Part shown: in pieces, positions 1 through 64,000 of the stretch
How positions within the stretch are numbered: position 1 is the first letter of the stretch
Layout: each line of letters opens with the position of its first letter
DNA from: Saprospiraceae bacterium
GTDB taxonomy: Bacteria; Bacteroidota; Bacteroidia; Chitinophagales; Saprospiraceae
Reading direction: 5' to 3'
Assembly: GCA_027488855.1 (NCBI GenBank)
Contig: JAIYAV010000083.1
Coordinates: 1-64,000 of the forward strand
DNA length: 64,000 bases
Program-made: the position numbers and the translations under genes
The notes under the pieces: generated by a model
The model's database searches: none
The model's input: only the letters and a program-made list of their open reading frames with translations
Told to the model about the DNA's origin: nothing

Positions 1-50
1 GCGGAGCAAAACGTCGTGTAATCGTCGCGTCGTCGTGTCGTCGCGGTTAT

Positions 51-76
51 TAAAAAACAAGCAGCGAAGCTGCTTT
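51..76 (-). terminator. Possible rho-independent terminator (minus strand)
   Basis: Read on the minus strand, AAGCAGC pairs with GCTGCTT around a 3-nt loop and is followed by a run of T (complement of the A run at 52-57). It lies about 185 nt past the stop of the CAP-domain gene and could terminate that transcript. Confidence 0.5.
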
Positions 77-224
77 CAAGCCGTTTTTGTTAGAACTGAT
101 CGGCCCTGCGGTTGTCCGGGGCTATTATAAATTCAATCGCTCCGCGATTAGGGTTATGCCCGATTTTGACTTTTCAAAAATTCGGGATGGCTCATGTTTT
201 GTCAACGTCGCTGGCGGTAGCCTC

Positions 225-266
225 AACTTCTCAACTTCTCAACCCTCAACTCCTCAACTTCTACTG
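225..266. repeat. Short degenerate tandem repeat CTCAACTTCT
   Basis: About four imperfect copies of a 9-10 bp unit (CTCAACTTCT and variants) run up to and into the stop codon of the CAP-domain gene. This is another case in this window of repetitive DNA touching a gene end. Confidence 0.6.
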
Positions 267-830
267 GCATTTCTTAGCTTCTCCAGCCGGATCTACTTCT
301 CGCCCAAACCACACCACGGCGTAGTTTCCATACAAACCTACACCGCAGGCATTCCAGCTTACTTTTTTCCAGATGTCACGGTTGATCATCATATTGTTGT
401 GCGGCGTACTTTTTTTCCAGCCTGAAATAGCCGAATTGGCATTGGCACCATCGCTTTGCCAGTAGGAAATTTCAAAACCGTCGCCCTTGTACGTACTCAA
501 TTCGCGGGGCTTGTTCCACATGCAGGCGGCTTGGGCATGATCGTTGGTGTAGCAGCAATTGGTCCATTTGCCTTTGTCAGACCAACTGTGCAGGTTGCAA
601 TTGCCCTTGACGGGTTGGTTGTCCTGCAAGTCTTTGGCGTGTGCCTGAGCCACAATGGTCATGGACGCGGAAAGAGGGATTTTGGGTAGTTGGTACTGCT
701 TGCGGTAAGCATTGAGCTGCTCGTAAATTTTGAATTCTTCGGCTGAGAGACAAACTTCGGGGTTTGATTTTTCGGGGGCAGCAAACAACAATGTCAGGGC
801 CACACCGAGGTAGAGCAAAAGGCTTGGCAT
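261..830 (-). CDS. Secreted CAP-domain (SCP/PR-1-like) protein
   Basis: The 189-residue protein starts with a hydrophobic signal segment of about 18 residues. A CAP-type fold follows: an N-terminal helix with NAYRKQYQLP, then AQAHAKDL, LHSWSDKG, a tyrosine/glycine-rich centre and a C-terminal CGVGLYGNYAVVWFGRE stretch that matches the usual 'acGvg...vvcnY' end of the family. Several cysteines (CNLH, NCCY, AACMW, NACG) suggest disulfides after export. CAP proteins in bacteria are extracellular and of mostly unknown role (some bind lipids or peptidoglycan). The gene stands alone on the minus strand, 38 bp downstream of the acyltransferase gene, and could be cotranscribed with it. Confidence 0.82.
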   Translation of the reverse strand: MPSLLLYLGVALTLLFAAPEKSNPEVCLSAEEFKIYEQLNAYRKQYQLPKIPLSASMTIVAQAHAKDLQDNQPVKGNCNLHSWSDKGKWTNCCYTNDHAQAACMWNKPRELSTYKGDGFEISYWQSDGANANSAISGWKKSTPHNNMMINRDIWKKVSWNACGVGLYGNYAVVWFGREVDPAGEAKKCQ

Positions 831-868
831 AAAGTTTTTTTGTAGGGTAAAACGAAAAACCAGCGCAA

Positions 869-1768
869 TTAATTATCCGCCTGTTTAAGCCCGTGCAATG
901 GCACATCTGCTGGACGGGTACGTTTCCAGCGGCGGTGCGTCCACAGCCAGTATTCTGGCCGTTCTCGGATGATCTTTTCCAGGATGCGGGTATGTGCTTC
1001 AGTGATTTCACCCTCAGGCATGGCTTGTGAGTCGGTACAAACCAGTTCCGCATTCACCTGCAAATATCCGCGTTTTAGCCGGGTAACCTTGAGGAAAATA
1101 ACTGGACAATTGTACTGCTTTGCATACCGCTCTGTACCCCAAAATATTGGCGTTTCCTGGCTTAAAAACATCGTCCAGTAGGCATTGTGCTCATTGGAAG
1201 GTGCCTGATCTGTTCCAAAAATAGTAGCAATGGTGCGCTGATGGTTTTCAGGATAAAAACTTTTTACGTCCTTAGTGGGCACCATTTCCATCCCAAAGCG
1301 GCTACGGGATTGTTGCAATTTATCATTTAAAAACTTGTTCTTCAATGGATGGTAAATGGCCACTCCCGTATGAGGAATTTGATGACAAATGGACATCGCG
1401 GCCAATTCCCAATTGCAATAATGCCCACCTGCAATGATGACATGTTGGCCCTTTTGAGCAAAACGATCAAACACCTCAATGTCGTTCACGATGCAGCGTT
1501 CCAACAATTCGGCTTTGGGCATGGAGAACAAACGAATGGTTTCAACCATCAAATCAAAAAAGAAACGATAGAACTCGTCAGCTATGCCCTTGATTTCAAT
1601 GGCACTTTTATTGGGAAATGAATTGCGCAAATTGGACAACACGACTTTTTTGCGGTAGCCCAGGCCACGGTATAAAAAAAGATACAAAAAATCGGAAAGC
1701 CGATAAAGCACCGTCAGGGGCAGTTTGGACAAAGGGATCAGGACCAAATAATATAAAATGCGGCTCAT
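869..1768 (-). CDS. LpxL/HtrB-family lysophospholipid (lipid A) acyltransferase
   Basis: The 299-residue protein has an N-terminal membrane-associated hydrophobic stretch (residues 3-35) followed by the LpxL/HtrB acyltransferase domain. The catalytic HX4E motif is visible as GGHYCNWE, and the family's RxxxxRP...YxWxHRRW ending appears as IIRERPEYWLWTHRRWK. Such enzymes transfer a secondary acyl chain from acyl-ACP to the lipid A precursor at the inner membrane. The length is normal for the family. The substrate is inferred; a role on another glycolipid is possible. Confidence 0.9.
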   Translation of the reverse strand: MSRILYYLVLIPLSKLPLTVLYRLSDFLYLFLYRGLGYRKKVVLSNLRNSFPNKSAIEIKGIADEFYRFFFDLMVETIRLFSMPKAELLERCIVNDIEVFDRFAQKGQHVIIAGGHYCNWELAAMSICHQIPHTGVAIYHPLKNKFLNDKLQQSRSRFGMEMVPTKDVKSFYPENHQRTIATIFGTDQAPSNEHNAYWTMFLSQETPIFWGTERYAKQYNCPVIFLKVTRLKRGYLQVNAELVCTDSQAMPEGEITEAHTRILEKIIRERPEYWLWTHRRWKRTRPADVPLHGLKQADN

Positions 1769-1807
1769 GTGTTTGTTTTATTTCGAGGCAAAAATAGTCT
1801 TAATAGT

Positions 1808-1922
1808 GGGCAAAAATAAGTGCTCATTTTTCTTGAGCCAAAGGATTAGATAAGATACTTGAAATGAACCGTTTACTTATCTAATCCTTTGGCAAAATGA
1901 GCACTTATTTTTTTATTGCCCC
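1808..1922. repeat. Long palindromic repeat, family P1, copy 1 (constant loop ACTTGAAATGAACCG)
   Basis: A 115-bp imperfect palindrome. The inner arm GCCAAAGGATTAGATAAG pairs perfectly with CTTATCTAATCCTTTGGC, and the outer arm AAGTGCTCATTTT pairs with AAAATGAGCACTT. A one-sided bulge TCTTGA separates the two, and the apical loop contains ACTTGAAATGAACCG. Its right end lies directly beside the glgX stop codon, so it could serve as glgX terminator. Copies 2 and 3 lie at 24602 and 45029; a stem-swapped relative lies at 30085. Confidence 0.95.
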
Positions 1923-4034
1923 TTAATTGCTTATTCCATCCCTAACCAGACGGTCGTAAGTCATTTCTTGTCCAACTGAAAGTGGGGTAAATGCACCTTT
2001 AGACTGTAAGACCAGCACTGAACGAGGCGCAACCTTGTAAATACTTGTACTCAAAGGTTGGTCAGGAGGAGTGCTGCTGATGTCTTCCGGGCTGGGCAGG
2101 CAGGTGTCCACCAAACGGTACCAACCCTTGCTTTGGGGGCTGGAAGGCGGTGGGAATTCAAAATCCAAAGGCTCCCAATACGCATTCAGTACCACATAAA
2201 TTTCTTCCTCATAGGCTGGATTGTGCAATGAAAAGGCCAGACTGCGCGAATTTTCACCCCAATCAGGCTCCCCAGGCATGGTTCCATGCCAACGCACGGT
2301 GGTATGGTGACTATTTAGGAAATGGGATTCCTGAAAATAAGGCGAGGTCATGTTGATGCTAATCATCTCCCGCACAAAGCGCAATAGATCGGCTTCTTTT
2401 TCCACCTGAGTCCAGTCAAACCAGCTGGTCGGATTGTCCTGGCAGTAAGCATTGTTGTTGCCGTGTTGGCTGCGCCGCACCTCGTCGCCCATCAAAATCA
2501 TGGGAGTGCCTTGGGCCAGGAGGAGAATGGCAAAGCAGTTTTTGATTTGCTGCAAACGCAGGGCATTGATCTCTGGGTTGTCACTAGGGCCTTCCTCTCC
2601 ACAGTTCCAACTGCGGTTGTCGTTGTGGCCGTCCCGGTTGCCTTCCCCATTGGCCAGGTTGTGTTTGTGGTTGTAACTCACCAGGTCATTGAGGGTAAAC
2701 CCATCGTGACAGGTGGCAAAATTGATGCTGCGGTTGGGGTTGCGTTCAGCGGTACGGAAAAGGTCGGGACTGGCAGAGAGGCATTGCACCATAGGCTCGG
2801 CATAGCCGCCATCTCCTTTGATAAAAGAGCGTACCCGATCGCGGAATTTTCCATTCCACTCGGCCCAGCGGTCGCCCACAAAATTACCGACCTGATACAA
2901 TTCCACATCCCAGGCTTCGGCAATGAGTTTGCTGGAGGCCAAAACGGGATCAGATTCTATTTCCCACAAAAGGGGCGGATTGGCCATAGGCCGGCCATCA
3001 CTATCGCGACTCAACACAGAAGCCAGATCAAAGCGAAACCCATCTACCCGCATCACACCTGCCCAGTAGCGCAAACAATGCCGGATCATCCGCCGTACGA
3101 CGGAGTGGTTTCCATTGATGGTATTGCCCGTTCCACTGAAGTTCTTGTACAGTTTTTTATCATCCGACAACATATAATAGGTACGGTTGCCCAAACCTTT
3201 CATGGAAAAAGTAGGCCCGGTTTCATCCCCTTCAGCGGTATGGTTGAACACCACGTCCAGAATCACCTCAATGCCCGCTTTGTGTAGCGCTTTGACCATG
3301 TCTCGAAATTCGTCCAAGGCACCCAGTGGGTCTTGCCCAACCGCGTAGCCATTGTGAGGGGCAAAAAACGAAATTGGACTATAACCCCAGTAATTGAGTC
3401 GCCCAGGCGGGGCATCATCAAGGTCAAACTGTTGGATGGGCAATAACTCAACTGCGGTAATGCCCAAGGATTGCAAATAAGGAATTTTTTCAATCAGCCC
3501 CCGATAAGTACCCCGCATCGCTTCGGGCAAGCCCGATGAAGGATCTTTGGTAAATCCACCCACATGCAACTCATAAATAATCGTCCGCTCAAAAGTGTGG
3601 TTGGGTGGCGTATCGTCTTCCCAATCGTAGAGGTAAGGATCAACTACAATTCCTTTGAGGGCAGTTGCACAGTTGTCACCAGCGTGACGGGCCTTTTCCC
3701 GATCCCAGGTATCGTTGACCACCGCCAATGCGTAGGGGTCGAGCAATACTTTTTGACCATCAAAACGCATCCCTGTCTCGGGGCTGTATGGCCCATACAC
3801 GCGGTAAGCGTACACTTGCCCGTGTGCGATGCCCGGTACAAAGCAGTGCCAGTAGTAAAAAGTTTTGTTGTACTTGGGTGAAAGTGTAATCACCTGCCTA
3901 GGGCGATGGTGATCCTCTGCATCAAACAGCAGGAGTTCAACAGCAGTAGCATTTCGAGCGTACAAGCTAAAATTGACACCTTCTGGATGTGCCGTAGCAC
4001 CCAAAGGATAACTTTTGCCGGGTAGGACTTGCAT
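1923..4034 (-). CDS. glgX: Glycogen debranching enzyme (GlgX/isoamylase type)
   Basis: The 703-residue protein is a GH13 debranching enzyme that hydrolyses alpha-1,6 branches of glycogen or limit dextrin in the cytoplasm. The order is N-terminal CBM48-like beta domain (PLGATAHPEGVNFSLYARNA), then an (alpha/beta)8 barrel with DVVFNHT, the nucleophile region MRVDGFRFDLASVL, the acid/base region LIAEAWD, and CHDGFTLNDLVSYNHKHN, then a C-terminal beta domain. The length fits GlgX/TreX. It is transcribed alone, and palindrome P1 copy 1 lies at its stop codon. No other glycogen genes are in the window. Confidence 0.95.
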   Translation of the reverse strand: MQVLPGKSYPLGATAHPEGVNFSLYARNATAVELLLFDAEDHHRPRQVITLSPKYNKTFYYWHCFVPGIAHGQVYAYRVYGPYSPETGMRFDGQKVLLDPYALAVVNDTWDREKARHAGDNCATALKGIVVDPYLYDWEDDTPPNHTFERTIIYELHVGGFTKDPSSGLPEAMRGTYRGLIEKIPYLQSLGITAVELLPIQQFDLDDAPPGRLNYWGYSPISFFAPHNGYAVGQDPLGALDEFRDMVKALHKAGIEVILDVVFNHTAEGDETGPTFSMKGLGNRTYYMLSDDKKLYKNFSGTGNTINGNHSVVRRMIRHCLRYWAGVMRVDGFRFDLASVLSRDSDGRPMANPPLLWEIESDPVLASSKLIAEAWDVELYQVGNFVGDRWAEWNGKFRDRVRSFIKGDGGYAEPMVQCLSASPDLFRTAERNPNRSINFATCHDGFTLNDLVSYNHKHNLANGEGNRDGHNDNRSWNCGEEGPSDNPEINALRLQQIKNCFAILLLAQGTPMILMGDEVRRSQHGNNNAYCQDNPTSWFDWTQVEKEADLLRFVREMISINMTSPYFQESHFLNSHHTTVRWHGTMPGEPDWGENSRSLAFSLHNPAYEEEIYVVLNAYWEPLDFEFPPPSSPQSKGWYRLVDTCLPSPEDISSTPPDQPLSTSIYKVAPRSVLVLQSKGAFTPLSVGQEMTYDRLVRDGISN

Positions 4035-4145
4035 GGATGGTCTTGTTTGCGGGGTAAAAGTACAGCCTTTGCCGGGATCTTAGGGGCGATAAAAGTTAAA
4101 TGTTCATTTTTTTTTCGCTGCCTTTGTTGGGTGTTTTCACCTTGT

Positions 4146-4159
4146 GTGACCGAGGTCAC
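4146..4159. promoter_or_regulatory. CRP/FNR-family operator upstream of the sulfide:quinone oxidoreductase gene
   Basis: A perfect 14-bp palindrome GTGACC-GA-GGTCAC lies in TGTGACCGAGGTCACG, which fits the TGTGA-N6-TCACA pattern of CRP/FNR regulators. A weak -33/-7 pair follows (TTTG at 4162, TAATTTTA at 4182), which would put the palindrome centre near -42, the classical activator position. It is in the glgX/sqr divergent region. The regulator is not in this window; the site call is inference from sequence. Confidence 0.6.
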
Positions 4160-4232
4160 GGTTTGGATTTTTCATTATCGGTAATTTTAGACTACAAAAG
4201 CACTTCGTTCATACACACAACATATTGGCTTT

Positions 4233-5504
4233 ATGGAAAAGCATCATCAAATCGTCATCATCGGCGCTGGAACCGCAGGAATCACGGTAGCCGCACAACT
4301 TTTGCGGAAAAACCGCAAACTGGATATCGCACTGATCGACCCTGCACAAAAACACTACTATCAGGCTGCCTGGACCCTCGTTGGAGCTGGTACCTACAAC
4401 TATAAAGCAACCGAACGCGACATGGCCTCGGTGATTCCTGCTGGCACCACCTGGATTCAACAGGGGGTACAGGACGTAGACCCTGATACCAACAAGGTAA
4501 CTTTGCAAGATGGTAGCGCCATTACTTACGACTACCTAGTGGCCTGTCCCGGCATTCAAATGAATTTGAACGCAATTGAAGGCTTGGCCGAAACCATCAA
4601 CAAAAACAATGTTTGTAGCAATTACATCAACCCCAATTACACCTGGGAAGTGCTGCAAAATTTTCAAGGTGGCACGGCCATTTTTGCCTCGCCAGCTACC
4701 GCAATCAAATGTGGCGGCGCACCACAAAAAATCATGTACCTGGCCGATGACTACTTCCGCCGCACCAAGAAGCGGGATAAGATCGACATCGCCTACATCG
4801 CCCCTGGCAGTGTGATTTTTGGGACTGAGCCCTTCAAAAGCACCATCATGGCAGTAGTGAAACGCAAGGACATTCAACTGCGCTTCTTCCACGCCCTGAC
4901 CCGAGTAGACGGCCCTAACCACAAGGCTTATTTCAAAATCATGGCCCATCAGGATGAGCCCGACGTATTGTATTTTCAACACCGACCCTTACGGGAAAAA
5001 GTGGTGGCTGAAGCGGAAGTGGAAATAGCGTTTGACATGTTGCATTTGGCCCCGCCCCAATCTGCGCCTGACTTTATCCGGCGTTCCAAAATCGCTGCTC
5101 AGGATGGACCACAAAAGGGTTGGGTCAACGTGAACCAATACACTTTGCAGCACAATGTGTATGCCAATGTATTTTCATTGGGCGATGCGGCGGGCTTACC
5201 TACGGCCAAAACCGGTGCCGCAGTTCGCAAACAGGCCCCAGTTCTGGTTGAAAACCTAATGCATGTCATCAAACACGATGGAGCAGCCATGCAGCCTGAT
5301 TACCACGGGTATTCTTCTTGTCCGATTGTGACCGGGTATGGCAAAATGGTATTGGCGGAGTTTGACTACGACAACAAACGGGCGAGTGATCCGCTCATCT
5401 CCAGATTGTTCGATACCTCCAAAGAGCTGTTTGCCATGTGGATCCTGAAAAAATACGGATTGCCCTTCATGTACTGGAATTTGATGTTGAAGGGAAAAGC
5501 ATAA
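4233..5504 (+). CDS. sqr: Sulfide:quinone oxidoreductase (type II-like, FAD-dependent)
   Basis: The 423-residue flavoprotein opens with a Rossmann dinucleotide-binding motif (IVIIGAGTAGITVA, residues 7-20) and has a second FAD-contacting segment NVFSLGDAAGLPTAKTG near 312-328. The two redox cysteines expected in mitochondrial-like SQR are present: Cys160 in IKCGGAPQK and Cys363 in HGYSSCPIVTGYGKMVLAEF. These oxidise sulfide to a persulfide and pass electrons to quinone at the membrane. A C-terminal amphipathic segment (MWILKKYGLPFMYWNLML) likely docks on the membrane. The gene is monocistronic, with a CRP/FNR-like operator upstream and a strong terminator downstream. Confidence 0.92.
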   Translation: MEKHHQIVIIGAGTAGITVAAQLLRKNRKLDIALIDPAQKHYYQAAWTLVGAGTYNYKATERDMASVIPAGTTWIQQGVQDVDPDTNKVTLQDGSAITYDYLVACPGIQMNLNAIEGLAETINKNNVCSNYINPNYTWEVLQNFQGGTAIFASPATAIKCGGAPQKIMYLADDYFRRTKKRDKIDIAYIAPGSVIFGTEPFKSTIMAVVKRKDIQLRFFHALTRVDGPNHKAYFKIMAHQDEPDVLYFQHRPLREKVVAEAEVEIAFDMLHLAPPQSAPDFIRRSKIAAQDGPQKGWVNVNQYTLQHNVYANVFSLGDAAGLPTAKTGAAVRKQAPVLVENLMHVIKHDGAAMQPDYHGYSSCPIVTGYGKMVLAEFDYDNKRASDPLISRLFDTSKELFAMWILKKYGLPFMYWNLMLKGKA

Positions 5505-5526
5505 GTGGATAAAGACAAGGCATTAC

Positions 5527-5562
5527 AAAAGCCCCTAAGTGCGCAACACTTAGGGGCTTTTT
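5527..5562. terminator. Strong bidirectional rho-independent terminator
   Basis: AAAAGCCCCTAAGTG pairs with CACTTAGGGGCTTTTT around a 5-nt loop, with T runs on both strands. It sits between the convergent sqr gene and the PLP decarboxylase/barrel gene and can end both transcripts. Confidence 0.93.
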
Positions 5563-5588
5563 ATTTAGCACGCTGTAAAGTACCGCAA

Positions 5589-7883
5589 CTACCAGCGAAT
5601 CCGATATTCCGTACTCAATTTGATGAACGGTCCATCCCCCCATTTGACATCGGTCAGGTATTCGCGGTGATTGATCCCCGTTCGCAGTCTGCGCATCACG
5701 CCGTAGCCAGGTTCCAGGGTGATACAAAAGTTTTTGGCAAAGTAATAATCCAGGTAAAGTGAAATTTGGTTGTCTTCAAGGCGCAGGAATTGCCCATTGG
5801 CTAGCCGGTAACTACTGGTTGGTGCCCGGAAGGTAAAGCCGCCATACCATTTATTGCTCCACTGGTGTTCATAAGTAAGGCGACCGGGGAGTGTGCCAAA
5901 AAGGTAGTTTTTTTCATCGATTCGCCAATCGGTTCCGAACAGTGGTACCACAAACAAGCCAAAAAACTCCCCACTGGTGTAAACGCCAAAACGAAACTTT
6001 TGCAGTGGTCTGCGCGCATAAGTAGCCAATGTGACTCCGGCAAATTGAAACGTATTTGCTGCAAAAAGTTTTTCACCATTCCAACGCACCATCGGGATAA
6101 AGGTAAGCGACCACTTGGATGCCTGGATTGGCAACATCAAGGCCACCGGAAAGGCAAAACTTTGTACTGGAGCATAAACCTCCTCGGGATTGTTCAGGTC
6201 GAGATGCCAGCGTTCGTAAGTGGGGCTCAGGATCAGGTAGGAATCCTCCTTGAGTTTGATGGGCAAGTCGCTGCCCGCCCAAAGGTGATTGGAGGGGGTC
6301 GCTACTCCTTTAGGGGCTTTCAATGCCTCCATGTAACGAACCTGGAAGGGGTCGATATAGGGTTGTGCTTCAAGTTGAGTGAACCACCCCAGCACAAACA
6401 AACACAACAACCAGGTAAACAAAGCCCCTTTACTGATGCGTTGTTTCCAGCGCGCCCAGGTTGCGAGGATTCGGTTCAGTGCACCCATCCAGAATGAACT
6501 TTTGGCAATGCCCTCACCCTGACTTTCTTCATCAGTACTATGGGCACCGTATAGTTCAGTCATGATTTTTTCGACCGATTTTTCAACCATGCCCCGGAAC
6601 GGGATTCTGGCCATCAAACCATAAATGGCAGCATTGCCCTTTGCAACTGCTTCGGGGTGCGCACTGGCGTAGGTGTAGGCGGCTTGCAGGTCGTGCAAGT
6701 ACTGATCGATGACCTCCACATTGGTTGGCAATACCGTGAGGTGAATACAGTCTGGAAACTGTTGGCGCTCTACCATCCAGCCGCGATCTTCGAGCTGGTC
6801 AGCGACCACAAAAATGTCGGGATTGTTGTCTTTGGTGGTGTAAGAGATGAGGTTCATACAAGGTTTGCCCACCACCACAATACCGGGTAAAGCTTCCAAA
6901 CCGCGATGTAATTTTTCCACCCCAGCCATTAGTTTTTTGGCCATGGCGAGATAGCCATTTTCACCCAGGTGTTTTAGGCCCGCCCAGGCTGCGGCAATTG
7001 GCCCACCCGCCCGCGTGCCCAAAAGGGTAGGAGAGATGTAAATCCCGCCTGGATAATCGGTAGTGATCACAAACTGGTGCCGCAAATAATCCATATTGCG
7101 ATAGCTCACTACGGATGCTCCTTTGGCACCAAAACCAAATTTGTGTACATCTGCCGAAATTGACGTTACGCCGGGAACCCGGTAATCCCAAGGCGGAATG
7201 GTATACCCCAGTTTTTCCAACCAGGGCAACATGAACCCACCCACACAAGCATCCACATGGCAAGGCAAGTGATGCTGGGTGGCAATGGCGGCAATGGATT
7301 CAATCGGATCCAGTACTCCATTGGGATAACTGGGTGCGGATGCCACCAGAAGGATGGTGTTTTTATTGATGCGTTTTTCCATCTCTACGGGGATGGCGCT
7401 GCGGTTTTCATCCACGGGAACTTTGCGCAGTTGCAAGCCAAACAGCACAGCGGCCTTGTCAAAGGCAGGGTGGATGGTCACCGGTACAATGACTTCGGGT
7501 TGGGTGATGTGCGGGTGCATTTTTTTGGCGCGTTGTCGGTAACAAAACATCGCCAGCAGGATGCTTTCGGTGCCTCCGGTGCTCATCACCCCCACTGCGG
7601 CTTCGCCTCCGTGGAGCAGGTTGGTGGTCATGTGTACAACCTCTTGCTCCATGTGGTGCAGGCTTTTGAAAGCCAGAGGATTCAGGTAGTTGCCGCTGAA
7701 CAACTCGCCGCTGGCGGCTTTCAGCAATTGATCGTGCGCTTCATCGACATAATAAACCAGGCTCCAGGCTTTGCCTTCTTTCCAGGCAACGTCTTCTGTT
7801 TTCATCTGGCCAATTTGTTGCAGTATAGCCTCGGGTTTTTCTCCTTCTGGCGGAATGACGATGGGCAAATGATTTTTTTTCAT
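5589..7883 (-). CDS. PLP-dependent decarboxylase/sphingosine-phosphate-lyase-like protein fused to an outer-membrane beta-barrel
   Basis: Residues 1 to about 450 form a group II PLP decarboxylase-like enzyme related to sphingosine-1-phosphate lyases: STGGTESILLA near residue 100, HVDACVGGF, and the PLP-lysine motif SADVHKFGFGAKGAS (Lys near 248). A polar linker follows, then a hydrophobic segment ending in LEAQ (about 487-507), which looks like a signal peptide with cleavage site, then about 258 residues rich in alternating aromatic/hydrophobic strands and ending in RIRW, typical of an outer-membrane barrel (DUF6268-like). The frame is open throughout. The start ATG at 7883 overlaps the upstream MFS stop as ATGA; a longer 5' extension would run further into that gene. 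An internal ATG at 6488 could start the barrel as a separate protein. Confidence 0.8.
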   Translation of the reverse strand: MKKNHLPIVIPPEGEKPEAILQQIGQMKTEDVAWKEGKAWSLVYYVDEAHDQLLKAASGELFSGNYLNPLAFKSLHHMEQEVVHMTTNLLHGGEAAVGVMSTGGTESILLAMFCYRQRAKKMHPHITQPEVIVPVTIHPAFDKAAVLFGLQLRKVPVDENRSAIPVEMEKRINKNTILLVASAPSYPNGVLDPIESIAAIATQHHLPCHVDACVGGFMLPWLEKLGYTIPPWDYRVPGVTSISADVHKFGFGAKGASVVSYRNMDYLRHQFVITTDYPGGIYISPTLLGTRAGGPIAAAWAGLKHLGENGYLAMAKKLMAGVEKLHRGLEALPGIVVVGKPCMNLISYTTKDNNPDIFVVADQLEDRGWMVERQQFPDCIHLTVLPTNVEVIDQYLHDLQAAYTYASAHPEAVAKGNAAIYGLMARIPFRGMVEKSVEKIMTELYGAHSTDEESQGEGIAKSSFWMGALNRILATWARWKQRISKGALFTWLLCLFVLGWFTQLEAQPYIDPFQVRYMEALKAPKGVATPSNHLWAGSDLPIKLKEDSYLILSPTYERWHLDLNNPEEVYAPVQSFAFPVALMLPIQASKWSLTFIPMVRWNGEKLFAANTFQFAGVTLATYARRPLQKFRFGVYTSGEFFGLFVVPLFGTDWRIDEKNYLFGTLPGRLTYEHQWSNKWYGGFTFRAPTSSYRLANGQFLRLEDNQISLYLDYYFAKNFCITLEPGYGVMRRLRTGINHREYLTDVKWGDGPFIKLSTEYRIRW

Positions 7884-9208
7884 GACGCGAGCATTTGCCG
7901 GCTTGATTTGTTGCGTTTTACTACGAACAACAAAATCAAGCCGATGGTGAACCATACTCCCAGGGCCATGATGGAATTGCGCATACTACCCGTGAGGTTA
8001 TCGAGGTAACCAAACATGATCAAACCACACATCATGGCTAATTTTTCACAGACATCGTAAAAGCTGAAGTATCCGGCGTTGTTTTCGGTTTCCGGAATCA
8101 TTTTGGCATAAGTAGATCTGGAAAGGGATTGGACGCCCCCCATGACCAAACCAATGAAGAAGGCAGCAATATAAAAATGTACGGGAGTAATGATGAAATA
8201 GCTGCCAATACAAATCAGAATCCATAAACTTACGGCAATGATCAAGGCGCTGATATTGCCCAGTTTTTTAGAAATCCAGGCAAAAAGGAAAGCTCCACCC
8301 AGCCCCAGGTATTCCAACAACAGTACCGTGAGGATGAGTTGCGTCAAACCCAGATGCACCTCTTTTTCCCCAAAAGAAGAGGCCATAAACATCACGGTTT
8401 GTACCCCCATGATGTAAAAGAAAAAGCTGAACAAAAAAGTCCGGAGCTTTTGGAAGGTTTTTAACTGCTGCCAGACTTTGAGCAATTCTTTGTAACCATT
8501 CAAAAAACCATGCCCCTTGGGTTTGGCGGCATAAAGCCCGGCAGGCAATACATGGAGGGGAATCTGGGCAAAACCAAGCCACCAAATGCCGGTGAACAGA
8601 AAAGACAAGCGGGGCAACAGGGTGTCATCGGTAACGCCCAGCGCTTTTTGATTCAGGATAAATGCAAGATTGAGCAAAAGTAAGGTGGTGGCCCCCAGGT
8701 AACCGAATGCATAACCCCGAGCACTCACCTTGTCCTGCTGGTCTTCGGTAGCAATAGCTGGCAAATAGGAATTGTAAAAAACAATACTCCCGGAATAGCC
8801 AATCGTAGCCAGCAACATGCCAGCCAATGCCAAATGCACGAGAGATACATTGCTGAAAAAAAATAGCAGCATGCAGCCAATGGAGCCCAGGTAACAGAAA
8901 AAGCGCATGTACGCCCGGTGGTTGCCGCTGTAATCGGACATCGAGGAAAGCAGCGGAGAAATCAGCGCAACCAACCCAAAGGCAATGCCCAGATTGATGG
9001 AATAAGCGGCAGTGTTTTCGATGCTGAAGCCCCAGAACTCAAGTTTTGAAGTGCCGTTGGCGCTGGTGATTGTGTTGTAAAAAGCCGGAAAAATGGCGGA
9101 AACGATCACCAAGGCATATGCAGAGTTGGCCCAATCGTACATGGCCCATGCATTGATGGTTTTGGGATCGTTTTTGATCACTGGACTTGTTGAGGAATGA
9201 ACTGACAT
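7880..9208 (-). CDS. MFS transporter, UMF1/Atg22-like family
   Basis: The 442-residue polytopic protein shows about 12 hydrophobic segments. The N-terminal signature NAWAMYDWANSAYALVI is diagnostic of the UMF1 (Atg22-like) branch of the major facilitator superfamily, and the loop SDYSGNHRAYM after helix 2-3 resembles the family's D-x3-R motif. Homologues in yeast export amino acids from the vacuole; the substrate of bacterial members is not established. Its stop codon overlaps the start of the PLP decarboxylase gene (ATGA), so the two are probably translationally coupled, and the transporter might move the substrate or product of that enzyme (inference). Confidence 0.88.
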   Translation of the reverse strand: MSVHSSTSPVIKNDPKTINAWAMYDWANSAYALVIVSAIFPAFYNTITSANGTSKLEFWGFSIENTAAYSINLGIAFGLVALISPLLSSMSDYSGNHRAYMRFFCYLGSIGCMLLFFFSNVSLVHLALAGMLLATIGYSGSIVFYNSYLPAIATEDQQDKVSARGYAFGYLGATTLLLLNLAFILNQKALGVTDDTLLPRLSFLFTGIWWLGFAQIPLHVLPAGLYAAKPKGHGFLNGYKELLKVWQQLKTFQKLRTFLFSFFFYIMGVQTVMFMASSFGEKEVHLGLTQLILTVLLLEYLGLGGAFLFAWISKKLGNISALIIAVSLWILICIGSYFIITPVHFYIAAFFIGLVMGGVQSLSRSTYAKMIPETENNAGYFSFYDVCEKLAMMCGLIMFGYLDNLTGSMRNSIMALGVWFTIGLILLFVVKRNKSSRQMLAS

Positions 9209-9209
9209 G

Positions 9210-9297
9210 TTGAATCATTTAAGGAACTGATAAGTAATCAATTATTAAATTAATGTCAAACCAAGACAGTAAATCAGTCCTTAATCAGTTGATTCAA
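9210..9297. repeat. Inverted repeat directly upstream of the MFS gene
   Basis: TTGAATCA (9210) pairs with TGATTCAA (9290), and TTAAGGAACTGAT pairs with ATCAGTCCTTAA with one unpaired base. The palindrome lies immediately 5' of the start codon of the UMF1-like transporter, so it may be part of its leader or an operator. It is AT-rich and unlike the other repeat families here. Confidence 0.7.
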
Positions 9298-9330
9298 TGA
9301 TATTTGTCAGGAGGGGGTAAAACGACGAAG

Positions 9331-9360
9331 GCATCCCTCTCGAAAAGAAAGATGCCCCTT
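9331..9360 (-). terminator. Weak terminator-like hairpin
   Basis: GGCATC pairs with GATGCC with a loop of about 16 nt. It is placed 29 nt past the stop codon of the deoxyribosyltransferase-like gene on the minus strand. The T-rich tail is poor, so the call is tentative. Confidence 0.35.
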
Positions 9361-9388
9361 TGTTTTAAAAAAGACAACACTGCTAATT

Positions 9389-9856
9389 TTACCCTTTGCC
9401 AATACGCGCTTGGATGAGTTCCACCAACTCATCAAAATCCTCTACCTGTTTTATCCCGTATCGTTCACAAACGATGTCTACATTGCCCTTGCGCCAAAAA
9501 CCTTCCTCACAACAAACTATCAGATTGGGCTGGCGGGCGTGAAGGCCCAGCTCCAATAAGGTAATGGGTGCTTTGGAAGCAGCGGTAATGTACACCACAA
9601 TCAAGTCGGCATGCTCCAGGCCATCTAGTTCCCAGCTGACCTGCTCCCGAAACAATGGGTTGGATTTGACGGGTTCCCAAGTGCTGTCCCAATCTGGACG
9701 GCGGGGGTTCAAAAAAACGACCTCCAGCTCGGCACAAGCATGGCACAGGCGTGTTTGCCAATCTACTGCTTGCCCGTTGTCAATGGAGCCGGAAAGGAAT
9801 ATTTTGGGCAAAGAACTTGCCGGAATGGGGTGTGGGGAATAGATGATTTGAGACAT
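9389..9856 (-). CDS. Nucleoside 2-deoxyribosyltransferase-like protein
   Basis: The 155-residue protein has the flavodoxin-like fold of nucleoside 2-deoxyribosyltransferase-like proteins: KIFLSGSIDNG at the first strand, LNPRRPDWDSTW, the acidic helix QVSWELDGLEHADLIVVYI, and TLLELGLHA with the glutamate expected to be the catalytic nucleophile. The family transfers deoxyribose between bases or acts on modified nucleotides; the exact substrate is unknown. I chose the ATG at 9856; a TTG at 9889 would overlap the potassium channel gene. It is likely cotranscribed with that channel gene 29 bp upstream. Confidence 0.78.
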   Translation of the reverse strand: MSQIIYSPHPIPASSLPKIFLSGSIDNGQAVDWQTRLCHACAELEVVFLNPRRPDWDSTWEPVKSNPLFREQVSWELDGLEHADLIVVYITAASKAPITLLELGLHARQPNLIVCCEEGFWRKGNVDIVCERYGIKQVEDFDELVELIQARIGKG

Positions 9857-9885
9857 GCGGACTTTTGTTTTTAGGTAACTATTTC

Positions 9886-10848
9886 TCAAACTACTTCTTT
9901 CTGTATTGGCAACAATTCTATCTCATCAATCAAATCCAGTTGTAGTACCGTATGCCCATCTTCTTCGTGGTACATGGGTTTGAATTTTCCATTGCACACC
10001 AAATCTGCGTAGACATAAGAGGTTTTGCTGTGTACATTTTGCGAAAACGTTTCATCAAAGCCGCTAATGAGGATGACGAACTCAGGCTGCATTTTTTCCA
10101 GCGCCGCCCCCATTTTTCCATACAAAGGACTGGTTTCGTCAATTGGATGCACAATCGTCCAGTTCAATGGAAACAAATTCACTTTGTCCCGATCCAGAGG
10201 AAGGGCCAGAAATTTGCGGGTAAAATGCCCATTGTGTTCCTCCAACCAAGCCATGGTCACCTTGGCTTCGAGGTTGATGATGCTGTTGTTGCGTAGGTTG
10301 GCTATGCGAAACATAAAGGCGTATCCATCTCGAAAGGGGCTAATCACTGCTCTTTTGCTGAACAACATTTGACCCTTGGGGCGAGAAAAACGCGCGTACA
10401 ACAAACCCGTGACAATGGCAAAAGTCATGAGCCCCAACAGTGCTTCCAAAGAAGCCAGTGCTCCGGCCAAAACCCCATGTGGGCTGATGTGCCCATAGCC
10501 CACAGTAGTGAGCGTTTGGGCACTGAAAAAATACAAGTCGGCAAACTTGAGCATTTCAGTATTCTTGGTCAAACCATTGAATTGCTCAGGGCCAAGCAGA
10601 TAAAAGAATGCCGCAAAAATGAAATTGGCCGAAATGTAAAAAAGTAGCACCAGGAGCATAAACTTCCCCCAGGACATTTCCACCAGACTTTGGTAAGGAT
10701 TCCAACTCCAGCGCCCCTTGCGCACTACGTTGAAGCTGCCATCCTGATTCAGGAGGCGGTCGCCAGGCGTAGTGAGTTTGTTGCCAAAGCCAAGGTCATT
10801 TTCTTCGGGGCGGCTGTTTCTCCGCCCACTAAAACCGGACATGCGCAT
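9886..10848 (-). CDS. Inward-rectifier-type (KirBac) potassium channel
   Basis: The 320-residue protein has the Kir layout: an N-terminal slide-helix region (WNPYQSLVEMSW), transmembrane helix 1 (about 63-87), a pore helix and selectivity filter TVGYG (near 115-119), transmembrane helix 2 (about 127-150, with GLMTFAIVTGLLYARFSRP) and a C-terminal cytoplasmic immunoglobulin-like domain. The segment ISPFRDGYAFMFRIANLRNN is highly typical of the bacterial Kir C-terminal domain. It conducts potassium across the inner membrane. ATG at 10848 is preferred over a TTG two codons upstream. Confidence 0.93.
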   Translation of the reverse strand: MRMSGFSGRRNSRPEENDLGFGNKLTTPGDRLLNQDGSFNVVRKGRWSWNPYQSLVEMSWGKFMLLVLLFYISANFIFAAFFYLLGPEQFNGLTKNTEMLKFADLYFFSAQTLTTVGYGHISPHGVLAGALASLEALLGLMTFAIVTGLLYARFSRPKGQMLFSKRAVISPFRDGYAFMFRIANLRNNSIINLEAKVTMAWLEEHNGHFTRKFLALPLDRDKVNLFPLNWTIVHPIDETSPLYGKMGAALEKMQPEFVILISGFDETFSQNVHSKTSYVYADLVCNGKFKPMYHEEDGHTVLQLDLIDEIELLPIQKEVV

Positions 10849-10852
10849 AAGC

Positions 10853-10987
10853 AAGTGAAAAGTGAAAAGTGAAAAATGAAAAACGAAGCAGAATGCTCAA
10901 GTGTAAACCCTTGCTGTTCACTTTTAGTTTTTCACTTTTCACTTTTCACTTTTCACTTTTCATTTTTCACTTTTCACTTTTCATTTT
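10853..10987. repeat. Palindrome with arms of tandem AGTGAAAA units
   Basis: The left arm is about four copies of an 8-bp unit (AGTGAAAA, some AATGAAAA), and the right arm is eight or more copies of the complement TTTTCACT. About 50 bp of unique sequence lie between. The right arm runs up to the Gfo/Idh/MocA stop codon (10986-10988). The RNA would fold into a long hairpin between the oxidoreductase gene and the potassium channel gene. Confidence 0.93.
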
Positions 10988-12470
10988 ACACAATCGCCCA
11001 ACCATTCCGATACTCCCGCCCAACGAATTGGTTGGCATCTTCAAAGTTGGTGATTTTCATGGAAGTTCCGTCCCACAGCAGTTTCTGGCGGCCGTAGAAC
11101 TCCATGCGGTTGTTGGCAGCCTGTTTGCGCAGGTTGTAGCTGCGAATGGCGAGGTTGCCCATCAGTACCGTTTCGGTGAGTGGCCCAGAGTAGTCGAAAG
11201 AGGAGGTCAAAGCCAGGTGCTCCTTGCTCGCAAAACCTGCTTTACAAGCTTCCGTCCAGGAGCGTTGGTGGCCGTATTCGGGTACCGTTGGCGTTCCAGG
11301 AGCTGGTGGAGTAACCGGAGGCATTTCCAGTTTGGTGCCATTTTTGAGGTATACTTTGGGCACTAAGCCGTAAGTTCCACAAGTCATGACGCCTTTGGTA
11401 CCGACCATAATCACCCCATTGGAGCTGTCATTGTCGCCAATTGGATCACTAGCTGGAATCAAATCCGGGTGGAAAGCGCGAATCCCGCCATCGGTCCAGA
11501 TCATAGTTACTGGCGATGCGTTGCGCTTGGTAGCCGGGAACTTGATTTGGACGTGGGAGGAGGGTGGGCAACCTTCAGGGATGTACTCAGGTGTCCAGTC
11601 CTTGAGGAAAACCTGGCCTACGCTACATTCTACCTCAGTTGGGTAACCCAGACCCAAAACGCGGAAAGCTGGATCGATCAGGTGGCAACCCATGTCGCCC
11701 AATGCACCCGTACCAAAGTTCCACCAGCCCCGCCACTTGAAGGGGTGGTATAGTGGATGGTAATCTACATAATTGGCTGGGCCGATGAACAGATCCCAGT
11801 TTTCTTTGCTCATGCTTTCTGGCAAAGCAGGCTTTTCGGTAGGCACGGGAATACCCTGTGGCCATACCGGACGGTTGGTCCAGATGTATACGGTGTGTAC
11901 TTTGCCCACCAAACCCTTGTCCAACCACGCCATCATTTGGGTTTGGGTAGGGTTGGAAGCGCCCTGGTTGCCCATTTGGGATACCACTTTGTATTTGCGG
12001 GCCGCTTCGGTCAACATCCGGGCTTCCCTGATGTTGTGCGTCAATGGTTTTTGAACGTACACGTGTTTGCCCAATTGCATCGCCGCCATCGCCGCTGCTG
12101 CGTGGGTATGGTCGGGCGTGGAAATGGTCACTGCGTCGATGTCGTTTTTCATTTCTGACAACATCACACGAAAGTCGGCGAACTTTTTAGCAGTTGGAAA
12201 CTTGTCTACAGTGGCTTTTGCACGGGCAAAATCCACGTCGCATAGGGCCACTACGTTGTTGGCTCCGTTGCCCCAGGCATTGGCAATATCGGAAGCACCC
12301 TTGCCACCGGCACCAATTGCGGCAATATTGAGTTTATCACTCGGTGGAATGAAGCCACGGCCCAGCACATGCCGGGGTACAATGGTCAGGCCACCAATCG
12401 CCAAGGCAGCATTTTTGACAAACTTACGCCGCGAAGCACCTGACGTAGTTATTTGTTTGTTCTTGCTCAT
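10986..12470 (-). CDS. Tat-exported Gfo/Idh/MocA family oxidoreductase
   Basis: The 494-residue protein carries an N-terminal twin-arginine signal (SRRKFVKNAALAIGG), then a Rossmann domain (LNIAAIGAGGKGASDIA) with CDVD, the family motif STPDHTHAAAAMAAM and VQKPLTHNIREA (the EKP-like dinucleotide motif appears as QKP), then the alpha/beta C-terminal domain with GDMGCHLIDPAF. It probably acts on a sugar or cyclitol in the periplasm with a tightly bound NAD(P). The substrate is unknown. The stop codon is encoded at the edge of the AGTGAAAA palindrome. Confidence 0.92.
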   Translation of the reverse strand: MSKNKQITTSGASRRKFVKNAALAIGGLTIVPRHVLGRGFIPPSDKLNIAAIGAGGKGASDIANAWGNGANNVVALCDVDFARAKATVDKFPTAKKFADFRVMLSEMKNDIDAVTISTPDHTHAAAAMAAMQLGKHVYVQKPLTHNIREARMLTEAARKYKVVSQMGNQGASNPTQTQMMAWLDKGLVGKVHTVYIWTNRPVWPQGIPVPTEKPALPESMSKENWDLFIGPANYVDYHPLYHPFKWRGWWNFGTGALGDMGCHLIDPAFRVLGLGYPTEVECSVGQVFLKDWTPEYIPEGCPPSSHVQIKFPATKRNASPVTMIWTDGGIRAFHPDLIPASDPIGDNDSSNGVIMVGTKGVMTCGTYGLVPKVYLKNGTKLEMPPVTPPAPGTPTVPEYGHQRSWTEACKAGFASKEHLALTSSFDYSGPLTETVLMGNLAIRSYNLRKQAANNRMEFYGRQKLLWDGTSMKITNFEDANQFVGREYRNGWAIV

Positions 12471-12589
12471 GATTAGGTAATGATTAATCGATAGTCAAAA
12501 TCGAGAGTCCAAAAGAATTGGCTGAATTTATGGAATTAAAACAGAAAGGCCAAAGCAAAGCGCCTGTTTAAATTGTCGCTTTGTTAGCT

Positions 12590-12597
12590 TACCTTTG
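12590..12597 (+). promoter_or_regulatory. Bacteroidota -7 element TACCTTTG
   Basis: Exact match to TAnnTTTG, 51 nt upstream of the GNAT/hydrolase start codon. A -33 element is not clear. Confidence 0.5.
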
Positions 12598-12647
12598 TAA
12601 TCAGGCTTCAGGCACATTGTGAGCCCAAAGCCTCGAATATCATATGT

Positions 12648-14174
12648 ATGAAAATAGAATTACGTAACCTCCAGTATGAAGATTACTTCATGCAAAAAGA
12701 TGCCATGATTGAGGCCTATGCTGGCATTGGGGGGGATTATTGGCATGAAAAAGACATTCAAACCCTTTTGCGCATTTTTCCCGAAGGACAGTTGTGTGTT
12801 TTGGTCGACGGGAAAGTGGTAGCCTCCGCTCTATCCATCATCGTCAATTACCGCAAGTACGGCGACAACCATAGCTTTGAGGAGATCACCGGGGCTTATA
12901 CTTTTTCTACGCATGACCCCAACGGGGATGTATTGTATGGGATTGAAATGTTTGTACATCCCGAGTACCGGGGCTTGCGTTTGGGCCGCCGTTTGTACGA
13001 TGCGCGTAAGGAGCTGTGCGAAAACCTCAATCTGCGGGCCATCATTGCCGGAGGGCGGATTCCAAGTTTCAAAAATTTTTCCGATAGCCTCACCCCCCGG
13101 GAGTACATTGAAAAAGTCAAACTGAAGGACATTTACGACCCGACCTTGACTTTTCAGATGTCGAATGGTTTTCACGTCAAAAAAATCCTCAAGAACTATT
13201 TGCCTGGCGATACCGAATCCAAGGAATTTGCGACCCTCCTGGAGTGGAACAACATTTATTACGTAGAAAACCAACAAGTGCAACTCATCAACGTACCCAA
13301 GCAGGTGATCCGCCTGGGTTTGGTGCAATGGCAAATGCGCTTGTTTGACAATTTTGAAGCCCTGGTGGAGCAGGTAGAGTTTTTTGTGGACGCCATCAGC
13401 GACTACAAATCAGACTTTATACTCTTCCCGGCCATGTTCAACGCCCCTTTGATGGCGGATTACAACCACCTAGGCGAAGCCAAAGCTGTACGGGAATTGG
13501 CCAAACACACCGAGCCCATGCTCAACAAGTTTGTTGAAATGGCCATGGCGTACAATACCAACATCATCACGGGCAGTATGCCCATTGTAGAAAATGGCTC
13601 CTTGCTCAATGTCAGTTACGTGTGTCGACGGGATGGCACCTGGGACAGCAGTTACAAAATCCACCCGGTACCATCCGAAGAATCGGCTTGGGGAATGGTC
13701 GGTGCCAGCAAAATCAAAACGTTTGATACCGATGCGGGGCGAATTGGTATTTTGATCGATTACGATGTGTGTTTTCCGGAGCTGGCGCGCTGGTTTACCA
13801 AGTATGGTGGTGTACAAATCATCTTTGTACCCTTCCTCACTGAAACCCAAAACAGCTACAACCGCATTCGCATCTGCGCCCAATCGCGGGCCATTGAGAA
13901 CGAATGTTATGTGGCCATTGCGGGCTGTGTGGGCAATTTACCGAAGGTCAACAACATGGATATTCAGTTTGCCCAATCGGCTATTTTCACCCCCTCTGAT
14001 TTTTCTTTCCCCAGCAATGGCATTCGGGCCGAGGCTACCCCCAATACTGAAATGACGGTGATTGCGGATGTCGATTTGGAATTGTTGAAGGAGTTACACG
14101 AATATGGCAGCGTACAAGTGTTTAAAAATCAACGTAAAGACTTGTACGAGGTGCGGTTCAAAAACAAACCGTAG
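12648..14174 (+). CDS. Bifunctional GNAT acetyltransferase / carbon-nitrogen hydrolase protein
   Basis: Residues 1-200 are a GNAT domain with the acetyl-CoA-binding segment VHPEYRGLRLGRRLYDARKE. Residues 220-500 are a nitrilase-superfamily (carbon-nitrogen hydrolase) domain with Lys337 (SSYKIHP) and nucleophile Cys375 (IDYDVCFPEL). The first catalytic glutamate, normally in an FPE motif, reads FPA here (Ala262 in ILFPAMFNAPL), so hydrolase activity may be lost or altered. This two-domain architecture is known in Bacteroidota and other phyla, with no firm substrate. The TAG stop codon lies within a palindromic repeat. A TAnnTTTG promoter element is upstream. Confidence 0.9.
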   Translation: MKIELRNLQYEDYFMQKDAMIEAYAGIGGDYWHEKDIQTLLRIFPEGQLCVLVDGKVVASALSIIVNYRKYGDNHSFEEITGAYTFSTHDPNGDVLYGIEMFVHPEYRGLRLGRRLYDARKELCENLNLRAIIAGGRIPSFKNFSDSLTPREYIEKVKLKDIYDPTLTFQMSNGFHVKKILKNYLPGDTESKEFATLLEWNNIYYVENQQVQLINVPKQVIRLGLVQWQMRLFDNFEALVEQVEFFVDAISDYKSDFILFPAMFNAPLMADYNHLGEAKAVRELAKHTEPMLNKFVEMAMAYNTNIITGSMPIVENGSLLNVSYVCRRDGTWDSSYKIHPVPSEESAWGMVGASKIKTFDTDAGRIGILIDYDVCFPELARWFTKYGGVQIIFVPFLTETQNSYNRIRICAQSRAIENECYVAIAGCVGNLPKVNNMDIQFAQSAIFTPSDFSFPSNGIRAEATPNTEMTVIADVDLELLKELHEYGSVQVFKNQRKDLYEVRFKNKP

Positions 14175-14238
14175 GGGTAACCCTGCGTGGTTACCCCTAC
14201 GGTGGGCGACCACGCAGGGTCGCCCCTACCGGACGGCC
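14171..14238. repeat. GC-rich double palindrome containing the stop codon of the GNAT/hydrolase gene
   Basis: Two adjacent stem-loops: GTAGGGGTAACC/GGTTACCCCTAC, then GGGCGACC/GGTCGCCC, with the loops CTGCGT and ACGCAG complementary to each other, so the whole can also fold as one long stem. The GTAG at its start provides the TAG stop of the preceding gene. Confidence 0.92.
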
Positions 14239-14375
14239 CAAATATTTTTTCACGCCGATCAAACTAAAAAATGGTTCGCTGCGTTTCCTTATGGTTCTAA
14301 AATCCGGTGCCCAAAACCCGGCGCGAAGCCAAAATATAATTTTTGGTAATTCCCTTATTTTGTGGCATTAAATTT

Positions 14376-14383
14376 TATATTTG
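14376..14383 (+). promoter_or_regulatory. Bacteroidota -7 element TATATTTG
   Basis: Matches TAnnTTTG. Transcription would begin near 14390, leaving almost no leader before ATG 14396 and about 24 nt before ATG 14414, which bears on the start choice of the DksA-like gene. Confidence 0.5.
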
Positions 14384-14395
14384 CGCTTTATTTTG

Positions 14396-15151
14396 ATGAG
14401 TAAAATTCCCATTATGGAGAATGAATTGGTAAGGTATTCAGATGCTGAGTTGGATGAATTCAAAGTGCTGATTGAGACCAAACTGGAGCGTGCAAGCACC
14501 CATCTGAGCGGGCTTCAAGAACAAATTCTTGAAATCACCGAAAATACCAGCGACGAACACGGCGGCGACTGGGTAGACGATAGCAGCATCAACAACGACG
14601 TTGAGATGCTCAACAACATGGCCATTCGCCAGCGGGTGTATATCCAGGACTTGCAGAATGCTCTGGTGCGGATCAAAAACAAAACCTATGGCATTTGTAG
14701 CCTCACTGGTCAGTTGATCGATAAGCGCCGTTTGTTGGCTGTACCCACTACTACCAAAAGTTTGGCAGCCAAGGTTGCCGAACAGGTGCCGACACCTGAA
14801 AGGAGAGAACGGGTTGAAATTGAAAAACCCGTGGTGGAAAAGAAGCCAGTGGAAAAGAAAACCACCGAAAAACGCATCACCACCACCATCATTCGTAAAT
14901 CGTCACCAACTAAGAAAAAATCAGTTGAGATTGAAGACTTGGAAGACGAAGACGATGAACTGGGCATTGGCAAAGACATATTTTTTGACGATGACCAGGA
15001 TATTCTATACGGAGCGGTTACGGACTTGGAAGACGATCTGGAAGATACTTCCTCCAGTGGTGCCGACGATGACGATGAAGACCTCATGGGTGGCATCGGT
15101 ATGGGTGGATCTGACGATGGTAGCGACGATGACGACGGTGATGATTATTAA
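14396..15151 (+). CDS. DksA/TraR-like protein with long acidic C-terminal tail
   Basis: The first 120 residues match the Bacteroidota DksA/TraR branch: a coiled coil (DELDEF-like start, LERASTHLSGLQEQILEITE) and a degenerate zinc-finger region YGICSLTGQLIDKRRLLAVP that keeps only one of the four canonical cysteines. DksA proteins bind the RNA polymerase secondary channel and tune rRNA and stress promoters with ppGpp. The remaining 130 residues are unusual: a Lys/Glu/Pro/Thr-rich linker, then an Asp-rich tail ending DDGSDDDDGDDY. An alternative start is ATG 14414, favoured by the promoter position. The gene precedes rpsU, consistent with a role near translation or growth control. Confidence 0.82.
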   Translation: MSKIPIMENELVRYSDAELDEFKVLIETKLERASTHLSGLQEQILEITENTSDEHGGDWVDDSSINNDVEMLNNMAIRQRVYIQDLQNALVRIKNKTYGICSLTGQLIDKRRLLAVPTTTKSLAAKVAEQVPTPERRERVEIEKPVVEKKPVEKKTTEKRITTTIIRKSSPTKKKSVEIEDLEDEDDELGIGKDIFFDDDQDILYGAVTDLEDDLEDTSSSGADDDDEDLMGGIGMGGSDDGSDDDDGDDY

Positions 15152-15187
15152 TCTAGAGCCTAGATTAAAAAAATTATACCCAGTTCG

Positions 15188-15218
15188 TTGCTAATTCTTT
15201 ATTGTTTTTTTACCTTTG
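15188..15218 (+). promoter_or_regulatory. rpsU promoter (TTG-N20-TACCTTTG)
   Basis: TTG at 15188-15190 and the -7 element TACCTTTG at 15211-15218 are separated by 20 bp, matching the Bacteroidota sigma consensus. They lie about 60 nt before the rpsU start codon. Confidence 0.65.
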
Positions 15219-15279
15219 CATTCCCAAATTGGGGTAAGCAACATTTTTCTGTCAGAACCATCAAATATCATCATTCATT

Positions 15280-15483
15280 ATGCTGATCATCGAAATCAAA
15301 GATGGCGAAAGCATCGACAAGGCGCTCAAACGCTACAAGCGGAAATTTCAAAATGCAGGCGTAATCAAAGAATTGCGCAGACGTAAGGAATTTGTAAAAC
15401 CATCCGTTAAGCGCAGAGGCGAAGTGTTGAAGGCAGTCTATCGCGAACAAATGCTCGACGAGCAGGAAAACACGCCAAACTAA
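15280..15483 (+). CDS. rpsU: 30S ribosomal protein S21
   Basis: The 67-residue basic protein has the S21 pattern: a short N-terminal strand (MLIIEIKDGESIDKALKRYK), then helices rich in Arg/Lys (KFQNAGVIKELRRRKEFVKPSVKRR). It binds the small subunit near the 3' end of 16S rRNA. In Bacteroidota it is linked to sequestration of the anti-Shine-Dalgarno sequence, which fits the lack of SD sites in this window. It has its own promoter and a strong terminator. Confidence 0.97.
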   Translation: MLIIEIKDGESIDKALKRYKRKFQNAGVIKELRRRKEFVKPSVKRRGEVLKAVYREQMLDEQENTPN

Positions 15484-15552
15484 GTTCTACCGAATCATTT
15501 TCGGCGGACAGCCGATTGCTATACACGCCAAGTAGTGGGATTCCTCTCACGG

Positions 15553-15600
15553 AAAAAGCAGTACCAATCATCCACGTGGTGATTGGTACTGCTTTTTTTT
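15553..15600. terminator. Strong rho-independent terminator after rpsU
   Basis: AAAAAGCAGTACCAATCA pairs with TGATTGGTACTGCTTTTTTTT around a short loop. The A run on the left makes it bidirectional, serving rpsU and the convergent ATPase gene whose stop codon is 2 nt away. Confidence 0.93.
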
Positions 15601-15601
15601 G

Positions 15602-17044
15602 TTACGCCTCTAAAAACAAAGCATTCATATCTAGGGAATCATTGACCAATTGCTCTGAATATTTATTAGAGGATACCCCAAACGTAGTAATCATGGTCAG
15701 AAATAAGGTTTTATTGGTCTTTGTTTCAGTACGGAATGCCGTAAGTTTATTGCGCAAATTATCTGCATAGGCTTTGGTAATTCGGTATTGATTCACCGAA
15801 AACTTAATCTCACAGATATTGATCACTCGGTCATTCCGATCAATCACCAAATCGATTTGGGCCCCCTTTTCGCTATACTGGCTGCGCCAAGTCGATACTT
15901 CAGTATACACACTGCCTATACCCAGTTGTTTTTTAATGGATTGAACATGGTAGCGGCACAAATACTCAAAAGCGTAACCACTCCATGCCTGCCATTTGGG
16001 GCTTTTGAACTGAACAAGCCAGGCACCTTGACCTTCAGCTTTGGAATCTTTGACAAAAGTGAGGTAAAAAAGAGAATAAGGGTCTACCAATTGAAAAAGG
16101 GCATCTCGTTTGGCCTTGCCGAAGGGGAAATAGCGTTTGATAAAACCGGATTGCTCTAGTTCCTCTAAAATATTGGACACCGTACCCCCATCAGATAAAC
16201 CAGCTGCTTTTAGCAATTCATTCCGACTCAGACCTTTTGCTTTTAGTGCCAACGCTTCCACAACCGCTTCGTACTTTTCATAATTGTTAAAAAGAGAACG
16301 GTATAAATCTCCATATTCGAGGTTCAAAAGCCCTCCCGGGGTAAAAAACATGCGGTCAATATTTTGAGCAACGCTGCGATTCACTTGTACGTTTTCAAGG
16401 TAATGCGGTATACCACCCATCACCATATAGAGTTCAAGCAACTGGTAGCGGTCATAAACTGCACCGCGCCATTTCAGGAAAGCCTCTGTTTCTTTTAAGC
16501 TAAAAGGCTGCAAAGCAATACGTTCGGTAATTCTGTTGTGTAAACCGCCTCGATTGTGGATCAATTGGTTGATCATCCAGGAAGCTGCTGAACCACAGCC
16601 AATCAGCAAAACATCAGCACGGATAGAAGCCCAGCTATTCCAGAAATGTTCAAGTGCCGATAAAAAATCGGAACCATAGGTATCAAACCAGGGAAGCTCA
16701 TCAAAAAAAATCACTTTTCGAGGACGCAAGTCTTTTTCTGCCAATTTGATAATGGCTTGAAAAGCTTCAAACCATGTTTTTGGAACTTCGGATAAGGCCA
16801 GAGTAGCATCAGCAGCAGCATTGAACGCGCTCTGAAAATTGACCAATTGCTGATTGAGCGTTGTATTTGCTACCGCCGTGATGCGGAAAGTGAAATGCTC
16901 TCCAAATTTTTGGTTGATTAAAAAGGTTTTGCCTACTCGCCGTCGGCCATAGAGAATAAGAAACTCGGATTTGTAACTGTTGTAAACCCTGTCTAGCGTC
17001 TCCAGTTCGTTTTTTCTGCCAATGATCGTTTGAGTGCTTGCCAT
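15602..17044 (-). CDS. AAA-type ATPase with C-terminal DUF234 nuclease-like domain
   Basis: The 480-residue protein starts with an archaeal-type ATPase domain: TIIGRKNELETLDRVY, Walker A GRRRVGKTFL, Walker B KVIFFDELPWFDT. It continues with a winged-helix segment (LSRNELLKAAGLSDGGTVSNILEELEQSGFI) and a DUF234 domain with the PD-(D/E)XK-like pattern IDLVIDRNDRVINICEIK. The family is abundant in archaea and Bacteroidota, usually as isolated genes; the role is unknown, with DNA binding or a defence function suggested by the nuclease fold. The gene lies at the left edge of an accessory block and has no partner gene. Confidence 0.85.
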   Translation of the reverse strand: MASTQTIIGRKNELETLDRVYNSYKSEFLILYGRRRVGKTFLINQKFGEHFTFRITAVANTTLNQQLVNFQSAFNAAADATLALSEVPKTWFEAFQAIIKLAEKDLRPRKVIFFDELPWFDTYGSDFLSALEHFWNSWASIRADVLLIGCGSAASWMINQLIHNRGGLHNRITERIALQPFSLKETEAFLKWRGAVYDRYQLLELYMVMGGIPHYLENVQVNRSVAQNIDRMFFTPGGLLNLEYGDLYRSLFNNYEKYEAVVEALALKAKGLSRNELLKAAGLSDGGTVSNILEELEQSGFIKRYFPFGKAKRDALFQLVDPYSLFYLTFVKDSKAEGQGAWLVQFKSPKWQAWSGYAFEYLCRYHVQSIKKQLGIGSVYTEVSTWRSQYSEKGAQIDLVIDRNDRVINICEIKFSVNQYRITKAYADNLRNKLTAFRTETKTNKTLFLTMITTFGVSSNKYSEQLVNDSLDMNALFLEA

Positions 17045-17078
17045 GCTTTGGAATCATTTCCCCAAAAATAAGAACTTA

Positions 17079-17162
17079 CCGCTGAATTTGAAAGCAAATT
17101 CAGCGCTAAGTGTGTTTTAAAATAGGGTTAGCGCTGAATTTGCCCCCAAATTCAGCGCTAAG
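17079..17162. repeat. Two tandem palindromes sharing the arm GCTGAATTTG
   Basis: CGCTGAATTTG-AAAG-CAAATTCAGCG (17080-17105) is followed by TTAGCGCTGAATTTG-CCCC-CAAATTCAGCGCTAA (17128-17161). All four arms are the same unit, so alternative pairings are possible. It lies between the ATPase gene start and the small ORF at 17117. Confidence 0.92.
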
Positions 17163-17248
17163 TAGTAAATGAGGAATGATGCACTTGCAACAAAAAATAC
17201 CATCAATACAAATGCTTTACTGGCATGTTTTATGGGTTGCTCGCTCAT
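17117..17248 (-). CDS. Putative 43-residue single-pass membrane peptide
   Basis: A short open frame starts 3 nt after the stop codon of the outer-membrane protein gene (TAATTAATG), a spacing typical of coupled genes. It encodes a polar N-terminus (MSEQPIKHASK), one hydrophobic helix (AFVLMVFFVASASFLIYYLA) and a tail LNLGANSALTLF that is encoded by the tandem palindrome. A transmembrane peptide is plausible, but an accidental frame cannot be excluded without homologues. Confidence 0.4.
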   Translation of the reverse strand: MSEQPIKHASKAFVLMVFFVASASFLIYYLALNLGANSALTLF

Positions 17249-17251
17249 TAA

Positions 17252-18004
17252 TTACCGATTCCCTTTCTGAAAGGAATAAGTCAATACCAAATTCCACAGA
17301 AAGTCCTTGCTTCCGGGAATTCTCGTTTGGATGACTTTATTGATGGTAGACCTGAGGGTGATTGGGGCGGTTTTCATTTTAAGGCTAAAAGTCGAAGTAA
17401 AATAAACACCTTCCGGGCCATATGCCTTTAGGTAATAAACCTGTGGCGTTAGACTCAGCAATAAATTTTTGGTCAGGCTGATGTCGGTAAAACTGCTATT
17501 AAGCCCAATAAAATGAAGCGCTTGATTCGTACCAATGTCAAAACCGCGGCCATGCAAGTAGTACAGCCCCAGACTTATGTTTTTGGCAATCGAATAAGTG
17601 GGCGACAGTTCGCCCACTAAATAGCGTTCGGTAATGATCGCCTCACCAATTGGAGGCAAAAACTCGCTTCTGAAATTCAAGCCGAGGTGAGTTCCTGCAC
17701 CCATCTGAAATTTAGGAGTAGCGATCAATTTATACCTAAACCAGTACAATTGGTACCAGGGTTTGCCCTCCAAGGAAAAAGTAAGCTCTGGATCAAAGCT
17801 AAACCTACCTTTTTGCCAAGACATATTGAATATCGCTGCTGGCTTCTCCAATGAAAAGCTGGGTATCAGGGAAATACCATTGTTGGTTACCCCAATCGAG
17901 CCGGACAAAACGCTGCTGCGCAGGGTGCTGTCGCTCGTCTGTGCAAAGGATGTACAAGCAATACCAAGTAAACAAAAAAGCAGAATGGAAATGTTGGTTT
18001 TCAT
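17252..18004 (-). CDS. Outer-membrane beta-barrel-like protein
   Basis: The 250-residue protein starts with a clear signal peptide (MKTNISILLFCLLGIACTSFAQ). The remainder shows alternating hydrophobic strands rich in aromatic residues and ends in LTYSFQKGNR, as expected for an outer-membrane barrel. I do not recognise a named family. ATG 18004 was chosen because the signal peptide begins there; an upstream extension would reach the AraC gene. It lies 65 bp downstream of the AraC-type regulator on the same strand and may be controlled by it. Confidence 0.72.
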   Translation of the reverse strand: MKTNISILLFCLLGIACTSFAQTSDSTLRSSVLSGSIGVTNNGISLIPSFSLEKPAAIFNMSWQKGRFSFDPELTFSLEGKPWYQLYWFRYKLIATPKFQMGAGTHLGLNFRSEFLPPIGEAIITERYLVGELSPTYSIAKNISLGLYYLHGRGFDIGTNQALHFIGLNSSFTDISLTKNLLLSLTPQVYYLKAYGPEGVYFTSTFSLKMKTAPITLRSTINKVIQTRIPGSKDFLWNLVLTYSFQKGNR

Positions 18005-18069
18005 GTGCACAAAAATACCACTACCTGCACTTTTACATCTAATGACAATCAAACCAATCATTAAGCAAT

Positions 18070-18948
18070 TCAAACCATTTCAGCCCGAACTGCGGAGGGG
18101 ACTTTTCCGGTAATGCGCTTGAAGTAGTTGTTGAAGTAGGTGGGATATTCAAAACCGAGGGCATAGGCCACCTCGGCAATGGTCCAGTCGGTGTGCAGCA
18201 GCAATGCCTTTGCTTCGGTAATGATGCGGGCTGAAATATGTTGGGAGGTAGGTTTGCCAGTGATCTCTTTCACCGCACGATTCAAATGATTGACATGCAG
18301 CGCCAAACTACGGGCAAAATCTTGTGGCGTTTTTAGGCATAGCGGTTTATCTACACTTTCGACGGGGAACTGCCTTTCCAATAGCTCCAAAAAAACCTGG
18401 GTGATTCTGGAAGCCGCATTGTTGTGCTGCTGATAATTTTCAGCGGGCTGTAATTTTAAGGCTTCGTGGAGGATCAAATGGATGTAATTGCGCATCAGAT
18501 CGGCTTTGTGCACATAATCAGACTGTTGCTCTTCAATCATTTTTTGAAAAATCGTATTTAAAAACGCACGTTGTTCGGCACTGATGTTTAAAACCGGTGT
18601 ACCACCCACTTTAAATAGGGTAGACTGCTGCAGGCTTTCAGCGCGTTCAGACAGGTTGAAGAACTCTTCCGAAAAGAGACAAGTGTAGCCCACATACTCG
18701 CTGGAGAGGGTCTCCCAGGAGTAGGGGATATGCGGGTTGCCAAAAAACAAAACCGTGCCCTCGGTTTCAAAACTCCGGTCAGCGTAGTGAATGATGCTCT
18801 GGCCCGTGGTCAGGCAAATTTTATAAAAATCTTTTCTGCTGTAAATGCGGGTTGCGCTTCCATCACTTTCGATTTGGAAGACATTGAAGCCTTTTAACTT
18901 TAGTTCATTGTTGAAGGGGGAAACTGAGCGTGTGACTTTGTTTTGCAT
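18070..18948 (-). CDS. AraC-family transcriptional regulator
   Basis: The 292-residue protein has an N-terminal cupin-like sensing domain (LFFGNPHIPYSWE) and a C-terminal double helix-turn-helix AraC/XylS domain (about 195-290): SLALHVNHLNRAVKEITG and WTIAEVAYALGFEYPTYFNNYFKR, the last being a very typical second HTH. The ligand is unknown. The gene is directly followed by an outer-membrane protein gene and the small ORF, which may form its regulon. Confidence 0.93.
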   Translation of the reverse strand: MQNKVTRSVSPFNNELKLKGFNVFQIESDGSATRIYSRKDFYKICLTTGQSIIHYADRSFETEGTVLFFGNPHIPYSWETLSSEYVGYTCLFSEEFFNLSERAESLQQSTLFKVGGTPVLNISAEQRAFLNTIFQKMIEEQQSDYVHKADLMRNYIHLILHEALKLQPAENYQQHNNAASRITQVFLELLERQFPVESVDKPLCLKTPQDFARSLALHVNHLNRAVKEITGKPTSQHISARIITEAKALLLHTDWTIAEVAYALGFEYPTYFNNYFKRITGKVPSAVRAEMV

Positions 18949-19024
18949 GGGGTGAAGTTAAGAAAATCAAATAAGCGGTTTAGAACTTGAAGAAGAAATA
19001 GGGTCTTTGTTCATGACAATTGTT

Positions 19025-19198
19025 TTAATTAAACCAGCTCAGGCTGGCAATGTTGCCATTGTACTGTGGGGTTTCGGTGTAGTCGGGGGGGGGGGGTAGG
19101 TCATGCGCATGTTGAAGGCGTCGGCTAGGTTGTCACCCGTTTGAATGCTGCAATTGTTGATGTCGTTGATGCCCGTGAGCCAGGAGCGGATGTTTTTT
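19025..19198 (-). pseudogene. RHS/YD-repeat protein fragment with homopolymer frameshift
   Basis: On the minus strand 19198-19100 encodes NIRSWLTGINDINN...ADAFNMRMTYP, and after a frame change 19080-19025 encodes DYTETPQYNGNIASLSWFN and a stop. The order 'RSWLTxIND ... YNGNIA..W' is characteristic of Bacteroidota RHS repeat proteins just before the RHS core. The frame is broken at a run of 12 C (12 G on the plus strand, 19085-19096). Its 5' side is cut by repeat R1. It is a scar of a former polymorphic-toxin-type gene. Confidence 0.75.
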
Positions 19199-19203
19199 CT
19201 TAG

Positions 19204-19275
19204 CATCGTGCATACTTGTGCGTCGAAGACGCGGGGATAATGGTACGAGTCAGAGACGTCGTACCAGCGGTAGCG
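19204..19275 (+). repeat. RAYT-associated REP-like repeat R1
   Basis: Two hairpins in a row: GTGCATACTTGTGCGTC-GAA-GACGCG, then GGTACGA-gtcagagacg-TCGTACC. R2 (inverted) and R3 share the same order and sequence (consensus core GTGCATACTTGTGCGTC, GTCAGAGAC). It abuts the RHS remnant. Confidence 0.9.
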
Positions 19276-19365
19276 CTTTATTTTTGGGGTGTAGTCTTAG
19301 ACGAGCGGGGTTGAAATCAGGTAAATACTTAACAAGAATACTCTAATCATTTTAGTTCTTTCAGT

Positions 19366-20070
19366 TCATCGTTGCCAAATACTATAACTGATCGCAAATC
19401 TGGCTTTGAAAGGGTTGTATGAATCGGTATTGAGTCCATTATTGGCAATCGCTTCATCTTTTTGTTTTAGATGCAACACTCTTGCTCCTGCATCTAATCT
19501 GACCCTGCCAAAGGATACAAAGAGCCCTGGATACAATTCAGTGGCAAAGTATTCAAGATGGTTTCTGGTTAAATTACGATTGTGAATATGCTTTTTAAAC
19601 GAAATACTAGCTACGGAGAGCAGGTTGATGCCTCCACAAAATTGCCCTGCATTCAATAAACTAAAATCCACTTGCGGGGACACTTGCAACATGTGGTATT
19701 CAGAGACATCCCTCCATAAAATTATATACTTGTCAAACCTAAAAAAACGATGATGTACTGGAAGTATAAAATCTTGTACCAATAAAGTATATCCCACTTG
19801 TGCAGCAATGCCAATCCTTTGGTTAATCCGATACCGATAAGCCAAACCTATGTTGTACTCATTGTCCAGCGAATTTTCTCCGAGTTTGTTGATTACCGTT
19901 TGGGCAATGTTACGTGGATATTGTCCATATAGAAAATCATAACGCTTATCTGGGGTACCTAAAGCAAATCCAGTATAAAAATTGATACTGCTGCGTTTAA
20001 TATTTTGCCCATGTAGATAGATTGGATGTGTCATCAAGCTACCCAACAAAAAAAGGATTAAAAACTTCAT
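19366..20070 (-). CDS. Putative outer-membrane beta-barrel protein
   Basis: The 234-residue protein begins with a signal peptide (MKFLILFLLGSLMTHPIYLHGQ) and continues with amphipathic strands (YNIGLAYRYRINQRIGIAAQVGYTLL, YPGLFVSFGRVRLDAGARVL) and the C-terminal barrel strand ARFAISYSIWQR. No named family is recognised. It is AT-richer than neighbouring core genes and sits in the RHS/RAYT accessory segment, so it was probably acquired. Confidence 0.65.
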   Translation of the reverse strand: MKFLILFLLGSLMTHPIYLHGQNIKRSSINFYTGFALGTPDKRYDFLYGQYPRNIAQTVINKLGENSLDNEYNIGLAYRYRINQRIGIAAQVGYTLLVQDFILPVHHRFFRFDKYIILWRDVSEYHMLQVSPQVDFSLLNAGQFCGGINLLSVASISFKKHIHNRNLTRNHLEYFATELYPGLFVSFGRVRLDAGARVLHLKQKDEAIANNGLNTDSYNPFKARFAISYSIWQR

Positions 20071-20227
20071 ATTCGCTCATTTATAAAAGTTAGATGAAAG
20101 AAAATAATTCATTAGGTGTAATTCAAAATGTAGCATTTTCGCCTAGCCAATCCCGTCAAGCATGAGCTTTTTTTGTTGCCAAAAATTCCTTCACACAACA
20201 TTTTCAATTCCTTGATTAACCGATGAT

Positions 20228-20375
20228 GATCTGGTACAGGTCTTCTCCGCTAGACCAAGTCTTCCCATTAATACCCCAAGCACAACGCTGGTGCAGTGTC
20301 TCCTGACCTGCACCTATTATTACCGCGTCTTTAAGACGCACAAGTATGCACGATCTTAGACAAGAGCGACATTAC
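20228..20375 (-). repeat. RAYT-associated REP-like repeat R2 (inverted relative to R1 and R3)
   Basis: In minus orientation it contains GTGCATACTTGTGCGTC and GACGCGG, then the palindrome GGTGCAGGTCAGGAGAC/TGCACC, then a further segment shared with R4 (CCAAGTCTTTCC-like, GCTGGTRCA). It lies just past the RAYT stop codon and, with R3, brackets the gene as inverted copies. It fills most of the 309-bp gap 20071-20379. Confidence 0.9.
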
Positions 20376-20379
20376 CTCA

Positions 20380-20985
20380 TTACGATTGGTCATCATACCC
20401 TGGCAGATGTACAAAGCTGCTCCCTGGTAAATAGGGTTCAAGTAAGTCTACCTCCAGTAAACATCCCTGGTTTTCAAATACGTAGTTCCGAGCACTACTG
20501 TACAGATACTCTTCCTCTTTTTCCACCCATCCTGCCCGAACCGGGTTTTGATGAATGTAGTCTACTTTTTGCCAAATTACCTTGGGCGAAACCAAAGCAA
20601 TGGGATGGTTATCTTGTATCCAAAATTGATAAGTTCGATTATTGGCATTGAATCGTGCATAATATCGAAATACATGTAACATCCATTCTTTGCGGCTTTC
20701 ATTTCCTTTCGCAATGGCTTCCAAAATCTGACGTGAGGTATATTTTTTAAAATCTCGAAGCACTTCCGATAGCGTCAACTCCCCTTCCGTTCTGACAATC
20801 ATGTGAATGTGATTGCTCATAATCACGTAGGCACAAACCATAAGGCCTTTTTCTTTCCGGCAATAGGCCAGGCTTTCGATCAGGATGTCTCGATAGGTCT
20901 TTCTGGTGAATACATCTATCCAACCCACAACAGTACATGTGACATAATTCAAACCCTGCTGATCCAGGATGCGGTAACGTGGCAT
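20380..20985 (-). CDS. REP-associated tyrosine transposase (RAYT, IS200-like Y1 family)
   Basis: The 201-residue protein is a Y1 HUH transposase: MPRYRILDQQGLNYVT at the start, the metal-binding HUH motif YVIMSNHIHMIVR (His59, His61) and the candidate nucleophile Tyr82 in RDFKKYTSRQI. The later segment VDYIHQNPVRAGWV is typical of the RAYT/'transposase IS200-like' group. RAYTs cut and join REP hairpins and are single-copy domesticated elements rather than classical IS. The flanking inverted repeats R2 and R3 support this assignment. Confidence 0.93.
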   Translation of the reverse strand: MPRYRILDQQGLNYVTCTVVGWIDVFTRKTYRDILIESLAYCRKEKGLMVCAYVIMSNHIHMIVRTEGELTLSEVLRDFKKYTSRQILEAIAKGNESRKEWMLHVFRYYARFNANNRTYQFWIQDNHPIALVSPKVIWQKVDYIHQNPVRAGWVEKEEEYLYSSARNYVFENQGCLLEVDLLEPYLPGSSFVHLPGYDDQS

Positions 20986-21048
20986 AAAGTTTTTGCATTA
21001 AAATACTCATTTTTTCTTAAAACCTGTATTGGGCTTGTGCTTTTTTCG

Positions 21049-21117
21049 TACCAGCGTGCATACTCGTGCGTCTTGAAGACGCGGGAATAATGGGAACAAG
21101 TCAGAGACTTATTCCAG
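21049..21117 (+). repeat. RAYT-associated REP-like repeat R3
   Basis: GCGTGCATACTCGTGCGTC-ttgaa-GACGCG is followed by GGAACAAGTCAGAGACTTATTCC. It is the inverted counterpart of R2 on the other side of the RAYT gene. The stop codon and last two codons of the 21109 gene lie inside it. Confidence 0.92.
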
Positions 21118-21561
21118 CAACACACTTGTGCCAGCGGGATCTTCAAGAATCAATTCTCCTGGTCGACTTTCGTAGTTTGGTGATGGGTAGCGATAAATGA
21201 AATTCACATACAATCGTTCCCTACCTTCTGAAACATCCTGACTTAAATAAACTGCTTTTATGTCGTTAGGACGAACAAAAAAAAGGGTGTCTTTTTTATT
21301 TATTTTTAGATAGACTGAAATAGAATCCTTTTCCGTACAGTAGTTTTTAATCAGATGTCCCCTTTCCAAGATAAGGAAATTAAGGTCATTAAAATATTTG
21401 TCTACCTTAATCGAATCATCAACAACTAGCTGTAGTTGAGATTTTATGTCTATTTCTCCTGCAAAAAAATTAATTTTTTCTCTGGAAGAAGTACATGTCA
21501 AAAAACAACCTATGCTCACTATTATTGCAGAGTGCCACCATTGATAGGCTTTGGTTTTCAT
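21109..21561 (-). CDS. Hypothetical exported protein, C-terminus formed by a REP repeat
   Basis: The 150-residue protein has an N-terminal hydrophobic segment (SAIIVSIGCFLTC) that may be a signal or weak lipoprotein signal, then a small beta-rich region (IDIKSQLQLVVDDSIKVDKYF, ISVYLKINKKDTLFFV). No family is recognised. Codon use is AT-rich. Its last codons and TAA stop lie in repeat R3, so the original 3' end may have been replaced when the repeat inserted. It sits just upstream of the RAYT gene. Confidence 0.5.
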   Translation of the reverse strand: MKTKAYQWWHSAIIVSIGCFLTCTSSREKINFFAGEIDIKSQLQLVVDDSIKVDKYFNDLNFLILERGHLIKNYCTEKDSISVYLKINKKDTLFFVRPNDIKAVYLSQDVSEGRERLYVNFIYRYPSPNYESRPGELILEDPAGTSVLLE

Positions 21562-21884
21562 ATCTCCTGAGTTTATTTAAAAAGAAATTTCTGACCATTA
21601 GGATAACAAAAGTCACATTTTTAGCTTTTATCATCCAATTTTAACTCAACACTACTTAACAATGGGCCATCGCCTAAAAAAATGCCAATTGATTTGTTTC
21701 TTCCCACTAGACCAATCCTGCCTGGTATGCGTATGTCTATTTAACCAACCTTGGGTATACAAATTGTAGCTGTAATATTGCGTATCAAAAAGTCGGTTAT
21801 TTTGCTCGATTGGCTTACTCCGCATTAAATTATTCCCTCTTCGCATATCTGCAGAAGAGTAGCCCTGCGGAAATGCACCCGCTC
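21562..21884. other. Intergenic stretch without a convincing gene
   Basis: AT-rich sequence between the small exported protein and repeat R4. A 64-codon minus-strand frame (21652-21846) has no recognisable features. A hairpin CTCTTC-N11-GAAGAG lies at about 21838-21860. I see no other structure. Confidence 0.5.
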
Positions 21885-21960
21885 GTCCAAGTCTTTCCCC
21901 TTAATTCCCAAGATGAAACGCTGGTACAACGTCTTCTCCAGACCTGTACCAGCAGTAGCG
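21885..21960 (-). repeat. RAYT-associated repeat R4 (partial)
   Basis: Shares CCAAGTCTTTCC, a central CCCAAG and the palindrome CTGGTACA/TGTACCAG with R2, in the same orientation. It lacks the GCGTC hairpin. It lies 35 bp past the stop codon of nadE. Confidence 0.8.
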
Positions 21961-21994
21961 TGAAAATCGGTTTTAGGACGCACCGCCCTGCCCC

Positions 21995-23632
21995 CTACGA
22001 CAAATACTTCCCCACAATCGGCATCCGCCGACCCATGCCAAATGCCTTGGCCGACACCCGCAACACCGGCGCCGTCTGATGCCGTTTGAACTCATTGATG
22101 TTCACCAAACGCAGCACCCGGCGCACCAGTGCATCGTCAAAACCCATGTCGATCAATTCTTTGGGGCCTTGGTGGCGCTCGATGTAGTTGTAGAGCACGG
22201 CATCCAGAATATCGTAATCGGGTAAACTGTCGCTGTCTTTTTGCCCCGGACGGAGCTCGGCAGAAGGTGGTTTTACGATGGAATTTTCCGGGATCACTTC
22301 TCCATCCTTGTTGATGTAGTGCGCCAGTTCGTACACTTCGGTTTTGTACACATCGCCGAGTACGGATAGGCCGCCACACATGTCGCCGTACAAGGTGCCG
22401 TAGCCTACCGCCATTTCACTCTTGTTGCTGGTATTGAGTAGGATGTGGCCAAATTTATTGGAAAAGGCCATCACCAGCATTCCCCGAATCCGCGCCTGGA
22501 TGTTTTCTTCTGTAACGTTGAATGGAAAGCCAAAAAAGTGCGGCGTGAGCGTTTCCATGTAGGCCTGATACATGGGTTCGATGAAGATGATGTCGTATTG
22601 CACCCCTAGATTTTCCGCCAATTTGCGGGCGTCGTTCACGGAGTGATCGGAGGAATATTGCGAGGGCATCAGGATCACGCGCACGTTGTCGGCACCGAGG
22701 GCGCGAGCGGCCAGCACTACCGTAACTGCTGAGTCGATCCCACCAGAAAGCCCCAGAATGGCTTTTTTGAGACCCAATTTTCCAAAATAATCCCGGATTC
22801 CCATCAGCAGGGCGTCGTGCATCAGCGGCGTTTTTTCGCGCGGCTGTTCTACCTGTTTTTGCCCTAGCATCACGTCATCCAAGTCGTAGACCCGGATACA
22901 TTCTTCAAAAAAGGGCATCTCATCGTATACATTTCCATTGGGTGACATCACCACCGAGCCACCATCGAACAACAATTCGGTTTGCCCGCCCACGTGGTTG
23001 ACGTAAAAAATCGGCACATTGTAGCGCTCCACATTGGCCCGAACGACATGGATCCGTTCAGGAGCATGGTCATGGGAAAAGGGCGAAGCCGATACGTTGA
23101 TCATCAGCTCGGGCTCATAGGGCATCATTTCGTCCATGGGACAAATGGTGTAGAGCGGGTTTTCGTTTCCCACGTTCCAGATGTCTTCACAAACGGTGAG
23201 GGCGATGCGTTTGCCCAGGTATTCCACGATTCCAAACTCCGAAGCGGGTTGGAAGTAGCGGTATTCGTCAAACACATCGTAAGTGGGGAGCAGGGCTTTG
23301 TGCTGGACGTATTCCACCCGCCCATAGGCCAGAAAATAGACGGAGTTGTACAAGTCTTTGCCCTCCAACTGCGGATTGCGGGTGGGTGACCCCAGTACGA
23401 TGGCAATGCCTTGGGCAGCCTTAGCCAGGGTTTGGATGCTGGCATCGGCCTGTTGGATAAAATCGTCGAACTCCAAAAAGTCACGGGCCGGGTATCCACA
23501 AGTAGCCAATTCCGGGAAGCAGATGATGTCTGCTCCCTGAGCTTTGGCCGTAGCCGTCATTTGTAACATTTTGGACAGGTTGCCCTCAAAGTTGCCAATG
23601 TGGGCGTTGAATTGGGCGATAGCGATACGCAT
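21995..23632 (-). CDS. nadE: Glutamine-dependent NAD+ synthetase
   Basis: The 545-residue protein has two domains. The N-terminal carbon-nitrogen hydrolase (glutaminase) domain contains the glutamate in CFPELATCGYPARDF, the lysine in KALLPTYDVFDEYRYF and the cysteine in LTVCEDIWN. The C-terminal NAD synthetase domain has the PP-loop ILGLSGGIDSAVT and the later KSEMAVGYGTLYGDM segment. Ammonia released from glutamine is used to amidate deamido-NAD with ATP. The gene begins 6 nt after the ADP-ribosylglycohydrolase-family gene, so the two are one transcription unit linked by NAD metabolism. Confidence 0.97.
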   Translation of the reverse strand: MRIAIAQFNAHIGNFEGNLSKMLQMTATAKAQGADIICFPELATCGYPARDFLEFDDFIQQADASIQTLAKAAQGIAIVLGSPTRNPQLEGKDLYNSVYFLAYGRVEYVQHKALLPTYDVFDEYRYFQPASEFGIVEYLGKRIALTVCEDIWNVGNENPLYTICPMDEMMPYEPELMINVSASPFSHDHAPERIHVVRANVERYNVPIFYVNHVGGQTELLFDGGSVVMSPNGNVYDEMPFFEECIRVYDLDDVMLGQKQVEQPREKTPLMHDALLMGIRDYFGKLGLKKAILGLSGGIDSAVTVVLAARALGADNVRVILMPSQYSSDHSVNDARKLAENLGVQYDIIFIEPMYQAYMETLTPHFFGFPFNVTEENIQARIRGMLVMAFSNKFGHILLNTSNKSEMAVGYGTLYGDMCGGLSVLGDVYKTEVYELAHYINKDGEVIPENSIVKPPSAELRPGQKDSDSLPDYDILDAVLYNYIERHQGPKELIDMGFDDALVRRVLRLVNINEFKRHQTAPVLRVSAKAFGMGRRMPIVGKYLS

Positions 23633-23638
23633 GGTGAT

Positions 23639-24526
23639 TTATAAATTTCTGTTGAAGTGTCCTGAAATCGGCAAATGTGCCAACAGTTGTCGGTCCAGGT
23701 TTTCGATATAACTGCGCCCGTAAGGGCCATTTTCCAGTTGTTCAAACATCCAATCGGGCAAATCCTGCACAATCTCCGGGCAAATGCTCCCCAGCGCCAG
23801 GGCCAATGAAGCTACGGTATCGGTATCTCCACCCAGGTCGACTGCCTCCCAAAGGATGGAACTCATCCTTTCCCCTTGCACCAAGAGGCTCAGCACGGCT
23901 TCGACGGTTTCTTTGCCCTTCATCGGCACTTCACCCTGCCAGTCCAGGGGCCAGTGCACCCCTTGCCAATCGGCCAAATAGTCAATCAATTGCGCTTTGG
24001 TTCCTCTTTGGTACAAAAAAAAATGCGCAATCAAGGCAATGGCTTGTGCTGCCCTGATGCCCCACTCTGTATCGTGGGTAATTCGGGCCTGGAGCGTCGC
24101 TTTTTCCAGCACTTCTTTTTCCGAACCAAACACGCCAATGGGATAAGCAAGCATGGCTGATCCATTGTGTTCGCTACTGGGAATGATGCGATCAAGCAGT
24201 TCCTGACCTGAAGCTACCTCTTTGAGCAAACCAAAAAAGCGAAAAGCGTAGCCTTGGCGGGTGTCTCGTTTGAACACCTCGACAAACTTGTTGGCTACAT
24301 TGAGCCGCGTCCATTCAGTACCTTCTACAATCAACTCCGCCAAGGACAGCGCCATTTGGGTATCATCGGTGTAGTGTCCGCAGATGGTTCGGTAAAACGG
24401 ATGGCGTTTGTATTTCTTCAGCTTGTTGCGCCGCCGAATAATCAGGCGGTACACAAACTCAAACCCCGCTCCGTATGCATCCCCAATGGCGCCTTCCAGC
24501 AGCATAAGTTTGATTTTATGGTTCAA
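23639..24526 (-). CDS. ADP-ribosylglycohydrolase family protein
   Basis: The 295-residue protein shows the all-helical ARH fold: EGAIGDAYGAGFEF near the start, the magnesium-binding motif HYTDDTQMALSLAE and the second motif GGDTDTVASLALALG. Such enzymes remove ADP-ribose from proteins or split ADP-ribosylated molecules. Pairing with nadE suggests recycling or repair of NAD-derived ADP-ribose. The start used is TTG 24526, which gives a complete first helix; ATG 24505 would begin at MLLEGAIGD. Confidence 0.92.
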   Translation of the reverse strand: MNHKIKLMLLEGAIGDAYGAGFEFVYRLIIRRRNKLKKYKRHPFYRTICGHYTDDTQMALSLAELIVEGTEWTRLNVANKFVEVFKRDTRQGYAFRFFGLLKEVASGQELLDRIIPSSEHNGSAMLAYPIGVFGSEKEVLEKATLQARITHDTEWGIRAAQAIALIAHFFLYQRGTKAQLIDYLADWQGVHWPLDWQGEVPMKGKETVEAVLSLLVQGERMSSILWEAVDLGGDTDTVASLALALGSICPEIVQDLPDWMFEQLENGPYGRSYIENLDRQLLAHLPISGHFNRNL

Positions 24527-24601
24527 AATTAAGCGAACTTAGTTTAAAAATCAAACTAAGTGCCGAATAAATTTTTTTATGCTCAGTTTGGCCCAAGTTG
24601 T

Positions 24602-24716
24602 GGGCAAAAATAAATGTTCATTTTCCCTGAGCCAAAGGATTAGATAAGACACTTGAAATGAAACGTTTACTCATCTAATCCTTTGGCAAAATGAACACTT
24701 ATTTTTTTATCCCCCC
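24602..24716. repeat. Long palindromic repeat, family P1, copy 2 (loop ACTTGAAATGAAACG)
   Basis: Same architecture as copy 1. The outer arm reads AAATGTTCATTTT with AAAATGAACACTT opposite: the C-to-T change of the left arm is matched by G-to-A on the right. The inner stem GCCAAAGGATTAGAT is kept, with one mismatch. It lies between the divergent ADP-ribosylglycohydrolase and dnaX genes, 31 bp before the dnaX -7 element. Confidence 0.95.
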
Positions 24717-24746
24717 TAACCACTAGCCTGCGCAGTACAAATTTTG

Positions 24747-24754
24747 TAAGTTTG
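24747..24754 (+). promoter_or_regulatory. dnaX -7 promoter element TAAGTTTG
   Basis: Exact match to TAnnTTTG, 58 nt before the dnaX start codon. No clear -33 element. Confidence 0.5.
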
Positions 24755-24812
24755 CAGACTAGGCTTTTTGTTCATAAAGTCTCCTGTGCACAAGCACAGC
24801 AAAACTGCATCC

Positions 24813-26582
24813 ATGAGTAATTTTGTCGTTTCGGCTCGCAAATACCGCCCGGTCACCTTTGAGGATGTTGTTGGTCAAGAACACGTGACCAATACCCTCA
24901 AAAACGCCCTGCGCAATGATCACCTGGCGCATGCGTTTCTGTTTTGTGGCCCGCGGGGAGTTGGCAAAACGACCTGTGCCCGGATTCTGGCCAAAGTCAT
25001 CAACTGTCAAAACCCAGGCGTAGAGCTGGAGCCCTGCAATGCTTGCTCTTCCTGTACCTCCTTCAACGACAATGCCTCTTTCAACATTACCGAGCTCGAT
25101 GCGGCTTCCAACAACAGCGTGGAACACATCCGCGCTTTGATCGAGCAAGTACGCTTTCAACCACAGCAAGGTAAATATAAAGTTTTTATAATTGACGAGG
25201 TGCACATGCTTTCTCAACAAGCATTCAATGCTTTTTTGAAAACATTGGAAGAACCGCCGAGTTACGCCATTTTTATCCTGGCTACCACTGAAAAGCACAA
25301 GATCATTCCCACCATCTTGTCGCGTTGCCAGATTTTTGATTTCAAACGCATCCAGGCACCTTCTATGGTGCGGCACTTGCAAGGCATCAGTGGCAAAGAA
25401 AACATTGAGGCTGACGAAGATGCACTGCACGTCATTGCCCAAAAAGCCGATGGCGCACTGCGCGATGCGCTCTCCATTTTTGACCGCATTGTTTCGTATT
25501 CAGGCACGCACATCAAGTACGAGGACGTCATTATGAACCTCAATGTGCTGGACTACGATTATTATTTCAAAATTGTCGATGCCCTTTTGGTGGAAGATTT
25601 GGCGCAGGTGATGCTGCTCTTTGACGACATTCTGAACAAAGGTTTTGAGGCGGATATTTTCATCAATGGCCTGGCTGAACATTTGCGCAATTTGCTGATG
25701 TGCAAAGATCCACAGACGATTAGTTTGCTGGAATTGACCGACAACCTCAAGGAGCGTTACCGCACCCAGGCGCATATTTCCCCAAGTTCGTTTTTGTTGA
25801 CAGCCCTTAATTTGTGCAACGATTGCGACATCAATTACCGCATGGCCCGTCATAAACGTTTGCATGTGGAAATGGCCCTGATCAAAATGACCTACATCAA
25901 CCGGGCCGTAAAAAATGTTGCAGAAGCGGCTGAAAAAAAAAATCCTGAATCCAACCTAGAACCTGCCCGCACTCCTACCACGGCAGCAAATAGTCCTGCT
26001 GCTACTCCGACAAACAAAAACAGTGGCGGCAGCGCCCCTTCTGAAAGCAATACGGCTTCGCCAGAACAAGAAAGCGCGATAGTACCTACTCCGGCAAGCA
26101 GCAATATCAAGACTCCTTCACATTTGGTGACCACCCCTCGCATTGGTCGATTGGATGACCTCATGGCCGAGGTACACGCCGAAACGAAACTGGCGGAAGC
26201 TGAAATCAGTGTAGAAATTCACCAGGAAAACATCGAAAAAGCCTGGACTGATTATTTGACCGGGGTGGAACAAGAAACCACCCGCAACATTCTGCAGGGT
26301 ATTCCCCTAAGCTGGTCCGATCCAGTTCTTACCGCCAAAGTAAGCTCCAACCTGGTTGAAAGCACCCTGCGCCAGGAACGCAACCTGATGGAATACCTGC
26401 GCCGGACTTTTGGCCGGAAAGACCTGATTTTACAAATAGAACTGGAAAAAACCTTGCAGTCCGAAAAGCCAAAACCCATTCGCCCGCTCAACAACAAGGA
26501 AAGATTGCTAGCGATGTACGAAAAAAACCCTCAGGTAAAGGATTTGGCAGAGAAATTTGGCTTGCGTTTCGATGGAGATTAA
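24813..26582 (+). CDS. dnaX: DNA polymerase III subunit gamma/tau
   Basis: The 589-residue clamp-loader ATPase contains SARKYRPVTFEDVVGQEHV, Walker A FCGPRGVGKTTCARI, the four-cysteine zinc module (CQNPGVELEPCNACSSC), Walker B FIIDEVHMLS and sensor 1 FILATTEKHKIIPTILSRC. A Pro/Ala/Thr/Ser-rich linker (about 375-455) leads to a divergent tau-like C-terminal domain. It loads the beta clamp and couples the replisome polymerases. ATG 24813 (MSNFVVSARKYRP) is the conserved start; the frame extends 15 codons upstream, but the promoter position argues against using them. Confidence 0.97.
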   Translation: MSNFVVSARKYRPVTFEDVVGQEHVTNTLKNALRNDHLAHAFLFCGPRGVGKTTCARILAKVINCQNPGVELEPCNACSSCTSFNDNASFNITELDAASNNSVEHIRALIEQVRFQPQQGKYKVFIIDEVHMLSQQAFNAFLKTLEEPPSYAIFILATTEKHKIIPTILSRCQIFDFKRIQAPSMVRHLQGISGKENIEADEDALHVIAQKADGALRDALSIFDRIVSYSGTHIKYEDVIMNLNVLDYDYYFKIVDALLVEDLAQVMLLFDDILNKGFEADIFINGLAEHLRNLLMCKDPQTISLLELTDNLKERYRTQAHISPSSFLLTALNLCNDCDINYRMARHKRLHVEMALIKMTYINRAVKNVAEAAEKKNPESNLEPARTPTTAANSPAATPTNKNSGGSAPSESNTASPEQESAIVPTPASSNIKTPSHLVTTPRIGRLDDLMAEVHAETKLAEAEISVEIHQENIEKAWTDYLTGVEQETTRNILQGIPLSWSDPVLTAKVSSNLVESTLRQERNLMEYLRRTFGRKDLILQIELEKTLQSEKPKPIRPLNNKERLLAMYEKNPQVKDLAEKFGLRFDGD

Positions 26583-26676
26583 AATTTAACAAGCTCTTAA
26601 TACATTTTTCGCTTATTGTCTCGTATTTTGAATGGTTTTTTAGCCTTTAAGAACTTAGTCGAAATGATTAGCCCGC

Positions 26677-28173
26677 ATGAGAAAATTCTATCTACTTCTG
26701 ATTTTATCCTGTCTTATTTCTGCCCGATCGCTTGCCCAAGATGCAGAGTTCAAGTTTCGAGAAGCCTTACCTTTGGGTGGGAGTAATGTCGCTATCATCC
26801 GGCAAAATGACCTCAAATTTCCGGGGATAATCCATCTGCAGATTTTGGGGAAAGGTGGAATTGAGCGCGCTTATGCCGAAATCAACCTCAGAACGGAAGG
26901 CGCCCGCTCCAAGGTAGAATCGGTATTCAAATGGGGAAATCGGCTCAATTTGTTGTTGGCTCATTATTACCCTACCCAACGCAGCACTGCCTACGAGTTG
27001 GTTCAACTGACCTTGGATAGCCTCAAAACCACCTTGGTGAGACCCCTGGGCAAAGTGCGCACCCCACCTATTTCTGTTTACGCATTTTGTGGCTTTAGTG
27101 TATCGCCAGACAGCACTAAAATGATGTTTTTCAATTGGCCCATCGGCCCTCCACAGGATTCGGTGAACCTATTGGTGCAGGTTTTTGATCAAAAAATGGA
27201 AACGCTATGGGCCCGCAAATACACCCTGGGCTATGCCAACCGCAACTTTCTGGTGTACGGCTGCTTGATGCGCAACGATGGTAGCGCCTTTATTTTTGGT
27301 GAAAATTATTCAGACAAGTATACGGCGAATACTCAGGTGCAGGAAAAAAACATCGAACGGATCATTTTATTGATGTCGGGCAAATCCTCTCGGGTCGATC
27401 TGATTCAATTGGAATTGGGGGAGTACAGTCTGGCCAATCTAGCTTATTCCATGAACCAACAAGGCGATATGGTGGCGAGTGGTTTTTTCCGCAAAGCGGA
27501 AACTTCGGAATACAAAGGTTTATTTACGATCAAAATCGCCGCCGCATCCAATCAAACCATTCAGCGTTTGAATATGATCGATAAAAAGACCTTTACAACG
27601 GCGCTGAACATTGGGTCGGAGGATAAATTTTTGAGTCGCGGCCAAATTGACCGCACCCTCTTTGGCTATGAACTCAGCAAATTGCACGCCGATGCCGATG
27701 GTAGCTACGCGCTGGTTGCAGGTCGGCGAGACAATACGCTGGTGCTGGATATTCGCCCCGATATGGTACTGCAACGGATCAGGGTGTTGCCGACTCCTTT
27801 TTCCTTTTCACGGCCTCAGCCTGGAGACCTTGTGCAAGGATTTCTAGCAGGGTTTTACTTCCGTCAGGGGGATAAGTATTTTTTCATTTTTGTGGATCCA
27901 AACAATGGCACAACCGACGACCGAGGCAAAAAAATCCGCACCGACACTCCTGGCCGCGCCTTTCTGGTAGAGATGAAAGAAATTGGACGCCTCGAAATGC
28001 GGCCACTTCAATCCAAATTCAACCTACGCCCCAATGCTACACTGGAGCCTCAACACTGCCGACAAATCAATGACGAGGAGGTGTTTTTAATGGGGACTGA
28101 GCCGAATAAGGAGGGAGGCTTGTTATTGGTGTATGTTGTGGAGCAGATTGCCGGGTTGGTGAAGCAAGAATAG
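26677..28173 (+). CDS. Hypothetical secreted protein (possible WD/beta-propeller-like)
   Basis: The 498-residue protein has a signal peptide (MRKFYLLLILSCLISARSLAQ) and then repeated beta-rich segments such as GGSNVAIIRQNDLKFPGIIHL, VSPDSTKMMFFNWPIGPP and DGSYALVAGRRDNTLVLDI. The 'SPDSTKMMFF' and 'DGSYALV' strands hint at a propeller or a Kelch-type beta structure, but no family is certain. It follows dnaX by 94 bp and has its own leader. Confidence 0.6.
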   Translation: MRKFYLLLILSCLISARSLAQDAEFKFREALPLGGSNVAIIRQNDLKFPGIIHLQILGKGGIERAYAEINLRTEGARSKVESVFKWGNRLNLLLAHYYPTQRSTAYELVQLTLDSLKTTLVRPLGKVRTPPISVYAFCGFSVSPDSTKMMFFNWPIGPPQDSVNLLVQVFDQKMETLWARKYTLGYANRNFLVYGCLMRNDGSAFIFGENYSDKYTANTQVQEKNIERIILLMSGKSSRVDLIQLELGEYSLANLAYSMNQQGDMVASGFFRKAETSEYKGLFTIKIAAASNQTIQRLNMIDKKTFTTALNIGSEDKFLSRGQIDRTLFGYELSKLHADADGSYALVAGRRDNTLVLDIRPDMVLQRIRVLPTPFSFSRPQPGDLVQGFLAGFYFRQGDKYFFIFVDPNNGTTDDRGKKIRTDTPGRAFLVEMKEIGRLEMRPLQSKFNLRPNATLEPQHCRQINDEEVFLMGTEPNKEGGLLLVYVVEQIAGLVKQE

Positions 28174-28228
28174 CCGCACTTCATTGCTGCCAACTTTTGC
28201 TTAAAAGGATTGTCTATCCCTACTTTTC

Positions 28229-28549
28229 TCAGGGAAGCTGCAAGAGAAGTTTCAGTTTACTATCCAATTCCGTCAACTCAGCTGGAGAAAGATTACCTAA
28301 TAATCCTTTCGCTAATGTTTTGTCTAGGGTAGCAATTTTACTTGTACGAACAAGGGACTGTTTATTGAGTCTATTTATTAGGTTTGGTGTCAGTAAAACG
28401 TCAGTCGACTCTTGCCAGCCGGTTTGTGTGGTAATAAAGCAGACGGTAAGATCAAGACTGTTATCGAAAAGCACAACAGCAGGTCTGAGTTTACTGCCAC
28501 TCAGGTCTGTAAATGGAAATTTTATGAGTAGAATATCGCCCTTAGCCAT
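28229..28549 (-). CDS. MazF/PemK-like type II toxin (endoribonuclease)
   Basis: The 106-residue protein has the PemK/MazF SH3-like barrel: GDILLIKFPFTDLSGSKLRPAVVLFDN at the N-terminus with the conserved RPAVVL strand, and a later SLVRTSKIATLDKTLAKGLLGNLS typical of the PemK-like family. Members cut mRNA in the cytoplasm. Its start overlaps the stop of the upstream antitoxin gene by 8 bp, the usual antitoxin-first arrangement. Confidence 0.88.
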   Translation of the reverse strand: MAKGDILLIKFPFTDLSGSKLRPAVVLFDNSLDLTVCFITTQTGWQESTDVLLTPNLINRLNKQSLVRTSKIATLDKTLAKGLLGNLSPAELTELDSKLKLLLQLP

Positions 28550-28772
28550 TGTAAACTTCCTTCAAATCACTGACAGAATACAAGTCTTCTTCCTGGTTCA
28601 AAAAGTCAAAAGTTTGACCTTCTGAGGCCAATACTTGGATGCCCTGAGTGAGCTGTTGTTCCTCGTAGCGTTTGATGATAAAGTCTACAAAGTCAGCTAT
28701 TTCTTCTGCTCTATTTAAAGGAAGTTGGTTGATGGCATGGATGGTTCGTTCAATAATAGTTTGTTTAGTCAT
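28542..28772 (-). CDS. Putative antitoxin of the MazF/PemK-like pair
   Basis: The 76-residue acidic protein begins with a helical segment (ERTIHAINQLPLNRAEEIADFVDFIIKRYEE) resembling DUF2281-type antitoxin N-termini, and ends in an extended acidic tail (FDFLNQEEDLYSVSDLKEVYNG) that would wrap the toxin. The call is based on size, position and overlap with the toxin gene. It is likely an autoregulated two-gene operon. Confidence 0.75.
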   Translation of the reverse strand: MTKQTIIERTIHAINQLPLNRAEEIADFVDFIIKRYEEQQLTQGIQVLASEGQTFDFLNQEEDLYSVSDLKEVYNG

Positions 28773-28845
28773 GGCTCAAAAATTTTCTTCAAAGTTAAGC
28801 AAAACTCACACTCAGGTCAAGCAATGTTCCAGACTGATCGCGCAC

Positions 28846-30060
28846 CTACCACTGCCTTGACTGATACGGATACCGAATATGGTACTGCTCCTTTACCATT
28901 TTCAACACCTTCTCCCGCAGGTCATCCACACCTTCTTTGCTCATGGCCGAGATCAGTACGTTATCGTGGGCAAAGAGGTGTTTGAGGTTGCCGCGAATGC
29001 CTATTTCAATTTCCTCCTTGGCGTCGTCTTCCAAAAACGGATCGTAGTGCAACTCGCGGTAACGGTCAATTTTGTTGAATACGAACAAAGTAGGCTTTTG
29101 CAGGGCCTTCAATTCTTCCAAGGTATTGTTGACGGTACGGATTTGATCTTCGTGCTGAGGGTGCGAGATGTCTACCACGTGCAGCAAGATGTCACTTTCG
29201 AGTACTTCATCGAGGGTAGATTTAAAACTTTCGATGAGGTGGTGGGGCAATTTGCGGATAAACCCAACGGTGTCGGAGAGCAGAAAGGGCACACCCTCCC
29301 AGGCCACCTTGCGTACGGTCGTATCTAGCGTCGCAAACAATTTATTTTCAGCAAAAACGTCCGATTTGCTCAGGAGGTTCATCAAGGTAGACTTGCCTAC
29401 GTTGGTATAGCCCACCAGTGATACTCGGATCAATTCGCCCCGGTTTTTGCGCTGGGTAGTGGCTTGCCGGTCGATTACCTTGAGCTTTTCTTTCAGGAGC
29501 GCAATTTTGTCGCGAATGATCCGGCGATCCGTTTCAATTTCCTTCTCCCCGGGACCACGCATCCCGATACCCCCGCGCTGGCGTTCCAAGTGCGTCCAGA
29601 GGCCACGCAGGCGCGGCAGCAGGTACTGCATTTGGGCCAGTTCCACCTGGGTTTTGGCCTGCGCGGTTTGGGCGCGGGTCGCAAAAATGTCCAGGATGAG
29701 GCTACTGCGGTCGATGATTTTGACTTTCAGGGCTTCTTCTAGTGCATTGGTTTGTTTGCCCGTGAGGTCATCGTCAAAAATGACCATCGAAATTTCTTCG
29801 TGCCGCTCGATGTAGTCGGCAATTTCTTCCAGCTTCCCTTTACCGATGTAGGTACGGGAATCGGGAGCGGCCAGTTTTTGGGTGTAACGCTTTAGGGTTA
29901 CTGCTCCAGCTGTAAGGGCCAAAAACTCCAGTTCATCCAGGTATTCTTCAACTAGTTCTTCGGTCTGCGATTTGTGGATAACCCCCACCAACAGGGCGAA
30001 TTCCGCCTCTTGTTTGATGCCTTTTTTCCGCTGTTCTCCGATGTTCCACTCGTTTGCCAT
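28846..30060 (-). CDS. hflX: Ribosome-associated GTPase HflX
   Basis: The 404-residue protein has the HflX N-terminal domain (TYIGKGKLEEIADYIE, VIFDDDLTGKQTNALE), the glycine-rich linker (ERQRGGIGMRGPGEKEIETDRR) and a GTPase domain with G1 GYTNVGKSTLM, G3 DTVGFIRKLP and G4 VFNKIDRY. HflX splits stalled ribosomes under stress and binds the 50S subunit. It is monocistronic; palindrome P1b lies just upstream of its start. Confidence 0.97.
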   Translation of the reverse strand: MANEWNIGEQRKKGIKQEAEFALLVGVIHKSQTEELVEEYLDELEFLALTAGAVTLKRYTQKLAAPDSRTYIGKGKLEEIADYIERHEEISMVIFDDDLTGKQTNALEEALKVKIIDRSSLILDIFATRAQTAQAKTQVELAQMQYLLPRLRGLWTHLERQRGGIGMRGPGEKEIETDRRIIRDKIALLKEKLKVIDRQATTQRKNRGELIRVSLVGYTNVGKSTLMNLLSKSDVFAENKLFATLDTTVRKVAWEGVPFLLSDTVGFIRKLPHHLIESFKSTLDEVLESDILLHVVDISHPQHEDQIRTVNNTLEELKALQKPTLFVFNKIDRYRELHYDPFLEDDAKEEIEIGIRGNLKHLFAHDNVLISAMSKEGVDDLREKVLKMVKEQYHIRYPYQSRQW

Positions 30061-30084
30061 ATTTCTATTTTCGATCTAAGAATG

Positions 30085-30197
30085 ACGCAAAAAATTACTT
30101 CCCAATTTTTTTGAGGCTTTTGAATAGGAAGCTCACTTGAAATGAAGCGTTCGACTTCCTATTCAAAACCCAAATTGGGAAGTTAATTTTTCTGCGT
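30085..30197. repeat. Palindrome P1b: P1 loop on an unrelated stem
   Basis: Inner arms TTTTGAATAGGAAG and CTTCCTATTCAAAA, outer arms TTACTTCCCAATTT and AAATTGGGAAGTTAA, extending to GACGCA/TGCGTT. The apical loop has ACTTGAAATGAAGCG, the same core as the P1 family, and the left-side bulge reads TTGAGGC where P1 has TTGAGCC. The stems themselves share no sequence with P1. The stop codon of the EnvC-like gene (30183) lies in the right arm. Confidence 0.95.
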
Positions 30198-31517
30198 TGT
30201 TAACCAGCTTGTGGGATTGAGTTTTTGTTTGTCCCGCCATAGTTCAAAGTGCATTTCGGGCTTTTCAGTTCCCACTTGGCCAATTTCTTGTCCACTAGTG
30301 ACAGAATCTCCTCTCTTGATGCTCACTGAAGCAAGATTGGAATACACGGTATAATAAGTGCCGTGTTGCAAAATTACGGTGTATTGATAACCATTGATGA
30401 ACTGAGCACCAACGACCTTTCCTTCAAAAACGGCGCGTACTTTGCCTGCGGCAACTGTTCCGATGTCAAGCCCGCTATTGGATACCTTTACATCCTTGTA
30501 TTTTGGGTGCTGAAAGGTACCAAAACCTTGCACGATGTGCCCTTGATCGACGGGCCAACCGAGTCGACCCCGCCGGGCACCAAAAGAGCCAGTGGCCACT
30601 ACATCCTCGGCTGGAGGAGCATTGGTCGGTGGCGGTGGGGTATTTACGCTGGCTTTGCTGGCATTGCGATCCGTTTTGGTAGAAGGCAGTACCGTGGTTG
30701 GTGCAGGACTATTGACATTGGCCAGGGTTTCGGCACTGCGGGCTTTTTTGCGCTGGGCCAACATCTCTTGCTGGATCACATTTTCAATGACCCGATTGAC
30801 TTTGTTGTGGTTTTTTTGCCGATCGGTCAATTCCTTGAGCAACACTTTTTCATCGGCCTTCAAACTTTTGAGGGCTTTGTCTTTGTCCTCCAATTCAACA
30901 CTGAGGCTTTGTTTTTGTTGCTCTACCCCACCCAGCAGTTTTTCCTTTTCCCGAATCCGGCGTTCTAGTTGGATCGTTTTGGCCTGTAAGGTTTTTTGGG
31001 TTTCGACAATCATTTTGGCCTGGCGTTTGCGGTAGCGCTGGTATTGCCGGATGTATTGCCAGCGGCGAATGGCGGCATTGAGGTTGTCCGCAGACAACAA
31101 AAAAACCAGGTAACTCTGATTGAGTTTGTTGCGCAGGGCCAGGCGCAGGGTTTGGGTGTATTCCTGTTTCAGGCGGCTCACATCGTCTTGAAGGGCTACC
31201 AAAACGTCATTGGTACGCAGGATACTTTCTTCATTAAAAGTAATTTCCTGGTGGAGGGTATTGATGAGCTGTTCGCGCTTTTTGACCTGTGATTGCAGGG
31301 TCAGGAATACTTGTAGGGCGGCATTTTTATCCTTGCGCGTGGCCGACAAACGGGTATTGGTTTGATCAATTTCTTCGATCAACTTGCGGCGTTTGTCCTC
31401 CAGGTCTTTTCGCGTTTGGGCAAACGCTGGCTGCATCCACCAGGACAAACCCAGTAGCAGCAACAGCACCCGACCAACGATTCGTTTATTTGATCCTTTT
31501 GAAGCGCTGTGGAACAT
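30183..31517 (-). CDS. EnvC-like murein hydrolase activator (degenerate LytM/M23 domain)
   Basis: The 444-residue protein has a signal peptide ending QPAFAQ, a long coiled coil (about 30-265, rich in Lys/Glu/Gln heptads), a Pro/Thr/Ser-rich linker and a C-terminal LytM domain. The metal ligands of active M23 peptidases are changed: the first His is Asn in NSGLDIG and the HxH position reads YSNL, while HFELW remains. It therefore probably activates amidases as EnvC does rather than cutting peptidoglycan. It overlaps the DUF4292 gene by 32 bp; an ATG at 31541 is also possible. It is the last gene of a four-gene envelope operon. Confidence 0.85.
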   Translation of the reverse strand: MFHSASKGSNKRIVGRVLLLLLGLSWWMQPAFAQTRKDLEDKRRKLIEEIDQTNTRLSATRKDKNAALQVFLTLQSQVKKREQLINTLHQEITFNEESILRTNDVLVALQDDVSRLKQEYTQTLRLALRNKLNQSYLVFLLSADNLNAAIRRWQYIRQYQRYRKRQAKMIVETQKTLQAKTIQLERRIREKEKLLGGVEQQKQSLSVELEDKDKALKSLKADEKVLLKELTDRQKNHNKVNRVIENVIQQEMLAQRKKARSAETLANVNSPAPTTVLPSTKTDRNASKASVNTPPPPTNAPPAEDVVATGSFGARRGRLGWPVDQGHIVQGFGTFQHPKYKDVKVSNSGLDIGTVAAGKVRAVFEGKVVGAQFINGYQYTVILQHGTYYTVYSNLASVSIKRGDSVTSGQEIGQVGTEKPEMHFELWRDKQKLNPTSWLTTQKN

Positions 31518-32256
31518 CAAATGGCATCGATATAGGGACATTGAGTTCTACCTGAGTGAATTGAATGTTTACTTCAACTTTTCCTGTTTCGCGGCTGTCC
31601 ACCACGAATTTACGAAGGTACGAAAAATCTTGTTTGTCGTTAGCCGCTTTGTATTCTTCCAAATCCAAATTTAAGCTACGGGAAGCTCCTGGTTCCAAAT
31701 ATTGCAAATTGCGCAGGCGTAATGCCGCTTTTTCGATCGACATTTTCACCTCTTTGCCCGAACCGGAATCGCTCAATACATAATTGTCGCCCTCGGAAGT
31801 ACTGCTGAACTTGCGCGACAGGAAAAAAGGATTGCCCAGTAAAACTTGCTGAATCAGCAACAAATTGGCCGGTAGCTGGTATTCCTTGCTCAGGTGATCG
31901 AGGCCGTATACGGCATATTCGTTGTTGATGCGATCGAGAATATGTACCGAATCTTTGGTGATCAGGGCGCGACCGACTTCAAAACCCAGTTTGCTGAGGG
32001 TAACCCATACCGAACTGTCCTTTTGCATTTTGATTCGCGCAGTAGCGGAAGCGGACATATCTGGGCTGCGAAAATCAATTTTGGCTCGGGCATCAAAGGT
32101 TTTGGCTTTGATTTGATTGGTTTCGATGCGGCGCACCAATAGCTCCGTGGAGCTTAGTTCGGTAGTGCCCAATTTTTTGGAGGTGCCGCAAGCAAAGTTA
32201 AGGCCAGCCAGCAGCAGCAATAAAAACAATTGAGGATTACTCATTTGGTTTTTCAT
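31486..32256 (-). CDS. DUF4292 lipoprotein (LolB/LppX-like fold)
   Basis: The 256-residue protein has a lipoprotein signal with lipobox NFACG near residue 22, followed by the DUF4292 pattern: KAKTFDARAKIDFRSPDMSASATARIKMQKDSSVWVTLSKLGFEVGRALI and LLIQQVLLGNPFFLS in pieces. The predicted concave beta-sheet resembles LolB/LppX carriers, so transport of lipid or lipoprotein between membranes is a reasonable guess. Start ATG 32256 gives a compact signal; 32313 would overlap the TPR gene. It belongs to the nucleotidyltransferase-TPR-DUF4292-EnvC operon. Confidence 0.83.
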   Translation of the reverse strand: MKNQMSNPQLFLLLLLAGLNFACGTSKKLGTTELSSTELLVRRIETNQIKAKTFDARAKIDFRSPDMSASATARIKMQKDSSVWVTLSKLGFEVGRALITKDSVHILDRINNEYAVYGLDHLSKEYQLPANLLLIQQVLLGNPFFLSRKFSSTSEGDNYVLSDSGSGKEVKMSIEKAALRLRNLQYLEPGASRSLNLDLEEYKAANDKQDFSYLRKFVVDSRETGKVEVNIQFTQVELNVPISMPFDVPQRFKRIK

Positions 32257-32290
32257 TCCCCTCAAATCCCATCCAAATAAAATAGACCCC

Positions 32291-33979
32291 TTATTCATGC
32301 AATTGTTTTTCATTGAATTTTTTCTTCAAAGACGGAGAAGCACTGCCTTTTGTTACGGCTAAACCCCATTGTTGTACGGCGGCGGCGCTGTCACCACTTT
32401 TAAAAAGTACATCGCCGTACTGTTCGAGGTAAAGCGGATTGGCACTGGGCAACAAGGATTCTATCTTGCTTTTTGCTTCGCTGTTGTTGCCACTGCGGAA
32501 TTGGGCGCGAGCGAGGGCAAAAGTGGCGAGGCGCGACTGTGGCTCGGTTTGTAGTGCTTTTTGAGCCAACTGTAGTGCCTGGGCAGCGCCATTCGTACGT
32601 TGGGCAAAGCTTAAGGATTGCCAAGCCAGTACCGTAGCGGCATTGGCATTGATCTTCAGGGCCTCCGCAAAGTTTTGATCGGCCCCAGCAAGGTTGTTTC
32701 CCTGCGTTTGCGCCATTGCCAGCAAGCTCATCAAATGTTGACGAACAGCAGGGAATTTGGCCGACATGGGCAGTGCTTGGGCTACCAGATCTTCCACATT
32801 GCTCAGGTGATGCAAGGCCAACTCGGCACTTGCGGCATACACGTATATTTCGGGTTTGTTGGGGAATACATCCAGGGCATTTTCGGTCGCTTTCAGCAGT
32901 GCAGGCATGTCTCCCGTGGATTCCAAATCGCTAAAAAAGGTTTCCCAATGGCTGAAGTCGGTATCATCCAGGGTGAGGGCCTGGCGCATTTTTGCTACAG
33001 CCTCGGCTTTTTTACCTTGTTTGCTCAAAACGGTGGCGCCAATGGCGAAAGGTTTGGCTTCTTTGGGGTATTGTTTTTCCATGATCTCGGATAGTTGCAA
33101 TATTTCACTACCCAAAGTGGCGTCAGTGGCGGTTTTGAATTTTTCAACCAGGGGTAAAATTTTACCCAGTTTCACTTCCAATGAAACATCGCGGCTTTCA
33201 AAAGTTTGGCGCAGTGACCCCAAATACTGGGAATCGTTTTGTTTGTTGACGTCGCCACCAGCTTGAGCCAGATTCGCTTTGGCGTCATTGGCATCCAGGG
33301 CCAAAATCTTGCGGTATACCCCACGAGCCAGTTCTTTTTCACCGTTTTGGGTATAGTATTCGGCCAGATTGTGCCAATAGCCGATGTTTTTGGGGTGGGC
33401 TTCGGCTAGTCGCAACAATTCCCGGGTGGCTTTTTTCTGATCGCCTTGGGCAATATACAGGCCGTGTTTGAGGCGGATGAGGTTTTCATCCATGCCATTG
33501 CGGCGCTCCAGATCGTCGTACACTTTGAGGGCAGCGTTGAGCTCATTGGCTTTGACCAAATAAAAAGCCCACTTGTAAAAATAATTGGATTGGGTGGGAT
33601 ACTGACGGGTCAATTGTTCGTAAACGGCGGCGGCATCCTTGTATTGGCCCATTGCTTGTTGGGCATCGGCTTTGAGGATGCTGTACCAAACGTTGGAAGG
33701 ATTGGCCGTAACGGCTTTGCTGACCCAAATGATGGCTTCTTCTGGCTGTTTTTGCACCATGAGAATCCGCGCCAATTCATAGGCGGCGGCATCAGTATTG
33801 GGGAATTCGGTGAGGAGTTGTTTGTACAATTCTTTGGCTTTGTCCAGACGACCCAGCATTTTTTCCTTGCTAGCCTCAATGAGCAGTGCCTCACGATCTA
33901 TTTCTTTGTTGCCCACTATTTCTTGCGCGTGCAAGCTGATCATACCCAAAAACAGTACAACGAAAATTAAACTCCTCAT
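32291..33979 (-). CDS. Exported tetratricopeptide-repeat protein
   Basis: The 562-residue protein carries a signal peptide (MRSLIFVVLFLGMISLHAQ) and at least ten TPR-like helical hairpins (for example LDKAKELYKQLLTEFPNTDAAAYEL, PSNVWYSILKADAQQAMGQYKDAA in part, ANPLYLEQYGDVLFKSGDSAAAVQQW). It should be periplasmic and mediate protein contacts. It is 20 bp downstream of the nucleotidyltransferase gene and 34 bp upstream of the DUF4292 gene, within one operon. The gene set is common in Bacteroidota (recalled, not checked). Confidence 0.9.
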   Translation of the reverse strand: MRSLIFVVLFLGMISLHAQEIVGNKEIDREALLIEASKEKMLGRLDKAKELYKQLLTEFPNTDAAAYELARILMVQKQPEEAIIWVSKAVTANPSNVWYSILKADAQQAMGQYKDAAAVYEQLTRQYPTQSNYFYKWAFYLVKANELNAALKVYDDLERRNGMDENLIRLKHGLYIAQGDQKKATRELLRLAEAHPKNIGYWHNLAEYYTQNGEKELARGVYRKILALDANDAKANLAQAGGDVNKQNDSQYLGSLRQTFESRDVSLEVKLGKILPLVEKFKTATDATLGSEILQLSEIMEKQYPKEAKPFAIGATVLSKQGKKAEAVAKMRQALTLDDTDFSHWETFFSDLESTGDMPALLKATENALDVFPNKPEIYVYAASAELALHHLSNVEDLVAQALPMSAKFPAVRQHLMSLLAMAQTQGNNLAGADQNFAEALKINANAATVLAWQSLSFAQRTNGAAQALQLAQKALQTEPQSRLATFALARAQFRSGNNSEAKSKIESLLPSANPLYLEQYGDVLFKSGDSAAAVQQWGLAVTKGSASPSLKKKFNEKQLHE

Positions 33980-33999
33980 AGACCAACGATTTGGGGCGA

Positions 34000-35007
34000 T
34001 TACCCTTTTGAGAAGGTAAAATCACCCATATTTAATGCTTTTGGAACCCCAGCGTATTCACTTTGATTGCCCATCATGGATTCGCTCATGGATACATGCC
34101 GTACGATGGCTTCATTTTGAATGACACTATTTGCAATAACAGCATTTTCAATCGAACAGTTGCTTCCAATTGAAACGAAAGGACCAATCACTGAATTGCG
34201 AATTTGGGTATTGGGCCCAATATAACAAGGAGGGATGATTTTACTGTTTTGTAAGTCTACCGATGGATCGATCAATTGCTCGAGGTTTTCTTTCAATTCG
34301 AGCATCCTTCGATTCGTTTCGAGCATATTTTCCATGTTGCCACAATCCAGCCATTCTTCGATGGTGGCTTTGCGAAAACGAGTGCCCTGATTTTTCATCA
34401 GTTCGAGCACCGAAGTGATTTGAAACTCCCCTTTATCCTTAATATTTTGGTTGATGAGGCGTTCGACCTGGCTCCGAAAATAGGCACCATCGCGGAAATA
34501 ATAAATCCCCACAATGGCTTGATCAGAGACGAATACGGGCGATTTTTCTACAAAATCGGTGATGATGTTGTCTTCATTGGCCTTTATAACACCGAAAGAA
34601 GCCGGATTGTCGACTTGTTTGACCCAAATCAAGCCATCCTGGGTCGTATCAAAATTGAAATCAGCCTTGAACAAGGTATCTGCAAAAGCTACGATACAGG
34701 GCCCATCTAAACTTTCGCGCGCTTTGTAAATGGCGTGAGCAGGCCCGAGCGGCAAATCCTGCTTGTAAATGGAACATTTGGCACCGATCAAAGCGGCAAT
34801 GCCTTCCAGTTGGAGTTCTACTTCTTTTCCAAAATCACCGACAACAAAGGCAACTTCTTCAATATCTTCTGAACATGATGCATGAAAATCTTCAACAATA
34901 CGCTGTACGATTGGTTTGCCTGCAATAGGAAGAAGTGGTTTTGGAATGGTTAAGGTGTGTGGACGTAAGCGTGAACCTCGTCCAGCCATGGGGATAATTA
35001 CTTTCAT
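34000..35007 (-). CDS. Sugar-phosphate nucleotidyltransferase
   Basis: The 335-residue protein begins with the nucleotidyltransferase signature MKVIIPMAGRGSRLRPHTLTIPKPLLPIAGKP in order (GxGxRLRPxT...PKPLxPIxxKP), continues with an NTP-transferase domain including IVAFADTLF, and ends in a left-handed beta-helix-like region (IGPNTQIRNSVIGPFVSIGSNC, IENAVIANSVIQ). It forms NDP-sugars from a sugar 1-phosphate and NTP in the cytoplasm; the exact sugar is uncertain. It is the first gene of the envelope operon. Confidence 0.92.
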   Translation of the reverse strand: MKVIIPMAGRGSRLRPHTLTIPKPLLPIAGKPIVQRIVEDFHASCSEDIEEVAFVVGDFGKEVELQLEGIAALIGAKCSIYKQDLPLGPAHAIYKARESLDGPCIVAFADTLFKADFNFDTTQDGLIWVKQVDNPASFGVIKANEDNIITDFVEKSPVFVSDQAIVGIYYFRDGAYFRSQVERLINQNIKDKGEFQITSVLELMKNQGTRFRKATIEEWLDCGNMENMLETNRRMLELKENLEQLIDPSVDLQNSKIIPPCYIGPNTQIRNSVIGPFVSIGSNCSIENAVIANSVIQNEAIVRHVSMSESMMGNQSEYAGVPKALNMGDFTFSKG

Positions 35008-35031
35008 GGAAATAACTTTTGGGTTCTACAA

Positions 35032-35102
35032 GTTTGTATCATTTAAGGACTTTGCACTATTGAGCACGCTCAATGCACTTTTATCCTCGAATGATACAAA
35101 CC
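35032..35102. repeat. Nested palindrome between pyk and the nucleotidyltransferase gene
   Basis: TTTGTATCATT (35033) pairs with AATGATACAAA (35090), and an inner hairpin TTGAGC/GCTCAA sits near the centre. It is probably a terminator for pyk or part of the leader of the next gene; there is no clear U run. Confidence 0.8.
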
Positions 35103-35153
35103 TATAGGCTCTTTTGCGCCGCATAAAGCGCTTGTTCAACTTGTAGACGCAGC

Positions 35154-36599
35154 CTATTCTACAACCGTCACTTTTAGCATGTTGGTGCGGTGGCGGCGGT
35201 GCAAGGGCATGGTAGCAGTGTTGACAATGATGTCTCCTTCCTTGATGACACCATCTTGCTTCAAAATTTCGGTTACGTCGGTAATCGTTTCGTCGGTGGT
35301 GGTAAACTGGTCGTAGTAATAGCAGCGCACACCCCATACCAGATTCAGGGTCGACAACATGTGCTGTCGATCTGAAAAGATGTAAATCTCAATGGTGTTT
35401 TTGGGGCGGTAGCTCGATACTTTAAACGCGGTATATCCCGAACTGGTCATCCCCACGATGGCTTTGGCGTGAATGTCTTCCGCAGTTTTGGCGGCATTCA
35501 AACACACGGCATCGGAAAGGAAAGTACGCGATTGAGGCGAAGGTTGGGGGCGACGTGCGCCAATAAGGAAGTGCTTTTCAGCTTCTACGATGATCTTCGT
35601 CATGTATTCCACCACTTTTACGGGGTGCATGCCCGAAGCTGTTTCTCCACTCAACATCACTGCATCTGCACCGTCCAATACGGCGTTGGCTACGTCGGTA
35701 GCTTCGGCACGGGTAGGAGATGGATTGGTGATCATGCTCTCCATCATTTGGGTGGCCACAATCACGGGACGAGCGCGTTGCAAACACTTCTGGATGATCA
35801 TCTTTTGGATATTCGGCACTTGTTCGATCGGCAATTCGATCCCGAGGTCACCACGGGCCACCATCACTGCATTGGATGCTTTGATGATTTTGTCGATGCG
35901 CTCAATGGCTTCGGGTTTTTCAATTTTGGAGATGATCTTGGCCGGGTGTCCTTTTTCATGCAGGATTTCGCGCAGTTGTTTCACGTCGGAGGCACGGCGA
36001 ACGAAGGACAAGGCAATCCAGTTGACTGGCTGGGTCAGGATGAAGTCTAAGTCTGCCAGGTCTTTTTCAGTCAAACAAGGCAATGACACTTTGGTATTCG
36101 GGAGGTTTACACCTTTACGCGAGGACAAGATTCCACCGTAAATGGTTTTCAGCTTAACGGTGTCTTTTGAGTTGGTTTCTACCACTTCAAAGACCAGCTT
36201 ACCGTCATCTACAAGTACCGTTTCGCCCGCTTTTACATCTTTGGGGAAATCCTGGTAACTCATGTAGATTTTTTCCATATTGCCCACACATTTTTCGTTG
36301 ACAAAAGTGACCACATCGCCGGGCTTGAGCTCGAGTGCGTTGTTTTCAATTTCGCCCACGCGCAATTTGGGGCCTTGCAAATCGGCGAGAATACCGAGGT
36401 GCAATCCGTATTTCTCGTTGATGTATGTTACGTGGTTGATGACCTGCAGGTGATCGTCATGGGTACCATGCGAAAAGTTGAGGCGAAACACGTTCACCCC
36501 GGCCTTGGCCAAATCGAGCAGAGCTTCGTAGGTTTTGGAGGCCGGGCCGACCGTGGCTACGATTTTTGTGTTTTTGATTGGGTGCGCAATAGCTTCCAT
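35154..36599 (-). CDS. pyk: Pyruvate kinase
   Basis: The 481-residue glycolytic enzyme converts phosphoenolpyruvate and ADP to pyruvate and ATP. Visible motifs are KIVATVGPAS, VFRLNFSHGTHDDH, DLQGPKLRVGEI, KIENPE-like SKIEKPEAIERID, VMVARGDLGIELP and the allosteric C-domain with IVGMTSSGYTAFKVSSYRPK. ATG 36599 (MEAIAHPIKNTKIVATVGPAS) is used, since the upstream 18 codons are not conserved in the family. It is separated from the ATP-grasp gene by a divergent region. Confidence 0.97.
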   Translation of the reverse strand: MEAIAHPIKNTKIVATVGPASKTYEALLDLAKAGVNVFRLNFSHGTHDDHLQVINHVTYINEKYGLHLGILADLQGPKLRVGEIENNALELKPGDVVTFVNEKCVGNMEKIYMSYQDFPKDVKAGETVLVDDGKLVFEVVETNSKDTVKLKTIYGGILSSRKGVNLPNTKVSLPCLTEKDLADLDFILTQPVNWIALSFVRRASDVKQLREILHEKGHPAKIISKIEKPEAIERIDKIIKASNAVMVARGDLGIELPIEQVPNIQKMIIQKCLQRARPVIVATQMMESMITNPSPTRAEATDVANAVLDGADAVMLSGETASGMHPVKVVEYMTKIIVEAEKHFLIGARRPQPSPQSRTFLSDAVCLNAAKTAEDIHAKAIVGMTSSGYTAFKVSSYRPKNTIEIYIFSDRQHMLSTLNLVWGVRCYYYDQFTTTDETITDVTEILKQDGVIKEGDIIVNTATMPLHRRHRTNMLKVTVVE

Positions 36600-36778
36600 C
36601 GTTTGCGTTAAGGGTTGGATGAAAATAAAAGTTGGTTTAAAAGACGGTTGCACAAAGAAAATTATCTAAGGCAAACTAAGTGTAAATTTTACAATAAACT
36701 TTGGTGTAAAAGTACGTTTATATTGGAGAAAACAAAAACACTTGCAATGATTAGCACTTTAATTCATGTAGTAAGATC

Positions 36779-37858
36779 ATGAGTTCCATCTTGCTGACGG
36801 GTGCACGCGCACCGGTAACACTAGAGTTGTGCCGAGCCTTTGCACAACAGGGGCATCGGGTTTATGTGGCGGACATGAATTTGTTTCCGATTGCGCGCTG
36901 GAGTGGATTCGTGGCGCAATACCTGCGGATTCCGCCCCCGGTGCAGGAATTTGCTGCTTTTACCCAAACCCTGAAAGACTTGGTGGAGCGTTACCAGATT
37001 GAGCACCTGATCCCCACTTGTGAAGAGGCTTTTCATGTGAGCAAAATCAAGGATGAACTGCCTTGCCGGGTGTGGACCAGTGGTTTTGAGCTCATGGTGG
37101 AATTGCACCACAAACAGCGTTTTTTGGAGTTGGCGAAAAACTTTTTCCACATTCCAGCCACCCTTTCCTGTACCGATTTTGAGGATTGGAAAAATGCGGA
37201 GGCTTACGTGTTTAAACCCGTTTTTTCCCGCTTTGCCAGTCAAGTCATTATTGGGCAGCCAGAAAATAAATGCCAGGCACCGCGCAAAAATCCCCAGGAT
37301 TGGATTGCGCAAGAGCGATTGATTGGACAGGAAATTTGTGTGTATTCCATTTGGCGCAAGGGGCAGATGGGAGGCTTTGCGGCCTATCGCCCCATGCAAC
37401 GAGCGGGCAAAGGGGCCAGTGTGTATTTCGAGGGCTTTTTTCGGCAAGACATTTTTGAGGCGGTAAAAAAATTTGGGGAGCACTACCAAATCGAGGGGCA
37501 ATTGAGTTTTGACTTGATGCTCTGCGGCGATGAAGTGTATGTGCTGGAATGTAACCCGCGCTCCACGAGTGGTGCGCATTTGCTGGGGGTGGATTTGGCT
37601 GCCTGTTTTTTATCGGATCGAGAGATCGTTTTGCGCTCCGCCAAAACCAAAGCCATCAAATTGGCCTGGCTGCTGAACCAACCAGGCTCGATCTTTTCCA
37701 ATGATTTTTCGAAACTGGAAGACGTCATCTGGCACCAGCAGGACCAGCGCCCTTTTTTTCTCCAAGGCCTGAGTGTACTCGAACTGCTGTACCTGGCCGT
37801 TCGCCACTGGCAGAATGTATTGGCGGTCTCTACCCGGGATATTGAATTCAATGGGTAA
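36779..37858 (+). CDS. ATP-grasp family ligase
   Basis: The 359-residue protein has an N-terminal pre-ATP-grasp Rossmann domain (SILLTGARAPVTLELCRAFAQQGHRVYVADM) and an ATP-grasp domain with AYVFKPVFSRFASQV, DWIAQERLIGQEICVYSI and the metal-binding CNPRSTSGAH (the usual E.NPR). It probably joins a carboxylate with an amine or thiol using ATP; the substrate is unknown. It is 50 bp upstream of the DUF3127 gene and may be cotranscribed. Confidence 0.87.
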   Translation: MSSILLTGARAPVTLELCRAFAQQGHRVYVADMNLFPIARWSGFVAQYLRIPPPVQEFAAFTQTLKDLVERYQIEHLIPTCEEAFHVSKIKDELPCRVWTSGFELMVELHHKQRFLELAKNFFHIPATLSCTDFEDWKNAEAYVFKPVFSRFASQVIIGQPENKCQAPRKNPQDWIAQERLIGQEICVYSIWRKGQMGGFAAYRPMQRAGKGASVYFEGFFRQDIFEAVKKFGEHYQIEGQLSFDLMLCGDEVYVLECNPRSTSGAHLLGVDLAACFLSDREIVLRSAKTKAIKLAWLLNQPGSIFSNDFSKLEDVIWHQQDQRPFFLQGLSVLELLYLAVRHWQNVLAVSTRDIEFNG

Positions 37859-37908
37859 AGATTTCCAAAGCTTTTTGTATTTTCACGGTTCAAAAAATAC
37901 CATTCATC

Positions 37909-38301
37909 ATGTCATTCGAAGTTGAAGGAAAATTGCATAAGGTCTATCCATCTGAAAATAAATCGGGTAGCTTCCAGGCTCGTGAATTTGTCATTGAAGT
38001 GGAAAGTGGGCAGTACCCACAATTCGTCAAATTTCAACTGGTGCAAGACCGTTGCGCCCTGATCGACGATTATACCGAAGGTGAAAATATCAAGGTGCAT
38101 TTCGACCTGCGCGGTCGGGAATGGCAGGGAAAATATTTCACGAATTTGAACGCCTGGCGTTTGGATCGGCCTTCTAAAGCGGAGAAGAGTAGTGCGCCTA
38201 ATCCTCCTGCGGATGAGGATGGATCTTTCCCTAGCGCTAGTGATGAGCGGACTAGTGGTGGTGGCGGAAGCAGTAAGGAAATGGATGATCTGCCATTTTG
38301 A
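37909..38301 (+). CDS. DUF3127 protein with SSB-like acidic tail
   Basis: The 130-residue protein has an OB-fold-like DUF3127 domain (MSFEVEGKLHKVYPSENKSG...REFVIEVESGQYPQFVKFQL, YFTNLNAWRL). A disordered Ser/Pro/Gly-rich linker follows, ending in EMDDLPF. The terminal DDLPF copies the acidic tip by which single-strand binding protein recruits repair proteins. The sequence thus suggests an SSB-like partner of replication or repair proteins (inference). It is followed by a canonical terminator at 38339. Confidence 0.85.
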   Translation: MSFEVEGKLHKVYPSENKSGSFQAREFVIEVESGQYPQFVKFQLVQDRCALIDDYTEGENIKVHFDLRGREWQGKYFTNLNAWRLDRPSKAEKSSAPNPPADEDGSFPSASDERTSGGGGSSKEMDDLPF

Positions 38302-38338
38302 GCGTAGAGTATTACCACCAGAGGAATAAGCAAATTTT

Positions 38339-38359
38339 GACAGCTGCGCTGTCTTTTTT
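38339..38359 (+). terminator. Rho-independent terminator after the DUF3127 gene
   Basis: GACAGC-TGC-GCTGTC followed by TTTTTT, 38 bp after the stop codon. It is nested in the left shoulder of palindrome P2a. Confidence 0.85.
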
Positions 38360-38446
38360 AATGAACCACCTAAGACATCTTAGGGCACCTTAGTCGGTAG
38401 CCTTCTGAGGTGCTCTAAGGTGTCTAAGGTGGTTCATTAAACAGCA
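38347..38446. repeat. Palindrome P2a (unit head-to-head)
   Basis: The left arm TTAATGAACCACCTAAGAC continues with ATCTTAGGGCACCTTAG; the right arm is the complement, CTGAGGTGCTCTAAGGTG then TCTAAGGTGGTTCATTAA. The GAACCACC end is outermost. The same ~35-bp unit occurs at 44492 in the opposite order. It lies between the convergent DUF3127 and zinc-ribbon genes. Confidence 0.93.
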
Positions 38447-38526
38447 TATTCCTCCATCAGTACCCTGGCTGAGGAGCCTGAAAACCAATTACAATATTGT
38501 TTCTTGGAATGCCTTTGGTTTAAAGA

Positions 38527-39120
38527 TTACCGAATGTACTTTACAATCAATTTTAGTTCTTCAACATTGTCCCGGCTGGCCTCAATTCGCCCAATTCGTT
38601 CTACAACGAAACTATTCAATAAGTCATTTGCTTCTGATTGTCTGTTTTGCTTTTTCATCCTTGAATTGAATACCAATGCCTGAATGGTATTGATGATTCC
38701 CCACGGAAAACCCCACCAGCCAAAGAGTGCTGATTTGCGCATTGCCCGTTTATTTTGATCATCGAGACAATTGGGACATGCAATAATCAACTCTTTTTTA
38801 TACTGGGTCATTACAATAAAACTGATAACTGTACCCACCATCGTGGCATTCAATTTTTCATTAGCAGAATTACAAATTGGACAGGGTAATTTGCGGATCA
38901 ACTCAGTGTACTCCAATAAATCTACTTCCTTGATTTCTTTAAATTGGGCATTAATTCCAGCCAAGATGGCGTCAGGTAGTCCACGTTCTTTAATTAGTTG
39001 CTTTAGGAGATTCAGTGCTTCTGGCCTAAGGCTAGTTGCTTTTTCAGTAGCCAATTGAATCAGCTTTTGATCATCAAACTGTTCGTAGTTCTTTCTTAGT
39101 TGATCGATATTTGGTTCCAT
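38527..39120 (-). CDS. Hypothetical zinc-ribbon protein with a hydrophobic helix
   Basis: The 197-residue protein has an N-terminal helical region (DDQKLIQLATEKATSLRPEALNLLKQLIKERG), then a split zinc ribbon CPIC...CPNC (near residues 80-118) interrupted by a hydrophobic strand, and a hydrophobic stretch (SALFGWWGFPWGIINTIQALVF) that may be a membrane-associated helix. I recognise no family. It is AT-rich and stands alone. Confidence 0.65.
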   Translation of the reverse strand: MEPNIDQLRKNYEQFDDQKLIQLATEKATSLRPEALNLLKQLIKERGLPDAILAGINAQFKEIKEVDLLEYTELIRKLPCPICNSANEKLNATMVGTVISFIVMTQYKKELIIACPNCLDDQNKRAMRKSALFGWWGFPWGIINTIQALVFNSRMKKQNRQSEANDLLNSFVVERIGRIEASRDNVEELKLIVKYIR

Positions 39121-39249
39121 TAATTAGCTAAAATTAGTGGATACAAAAATAAAAATAAAAATGAATTGTTATATGACTTGAGGATTCCACTTGATTAAAA
39201 TTGAATTTACAATCAAGTGGAATCCATCCGTAAACTGTCTAAGAGTGCA

Positions 39250-39888
39250 TCACTCCTTCCCAGTCAGCCCATACTGCTTAAGCACATCCTCCGGTACGCC
39301 CAACCAGGTATTCGGTTGATTGCCCATATACCCCAAATCCTGAAAGCCCATTTCCGTGGTGTAAAACCCGGTCATGGTCAAATCTCGCATCAGGTTGAAG
39401 AAGGATACCCCTTGTTTCATGGCGGGCTTGGCCTGCTCGGGGTAAGCGATATCGTCCACGATTTGGATGCGTTCAGGGGCAGTGCAAGCCACAAACTTTT
39501 TGCCAAAACGTTTCATCGCCTGGTTGTCGATCCACATCAGGCCGCCGCGTAGGGGCGTCTGTTGCTGAGGCATGTCCTTGGCCATGAACTCGATGAAGGC
39601 GGGCACTCCCGCTTGGGAGGCACTGCCTGAAGTCGCATCAGCCGGCAGGATGATGTCACAAATGACCGTAATGGTGGCCATTTCGTGCGGCGTGAAGAAG
39701 GTTTCCGCCATCAGTTTGGCGTCGCGTTCTACCTCCTGGGGGGTACGCCCAGGGCCGGCCTTGCTTTTTTTCTTTTTGCCCGCTTCCAGGTCTGCATCCT
39801 GGGTTGGGCTGGCATTGATTCCGGTGGCCGCCGTAGCTACACCCACTGAAGTCAAAGCGATATTTTTGAGCAAATCTCTTCTTTTCAT
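39250..39888 (-). CDS. Gluconate 2-dehydrogenase subunit 3 family protein
   Basis: The 212-residue protein has a twin-arginine-type leader (MKRRDLLKNIALTSVGVA) and the conserved FFTPHEMATITVICDIILPAD of gluconate 2-dehydrogenase subunit 3. This small subunit is exported with the flavoprotein and helps to tether it in the periplasm. It lies 4 bp downstream of the GMC gene, so the two proteins very likely form a complex. Confidence 0.9.
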   Translation of the reverse strand: MKRRDLLKNIALTSVGVATAATGINASPTQDADLEAGKKKKSKAGPGRTPQEVERDAKLMAETFFTPHEMATITVICDIILPADATSGSASQAGVPAFIEFMAKDMPQQQTPLRGGLMWIDNQAMKRFGKKFVACTAPERIQIVDDIAYPEQAKPAMKQGVSFFNLMRDLTMTGFYTTEMGFQDLGYMGNQPNTWLGVPEDVLKQYGLTGKE

Positions 39889-39892
39889 TGGA

Positions 39893-41629
39893 TCAAATTT
39901 TATTGGCCTTCACCTGTTCAATAATGTATTCCGAAGTGCGCATCGAGGAAGCCAGGATCGTCCAGGTTACGTTTTTGTCACCTTGCGATACGAAGGGTGC
40001 AGCGTCCACCACAAAGAGGTTTTTCACATCGTGCGCTTGTTGCCATTCGTTGAGGGCCGACTTGTTGCGGTCTTTGCCCATGCGCACGGTGCCAATCTCG
40101 TGGATGATTTGCCCGGGTTTGGCCAGTCCGTAATCATTCTCCGGACCGGGTTTTCGGCCTTGCGGAATCCCTCCCATTTCAACGATGAGTTGTTCAAAGG
40201 TATCCTGCATGTGTTTGGCCTGCTTGATTTCGTGATCCGACCATTTGTAGTGGAAACGCAGTACAGGGATGCCGTATTTATCCACCTTGTCGGGATCGAT
40301 TTCGCAGTAGTTGCTTTCGAGTGGAATGGGTTCGCCGCGGCCAGACATGCCGATATAGGCACCAAAGAAACGACGGGCATCTTCCTTGAGGCGGGAGCCG
40401 TAGCCACCAGCGGGTTTGGTGGAGCCATCCGCGTAAGGGTACTTGCCGTTGGAGCCTTGCATGCCCATGCCGAAACCGTAGCCGGGCATGTTCATACCCC
40501 CGCCGTATTCGATGTGGTAGCCACGGGCAAAATCCAGTTTGCTGTTGTCGAGCCACCAGGGTGTATATACGTGCATGCCGCCTACGCCGTCCTCGTTGTA
40601 GCGCTTGCGATCCATGAGTGCAGGAATAAAACCCGAGCGGCTGGCCCCGGTAGAGTCGTTGAGGTATTTGCCGATCACGCCACTGCTGTTGGCCAAACCT
40701 TGGGGGAAACGCCCACTTTTAGAGTTGAGCAACAAGCGGGCAGACTCACAAGCAGAGGCAGCGAGCACCACCACTTTGGCCTTGACACTCACTTCCTCCC
40801 GGGTGAGGGTATCCACGTAGGAAACTCCCGTAGCCAATCCGGTTTGGGTATCGGTGAGCACCTCGCGCACCATGGCCCCGTTGACCAAGGTAAGGTTGCC
40901 GGTTTTTAGGGCTGGAATAACCAATACGGAAGAAGAAGAAAAGTCGGCGTATACGGCACAACCCCGGTTGCACTGGTGGCAATTGAAACAAACGCCACGT
41001 TCGTCGTTGATCTTCTGGGTGAGGATCGACAAGCGAGAAGGAAACACGGGGATTCCAATGTTTTTGCCCGCTTTTTTGATCATCAGCTCATGCAAGCGCG
41101 GTTTGGGTGGCGGAAGAAAAATGCCATCGGGTTCGTTAGGAAAGTTTTCTACCGATCCAAATACCCCGATCAGTTTATCCACCCGATCATAATAGGGCTT
41201 GAGGTCGTCGTAGCCAATGGGCCAGTCGTCGCCAATGCCGGAGATGGAGCCCCGGCGGAAGTCGTCGGGTCCAAAACGTAGGGAAATCCGGCCCCAGTGG
41301 TTGGTACGTCCTCCCAACATGCGCGAGCGGAACCAATGGAACTCAGTTCCCGCCACGGCGGTGTAGGGTTCCCCTTCAATTTGCCAACCACCCCAGGCGG
41401 CGTCGAAATCGCCAAAAGCACGGGTAGTGCCTGCTCCACGGCGGGGCGACTCCCAGGGGTATTTGAGCTGGGTAATGTATTTGGGGTCGGCAGGGTCGTA
41501 ATAACCACCTGCTTCCAAAAGGCATACCTTGGCGCCCGCTTTGGCGAGCATGTACGCGGCCATGCCACCTCCGGCACCGGAGCCAACAATGACGACGTCG
41601 TAGGTTTTGGGTTCTTCTTTGATCTGCAT
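39893..41629 (-). CDS. GMC-family flavoprotein oxidoreductase (gluconate-dehydrogenase-like)
   Basis: The 578-residue flavoprotein begins YDVVIVGSGAGGGMAAYML (FAD-binding) and contains the RMLGGRTNHWGRISLRF segment, a CxxC-rich region (CFNCHQCNRGCAVY) resembling GMC enzymes with an Fe-S or metal-like cluster, and a C-terminal substrate domain ending HEIGTVRMGKDRNKSALNEWQQ and NLFVVDAAPFVS, the usual GMC catalytic end. It oxidises a sugar, sugar acid or alcohol. No signal peptide of its own is visible; the small subunit carries the Tat leader, so co-export is likely. It is coupled to the genes on both sides. Confidence 0.9.
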   Translation of the reverse strand: MQIKEEPKTYDVVIVGSGAGGGMAAYMLAKAGAKVCLLEAGGYYDPADPKYITQLKYPWESPRRGAGTTRAFGDFDAAWGGWQIEGEPYTAVAGTEFHWFRSRMLGGRTNHWGRISLRFGPDDFRRGSISGIGDDWPIGYDDLKPYYDRVDKLIGVFGSVENFPNEPDGIFLPPPKPRLHELMIKKAGKNIGIPVFPSRLSILTQKINDERGVCFNCHQCNRGCAVYADFSSSSVLVIPALKTGNLTLVNGAMVREVLTDTQTGLATGVSYVDTLTREEVSVKAKVVVLAASACESARLLLNSKSGRFPQGLANSSGVIGKYLNDSTGASRSGFIPALMDRKRYNEDGVGGMHVYTPWWLDNSKLDFARGYHIEYGGGMNMPGYGFGMGMQGSNGKYPYADGSTKPAGGYGSRLKEDARRFFGAYIGMSGRGEPIPLESNYCEIDPDKVDKYGIPVLRFHYKWSDHEIKQAKHMQDTFEQLIVEMGGIPQGRKPGPENDYGLAKPGQIIHEIGTVRMGKDRNKSALNEWQQAHDVKNLFVVDAAPFVSQGDKNVTWTILASSMRTSEYIIEQVKANKI

Positions 41630-41636
41630 AGTTGGA

Positions 41637-43064
41637 TTAATTAGCTGTAACAGGCACAATGCGGTTGATCATCCCGGGCTGTTCGGTAGCAATATAAATG
41701 TAGCCGTCAGGGCTCATTTCAACGTTCCGCAAGCGGCCCATTTTTTGCAAAAGGATTTCTTCTTTTTGGAATTTGCCATCTTTGAGGACAACGCGGCTCA
41801 AGTATTGGAAGCGCAGGGAGCCCAGCAAAAGATTGCCTTTCCAGGCAGGGTAACGGTCACCTTTAACGAAAGTCATGCCGCTGGGGCCGATGGAGGGCGT
41901 CCACTGGTGGATGGGTTGCTCCATGCCGGCTTGGGCAGTTTTGGGGGTCATGATGGTGCCATCGTAATTGATGCCATAAGATATGGTAGGCCAGCCGTAG
42001 TCGGCGCCTTTTTTGATCATGTTGATTTCATCGCCGCCGCGTGGGCCGTGCTCATGAGCCCAGATTTGACCAGTGCTTGGGTCCATACACAAACCTTGAG
42101 GGTTGCGGTGGCCATAGGAATAAACGGAGGCAGTTTTGCCTGCTTGACCCACAAAGGGGTTGTCGGCAGGGATGGAACCATCATCCTTGATGCGGTGGAT
42201 TTTGCCGCCTCCGGCATCCAGCTGCTGTGAGGTTTTGTAGTGGTTGCCCCGGTCGCCTACGCTGAAATAGAGGTAGCCATCACGACCAAATTCCAACCGG
42301 CTACCGTAGTGGTGGCGGGTGGTAAAATAAGGCTGAGCGTCGAAAATCACTTTTTCATCCAGCAATTTAGTTCCCTCCAAACGGGCGCGGGAAATGGCGG
42401 TGCTCGATAATACTTTGTCCCCTTCTTTTTTGCCGATGGAATAAGAAAGGTAGACCAGGTTGTTTTGGGCAAATTGGGGGTGGAGCTCCACATCCAGCAA
42501 GCCGCCCTGGCCTTCAGCTACTACGGTTGGTACACCACTGATGGGCTGTAGGTCGCCAGCCGCGCTGCGGCGGTACATTTTGCCATTGCGGTCGGTGATG
42601 AGCATGTCGCCACCGGGCAAAAAGGCCATGCCCCAGGGAGAATCCAGGCCCTCGGCTACTTGTTCGAGCTGGAATTTCATTCCTTCTGATGAATAGGTGA
42701 CACCGGGCTTGGGTTTGTCCACTTTGGCTACATCAAACTTGCCCATGTTGGCAATGTTCTTCAGGATGTAGTCGGCCATGCCCTCGATTTCTTTTTTCTT
42801 GAGGGTTTTTCCAAAGGTAGGCATGCCATTGTCGGGCCAACCATTGGTGATGGTGGTGATGAGTTCGGCACGCGAGTTGCCGTGTTTCCAACGCCGATCC
42901 ACAAAGGTTTGGGCAGATGCACCGTGGCAGGAAGAGCACAATTCATCAAAAATTTGCTCGGGACTGCGTTTTTGTTGGGTGATCTTGTTGGGTTGATTGG
43001 AATCGAAATAGGCAAGGCTCAGGGCCAAAAGCATTAGAGTTGTAAAGGAGAAGTACTTGGTCAT
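41637..43064 (-). CDS. Cytochrome c / PQQ-dependent (YliI-like) sugar dehydrogenase fusion
   Basis: The 475-residue exported protein has a signal-like N-terminus, then a cytochrome c domain with CSSCH at residues 43-47 and axial methionine in NGMPTFG. From about residue 125 follows a six-bladed soluble glucose dehydrogenase (YliI-like) domain: LDSPWGMAFLPGGDMLITDRNGK, YSYGHRNPQGLCMDPSTGQIW, HEHGPRGGDEINMIKKGADYGWP. It would oxidise a periplasmic aldose and pass electrons to its own heme. It is 7 bp upstream of the GMC gene and heads the three-gene operon. Confidence 0.93.
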   Translation of the reverse strand: MTKYFSFTTLMLLALSLAYFDSNQPNKITQQKRSPEQIFDELCSSCHGASAQTFVDRRWKHGNSRAELITTITNGWPDNGMPTFGKTLKKKEIEGMADYILKNIANMGKFDVAKVDKPKPGVTYSSEGMKFQLEQVAEGLDSPWGMAFLPGGDMLITDRNGKMYRRSAAGDLQPISGVPTVVAEGQGGLLDVELHPQFAQNNLVYLSYSIGKKEGDKVLSSTAISRARLEGTKLLDEKVIFDAQPYFTTRHHYGSRLEFGRDGYLYFSVGDRGNHYKTSQQLDAGGGKIHRIKDDGSIPADNPFVGQAGKTASVYSYGHRNPQGLCMDPSTGQIWAHEHGPRGGDEINMIKKGADYGWPTISYGINYDGTIMTPKTAQAGMEQPIHQWTPSIGPSGMTFVKGDRYPAWKGNLLLGSLRFQYLSRVVLKDGKFQKEEILLQKMGRLRNVEMSPDGYIYIATEQPGMINRIVPVTAN

Positions 43065-43277
43065 TGCGAATACTTTTGAGTGCAGCCACGAATATAAAGA
43101 ATTGTGTTGGCCAAAAAGGTTTTGGGCAAATAAAATTGCCGAATGACGGGTGGGAGGGGTGAATGGTTTTTGACGATGGGGGCAAAGGAATTTGTGGATG
43201 TTAAACCTCTTGCTTACACGATTGAATGTTCAGGTATAAAATTGTGGATGATCTACTAAGGGGCGCGGAAAATCCTC

Positions 43278-43285
43278 TACCTTCG
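43278..43285 (+). promoter_or_regulatory. Possible -7 element TACCTTCG
   Basis: Near match to TAnnTTTG, 19 nt before the proposed TTG start of the nucleoside-transporter-like gene. Confidence 0.35.
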
Positions 43286-43304
43286 CCCCGCAAAAAACAG
43301 CACC

Positions 43305-44495
43305 TTGCAAACCACCCTCTACTTTCGGCTCGCCCTTTTCCAGTTCCTCCAATTTTTCATCTGGGGATCCTGGGCGGTTACCACGGGTACTTACCTTTTA
43401 AAGACGCAACATTTTAGTGGCCGCGAAGTGGGTCTGGTGTACGGCACCACGGCCATCGCGGCGATGGTTTCCCCCTTTTGGGCAGGGAGATTGGCCGATC
43501 GGCATTTTCCCTTGGAGCGCATCCTAGCCGTTTTGCACTTTGTGGGTGGCCTGCTGATGTTTTTGTTGAGCACTTTGGGGGAGTTTGGGTTGTTTTACCC
43601 GGCCATATTGCTTTACTCCATTTGTTACATGCCGACCTTTGCCTTGTCTACGGCTTTGACTTTTCACAACATTCCCGAGCCTGCGCGGGATTATCCCCGG
43701 CTGCGGGTTTGGGGTACGCTGGGCTGGATTGCTACGGGTTTGTGTGTAGGTGGACTGGATTTGGAAACCACGGCCTTACCCCTGCAGCTTTCGGCTACCG
43801 CCTCCATTTTTCAAAGCATTTATGTGTTGACTTTGCCTTCCACCCCACCGCCGGGTAAAAAGGACAAACCCAGCTTATTGGCAACTGGACGGCAGCTCAT
43901 CCGGGATCGCAGTTTTATGGTCTTGCTGATTGCACTGACCCTGATTTGTATCCCCAATGCCTTTTACTACAGTTTTGTCAATGCCTATTTGAAAGACGAG
44001 GGCTTCAAAAACGCGGCGGCGATGATGTCAATTGGGCAGGCCACGGAAATTGGCTTTGTGTTGCTGTTGCCGTATGCGCGTCGCTACTTTGGACTCAAGC
44101 CAGTGATTTTGTTGGGGATTCTGGCCTGGGGCATTCGATATTTGTTGTTGTCTTGGGGGGGAATACACCTGCCGCTGCTGGTGTGGATGGGCTTGGGGCT
44201 GCATGGCTTGGCCTGGTCATTTACGGCATTGGCTGGACAAATTTACATTGATGAAAAAGTTCCGGTATCTTTGCGGAGCACGGCGCAGGGTTTTATTGCG
44301 CTGATCATTTCGGGATTGGGGGCATTTATTGGCTCCTTGATTGCGGGTGAAGTGGTGGATTGGTATACCTTGGGCAAGACGATCAACTGGTCTGCAGTTT
44401 GGTTGGTGCCGGGTGGAGTAGGGATATTTACGGCATTGTTTTTTGCGTTGTTGTTTCGGAATCCACAACGCAGCGTTGAGAAAAAATCAACCTGA
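43305..44495 (+). CDS. MFS transporter, nucleoside:proton symporter (NupG)-like
   Basis: The 396-residue membrane protein has about 12 hydrophobic helices. The N-terminal LALFQFLQFFIWGSWAVTTGTYL is the hallmark of the nucleoside:H+ symporter family, and WAGRLADRHFPLERIL fits the conserved loop 2-3. It likely imports nucleosides across the inner membrane. The start codon appears to be TTG; no ATG lies near the conserved N-terminus. Its TGA stop is inside palindrome P2b. Confidence 0.88.
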   Translation: MQTTLYFRLALFQFLQFFIWGSWAVTTGTYLLKTQHFSGREVGLVYGTTAIAAMVSPFWAGRLADRHFPLERILAVLHFVGGLLMFLLSTLGEFGLFYPAILLYSICYMPTFALSTALTFHNIPEPARDYPRLRVWGTLGWIATGLCVGGLDLETTALPLQLSATASIFQSIYVLTLPSTPPPGKKDKPSLLATGRQLIRDRSFMVLLIALTLICIPNAFYYSFVNAYLKDEGFKNAAAMMSIGQATEIGFVLLLPYARRYFGLKPVILLGILAWGIRYLLLSWGGIHLPLLVWMGLGLHGLAWSFTALAGQIYIDEKVPVSLRSTAQGFIALIISGLGAFIGSLIAGEVVDWYTLGKTINWSAVWLVPGGVGIFTALFFALLFRNPQRSVEKKST

Positions 44496-44594
44496 GATGG
44501 CCCTTAGATGCCTTAGATGGTTCAATTAAAATGTTTTTTGAACTACTCTAGTTTGTTTTTTTGAACCATCTAAGACATCTAAGGGCCACCTCAG
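44492..44594. repeat. Palindrome P2b (unit tail-to-tail)
   Basis: Outer CTGAGATGGCCCTTAGATG and its complement CATCTAAGGGCCACCTCAG flank inner CCTTAGATGGTTCAA / TTGAACCATCTAAG. The unit is the same as in P2a, but here the CTGAG end is outermost, so the arms are inverted in order. Internal copies of CTTAGATG suggest the unit itself arose by short duplications. The stop codon of the upstream transporter gene is in the left arm. Confidence 0.93.
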
Positions 44595-44643
44595 AAATCA
44601 TTGGTCTTCGGTGCTCGGAATTAAACCATTTACTCCTTTCAAT

Positions 44644-44967
44644 ATGGAAGAGGAATATTTAGAACAAACCAAGGCTCTGATCGCCCAAGATTTCGGGCTT
44701 ACCCAAACGACTCCCCTCAGCGAGGCCGAGCTACTCGAAGCCATTGCCAATCGGGTAGCCGAAATGATCGAGGCCAACAAAGACCTTTTACTCAGCTACA
44801 TGTACCGCCTGGACATCGACGAAGGGAAAATCCATTTTGCCCTCAGCCCCCTCGCCAATGAACCCGCTCATTTTGCGCTGGGCCGTTTGATTTTGAACCG
44901 CCAGAAACAACGCGCCATTACCAAACTGACTTACAAGCCACCCAAATTGGACGGATGGGAATTTTAA
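44644..44967 (+). CDS. Conserved hypothetical small protein
   Basis: The 107-residue protein starts MEEEYLEQTKALIAQ, is helical through AELLEAIANRVAEMIEANKDLLLSYMYRLDI and ends PPKLDGWEF. No membrane segment or signal is visible, and I recognise no family. ATG 44644 is chosen over an upstream GTG at 44611, since the N-terminal extension would be unlike the rest. It follows P2b and precedes P1 copy 3. Confidence 0.6.
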   Translation: MEEEYLEQTKALIAQDFGLTQTTPLSEAELLEAIANRVAEMIEANKDLLLSYMYRLDIDEGKIHFALSPLANEPAHFALGRLILNRQKQRAITKLTYKPPKLDGWEF

Positions 44968-45028
44968 AATCTTGTTCTTCCGAACCTTTTCCCTACCAAA
45001 AATTGTTTAAATTTGGCATTAGGCAGAA

Positions 45029-45141
45029 GGGCAAAATAAATGTTCATTTTTCTTGAGCCAAAGGATTAGATAAGACACTTGAAATGAAACGCTTACTTAT
45101 CTAATCCTTTGGCAAAATGAACAATTTATTTTTTATTGCCC
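45029..45141. repeat. Long palindromic repeat, family P1, copy 3 (loop ACTTGAAATGAAACG)
   Basis: Same design as copies 1 and 2: inner GCCAAAGGATTAGATAAG/CTTATCTAATCCTTTGGC, outer AAATGTTCATTTT/AAAATGAACAATT, bulge TTCTTGAGCC. It lies 62 bp after the small gene at 44644 and 35 bp before mutL, both on the plus strand. Confidence 0.95.
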
Positions 45142-45175
45142 TAGATTAGCTAAGCTTTAAAAAGACTCAATACTT

Positions 45176-47086
45176 ATGGCTGATGTGATTCAGCTACTGC
45201 CCGACTCGATTGCCAACCAAATTGCTGCTGGCGAGGTGATTCAACGCCCCGCTTCGGTAGTTAAAGAGTTGATGGAAAACGCGGTAGATGCAGGCAGCAA
45301 AAACATCAAACTGATTGTAAAAGACGCCGGACGAACCCTGATTCAGGTCATCGACGACGGCTGTGGCATGTCGGAAACGGACGCCCGGATGTCCTTCGAA
45401 CGGCATGCGACCTCCAAAATCCGCAGTGCCGAAGATCTGTTTGCCATTCGCACCATGGGATTTCGTGGGGAGGCCCTGGCTTCCATTGCTTCTGTCGCCC
45501 AGGTGGAGCTGCGCACCCGGAGACACGCCAGTGAAATGGGCACCTTATTGCATGCCGAAGGCTCGCGGGTCAAATCGCAGGAGCCCTGTCAGACGGCAGC
45601 CGGAACCAGTTTTTCGGTCAAAAATCTCTTTTACAACGTGCCTGCCCGGCGCAATTTTCTCAAAGCCAATACGGTAGAATTTCGACACATCCTCGATGAA
45701 TTTGAACGGGTGGTACTGGCCAATCCCGACATCTTTTTCTCCTTGCACCACAATGGTTCGGAGGTGTTTCATTTGCCGCCGGGTAATCTGCGCCAACGGA
45801 TCACCGGGGTTTTTGGCAATTCCATCAACAACCGCCTGGTACCTGTGAATGAAGATACCGACGTCATCCAGATCAAAGGTTTTGTGGGCAAACCCGAATT
45901 CGCCAAAAAGCTGCGCGGGGAACAGTACTTCTTTGTCAATAGCCGTTTCATCAAAAGCAGTTACCTGCACCACGCGGTAATGAGCGCTTATGAGGAGGTG
46001 TTGCCCAAAGAAATGTACCCCTTTTACCTGCTCTTTTTGGACATCGACCCGGCTCGCATCGACGTCAATGTGCATCCCACGAAGCAGGAGATCAAATTTG
46101 AAGACGATCGCCTGGTGTACAATTACCTCAAAGTGGCGGTGCGGCATGGTTTGGGGCAATATGGGGTGATGCCCAGCTTGGATTTTGAACAGGAGTCCGG
46201 GCTTAAACTCCCTTACCTCACTGCCAAACAAGAAAAGGATAAACCCTTTGTCACCCCGGCACGCAACAGCGGTGCCTGGCAAAACGATGAGTCTAAAACC
46301 TTCTCCGCAGGGCGTGACAACGATCCCGCTCAACGCCGCGAAGACAACAACCTACGCAACTGGCAACTCCTGTACAAAGACCTGGGCGGTACGGATGAAG
46401 AGCCCGAAGCGCCTGCAAACAGTGAAAGCGAAGAGGAAAATATCCAGACCCTGACCATTGGAAGTGCCTGGGAATCGGAAGAAACCACCCTTGGGACGGG
46501 GAATGATGAGGCTTTTGCCAAACAGCACAAAGCGCCCTACCAACTCCAAGGCACTTACATCATCAGCCAAATCAAATCTGGCTACATGCTCATCGACCAG
46601 CAGTCTGCCCACGAGCGGATTCTGTACGAGCAATACCTGGGCATGATGGAAACGCGCCAGGGCTCTATCCAACAGCAACTTTTCCCAATTACCCTGAATT
46701 TTAGCCCCAACGATGCCACCCTGCTCAAAGACCTCTTGTCAGAAATACAGCCGCTGGGCTTTGATGTGCAAGAGTTCGGAGTGAATTCCTTTGTGGTCAA
46801 TGGCCTGCCAGCTGAATTGGCGGGCAAACAAAGCGAACGGAGCATCTTGGAAAGTTTATTGGAACAACATAAAATTGGACTCGAACTTCAATTGAATACC
46901 CGCGAAAGTCTGGCTCGTTCGATGGCGCGCAGCGCGGCGATCAAGCGGGGACAACTGCTCAACGACATAGAAATGCAAGCGTTGATTGATCAGTTGTTCG
47001 CCTGTGCGATGCCCTTCCGCAGTCCTTTTGGCAAAAAATGCTTCGTAACTTACGAGTTAGAAGATTTACAAAAACAATTTGAATAA
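45176..47086 (+). CDS. mutL: DNA mismatch repair protein MutL
   Basis: The 636-residue protein has the GHKL ATPase domain: IAAGEVIQRPASVVKELMENAVDAG, DDGCGM, GFRGEALASIASV. A transducer domain with NVHPTKQEIKF, a disordered acidic linker (about 375-440) and a C-terminal dimerisation domain follow. The endonuclease motif, usually DQHAX2EX4E, reads DQQSAHERILYE. Late motifs include ACAMPFRSPFGKKCFVTY. It couples MutS recognition to strand incision. It starts a likely operon with two rhomboid genes and an EEP gene (9, 84 and 21 bp gaps). Confidence 0.97.
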   Translation: MADVIQLLPDSIANQIAAGEVIQRPASVVKELMENAVDAGSKNIKLIVKDAGRTLIQVIDDGCGMSETDARMSFERHATSKIRSAEDLFAIRTMGFRGEALASIASVAQVELRTRRHASEMGTLLHAEGSRVKSQEPCQTAAGTSFSVKNLFYNVPARRNFLKANTVEFRHILDEFERVVLANPDIFFSLHHNGSEVFHLPPGNLRQRITGVFGNSINNRLVPVNEDTDVIQIKGFVGKPEFAKKLRGEQYFFVNSRFIKSSYLHHAVMSAYEEVLPKEMYPFYLLFLDIDPARIDVNVHPTKQEIKFEDDRLVYNYLKVAVRHGLGQYGVMPSLDFEQESGLKLPYLTAKQEKDKPFVTPARNSGAWQNDESKTFSAGRDNDPAQRREDNNLRNWQLLYKDLGGTDEEPEAPANSESEEENIQTLTIGSAWESEETTLGTGNDEAFAKQHKAPYQLQGTYIISQIKSGYMLIDQQSAHERILYEQYLGMMETRQGSIQQQLFPITLNFSPNDATLLKDLLSEIQPLGFDVQEFGVNSFVVNGLPAELAGKQSERSILESLLEQHKIGLELQLNTRESLARSMARSAAIKRGQLLNDIEMQALIDQLFACAMPFRSPFGKKCFVTYELEDLQKQFE

Positions 47087-47095
47087 TCGTACATC

Positions 47096-47770
47096 ATGAT
47101 GCGCATTACCGATGTGGTTAAACATTTGTTGATCATCAACGTTTTAGTGTTCTTTGTTACCTTGTTGGTTTGGGGGGATCCGGCCCATGATTCGGCAGGT
47201 TATTGGATTATCAATGAGTTTTCTGATTGGGAGCGATACATGTTCGCCTTGTTTTTTCCGAGTTCACCCTATTTTCGCCCCTTTCAATTGGTAAGCCACA
47301 TGTTTATGCACGGAGACATCGGGCATTTGTTGTTCAACATGTTGGGTTTATTCATGTTTGGTACAATGGTTGAAATGCTTTGGGGCGAGAGGAGATTTTT
47401 GTTTTTCTATTTGTTTTGCGGATTTGGCTCTATGCTATTGTACCTCGGGATGAAATACCTGGAACTCTATTATTGGGGGGGGGCATCCGCCGGGGGCCTA
47501 AATGCGCCGATGTTGGGAGCCTCTGGGGCGATTTTTGGCGTTATGATGGCATTTATGTTGAATTTTCCGAATGAGCCAATCGGTATCTTTTTCCTTCCGA
47601 TCAGGATACCAGCAAAATATTTGATCATGGCCTTCTTTGGTTTTGCGATATTGTCGGGTTTTGGCATCATTGGAGGCAATCAAGGTGTGGCGGATTTTGC
47701 ACACATTGGAGGGGCGATTTTTGGGTATTTTTTGATCGTTTATTGGGAGAAATACGGTACTCGGCTATAA
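47096..47770 (+). CDS. Rhomboid family intramembrane serine protease (1)
   Basis: The 224-residue membrane protein has about six hydrophobic helices, the HMFMHGDIGHLLFNMLGLFMFG segment with the conserved HxxxN, the catalytic serine Ser143 in LGASGAIFG and the catalytic His203 in FAHIGGAIFGY. It cleaves transmembrane substrates within the lipid bilayer. It lies 9 bp after mutL. Confidence 0.93.
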   Translation: MMRITDVVKHLLIINVLVFFVTLLVWGDPAHDSAGYWIINEFSDWERYMFALFFPSSPYFRPFQLVSHMFMHGDIGHLLFNMLGLFMFGTMVEMLWGERRFLFFYLFCGFGSMLLYLGMKYLELYYWGGASAGGLNAPMLGASGAIFGVMMAFMLNFPNEPIGIFFLPIRIPAKYLIMAFFGFAILSGFGIIGGNQGVADFAHIGGAIFGYFLIVYWEKYGTRL

Positions 47771-47854
47771 TCCGCATATTTGCGGGGCTCTGGCCTTTCA
47801 AATGAGGATAAAACGTTTTATTTTTGGAGTAAATTTATATAAGCACGATACATC

Positions 47855-48835
47855 ATGCTAAGGTCGATCTGGGAGGATTTAAAGCGGGAATTCAACTACG
47901 GGAATGCGGTGACACGCATCATCCTGGTCAACGTCGCTGTATTTGTAGGCATCAACTTGGTCAACATCGGATTGTACCTTTTTAATGGCTGGAAATCGGA
48001 CAATACGACCTTTAGCAAATTTTTGGACTACCTCTGCATGTCTTCAGATTGGTGGTTTGTACTGACCCATCCCTGGGTGATCATCACCAACATGTTCAGC
48101 CATTTTTCCTTTGGGCATATCTTGTGGAACATGCTTTTTTACCACATGTGCGGCCGGATTGTAGGCGATCTACTGGGCAACAAACGGGTTTTGCCCATCT
48201 ACCTCATGGGCGGATTGGCGGGTGCGCTGGGCTTTTTTATTTTTGAAAATGTACTCAATGCTCCTCAGCTGGGAGGAGAACCCGCTACGGCATTGGGCGC
48301 TTCGGCAGCAGTAATGGCGACCATCGTTATTTCAGGGGTGATTGCGCCTGATTACGTGGTGCGTTTGTTGCTGATCGGTGACGTCAAACTCAAGTTCATC
48401 GTGGTGACCTTGATTTTTCTGGATCTCGCGTTTATAGCCATGGGTGACAGCAATTCGGGTGGCCTTTTTGCCCACCTCGGCGGGGATACTTTTGGCTTTG
48501 TATACGCCTGGCAATTGCGCAAGGGCAACGATTTTGCATTCCCGTTTATGCGTTTTTTCGATTGGTGGGATGCCACTTGGTCGCGCTGGAGAAACGGTAC
48601 ACCCCCTCAACGTGGCCCCAAAGTAGCTTACAAAAACCCGAAAGTACGGGAAAAAACCACCGCAGGTAGCAGCCGACAAGACTCTGGCAAACGCAGCAGT
48701 GGCGCCACTCCACGCTACGACAACATGAGCCATCAGGAACAATTGGACGCCATACTCGACAAAATCAAGCAGTCTGGATACGAGAGTTTGAGCACCGAGG
48801 AGAAAGAATTTTTGTTCAAAGCCAGTAAGAAATAG
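47855..48835 (+). CDS. Rhomboid family intramembrane serine protease (2) with C-terminal tail
   Basis: The 326-residue protein repeats the rhomboid layout: MFSHFSFGHILWNMLFYHMCGR, the serine motif as LGASAAVMA (Ser150, with Ala in place of the usual glycine after it) and His207 in FAHLGGDTFGF. An added soluble C-terminal tail (about 235-326) ends in QEQLDAILDKIKQSGYESLS. The Gly-to-Ala change may lower activity or alter specificity. It is tandem with the first rhomboid. Confidence 0.9.
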   Translation: MLRSIWEDLKREFNYGNAVTRIILVNVAVFVGINLVNIGLYLFNGWKSDNTTFSKFLDYLCMSSDWWFVLTHPWVIITNMFSHFSFGHILWNMLFYHMCGRIVGDLLGNKRVLPIYLMGGLAGALGFFIFENVLNAPQLGGEPATALGASAAVMATIVISGVIAPDYVVRLLLIGDVKLKFIVVTLIFLDLAFIAMGDSNSGGLFAHLGGDTFGFVYAWQLRKGNDFAFPFMRFFDWWDATWSRWRNGTPPQRGPKVAYKNPKVREKTTAGSSRQDSGKRSSGATPRYDNMSHQEQLDAILDKIKQSGYESLSTEEKEFLFKASKK

Positions 48836-48856
48836 CTCGGAAAAACCAATCGTATC

Positions 48857-49900
48857 GTGCAAAAACTAATTCGTTGGGCCAATGTGCTGGTTGTTGTTTT
48901 CACCCTGATGACTTACCTCGCTCCCTATGTCAGCCCACAACGCTTTTGGCCTTTTGCTTTTGTTGGTCTGGTTTATCCTACCTTATTGGTTGTCAATTTG
49001 TTTTTTATCCTCTATTGGACTATTCAGCGCCGCTGGCAAGCTTTGATGTCGCTGGGCGTCATTTTAGTGGGCTGGAACCACTTCGCGGGTTTAGTAGGTT
49101 TTCATCCAGGTAGCGCAAGTCCTGAAGGCGCATCGTTGCTCAAAACCATGACTTTCAACGTATACGGCTTTGCCAATTTTCACCAAAAAGGTATCCCCGC
49201 CAATCCAGAAGAACTACAAGCACTAATTTATCAATACCAACCCGACGTCTTGTGCATACAGGAGTTTATGTACAACGCCCAAAGTGGTTCGGCTTATGTG
49301 GATGCGATTCGCCAGCACAATGGTTTGGAACATGCCGTTTGGAAAAAAACTGAAGAGCTGGCCATTTTTTCGCGTTATCCCATTTTGCGTTCTGAAGTGC
49401 GTTATTTTGGCAGCACCAATGGCTATCGCTATGCGGATTTGCAGATGGGTGAACGCATTGTGCGGGTCTACAACGTGCATTTGCAGTCCAACTCCATCAC
49501 GGGTTTGACCGATAAGGTGGCCAGTTCACCAGATTTGAGGGAAAAAGAAAATTGGAATCGGGTTGGAAACATCATGCGCAGGTTCAAACGTGCTGCGCAG
49601 GAACGGGCCAGCCAGGTGGAAGAGCTGTTGGCTCACCTGAGCAACAGCCCCTATCCCGTGGTTGTATGTGGTGATTTTAATGATATTCCTCAATCGTATA
49701 CCCATCATCAGATGTGTAAAAACCTGCGGGATGCTTTTTTGGCGGCTGGTTCGGGCTTGGGCATCACTTACGCGGGGCGTATCCCGGGTTTGCGCATCGA
49801 TTATACTTTTACCGACCCAAAATTCACGCCGCTGTATTGTCAGCGGGGCAAAGTGAGTTTCTCCGACCATCGGCCTGTGATTACGGTAATTCAATTGTAA
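48857..49900 (+). CDS. Endonuclease/exonuclease/phosphatase family protein, membrane-anchored
   Basis: The 347-residue protein has three N-terminal hydrophobic helices (about 5-80), then the EEP fold: KTMTFNVYGFANFH, DVLCIQEFMYN with the metal-binding Glu, VYNVHLQSN, VVVCGDFNDIPQSYTHHQM and the final FSDHRPVITVIQL with the catalytic Asp-His. Such proteins hydrolyse phosphodiesters or phosphomonoesters; the active site would face the periplasm or cytoplasm depending on helix number. The start is GTG, 21 bp after the second rhomboid. Confidence 0.9.
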   Translation: MQKLIRWANVLVVVFTLMTYLAPYVSPQRFWPFAFVGLVYPTLLVVNLFFILYWTIQRRWQALMSLGVILVGWNHFAGLVGFHPGSASPEGASLLKTMTFNVYGFANFHQKGIPANPEELQALIYQYQPDVLCIQEFMYNAQSGSAYVDAIRQHNGLEHAVWKKTEELAIFSRYPILRSEVRYFGSTNGYRYADLQMGERIVRVYNVHLQSNSITGLTDKVASSPDLREKENWNRVGNIMRRFKRAAQERASQVEELLAHLSNSPYPVVVCGDFNDIPQSYTHHQMCKNLRDAFLAAGSGLGITYAGRIPGLRIDYTFTDPKFTPLYCQRGKVSFSDHRPVITVIQL

Positions 49901-49986
49901 ACCTGACCCAAATCTCAAAAATCGCTAAAAAGCAACCATTTTTAAGCTGATCGACTTCTCTTTGCTGTAAGTCAGACACATTTTTA

Positions 49987-49994
49987 TATTTTTG
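49987..49994 (+). promoter_or_regulatory. cysS -7 promoter element TATTTTTG
   Basis: Matches TAnnTTTG, 20 nt before the cysS start codon. Confidence 0.55.
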
Positions 49995-50014
49995 CGGCTG
50001 CAAAATACAGTCCA

Positions 50015-51520
50015 ATGAACAGTGCACTAAAAATTTACAATAGTCTCAGCAAAGAGAAAGAAGTATTCCTACCCATTCACCCTGGCCGGGTTGGCATGTA
50101 CGTATGTGGTCCTACCGTTTACAGCAATGTTCATTTGGGCAACTGTCGCACTTTTGTGAGCTTCGACATCATCTACCGCTACCTGCAATTCCTGGGCTAC
50201 AAGGTGCGCTACGTGCGCAACGTGACCGATGTTGGCCACCTGGAAGGCGATGTGGATACGGGAGGTGAAGACAAATTGGGTAAACGCGCCCGTCTGGAAC
50301 AACTGGAGCCAATGGAAATCGCGCACAAGTACACCGTGGGTTTTCACGACATGATGCGCATTTTTAACGTACTTCCGCCCAGCCTTGAGCCGCGAGCCAC
50401 CGGGCACATTCCCGAGCAAATTGAAATGGTGCAACAAATCCTTGACAATGGCTACGCTTATGAAGCCAATGGCTCGGTGTATTTTGATACCTTGAAATTT
50501 GCGGAGAAAAGTGGCATCTACGGAGCCTTGTCGGGCCGAAAAATTGAAGACCTCATCTCGGAATCACGCGACAACCTCAAAAAGCAGGACGAAAAACGCA
50601 ACTCTGCCGATTTTGCGATCTGGATCAAAGCCGATCCCGAGCACATCATGCGCTGGAACTCGCCCTGGTCGGTGGGCTTCCCGGGCTGGCACCTGGAATG
50701 CTCGGCAATGAGTACCAAATACCTAGGCAAAACCTTCGACATCCACGGTGGGGGCAACGACCTCAAGTTTCCACACCACGAAAACGAGGTGGCACAAAAC
50801 TACGGGGCATGTGGTTGCACCCCGGCCAAAACCTGGATGCACTGCAACATGCTTTTGCTGAATGGCAAAAAAATGTCCAAGTCGGATGGCAATTCCATCA
50901 TGCCGGAAGAGTTGTTTACGGGAAATAGCCCGCACATCACGAAAGGGTATAGTCCGATGGCCGTGCGCTTTTTTATGCTACAAACGCATTACCGCAGCAC
51001 CCTGGACTTGACCGATGAGGCGCTACAAGCCGCTGAAAAAGGTTACCGCCGCCTGATGGAAGCATATGCAACGCTGCAAGCACTGCCTTTCAGTGGAGGC
51101 GCTACAGGTGCCCAAGACCAGGAAGTGAAAGAATGGATCAGCTCCGTACACGAGGAGATGGACGATGATTTCAATACGCCCAAAGCACTGGCGCGTTTGT
51201 TTGAAATCGTGAGCCGGGTCAACAGCTGGAAAGGTGGTCAAGTGAGCATGGAGGGCTTGAGTGAAGCAACTTTCAGCGAGCTAAAAACGACTTTCCATAC
51301 CTTCTTGTTTGACATTTTTGGTCTGCAAGATGAAGTTGCTGCTGGTAGCGACGATAGTTTCAAAACCATTGACGGCCTAATGCACCTGATCATCGACATG
51401 CGTGCGGATGTACGTGCGCGTAAGGATTGGACTGCCGCAGATAAAATTCGTGATACGCTGAAAGCAGTGGGTATTGTGCTGAAAGATGGGAAGGAGGGGA
51501 CTGAGTGGGGGAAGGAGTAG
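50015..51520 (+). CDS. cysS: Cysteinyl-tRNA synthetase
   Basis: The 501-residue class I synthetase contains [21 protein letters not shown] (zinc Cys and a HIGH-like HLGN motif), the zinc-binding [25 protein letters not shown] and the KMSKS motif in [12 protein letters not shown]. The C-terminal helical anticodon domain ends with [30 protein letters not shown]. It charges tRNA-Cys. It has its own promoter, and a simple-sequence repeat begins at the base after its stop codon. Confidence 0.98.
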
Positions 51521-51585
51521 AAAGTGAAAAGTGAAAAGTGAAAAGCGAATAGCGAAAAGTGAATAGCTGGGAGTGAATGGGATTT
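51521..51585. repeat. Single arm of AGTGAAAA-type tandem units after cysS
   Basis: About six degenerate copies of AGTGAAAA / AGCGAATA begin directly after the cysS TAG. It is the same unit as at 10853, but without the complementary second arm. Confidence 0.85.
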
Positions 51586-51604
51586 CATAGGCTGTACAAC
51601 TGGG

Positions 51605-51646
51605 CTGAGGATTGGGAGGCGTTCTATCCGCTCAATCCTCAGTTTT
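51605..51646. terminator. Probable rho-independent terminator
   Basis: CTGAGGATTG pairs with CAATCCTCAG across an 18-nt loop and is followed by TTTT. It ends cysS transcription just before the next promoter. Confidence 0.75.
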
Positions 51647-51649
51647 CGT

Positions 51650-51657
51650 TATCTTTG
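51650..51657 (+). promoter_or_regulatory. -7 promoter element TATCTTTG
   Basis: Exact TAnnTTTG match, 18 nt before the start of the ATPase/nuclease gene. Confidence 0.55.
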
Positions 51658-51675
51658 TGTACAAACAAATGAACC

Positions 51676-53226
51676 ATGGCTCGCAAAAGGCTCCCCATTG
51701 GGTTACAGGATTTTCGCTCAATCATTGAGGGGGACTATAAGTACATCGATAAAACCCGCTACATCCACAAAATGGTTAGGAGCGGCAAATATTTTTTCCT
51801 CTCTCGCCCTCGGCGGTTCGGGAAGTCGATTACCATTGCTACGCTGCAAGAACTGTACCTGGGGAGTAAGGAATTGTTTAAGGGTTTATGGATTGAAGAC
51901 AAGTGGGATTGGGAGAAAAAACACCCCGTGCTGAGGATTTCCTTTACCTCGATAGGGTATGAAAGTTTGGGTTTAGAGGCTGCGCTGGAACAGGAATTGC
52001 ATACTCAAGCTGAAAAAAAGGAGATTCAACTCAAAAAAGCGGGTATTGGGCCATTGTTCAAAGAACTACTCGAAACTCTGGCTAAACAAGGAAAAGTAGT
52101 CGTATTGATCGACGAGTACGATGCCCCCATCATCAATTTTCTGGGCCGAGACCTGGAAAAAGCCTTTCACAATCGCAACCTCCTCCGCGAGTTCTACACC
52201 GTACTCAAAGACCTGGACGCATACATCGAATTGGTGTTTTTGACTGGCGTCAGCAAATTCTCCAAAGTGGGCATCTTCTCCGGGCTCAACAACCTGCGCG
52301 ACCTAACCATGGACGCCCAATACGCCACCATGCTCGGCTATACTCAGGAGGAATTGGAAAGCAATTTTGTGGAAGAAATTGAATTGGCTGCGGAAAAATT
52401 AAAACTGTCCCGAATCGAACTGTTGGAGCAAATGCGGGTGTGGTACAATGGGTATCGCTTTCATCCCGATGCAGATAGCGTATACAACCCCGTATCGAGC
52501 AATCTCTTTTTTGAACAGCAGGAGTTTCAAAATTTTTGGTTTGCTACCGGAACGCCCTCCTTTTTGGTCAATATCCTCAAGGCTGAAGGGGTTTTTGATT
52601 TGCATTTTCCTGCCACCAGCCTCTCCGGTTTTGAAAGCTTCGAACTCGATCAAATCAAGCCCATCGCGCTGCTGTTTCAGACGGGCTACCTGACTATCCA
52701 AAGCAAGGACGAAGATGGCCTGGTCAGCCTCGATTACCCCAACAAGGAAGTACGCGACTCCATGCTCGAAGTACTCATTGAGCGCTTCGTGGGGGTAGAT
52801 ACGGAACTATCGGCAGCGCTGATCATCAAAATGCGCAATGCTTTTCGGGCCAATGACCTGGAGCGGGTGATCCAAATTTTGCAGGAAGTGTTCAAAAAAC
52901 TACCTTTTTTCCTGCATGAACGCTACCCTGAAAAGTTTTTTCACGCGGCCATTCACTTGCTGTTTTCCTACCTGGGGGTACGTATTCACAGCGAGGTGTG
53001 TACCAGCGACGGGCGCATCGACAGCCTGGTGGAGACCGATACCCACATCTACATCCTGGAGTACAAACTGAATAAAAGCGCCAAAGCTGCCCTGGAGCAG
53101 ATCAAACAAAAACGCTACTATGAAGCCTACTGGAATGTGGGCAAGCCAGTAGTGGGTGTGGGCGTTAATTTTTCGAGTAAGACAAAAAACATTAAGGATT
53201 GGGTGGCGGAGGTGTTGGTGGGGTGA
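51676..53226 (+). CDS. AAA-ATPase-like protein with C-terminal PD-(D/E)XK nuclease domain (DUF1703 type)
   Basis: The 516-residue protein begins LPIGLQDFRSIIEGDYKYIDKT, the hallmark of the 'AAA-ATPase-like' family. Walker A is PRRFGKSITIATL and Walker B VVVLIDEYDAPI. The C-terminal domain has the PD-(D/E)XK pattern (RIDSLVETDTHIYILEYKLN). Large copy numbers of this family occur in Bacteroidota and some firmicutes; function is unproven. It has its own promoter and opens a strain-variable block. Confidence 0.9.
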   Translation: MARKRLPIGLQDFRSIIEGDYKYIDKTRYIHKMVRSGKYFFLSRPRRFGKSITIATLQELYLGSKELFKGLWIEDKWDWEKKHPVLRISFTSIGYESLGLEAALEQELHTQAEKKEIQLKKAGIGPLFKELLETLAKQGKVVVLIDEYDAPIINFLGRDLEKAFHNRNLLREFYTVLKDLDAYIELVFLTGVSKFSKVGIFSGLNNLRDLTMDAQYATMLGYTQEELESNFVEEIELAAEKLKLSRIELLEQMRVWYNGYRFHPDADSVYNPVSSNLFFEQQEFQNFWFATGTPSFLVNILKAEGVFDLHFPATSLSGFESFELDQIKPIALLFQTGYLTIQSKDEDGLVSLDYPNKEVRDSMLEVLIERFVGVDTELSAALIIKMRNAFRANDLERVIQILQEVFKKLPFFLHERYPEKFFHAAIHLLFSYLGVRIHSEVCTSDGRIDSLVETDTHIYILEYKLNKSAKAALEQIKQKRYYEAYWNVGKPVVGVGVNFSSKTKNIKDWVAEVLVG

Positions 53227-53390
53227 TTGCTATTTGTATACTTATTACACTTGAGACGATTTGATAATCAGACAATTAGTAGATATATGCACGGTCTTAA
53301 ATCCCTCCCCGAAGGAGCAATAACTGTTTTTTATATTCGTTTTTACTTGGTATTTGTGCAATAACAAGCACAAAGAACCATGAATCGAGT

Positions 53391-53876
53391 ATGAAAGCAG
53401 TTAAAAACTTAGCTTTGGTTTTTCTGTTGGCATTATTCTGCTTTGGAGTATTGCCAAGTTGCAAATACCAAATTGTGGTCACTCCTTTCTGGAAGAGGCA
53501 AGAAGTGAATAAAACAGGCAAGGTCAATTTTATTGTCAATGGACAAGGCCACCATATTGACAGTGCGCGTCAAATTCAGTCATGTGTACTGTTGGATTTT
53601 TACACAAATTGGTGTGCCCCTTGCAAACTTATGGATAATGAGACGTTTAAAGACCCTAAAGTAGCATCTGTACTCAATAAAAATTTTGTTGCGATAAAAT
53701 TAAATGCTGAAAAGGGCGAAGGAATTACCCTGACAGAAACCTACCATGTGAAAGCATATCCCACCTTAATATTCATCAATAAGCAAGGAAAAGAGGTTTT
53801 AAGGCATGAGGGTTTCATGGCTTCACCCAACCTATTGCGGTACTTAAACAAAACGATTGGTCAAGTACCTCAATGA
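53391..53876 (+). CDS. Thioredoxin-fold lipoprotein
   Basis: The 161-residue protein has a lipoprotein signal (lipobox LPSC near residue 24) and a thioredoxin domain with the redox motif NWCAPCKLMDNETF and the cis-proline region AYPTLIFINKQGK. It probably reduces or isomerises disulfides in the periplasm. Its stop overlaps the next start as ATGA, so the two genes are coupled. The DNA is AT-rich relative to the core genes. Confidence 0.88.
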   Translation: MKAVKNLALVFLLALFCFGVLPSCKYQIVVTPFWKRQEVNKTGKVNFIVNGQGHHIDSARQIQSCVLLDFYTNWCAPCKLMDNETFKDPKVASVLNKNFVAIKLNAEKGEGITLTETYHVKAYPTLIFINKQGKEVLRHEGFMASPNLLRYLNKTIGQVPQ

Positions 53877-54499
53877 AATCCGGAGTGATGCATAATTATT
53901 CATTGCTTACAATGCTATTGGTCTCGTTCCTCCCGTTTCAAGGAGGAATACTAGCCCAAAACCGTTCCCTCCTCTTAATGAGTTGGCTCCATCAAGTGGA
54001 TAGCAAATGGCTGGGTAAATCTATTTTCAAGCTAAGTGTGGGAAAAATCTGGGGCGCAGCACCCTATCCTTACTTGTTCAATGCCCCAGGAAGCAATCGC
54101 CATAAAGATTTCCAGCTTATTGCATCCAATTCATTTCAAACTGCGGATTTTTATGAATTTACCCAAGATCAATATGTTGCATTCTTTTTGGAACAACGTT
54201 TTGGAGCGTTACTGTACAAATCTCAATCCAAATATTTCAAGCCAGCACTTAGTCTCGTGCAAAACCTGGGTTTTGGGCGCCTGTCCAACCCGCAACAACA
54301 CCACAAATTAGCACTCAAACCCATGGAGAAAGGCTACTTCGAATCGGGGTTGTATGTCCGAAATTTGCTGCGTTTGCCTTATTTTGACCTGTTTTACCTC
54401 AATTTTGGCGTAGGGGCAATGTATCGTTGGGGAGCGTATCAGCAAGTTGGATTTAAGGATAATTTGGTTACGCAGTTTATTTTTGGAACGGGGTTTTAA
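53873..54499 (+). CDS. Short outer-membrane barrel, like the C-terminal end of DUF5686 proteins
   Basis: The 208-residue protein has a signal-like N-terminus (LLTMLLVSFLPFQGGILAQ) followed by ADFYEFTQDQYVAFFLEQRFG, HKLALKPMEKGYFESGLYVRNLL and VGAMYRWGAYQQVGF. These stretches resemble the last strands of the much longer DUF5686/carboxypeptidase-like-domain barrel family. It may be a natural minimal version or a truncated remnant given a new signal peptide. It is coupled to the thioredoxin-like lipoprotein. Confidence 0.6.
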   Translation: MKSGVMHNYSLLTMLLVSFLPFQGGILAQNRSLLLMSWLHQVDSKWLGKSIFKLSVGKIWGAAPYPYLFNAPGSNRHKDFQLIASNSFQTADFYEFTQDQYVAFFLEQRFGALLYKSQSKYFKPALSLVQNLGFGRLSNPQQHHKLALKPMEKGYFESGLYVRNLLRLPYFDLFYLNFGVGAMYRWGAYQQVGFKDNLVTQFIFGTGF

Positions 54500-54550
54500 T
54501 GGGAGCGGAAAGAAAAGTAGACACAAAGTCACAAAACAACTGAACCTATT

Positions 54551-54633
54551 TTAGGAGTACGCCCTAACCAACGAAATAACCTCAATACCCCTCCGCAACT
54601 CCGGCATCATATCAAACAATAGCTCATGACTAG
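54551..54633 (-). pseudogene. Duplicated 3' end of the TPR gene at 56577
   Basis: The minus strand encodes SHELLFDMMPELRRGIEVISLVRAYS and a stop, differing by two residues from the C-terminus of the intact TPR protein (SHELLFDMMPELRRDTEVIS...). The homology continues for about 20 bp past the stop (ACAACTGAACCT). It is a gene-end copy left at the boundary of two accessory modules. Confidence 0.93.
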
Positions 54634-54667
54634 TAACAAACAGCTTTCTATTTTCCAAACATTAAAT

Positions 54668-55588
54668 ATGGTTAGAGCAATACTGGGGTTATTTATTCTA
54701 TCCAATTTCACCTGTGTTTGCACTTGTAATGCACAACACATAGAACCTTCCAATCCGCTAAAGAAGCAATTGTATCAAGGTAAAAAATTAAAAATAGTAG
54801 TAATAGATGCATCAGGTCGCCGCATCCAAGATGCTTCAATTGTGTACTTACACCATAGAATTGGTACCTACTCCTTGCAAAATGGAGAAGCCATACTGCC
54901 TTTTTTTCAAGATACACTCAAGATAACCCATGTTGGATATGAGGATCATATGCTATACCCACGCGATACCGCTGAAGTTATTGAAATGCGTGAAATTGCT
55001 TATACACTTCCTTCTTTCACGGTGTCCAAGCGAGCGCTCTCTAAAAATTACGTTACATTGGGTTTTTTGAAGAACTCAAGGAGTTGCCTCAAAGATCTCT
55101 ATGGTGGCCAAGTTGGGTTTAAATTACACTCCAAACAACCTGTGCAAGGCATTCTTGCCAGTATTAAAGTAGGGTGTATAAGAACAAAAAATGCGACTCA
55201 GGTAAAGGCAGAGTTAAGAATGTCTGATTCAGAAAATCCCAATGATGGAGTTGTGGTGTGGGAAAAACTGATAACCTTGAGCAAGGGCTCTAAGTCCTTA
55301 GAAATAAACCTGGAAGAAGAAGCAATTCCATTCCAAAGCAATAAACTTTTTTTGTTGCTAACCTTGCTTGGCCCGAATAACTTTAAGCAAGGAGATTACA
55401 TGCACTACAAAGGCCAACAGGTCGAACCATTCATTTTACTCACTAATGAGTCTCTTGACCAGCTCACATATCTAAATTTTTGGAATAGAAATTCATGGAA
55501 ACTGCACCCAATTATTCCAGATCCATCAGGACAACCCCAAACTACAAACGCTATAATCAGCTTTAGCGTGAGGTATTATAAAGAATAG
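54668..55588 (+). CDS. Exported protein with carboxypeptidase-regulatory-like domain
   Basis: The 306-residue protein begins with a signal (MVRAILGLFILSNFTCVCTC) and a short carboxypeptidase-regulatory/CNA-B-like beta domain (KLKIVVIDASGRRIQDASIVYL, LKITHVGYEDHM). The rest is beta-rich and not recognised. ATG 54668 is chosen, since the upstream codons lie in the duplicated TPR end. Low GC supports recent acquisition. Confidence 0.6.
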   Translation: MVRAILGLFILSNFTCVCTCNAQHIEPSNPLKKQLYQGKKLKIVVIDASGRRIQDASIVYLHHRIGTYSLQNGEAILPFFQDTLKITHVGYEDHMLYPRDTAEVIEMREIAYTLPSFTVSKRALSKNYVTLGFLKNSRSCLKDLYGGQVGFKLHSKQPVQGILASIKVGCIRTKNATQVKAELRMSDSENPNDGVVVWEKLITLSKGSKSLEINLEEEAIPFQSNKLFLLLTLLGPNNFKQGDYMHYKGQQVEPFILLTNESLDQLTYLNFWNRNSWKLHPIIPDPSGQPQTTNAIISFSVRYYKE

Positions 55589-55609
55589 TCCGAACAGTTT
55601 TTTTCGGAC
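55588..55609. terminator. Weak hairpin after the 54668 gene
   Basis: GTCCGAA pairs with TTCGGAC across a T-rich loop at the stop codon, but no T run follows. Confidence 0.35.
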
Positions 55610-55759
55610 AGTATTCGAAAGAATAATTTTTGTTGTAAGGCCTTATATACAAAAGTGGTGGTTTTCACTAGGTTTACACTGTAATTCAAAACTTGGTACA
55701 GGAAGTCGAAAATGTATAAGGAACAGGAATGAAATAAAGTAAACAAGTTGACTGAGCTA

Positions 55760-55837
55760 TTTTTTGATTTGGCAAGGCACGACGAAGACGCATAGCAGGT
55801 TTACGCAATTGAGGAGTAACGCAGCAAAATCAAAAAA
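55760..55837. repeat. Inverted repeat TTTTTTGATTT / AAATCAAAAAA
   Basis: The arms are 11 bp and enclose about 56 bp of more GC-rich sequence. It occupies part of the 314-bp gap 55589-55902; the rest of that gap shows nothing recognisable. Confidence 0.75.
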
Positions 55838-55902
55838 GAGTTGGGTAGATTGTAACTTTATTTTATTTCCGTCCCCAAGAGGCTGCACAAAATCATACAC
55901 CA

Positions 55903-56493
55903 ATGAGATACACTTTTTTTCTGTTGTTTATACTGTCGTTTTTAAAAGGATTTTCCCAATCGTTTGAAGGCAAACTAACCTACATCTCGAAGTCGGAAAC
56001 CAGAGTCGATACTGTTTTCGTGGCGGTAAGATCGGATTCCTTCCGCATCCAATACCCCGACAGAACCAATGCGTCGCTCTTCATCTATTTCGTTGGCCAA
56101 AACAATTATGCTTACTATAGCAAAAGAGACGATGCGTTTGTATTCAACAGCATATCCGAGAGGAATAGTGGCAGACAAATTTTTACTTACAAAATCGATT
56201 CTATAGGCGATACTTTAAAACTTAATTATCTGGCTCAAACTCCTGGCCCATGGGATGAGATTACAGAATTAGGTGCTACAATTTATTTGGACAAACAACT
56301 TCCCATTATTGGCCCAATAGATACGCTAGTTGATTACTATGTATTTAACGGCAGCGGCTATGTGGCCAAAGAAGGTTACAATTGGTTTAAATATAGAGAT
56401 ACGAATAAGAAATTCCATTTCAAATTGATCCATGTGGATCATACAAAACCGGATATTGAGCTGTTTCGCACGGAGGGTAAGAAGCGAAAGTAG
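55903..56493 (+). CDS. Hypothetical secreted protein
   Basis: The 196-residue protein starts with a signal peptide (MRYTFFLLFILSFLKGFSQ) followed by FEGKLTYISKSETRVDTVFV and beta strands resembling the DUF4412-like group of periplasmic proteins; the family is not certain. Low GC. Its end touches the second copy of the duplicated boundary sequence (GAAAGTAGACACA). Confidence 0.55.
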   Translation: MRYTFFLLFILSFLKGFSQSFEGKLTYISKSETRVDTVFVAVRSDSFRIQYPDRTNASLFIYFVGQNNYAYYSKRDDAFVFNSISERNSGRQIFTYKIDSIGDTLKLNYLAQTPGPWDEITELGATIYLDKQLPIIGPIDTLVDYYVFNGSGYVAKEGYNWFKYRDTNKKFHFKLIHVDHTKPDIELFRTEGKKRK

Positions 56494-56576
56494 ACACAGT
56501 ATCTTTTTTACTCAAAAGGATTGTACTGCGAAAACCACTTTGAGCAAATTCAAAATCACAAACAACTGAACCTACA

Positions 56577-57959
56577 TCAAGAATACGCCCTAACCAACGA
56601 AATGACCTCAGTATCCCGCCGCAGTTCCGGCATCATATCAAACAACAGCTCATGACTAGCATATTCATCCTCCAGCACCTCACTAAGCTGGAGTAGTGCC
56701 TCCTGGCGATCCCCCATGCGGAACAAACAGGCAATGCGGCAGTAGATCAGTTCAGGACTAACCGTACTTTCTTCCGCCAGGTCCAAAATTTCCAAAGCGC
56801 CCTCTTCCTGGCCAGTCAACATCAGAAATAAAGCGTATTGCAGCCAATACTCGGCAGCTTCTGGGGCAATGTCGGTAGCGAGGCAGTAGTGGGTTTCCGC
56901 CAATTCCAGCTCATCGAGTTGCGCGTAGGCTTGAGCGAGGCTGGCGTGGTATTCTTCGCGATTGTCGTCTATCTCGATGGCCTTTTTGCAGTAGTGTTCC
57001 GCCAGTTCCCATTGTTGTTCCGCAATCGCGATTTCACCCAAGTGGTAAAAAACCTCATCGTTGTGGTGCTCCAGTTCCAGGGCTTTTTTCAAAAAGGCTT
57101 TGGCTTTTTGTGGATGGCCCATCTGCAATTGGCACTGTCCCATGCGCAACAACAACTCAGCGTCGGCACCAAAGTTGTCCTGAATTTCTTCACAAATATC
57201 CAAGGTCAAGGCGTAGTGCTGGAGTTCAAAAGCCAGATCCGCCCTTTCGCGGTAAGCTTGTTCATAGGTATCATCAGCCAGGTAGGCGAATTCGAGTGCT
57301 TCGAGCGCATCTTCGTAGTTGCCCAGATGTGTATGGCAAAGCCCCAGGTTGTACCAGGCTACGCAGGAGTAAGGGTTCTCGTCGATGATTTGCTCGTGCA
57401 GGGTTACACATTCTTCGTAATTGCGGATGTGCTGCACGGCATGCATGATTTTTTCGAGCCCATGCCGCATTTCTGAGTCGTGAATGACCGCCGCTTTCAG
57501 TGCGAGGTACATGGCTTCGTATTCCTGCTGGTGTTCGTAGATCAAAGCCCTTACAAAGTGTGCTTCAGCCAGGATGTTGGGATGGAGGTTGTCGGGTAGC
57601 TGCCCCAATTGCTCGTGGGCCGCCTGATGGTCGCCCAGGTACGTGAGTGCTTGTGCCCGCAGCAACAGTATTTCAGATTCGTTGGGGGCCAAAATTTCTG
57701 CTTGGGTCAGCACGTCTAATGCTAGGTATTCCTGATTGGCTTGAATGAGCACTTCTGCTTTGCGCAGCAAAAACTCTACGGTATAACTATGGCTGTCAAT
57801 GGCACGTTCGACGACTTCCATTGCGCGATCAAAAATCTCTTCGCTGAGGTAGTGATCAATCAAATGTCGATAGGCATCTTGTTCAAGAAAAAGTGTCTCT
57901 CCTTGTTCCAACATGGCTTCGTACTCGGTAACTAAATCGATCAGTGCCTGATTGCTCAT
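56577..57959 (-). CDS. Tetratricopeptide-repeat protein (cytoplasmic)
   Basis: The 460-residue acidic protein has about a dozen TPR hairpins without a signal peptide, e.g. CVAWYNLGLCHTHLGNYEDALE, AELLLRMGQCQLQMGHPQKAKAFL and YHASLAQAYAQLDELELAETHY. TPR arrays hold other proteins; the partner is not apparent. A copy of its 3' end is found at 54551, which marks it as the flank of the accessory insertion. Confidence 0.9.
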   Translation of the reverse strand: MSNQALIDLVTEYEAMLEQGETLFLEQDAYRHLIDHYLSEEIFDRAMEVVERAIDSHSYTVEFLLRKAEVLIQANQEYLALDVLTQAEILAPNESEILLLRAQALTYLGDHQAAHEQLGQLPDNLHPNILAEAHFVRALIYEHQQEYEAMYLALKAAVIHDSEMRHGLEKIMHAVQHIRNYEECVTLHEQIIDENPYSCVAWYNLGLCHTHLGNYEDALEALEFAYLADDTYEQAYRERADLAFELQHYALTLDICEEIQDNFGADAELLLRMGQCQLQMGHPQKAKAFLKKALELEHHNDEVFYHLGEIAIAEQQWELAEHYCKKAIEIDDNREEYHASLAQAYAQLDELELAETHYCLATDIAPEAAEYWLQYALFLMLTGQEEGALEILDLAEESTVSPELIYCRIACLFRMGDRQEALLQLSEVLEDEYASHELLFDMMPELRRDTEVISLVRAYS

Positions 57960-58225
57960 AAGGTACAGTTGTAGTCTTTTGGCGCTTGTCTAAGCGGATT
58001 GTTGCTAAAGGTAACGAAAAGAGATTGACATCTCCGAACTTTAGCCCGAGTAAGTGAAACCCATTAATGGAACGGTAGCTGTTTTTGAGGGAACGGTAAT
58101 ATTTGTCTAAGTCTTTGTCTTTTAATAGTTTACTATTTTGAATTATTTATGTTTTGACATATACGAACAAAAAAAATGCCAGAGGCTAAACTTATTAAAG
58201 AATTTGTGTATTACTTTTTTGCGAA
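57960..58225. other. Intergenic stretch with no gene seen
   Basis: AT-rich sequence between the TPR gene and the 58226 repeat. A TACCTTTA box on the minus strand (about 58007-58014) could be the TPR gene's -7 element. A direct repeat GGAACGGTA occurs twice near 58070-58095. Otherwise I see nothing. Confidence 0.5.
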
Positions 58226-58403
58226 TAGTTAGGGGATTTCGGATTTCGGAATGGTGATTTCGGATTTCGGTGGAGTTCTACTTTCAGAATTTGAATCGAA
58301 CCTAAAAATACATTTTCAGGCATGGAATACTAAGCGTTGGTACTCATAATACTCAAATTTGAAAGTCCCGCAAAATCCGAAATCCGAAATCCGAAATCCG
58401 AAA
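58226..58403. repeat. Palindrome with arms of GAAATCC heptamer units
   Basis: The left arm is several copies of GGATTTC, the right arm (58374-58403) four copies of its complement GAAATCC. About 100 bp lie between. The right arm ends at the stop codon of the Spy-like gene. Confidence 0.93.
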
Positions 58404-58829
58404 TTATTTTCTCCCTCTTGTCTCCTGAACTCGCCGCAACAATTCCTTATTGAACTCTTGTTCACTGCGTTGCAAAAGGGCAATCTTGCGAACGGCCATA
58501 AAACCCTTCATGCGCTGAAAGTAGTCGCGTTTGAGTTTGATGAGTTCTTCTTCCATCTCAAAACGATCCAGCATAGCGCGTTCTACCTCCTGGTCGCTCA
58601 GGGTGTTGATGTCTTGATCAGGGCGGTATTTTTGGCGAATCCTTTTGTGTTCGGCTTCGTATTGGTTGTACACGGGCCAAAATTTCTCCGACTCTTCAGG
58701 AGTGAGTTTCAGCTTATCGGTGATAAAAGCCACCTTTAAGGCGCGAATGCGGTCTTGAGCCTGGGTCTCTTGGGGCAAAGCCAGCAGAAAAGCCCCAAAC
58801 AAAACTGACGCTACGATCCATTTTTTCAT
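58404..58829 (-). CDS. Spy/CpxP-like periplasmic protein
   Basis: The 141-residue protein has a signal peptide (MKKWIVASVLFGAFLLALPQETQAQ) and a helical body beginning ITDKLKLTPEESEKFWPVYNQYE, then QEVERAMLDRFEMEEELIKLKRDYFQRM, a pattern of Spy/CpxP-like heavy-metal or misfolding sensors. ATG 58829 gives the clean signal; an upstream ATG at 58901 would overlap the membrane-protein gene. It is the last gene of a sigma/anti-sigma-like operon. Confidence 0.8.
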   Translation of the reverse strand: MKKWIVASVLFGAFLLALPQETQAQDRIRALKVAFITDKLKLTPEESEKFWPVYNQYEAEHKRIRQKYRPDQDINTLSDQEVERAMLDRFEMEEELIKLKRDYFQRMKGFMAVRKIALLQRSEQEFNKELLRRVQETRGRK

Positions 58830-58851
58830 ATTGCTGTGATCTTTTTCCGGG

Positions 58852-59379
58852 TTAGAGTAATTCCTTAAGGGCCTCAGCATCCATTTCCTGAATGGCATCA
58901 TCCAGGTATTGATCCAATTCCTCGGGCGTTAAATCTTCAAAATTGGGCTGATTCTCCTGATTGGATGCAAATTCCAGCAGGGTTTCGGTATCAAATTCCT
59001 CGAGATTCGCTTGAATGTAGGCATTCAAGGAGTCAGGGTTCAGTTTGGCCAGTTCTGCACTTAGTTCAGATTCTGCCACTGGCTGACTTTGATACAACCA
59101 TACCGCACCCAAGGTGACGAGCAGGGCAATAGTTGCCAAACTGAGCGCCCAACGGGGCTGGAACAAAAACTGGAGGGGCTCAAAAAGCCGATCCAGCCAG
59201 CCAATATTTTTGCTGGGCGAAGGTTGTGAACTCGCCTGAACCTTATCCAGCACTTCTTTTTGCATGCGCTGAAAATAGTCCTCGGGCAGTCGAAAACCGT
59301 CTCCTTGCTCTTTCAGCTTGAGCAAATGTGGCGACAGTTCCTCCAATTCTTTACGGATATCCTCATCAGGGCGTTTCAT
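58852..59379 (-). CDS. Putative anti-sigma factor (single-pass membrane protein)
   Basis: The 175-residue protein has a polar N-terminal cytoplasmic part (about 1-75), one transmembrane helix (WALSLATIALLVTLGAVWLY, about 78-97) and an acidic periplasmic part that ends FEDLTPEELDQYLDDAIQEM. Position directly after an ECF sigma gene and topology suggest it holds the sigma factor at the membrane; sequence identity to a known anti-sigma family is not clear. Confidence 0.68.
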   Translation of the reverse strand: MKRPDEDIRKELEELSPHLLKLKEQGDGFRLPEDYFQRMQKEVLDKVQASSQPSPSKNIGWLDRLFEPLQFLFQPRWALSLATIALLVTLGAVWLYQSQPVAESELSAELAKLNPDSLNAYIQANLEEFDTETLLEFASNQENQPNFEDLTPEELDQYLDDAIQEMDAEALKELL

Positions 59380-59450
59380 TCTTTGTTGTTTTGATCAGAC
59401 TTCATGAACACAAGTTTGCCTGGCCATAAAATCTATTGAGCTTGAATAAA

Positions 59451-60002
59451 CTATTTTGCAAAAAACTGTTCTACTTTTTTGACGGCATGGTGAAAAGATG
59501 CTTTGAGTGCGCCCACCGAAGTGTTGAGCAATTGTGACATTTCTTCATACCCCATTTCCTCGTAATACCGCAAGTTGAAGACTTCCTTCTGGCGGTCTGG
59601 CAAGGTTTCGAGGGCCTGTTTCAACCGAATCTGCGCCTCATCGCCATCAAAAAACGAGTCGGCCTGCAGGCGATTGGCCAGGTTGATGTTGGCATCGTCA
59701 ATCGAGGTCGAACTCCGTCGCTTGCGCTGGTTGAGGAAGGTGATGGCCTCATTGGTCACGATGCGGTACAACCAGGTATAGAGCCCCGACTTTCCTTCAA
59801 ATTGTCCGATGTTGCGAAACACCTTCACCAGGGCATTTTGTAAGACGTCATTGGCGTCGTCGTGGTCATTCAACAGGCGCCGCACTTGCCAATATAGCCG
59901 CTCTTGATGGGTCTCCATCAAGAGCCGAAACCCACGCTCTAGGGTTTTAGGGTTTCGCATGAGTCCCAGGATTTCTTCGTCACTGGTTTTGGCCTGCGGC
60001 AT
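59451..60002 (-). CDS. ECF-type RNA polymerase sigma factor
   Basis: The 183-residue protein has region 2 (HQERLYWQVRRLLNDHDDANDVLQNALVKVFRNIGQFEGKS in parts, with WLYRIVTNEAITFL) and region 4 (LPDRQKEVFNLRYYEEMGYEEMSQLLNTSVGALKASFHHA in parts). It directs RNA polymerase to a dedicated promoter. It is followed by the putative anti-sigma gene (71-bp gap) and the Spy-like gene, a plausible envelope-stress operon. Confidence 0.95.
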   Translation of the reverse strand: MPQAKTSDEEILGLMRNPKTLERGFRLLMETHQERLYWQVRRLLNDHDDANDVLQNALVKVFRNIGQFEGKSGLYTWLYRIVTNEAITFLNQRKRRSSTSIDDANINLANRLQADSFFDGDEAQIRLKQALETLPDRQKEVFNLRYYEEMGYEEMSQLLNTSVGALKASFHHAVKKVEQFFAK

Positions 60003-60130
60003 CAGATTTTGTTGGTTTAAAAGATTTGACTTGGATTTGTGGCTATGGTTTAAACGGAGGCTGAAATTTTATCCTTATTTTACGCCTGAAAGTTTAAACA
60101 AGCCCCTGAAAGGTAAAAAACTTGGAACGT

Positions 60131-60697
60131 ATGATGCGGGTAGAACAGCAAAAACAATTTACCCTGGAGTTTTTAGAGGCATATCACCCGGCGGATGAGG
60201 TCGAGCGGGTCTATGTGCAGAAGGTGGTGGCCTTTATTCAAAGCCAGGAAAATCCCTTTTACCCCCAACTGCCTGCGGGCCACATTACGGTTTCCTCCAT
60301 TCTACTCGATCAAAGCCAGCAAAATATCCTTTTCCACTACCATCAAAAACTGGATCGCTGGCTGCAATTCGGTGGCCATGTGGAGCCAGATCAAGATTTT
60401 AATACCCTACAGGCGGCCATAAGGGAACTGATGGAGGAGACGGGCTTGAGTGTAACGGCATTTAGCGTTTTTGGCGAAGGTGAGCCAATTGATGTAGATG
60501 TGCACCTGATTCCGGCACGGGGAGAATTTCCGGCGCATCCGCACCACGATTTGCGCTATGTATTCAAGCTGATTTTGCCCGCTAAATTTGATGAAAAAAC
60601 CTTTCGCTGGATTCCAATCGAGGAGCTGTTGGCCTGGGAAGATGCGTCGATTCAACGCTTTGCGCAGAAGGTTTTTGAGCTGGTTCAAGTAAATTGA
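60131..60697 (+). CDS. NUDIX hydrolase
   Basis: The 188-residue protein contains the Nudix box as GGHVEPDQDFNTLQAAIREL followed by MEETGL, with a two-residue insertion compared with the common GGHVEPGE form; the metal-binding REL.EE core is intact. It hydrolyses a nucleoside diphosphate linked to another moiety; the substrate is unknown. ATG 60131 is used. The KptA gene follows after 83 bp. Confidence 0.9.
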   Translation: MMRVEQQKQFTLEFLEAYHPADEVERVYVQKVVAFIQSQENPFYPQLPAGHITVSSILLDQSQQNILFHYHQKLDRWLQFGGHVEPDQDFNTLQAAIRELMEETGLSVTAFSVFGEGEPIDVDVHLIPARGEFPAHPHHDLRYVFKLILPAKFDEKTFRWIPIEELLAWEDASIQRFAQKVFELVQVN

Positions 60698-60780
60698 GCC
60701 GAAAAACAAAAACAGACAAAGGAACTTAATCCTGTTTTTGATCGTTTTTGGGTTATTACCTAGCTAGTGAATCATATAAA

Positions 60781-61326
60781 ATGAACACCCAAGTACAAAC
60801 GCGGCTCAGCAAAAAACTTTCGCTGTTGCTGCGGCACCAACCCGAGCTTTATGGCCTGCACCTCGATGAACATGGCTGGTGCAGCATCGCCGAACTATTG
60901 GATGCCTTTGCCAAAAAAGGCCAAGACCTTTCCATAGAGGCTCTTCTCGAAGTAGTCCAGGAAAACGACAAACAACGTTTTGCTTTTAGCCCAGATGGCT
61001 TGAAGATTCGGGCCAGTCAAGGCCATTCCATCGAGGTTGAACTGGGCTATAGCCCGCAAGTGCCCCCGGCCATTTTGTACCATGGCACTGCTGATCGCTT
61101 TTTGCCCTCTATCCTCAATGTGGGCATCATCAAGGGGAAACGGCATCAGGTGCACCTGTCTTTAGATGTTGAAACCGCTGAAAAAGTGGGTGAACGGCAT
61201 GGCCGCGTGGTCATACTCAAAGTGCTGGCTGGAGAAATGCACGCCATTGGCCATACTTTTTACCGCTCGGACAATGGGGTTTGGTTGGTGGATGAGGTGC
61301 CAGTGGGGTACTTTGAGGTGGTTTGA
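60781..61326 (+). CDS. kptA: RNA 2'-phosphotransferase (Tpt1/KptA family)
   Basis: The 181-residue protein shows the KptA sequence: LSKKLSLLLRHQPE at the start, HGWCSIAELL, LYHGTADRFLPSIL, KRHQVHLSLD and RHGRVVILKVLAG. It moves the 2'-phosphate of RNA to NAD+, giving ADP-ribose 1'',2''-cyclic phosphate. In bacteria the natural RNA is unknown. ATG 60781 is chosen. The neighbouring NUDIX gene may act on its ADP-ribose-type product (inference). Confidence 0.95.
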   Translation: MNTQVQTRLSKKLSLLLRHQPELYGLHLDEHGWCSIAELLDAFAKKGQDLSIEALLEVVQENDKQRFAFSPDGLKIRASQGHSIEVELGYSPQVPPAILYHGTADRFLPSILNVGIIKGKRHQVHLSLDVETAEKVGERHGRVVILKVLAGEMHAIGHTFYRSDNGVWLVDEVPVGYFEVV

Positions 61327-61347
61327 AGCTGTTTGAGTTTTCGGGCG

Positions 61348-61665
61348 TTATTTACAATCTTCAAAGATCAGCACTTTGTACAATTCCAGGTATTTGATAA
61401 AGAACGCTCCTTTGGCAGAATCAGGCGTTACAAGGTCTACCTCACAGCTCAAAAGTGCTTCCAAATCAAACCAAAGGTTTACCAAGCTTTGGTTTTTTTC
61501 TACTGCGCCAATGGGATGGAATTCGACCAATAAATCGATGTCGCTTTTCCCCTCTACAAAACGGCCATCTACCACGGAACCAAAAGCATAGAGTTTTTGG
61601 ACTGCGTATTTTTGGCAAACAACACCAATTTCCGGAAGACGAGCATGAACCGATTCGTGCAGCAT
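61348..61665 (-). CDS. Minimal nucleotidyltransferase (MNT) domain protein
   Basis: The 105-residue protein has the pol-beta nucleotidyltransferase core: LYAFGSVVDGRF, KSDIDLLVEF (Asp42, Asp44) and a third acidic residue in CEVDLVT. Stand-alone MNT proteins are antitoxins of HEPN toxins in most cases. The expected HEPN gene is not adjacent; the gene directly upstream on the same strand (5 bp gap) encodes the DUF4132-like protein. Confidence 0.85.
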   Translation of the reverse strand: MLHESVHARLPEIGVVCQKYAVQKLYAFGSVVDGRFVEGKSDIDLLVEFHPIGAVEKNQSLVNLWFDLEALLSCEVDLVTPDSAKGAFFIKYLELYKVLIFEDCK

Positions 61666-61670
61666 GGGAA

Positions 61671-63617
61671 TTATAACTTGATTTGCCGGATGATGACCGT
61701 ATCAGTGACTTTGTGATCTTCAGCCAGGAGTAATGCTTTGCTAACGATGATGGAAAGTAAATGATCACCTTCAAAGGGCAGATAAAATTTTTCCGTGGCC
61801 TTGGATTTTGATCGATCTTCTACAATACAGAGGTACTGATCGTTTGGTTCCATCAGAATGTTTCCACTCCCTAGATGGATTTTATAACTGCGGATTTCCC
61901 CTTGTACCTTTAAGAAATTGCCTTCAAAACTACACTTGGAAGCAATTTTTAATTTCGGGATAAGCTGCAAGAGCAACTCCTTGCGGGTGGTGGCGGTTTC
62001 GGTTAATTCCGCAAATGCATGGGTTCGGCCATATTCCTGGATTTCATTTTCGGGTCTTTCTATCCACGCAGGATCGATGACCAGATTGGAAACCGCAACA
62101 AAAAGATCAATATCCCGCATAGATTCTGAAAACACAATTGGCGGGATTTCCTGTAGGTCAATTAGCTGTTTGTTGCGGTAAAACCTTACTTGATGAGTAC
62201 TCAAGTACATCCCTCTGGGTACGTGCAGGTTGTTGTGAAACCATAACTCATGGACACCAAACTCAACTTTGAGGTTCCAGGCTGGGATTCTTTTGGTAGG
62301 TTCACTTTCACCATAAGTATTGGGAGTCCAGCCCCTGGCTTTACATAAGCCACTAAATTGTGCTCCATTCAAATAGTGATTGGCAAAACGGTTGGAGAAA
62401 GTTTGAGTCCCTATTTCTGCATCAGTGATCCGATAGACTTCCCTGAAGGCCTGTTTAAAGGCTTGGGTAATTTCCTGGTTTATCAAAAAATTACGCCACT
62501 GTTGCACCTGTTCTACACTGGCCTGGATGGGGTGCCACAGAACAACTTCGGTTCCCGAATGGAGCCAATTCAGCTCATTACCGGTTGCATCAATGAATCG
62601 ATCGGATTGCCAAATCCCTTCAGCTTCCTGAGCTCCATTTTTAAACCGCCAGATCAATTGTTTGCCCAACACCCCAATTAGTGGATGGGCTATGTATAAA
62701 CCGAACCAATCGGAATAAGACCATACCCGGTTTTTAAGAAAAAATCCTTCAATTCGTTCTTTTTGGGTTGAAAGCTGGTTTTCTATTTCTTTGATTTGTG
62801 CTTTGAATAGCTTGAGGCCATAAGCACAGTCGGTTTGGACACTTTTGGGTATACTGCTTTGTTCTTTCCCTTGGCCATCAATCCAGGTCAATTTGCTTTT
62901 TCGACTGTTTAATATCTCATATTTCGCTGTATAGGCTCCGATACCTTTAAAAAATTGGTGTTGCTCATTCAGGCCATAATGCGCAATCGCCATTTCTTCA
63001 ATTTGATCCGCGCTTACTTTCCGCTTTTCACCCATTTTTTTTAAGGTAGAATCAATTCGATTTTGTACACTTTTTTTCTTGATTCTTGCTCTAAGATGGG
63101 TTAAACGAGGAACTCCAGTTTCTAGGGGAAGTTCAGCGTAAACCCAAATGGCATCCGAGCTATGGGCTGGGAATTTTGCACAAAAATTATCAACCTCATT
63201 CAGGAGTTCGGTACTACCTGAATAAAGGACAGCTGAAAAAAGAGTACCTCGGAAAAAACGACCTTTTAGCTGATAGTAGAAGTAAAACTTCCCATTCTTC
63301 GGGTCCTGCCATTCCCAATATTTTCCTTTTTGGGTATGCAAGGCTTTTTCGGCTTCGTATACTTTCTCCATCCAGGGTTCGGGTTGGTTATGGTTGGCAA
63401 AACGCTCCAGATAAGCTTCATATAAGGCATTGCCTTTTTTGATCAGTTGGATAGCATAAGTGAGGAAATGATCACGTCCTATACTGTCAATCAGTTGTTC
63501 GGTTTGGGCCATCCAGGCTTTATCTGGTGTCTTTTTGACATCAAGGGAACAAAAATGGACAACGAGGTTGCGAATGGCAATAGAGTCGCCTAAATCTTGT
63601 TGAATGTTGAGATTCAT
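61671..63617 (-). CDS. DUF4132-family protein
   Basis: The 648-residue soluble protein ends with the DUF4132/DUF7737-type segment: SMRDIDLFVAVSNLVIDPAW, YGRTHAFAELTETATTRKELL, and SYKIHLGSGNILMEPNDQYL. The middle has FGLYIAHPLIGVLGKQLIW, also typical of this family. Function is unknown; relatives occur near MoxR-type ATPase genes in other bacteria. ATG 63617 is used; the frame extends 33 codons upstream through a TTG but with a composition unlike the rest. It is followed 5 bp later by the MNT gene. Confidence 0.8.
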   Translation of the reverse strand: MNLNIQQDLGDSIAIRNLVVHFCSLDVKKTPDKAWMAQTEQLIDSIGRDHFLTYAIQLIKKGNALYEAYLERFANHNQPEPWMEKVYEAEKALHTQKGKYWEWQDPKNGKFYFYYQLKGRFFRGTLFSAVLYSGSTELLNEVDNFCAKFPAHSSDAIWVYAELPLETGVPRLTHLRARIKKKSVQNRIDSTLKKMGEKRKVSADQIEEMAIAHYGLNEQHQFFKGIGAYTAKYEILNSRKSKLTWIDGQGKEQSSIPKSVQTDCAYGLKLFKAQIKEIENQLSTQKERIEGFFLKNRVWSYSDWFGLYIAHPLIGVLGKQLIWRFKNGAQEAEGIWQSDRFIDATGNELNWLHSGTEVVLWHPIQASVEQVQQWRNFLINQEITQAFKQAFREVYRITDAEIGTQTFSNRFANHYLNGAQFSGLCKARGWTPNTYGESEPTKRIPAWNLKVEFGVHELWFHNNLHVPRGMYLSTHQVRFYRNKQLIDLQEIPPIVFSESMRDIDLFVAVSNLVIDPAWIERPENEIQEYGRTHAFAELTETATTRKELLLQLIPKLKIASKCSFEGNFLKVQGEIRSYKIHLGSGNILMEPNDQYLCIVEDRSKSKATEKFYLPFEGDHLLSIIVSKALLLAEDHKVTDTVIIRQIKL

Positions 63618-63748
63618 GGGCTGTCTTACTGGTGAAGTGGATTTAGAAATTATAGCAATAAAGATATGTTTTTTGACAAAGAAATAAAATTTTTTGTTTA
63701 AAATTTGACTGAACAAAATTACAATTTATTTTTTCCAGCCAAATTAAA

Positions 63749-64000
63749 TCACAACACCTTATGCAAAAAACCATTCACCACGGCATACTCCGTCTTCCCC
63801 TCTTTTTGCAACAAAATTGAACCACCAGAGCCCAAGTTGATCAAGCCCGAACTCCCAGGGCTAGCCGGATTGCTTTTGGGGCGAACCAACAAAATGGGCA
63901 ACTTGCTCAATTCCAAACTCTCTGGCCAAGTGCTCACCTGCACATCCGTAAATCCCTCTCGAAGCAAGGCCATGTGATCCAGTTTTTGCGCCTCTTGCCA
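63749..64000 (-). CDS. C-terminal part of an unidentified protein (runs off the window)
   Basis: The frame is open to the window edge and encodes at least 83 residues, including REGFTDVQVSTWPESLELSKLP and a Gly/Ser-rich SPGSSGLINLGSGGSILL, ending VVNGFLHKVL. No family is recognised. It precedes the DUF4132-like gene on the same strand by about 130 bp. Confidence 0.55.
   Translation of the reverse strand, partial: WQEAQKLDHMALLREGFTDVQVSTWPESLELSKLPILLVRPKSNPASPGSSGLINLGSGGSILLQKEGKTEYAVVNGFLHKVL

Follow-up and report, generated by a model that had tools for sequence, protein, structure and literature searches.

A mobile hairpin element with a constant loop and variable stems in the Saprospiraceae

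The hairpin at positions 30080-30200 of the window (the whole stretch of DNA that was analysed, 64,000 nt) belongs to a known kind of element, the hairpin MITEs, and has an unusual module in which a constant loop is combined with variable stems. In the reading that we favour, with a probability of about 0.6, it is one copy of a non-autonomous family of hairpin MITEs of about 121 nt that has spread over the Saprospiraceae, that is probably inserted in trans and whose bulge and loop may be read on a single strand. The element is shorter than 500 bp, its terminal arms are complementary, it is flanked by a target-site duplication, and its site is empty in a genome of the same genus (G125), as expected for a MITE. 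As TWA duplications indicate a transposable element, MITEs are the close described kind, which was absent from the initial annotation of this DNA.

Alignment with G125 led to BLAST pieces that skip exactly 30080-30200 and overlap by TAA, and the orthologous site reads CTAACC once in G125 versus CTAA-[element]-TAACC in the window, indicating an insertion with a 3-bp target duplication (left TAA at 30077-30079, right TAA at 30201-30203). In G018, also of the same genus, the two flanks of the insertion site align about 480 nt apart, so that this genome offers no clean empty site. The hairpin had initially been placed at 30085-30197; a hairpin does lie there, with a fold of 30085-30200 reaching a z-score of -8.5 (0/200 shuffles equally good), but the true borders are 30080-30200. 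On the plus strand, this 121-nt element, assigned to stem class B, begins its outer stem (the terminal inverted repeat) with the 5' arm ACTTCCCAATTT at 30097-30108, which a run of A extends outwards, and closes it with the 3' arm AAATTGGGAAGT at 30172-30183, both assigned from sequence and pairing. A one-sided bulge TTGAGG with approximate borders follows in the 5' arm at 30111-30116, the same arm as in its relatives, and then the inner stem (5' arm TTTTGAATAGGAAG, 30118-30131; 3' arm CTTCCTATTCAAAA, 30155-30168), for which sequence, fold and alignment pairs agree. The constant loop ACTTGAAATGAAGCG occupies 30135-30149, with a 12-nt core at 30137-30148, as defined by exact matches and by the closing-pair analysis described below. 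The insertion point is the 3' end of an M23-peptidase ORF (30183-31541, minus strand), whose final residues TTQKN are now encoded by the element; the orthologue in G125 ends with WLERR instead, as read by hand from the alignment. A further neighbour is a GTPase gene (28846-30060, minus strand) which, judging by its domains, we take to be HflX.

Loop match and fold identified class A copies on the plus strand of the window at 1803-1922 (the P1 of the initial annotation, with the duplication TTA), 24597-24716 and 45023-45142, the latter two without an intact duplication. The window also holds a second long-hairpin family with arms AACCAYCTAAGACATCTWAGGG... and without the constant loop (two copies, 38357-38441 and 44492-44594, with unlike loop lengths), a tandem pair of palindromes of the type GCGCTGAATTTG...CAAATTCAGCGC at 17074-17163, tandem heptamers AGTGAAA / TTTTCAC at 10850-10997 and 51505-51577, including opposite orientations 40 kb apart, and repeated ATTTCGG units in inverted arrangement at 58234-58404.

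The loop 15-mer ACTTGAAATGAAVCG, which had been reported as common to the element and P1, has four exact matches in the window, where 0.54 would be expected even with two mismatches allowed, and 42 exact matches in the 8.37-Mb draft genome versus none for the reversed control. These matches lie between inverted repeats: at least 10 of the 12 inner-arm positions are paired in 42/42 loop sites, compared with 14/840 random places. One mismatch led to additional hairpin copies, mostly ACTTAAAATGAAVCG, and a few of the loci examined were not hairpins; with up to two mismatches 130 matches were found versus 69 for the reversed loop, so that the looser matches are largely due to chance. Beyond this genome, a covariance model built from 15 copies matched 40/398 genomes and 16/112 genera of the family at E<=0.001, with nine candidates scored per genome and the genomes supplying the model included; chance may account for the weakest of these matches (E 1e-4 to 1e-3), and 26 genomes in 11 genera were matched at E<=1e-8 by a hand count of the table. 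As the model was trained on the constant loop, looped matches are favoured. The analysis covered 57 of 70 covariance loci, omitting L366-L372 (known classes), L388 (same letters as L387), L392-L395 (without the constant loop) and L417, and 56 of 59 matches formed a diverse set after two opposite-strand duplicates and L396 (identical to L373) had been dropped. A constant loop with at most three mismatches is present in 51 of these 56, or in 51/60 once L392-L395 are counted. Relatives with the same outer plan and another loop are L386, L391-L395, L416, L430 and L433; L386 and L416, both from G063, are near-identical copies that keep the same type of ends, the bulge and a TTA duplication around a different apical loop. 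The loop is therefore not indispensable for spread. A loop scan of named genomes recovered, among the matches listed, mostly Saprospiraceae/Saprospirales MAGs and Lewinella cohaerens DSM 23179, with further stems; among the at least 80 loci listed, about a dozen from other taxa (e.g. L211, L213, L216) were chance loops without a hairpin. Similarly, a loop search of 150 genomes of the family gave single matches in three, of which L047 is real and L045 and L046 lack a hairpin. Plasmids gave no match to the element, and the five matches in viral contigs all fall in one phage gene without a hairpin.

The stems around this loop differ. The window's own genome contains class A, to which P1 belongs, and class B, to which the element belongs, and G051, from another genus, contains class C, whose outer arm resembles that of class B and whose inner stem is unrelated. 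A class C left end occurs 119 times in G051, with roughly 30 of these loci examined, and this genome also has some tandem arrays with a period of about 120 nt. At L056, L231 and L266, two to three hairpins stand head-to-tail with a spacing of 119-121 nt and array-specific junctions. In comparisons between six classes, the loop region has an identity of 0.88, compared with 0.40 and 0.36 for the inner arms, 0.56 and 0.57 for the outer arms and 0.47 for the bulge. The initial statement that the element has no stem similarity to P1 thus holds for the inner stem and fails for the outer arm, where a GCAAAAA-type end is common to both. Element length ranges from 114 to 124 nt (88 copies), and the ends of the main classes are asymmetric and conserved, with 5' GTAGTGKGC-type or GTATGACGC and 3' ...CGCCCC or ...GCGTTAC. 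Clustering of the inner stems of the 56 diverse matches and the 88 copies by a 0.67 identity rule resulted in 21 clusters, several with a single member: 17 looped, one deletion form with the loop and three without it. The initial annotation had suggested that a loop search with subsequent clustering by stem might reveal several stem classes with one loop, and its modular design of a constant loop on variable stems is borne out by this result.

Part of the 15-mer is itself paired. In the 44 loops that were parsed (12 of the 56 diverse loops could not be), the closing pairs covary as AC/GT (22), GC/GC (8) and GT/AC (5), with one closing pair broken in a further five (TC/GT), and 80/88 closing-pair cells are paired, compared with a mean of 68.1 and a maximum of 76 after shuffling. 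The covarying pairs reduce the constant loop proper to about 12 nt, TTRAARTGAANC. In a 15-row alignment of the hairpins, 25/33 pairs change on both sides, paired cells reach 90.1% versus 65.6% when shuffled and at most 53.8% with slid partners, and the covariation score is 0.616 versus 0.178. The overall plan consists of two stacked helices with a 5'-arm bulge between them. This bulge of 4-7 nt, which had also been noticed as common to the element and P1, is real: 51/56 diverse relatives keep it on the 5' arm only, 45 of these have it at nt 28-32 (positions counted from the list) and 49 have nothing unpaired opposite it. Its consensus, taken by eye, is roughly YTNAG. As many stem classes surround one loop and pairs change on both sides, it is natural to infer that a protein or RNA recognises the loop and the bulge.

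A perfect stem pairs equally well on both strands, and therefore only imperfect pairs can tell which strand folds. An A.C mismatch on one strand corresponds to a G.U pair on the other. With a false loop pair removed, stems of classes A, B and C contain A.C mismatches in 171 cells and G.T in 84; counted by distinct states, the ratio is 35 to 18 for shared states (p 0.027) and 28 to 21 for singletons (p 0.39). In the diverse set 90 A.C stand against 39 G.T, a count that includes one false loop pair and the L396 duplicate. RNA folding energy was lower on the minus strand in 43/56 relatives and 80/88 copies, and with the arms alone the minus strand was better in 39/56 and 68/88, respectively. The copies share ancestry and part of the A.C excess does not represent independent events, so that these data hint at, but do not prove, folding of the complementary strand in vivo.

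These structural data bear on a simpler explanation, an ordinary IS5-type MITE in which only the ends matter, template switching keeps the arms complementary and the single-copy loop merely evolves more slowly. This explanation is possible, although clearly the less probable one: conservation of the loop in class A does not exceed that of the stem (identity 0.92 versus 0.94), relatives with another loop have reached several copies in one genome (G063), and short forms of 38-40 nt, with the hairpin deleted and both ends kept, still show target-site duplications, but correction between the arms should erase the one-sided bulge, and neither the covarying closing pairs nor the excess of A.C over G.T would be expected. 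The short forms look like palindrome deletions between the direct repeats CAAAAT or ATTTTT, and such later deletions could explain them within our reading as well.

Concerning insertion, 93 full copies with both ends were pooled across the genomes sampled, with two mid-length copies set aside, and 48 of them have identical 3-bp flanks, compared with 12.2 expected on re-pairing and a maximum of 25 in 20,000 permutations. The same applies to the short forms (12/24; 4.2 expected, largest permutation 11), and an uncontrolled count gave exact 3-bp flanks in 26/56 of the diverse set. TTA or TAA makes up 43/60 matching duplications, the base before the duplication is C in 32/60 and the base after it G in 25/60, which together describe a target of roughly C-TWA-G. 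Insertion at C-TWA-G with duplication of TWA is the signature of IS5/PIF-type transposases. Among copies with 800 nt on both sides (n=123), 23 lie inside ORFs, compared with 1993/2460 random points, and no orientation bias to the flanking genes was detected (++28, --27, +-23, -+22; n=100). This intergenic placement, a very stable hairpin and the better folding of the minus strand would suit an RNA signal, be it a terminator, an mRNA stabiliser or an sRNA, that has been domesticated and is under selection for how it affects adjacent genes. We regard that as unlikely, given the balanced orientations, the insertion being absent at the orthologous G125 site and the lack of an Rfam family: Rfam 15 gave no match at gathering score for the window and 11 loci, and at E<=1 only sub-threshold miRNA families in seven loci. 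Moreover, selection on single copies would presumably not preserve master copies across genera.

The initial annotation had suggested looking for a nuclease, integrase or reverse transcriptase gene with a linked copy. The left end GTAGTGGGGCAAAA has 98 exact occurrences in the genome (control 0), and of the 90 that were sorted 47 belong to looped hairpins, 23 to short forms and 20 to neither. The largest ORF within the next 1.5-2 kb downstream was analysed with Pfam for 18 of these 20 and revealed no transposase, integrase or reverse transcriptase; 15 contain ordinary host domains and three have no Pfam family, and the remaining two loci have no ORF of 100 aa. Such a linked gene was thus not found in the ORFs beside these 18 loop-less left ends. 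Likewise, no autonomous element with the hairpin's ends was found among the 90/98 left ends of the own draft genome or when 1.48 Mb of loci, several from draft genomes, were scanned for TIRs and TSDs. L203 and L207 were rejected as an autonomous element, as they represent a 277-bp composite (L203 7570-7846; L207 809-1085, reverse strand) in which another small repeat with TGCTGTCGG ends is nested in the inner stem; the two composites, which lie at different places, are 95.7% identical, suggesting movement of the composite. L290 turned out to be two separate copies around a host gene. In L309 (G051), an isolated class C left end at position 1500 of the reverse strand runs directly into a tyrosine-recombinase-like frame, recognised by eye, at a contig end.

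A bulged hairpin with a constant loop and stems free to change would also be in keeping with the proposal of the initial annotation, a recombination or processing system, here in the form of a folded site of the integron attC, retron or DGR type with an enzyme linked to it. We consider such a site very improbable, since no linked transposase, integrase or reverse transcriptase appeared in the ORFs scanned beside the 18 loop-less left ends and since the duplication and the near-symmetric C-TWA-G target suggest DDE-type insertion with staggered cuts; for an integron attC, the target-site duplication argues against it in particular. Mobilisation by a Y1 (RAYT) transposase, as for REP-like elements, is just as improbable. 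Such an origin could explain the 5' GTAG beside the hairpin foot, and the genome has 13 Y1_Tnp matches, one of them in the window (20695-20913, minus strand); however, Y1 insertion is not known to leave a target-site duplication, the 3-bp duplications are present here, and this hairpin is found at none of the 13 Y1_Tnp loci. Loop-like 12-mers (at most two mismatches) occur at four of the 13, unframed by inverted repeats in the 11 loci examined, and the Y1_Tnp loci L086 and L088-L090 have palindromes of their own. Described GTAG stems are also shorter, 6-13 bp with loops of 2-3 nt in many families, according to the passages available of the published description (PMC3733652).

For the transposase itself, profile searches of the own genome gave no match to PF13586 or PF13359 and one to PF01609. 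This gene, whose IS is presumably ISAs1-like and has the TIR CAGGGCAAACGC, was rejected as the partner. As the genome is a draft of 422 contigs, these searches may miss multi-copy ISs. PF01609 was found at 28 places in G125, G018, G051 and G134, and a search there for end repeats and direct flanks led to three IS groups at TWA: an IS5-family IS of G125 (NF033580; 871 bp, four copies, TTA or TAA at 4/4), another IS5-family IS in G018 with a TTA duplication, and an IS701-family IS of G125, which shows both ends at 3/5 places, at CTTAG. As partners, all three were discarded with ends matching those of the hairpin at only 4-11/21 positions, and so was a DDE_Tnp_4 gene in G051 (L340) with no recognisable ends. 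The IS701-family copies at L360, L361 and L363 in G125 lie at CTTAG, a pentamer preferred by the hairpin too.

From the target duplications, the covariation and the conserved bulge and loop, we propose the following. An IS5-superfamily (IS1031/PIF-like) DDE transposase would insert the element in trans, with the outer arms serving as terminal inverted repeats; this is the most likely route of insertion. The bulge and the apical stem-loop would be read single-stranded, as a cruciform or as RNA and more likely on the complementary strand, a step to which we give about even odds. The reader could be either the machinery of transposition itself or a host factor on which spread depends, and pairing, bulge and loop would be kept in spreading lineages, while the letters of the stem drift, because such a factor reads them. 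More tentatively, and with the balance against it, one might see here a superfamily of transposable elements that requires a folded single strand (cruciform/ssDNA or RNA) for its spread and that couples structure-reading to DDE-type, 3-bp-duplicating insertion; its factor would read the positioned bulge and the 12-nt loop, and the helices could be rewritten as long as they remain paired. A coupling of this kind was not encountered in the literature at the level of titles and abstract beginnings, which included few subscription papers and no preprints. Ordinary MITEs conserve their ends, whereas this hairpin family also conserves its shape and loop across many genera with most paired bases replaced, a pattern known from recognised RNA or folded DNA that should be unneeded for a plain DDE transposase. 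Whether folding of a strand is required for a bacterial MITE to move, and which factor reads that strand, thus becomes a testable question, for which the naturally replaced stems already provide an experiment.

Among known systems, the IS5 family with its IS1031 group and the eukaryotic PIF/Harbinger elements (Tourist MITEs) are similar in the 3-bp TNA or TTA/TAA duplication, and TWA-duplicating IS5-family ISs occur in the same genus as the element. The termini of the hairpin do not match those of the TWA-type ISs of this genus, and its ends are asymmetric. To our knowledge, IS5/PIF systems have no counterpart of the inner stem-loop. Regarding the duplications, a 3-bp TNA has been reported for the IS1031 group in the text available (PMC12016507), and PIF/Harbinger elements duplicate TTA/TAA within a longer preferred target according to part of the corresponding account (PMC2836001). 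GTAG-tagged REPs, described as a superfamily in the passages cited above (PMC3733652), share with the element the 5' GTAG at the hairpin foot, the many copies and the intergenic location, but differ from it by the target-site duplication, the length of about 121 nt and the absence of a linked Y1 gene among the 13 Y1_Tnp loci. The initial annotation knew of no described element with this design; in titles and abstract beginnings (again with few subscription papers and no preprints) we recognised no account of the element and did not meet the combination of loop, bulge and stems, but hairpin MITEs as such have been described. Prokaryotic MITEs are short, non-coding and intergenic, with inverted arms and target-site duplications, and long stem-loop transcripts are typical according to the excerpts seen of two accounts (PMC10969869, PMC2229807); in CIR elements, the DNA motif GANTC is located at an exposed terminal loop or overlaps with it, as stated in the same part of the latter (PMC2229807). 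In all these general features, including the stem-loop-forming transcripts, our element resembles Correia/NEMIS, ERIC, RUP, QMITE and CIR as these excerpts portray them, and it differs from them, as so portrayed, in a positioned one-sided bulge and an apical loop that is kept over 17 inner-stem clusters within one bacterial family. A constant loop, a positioned bulge and freely replaced stems, combined across a family, are what is unusual about this hairpin MITE.
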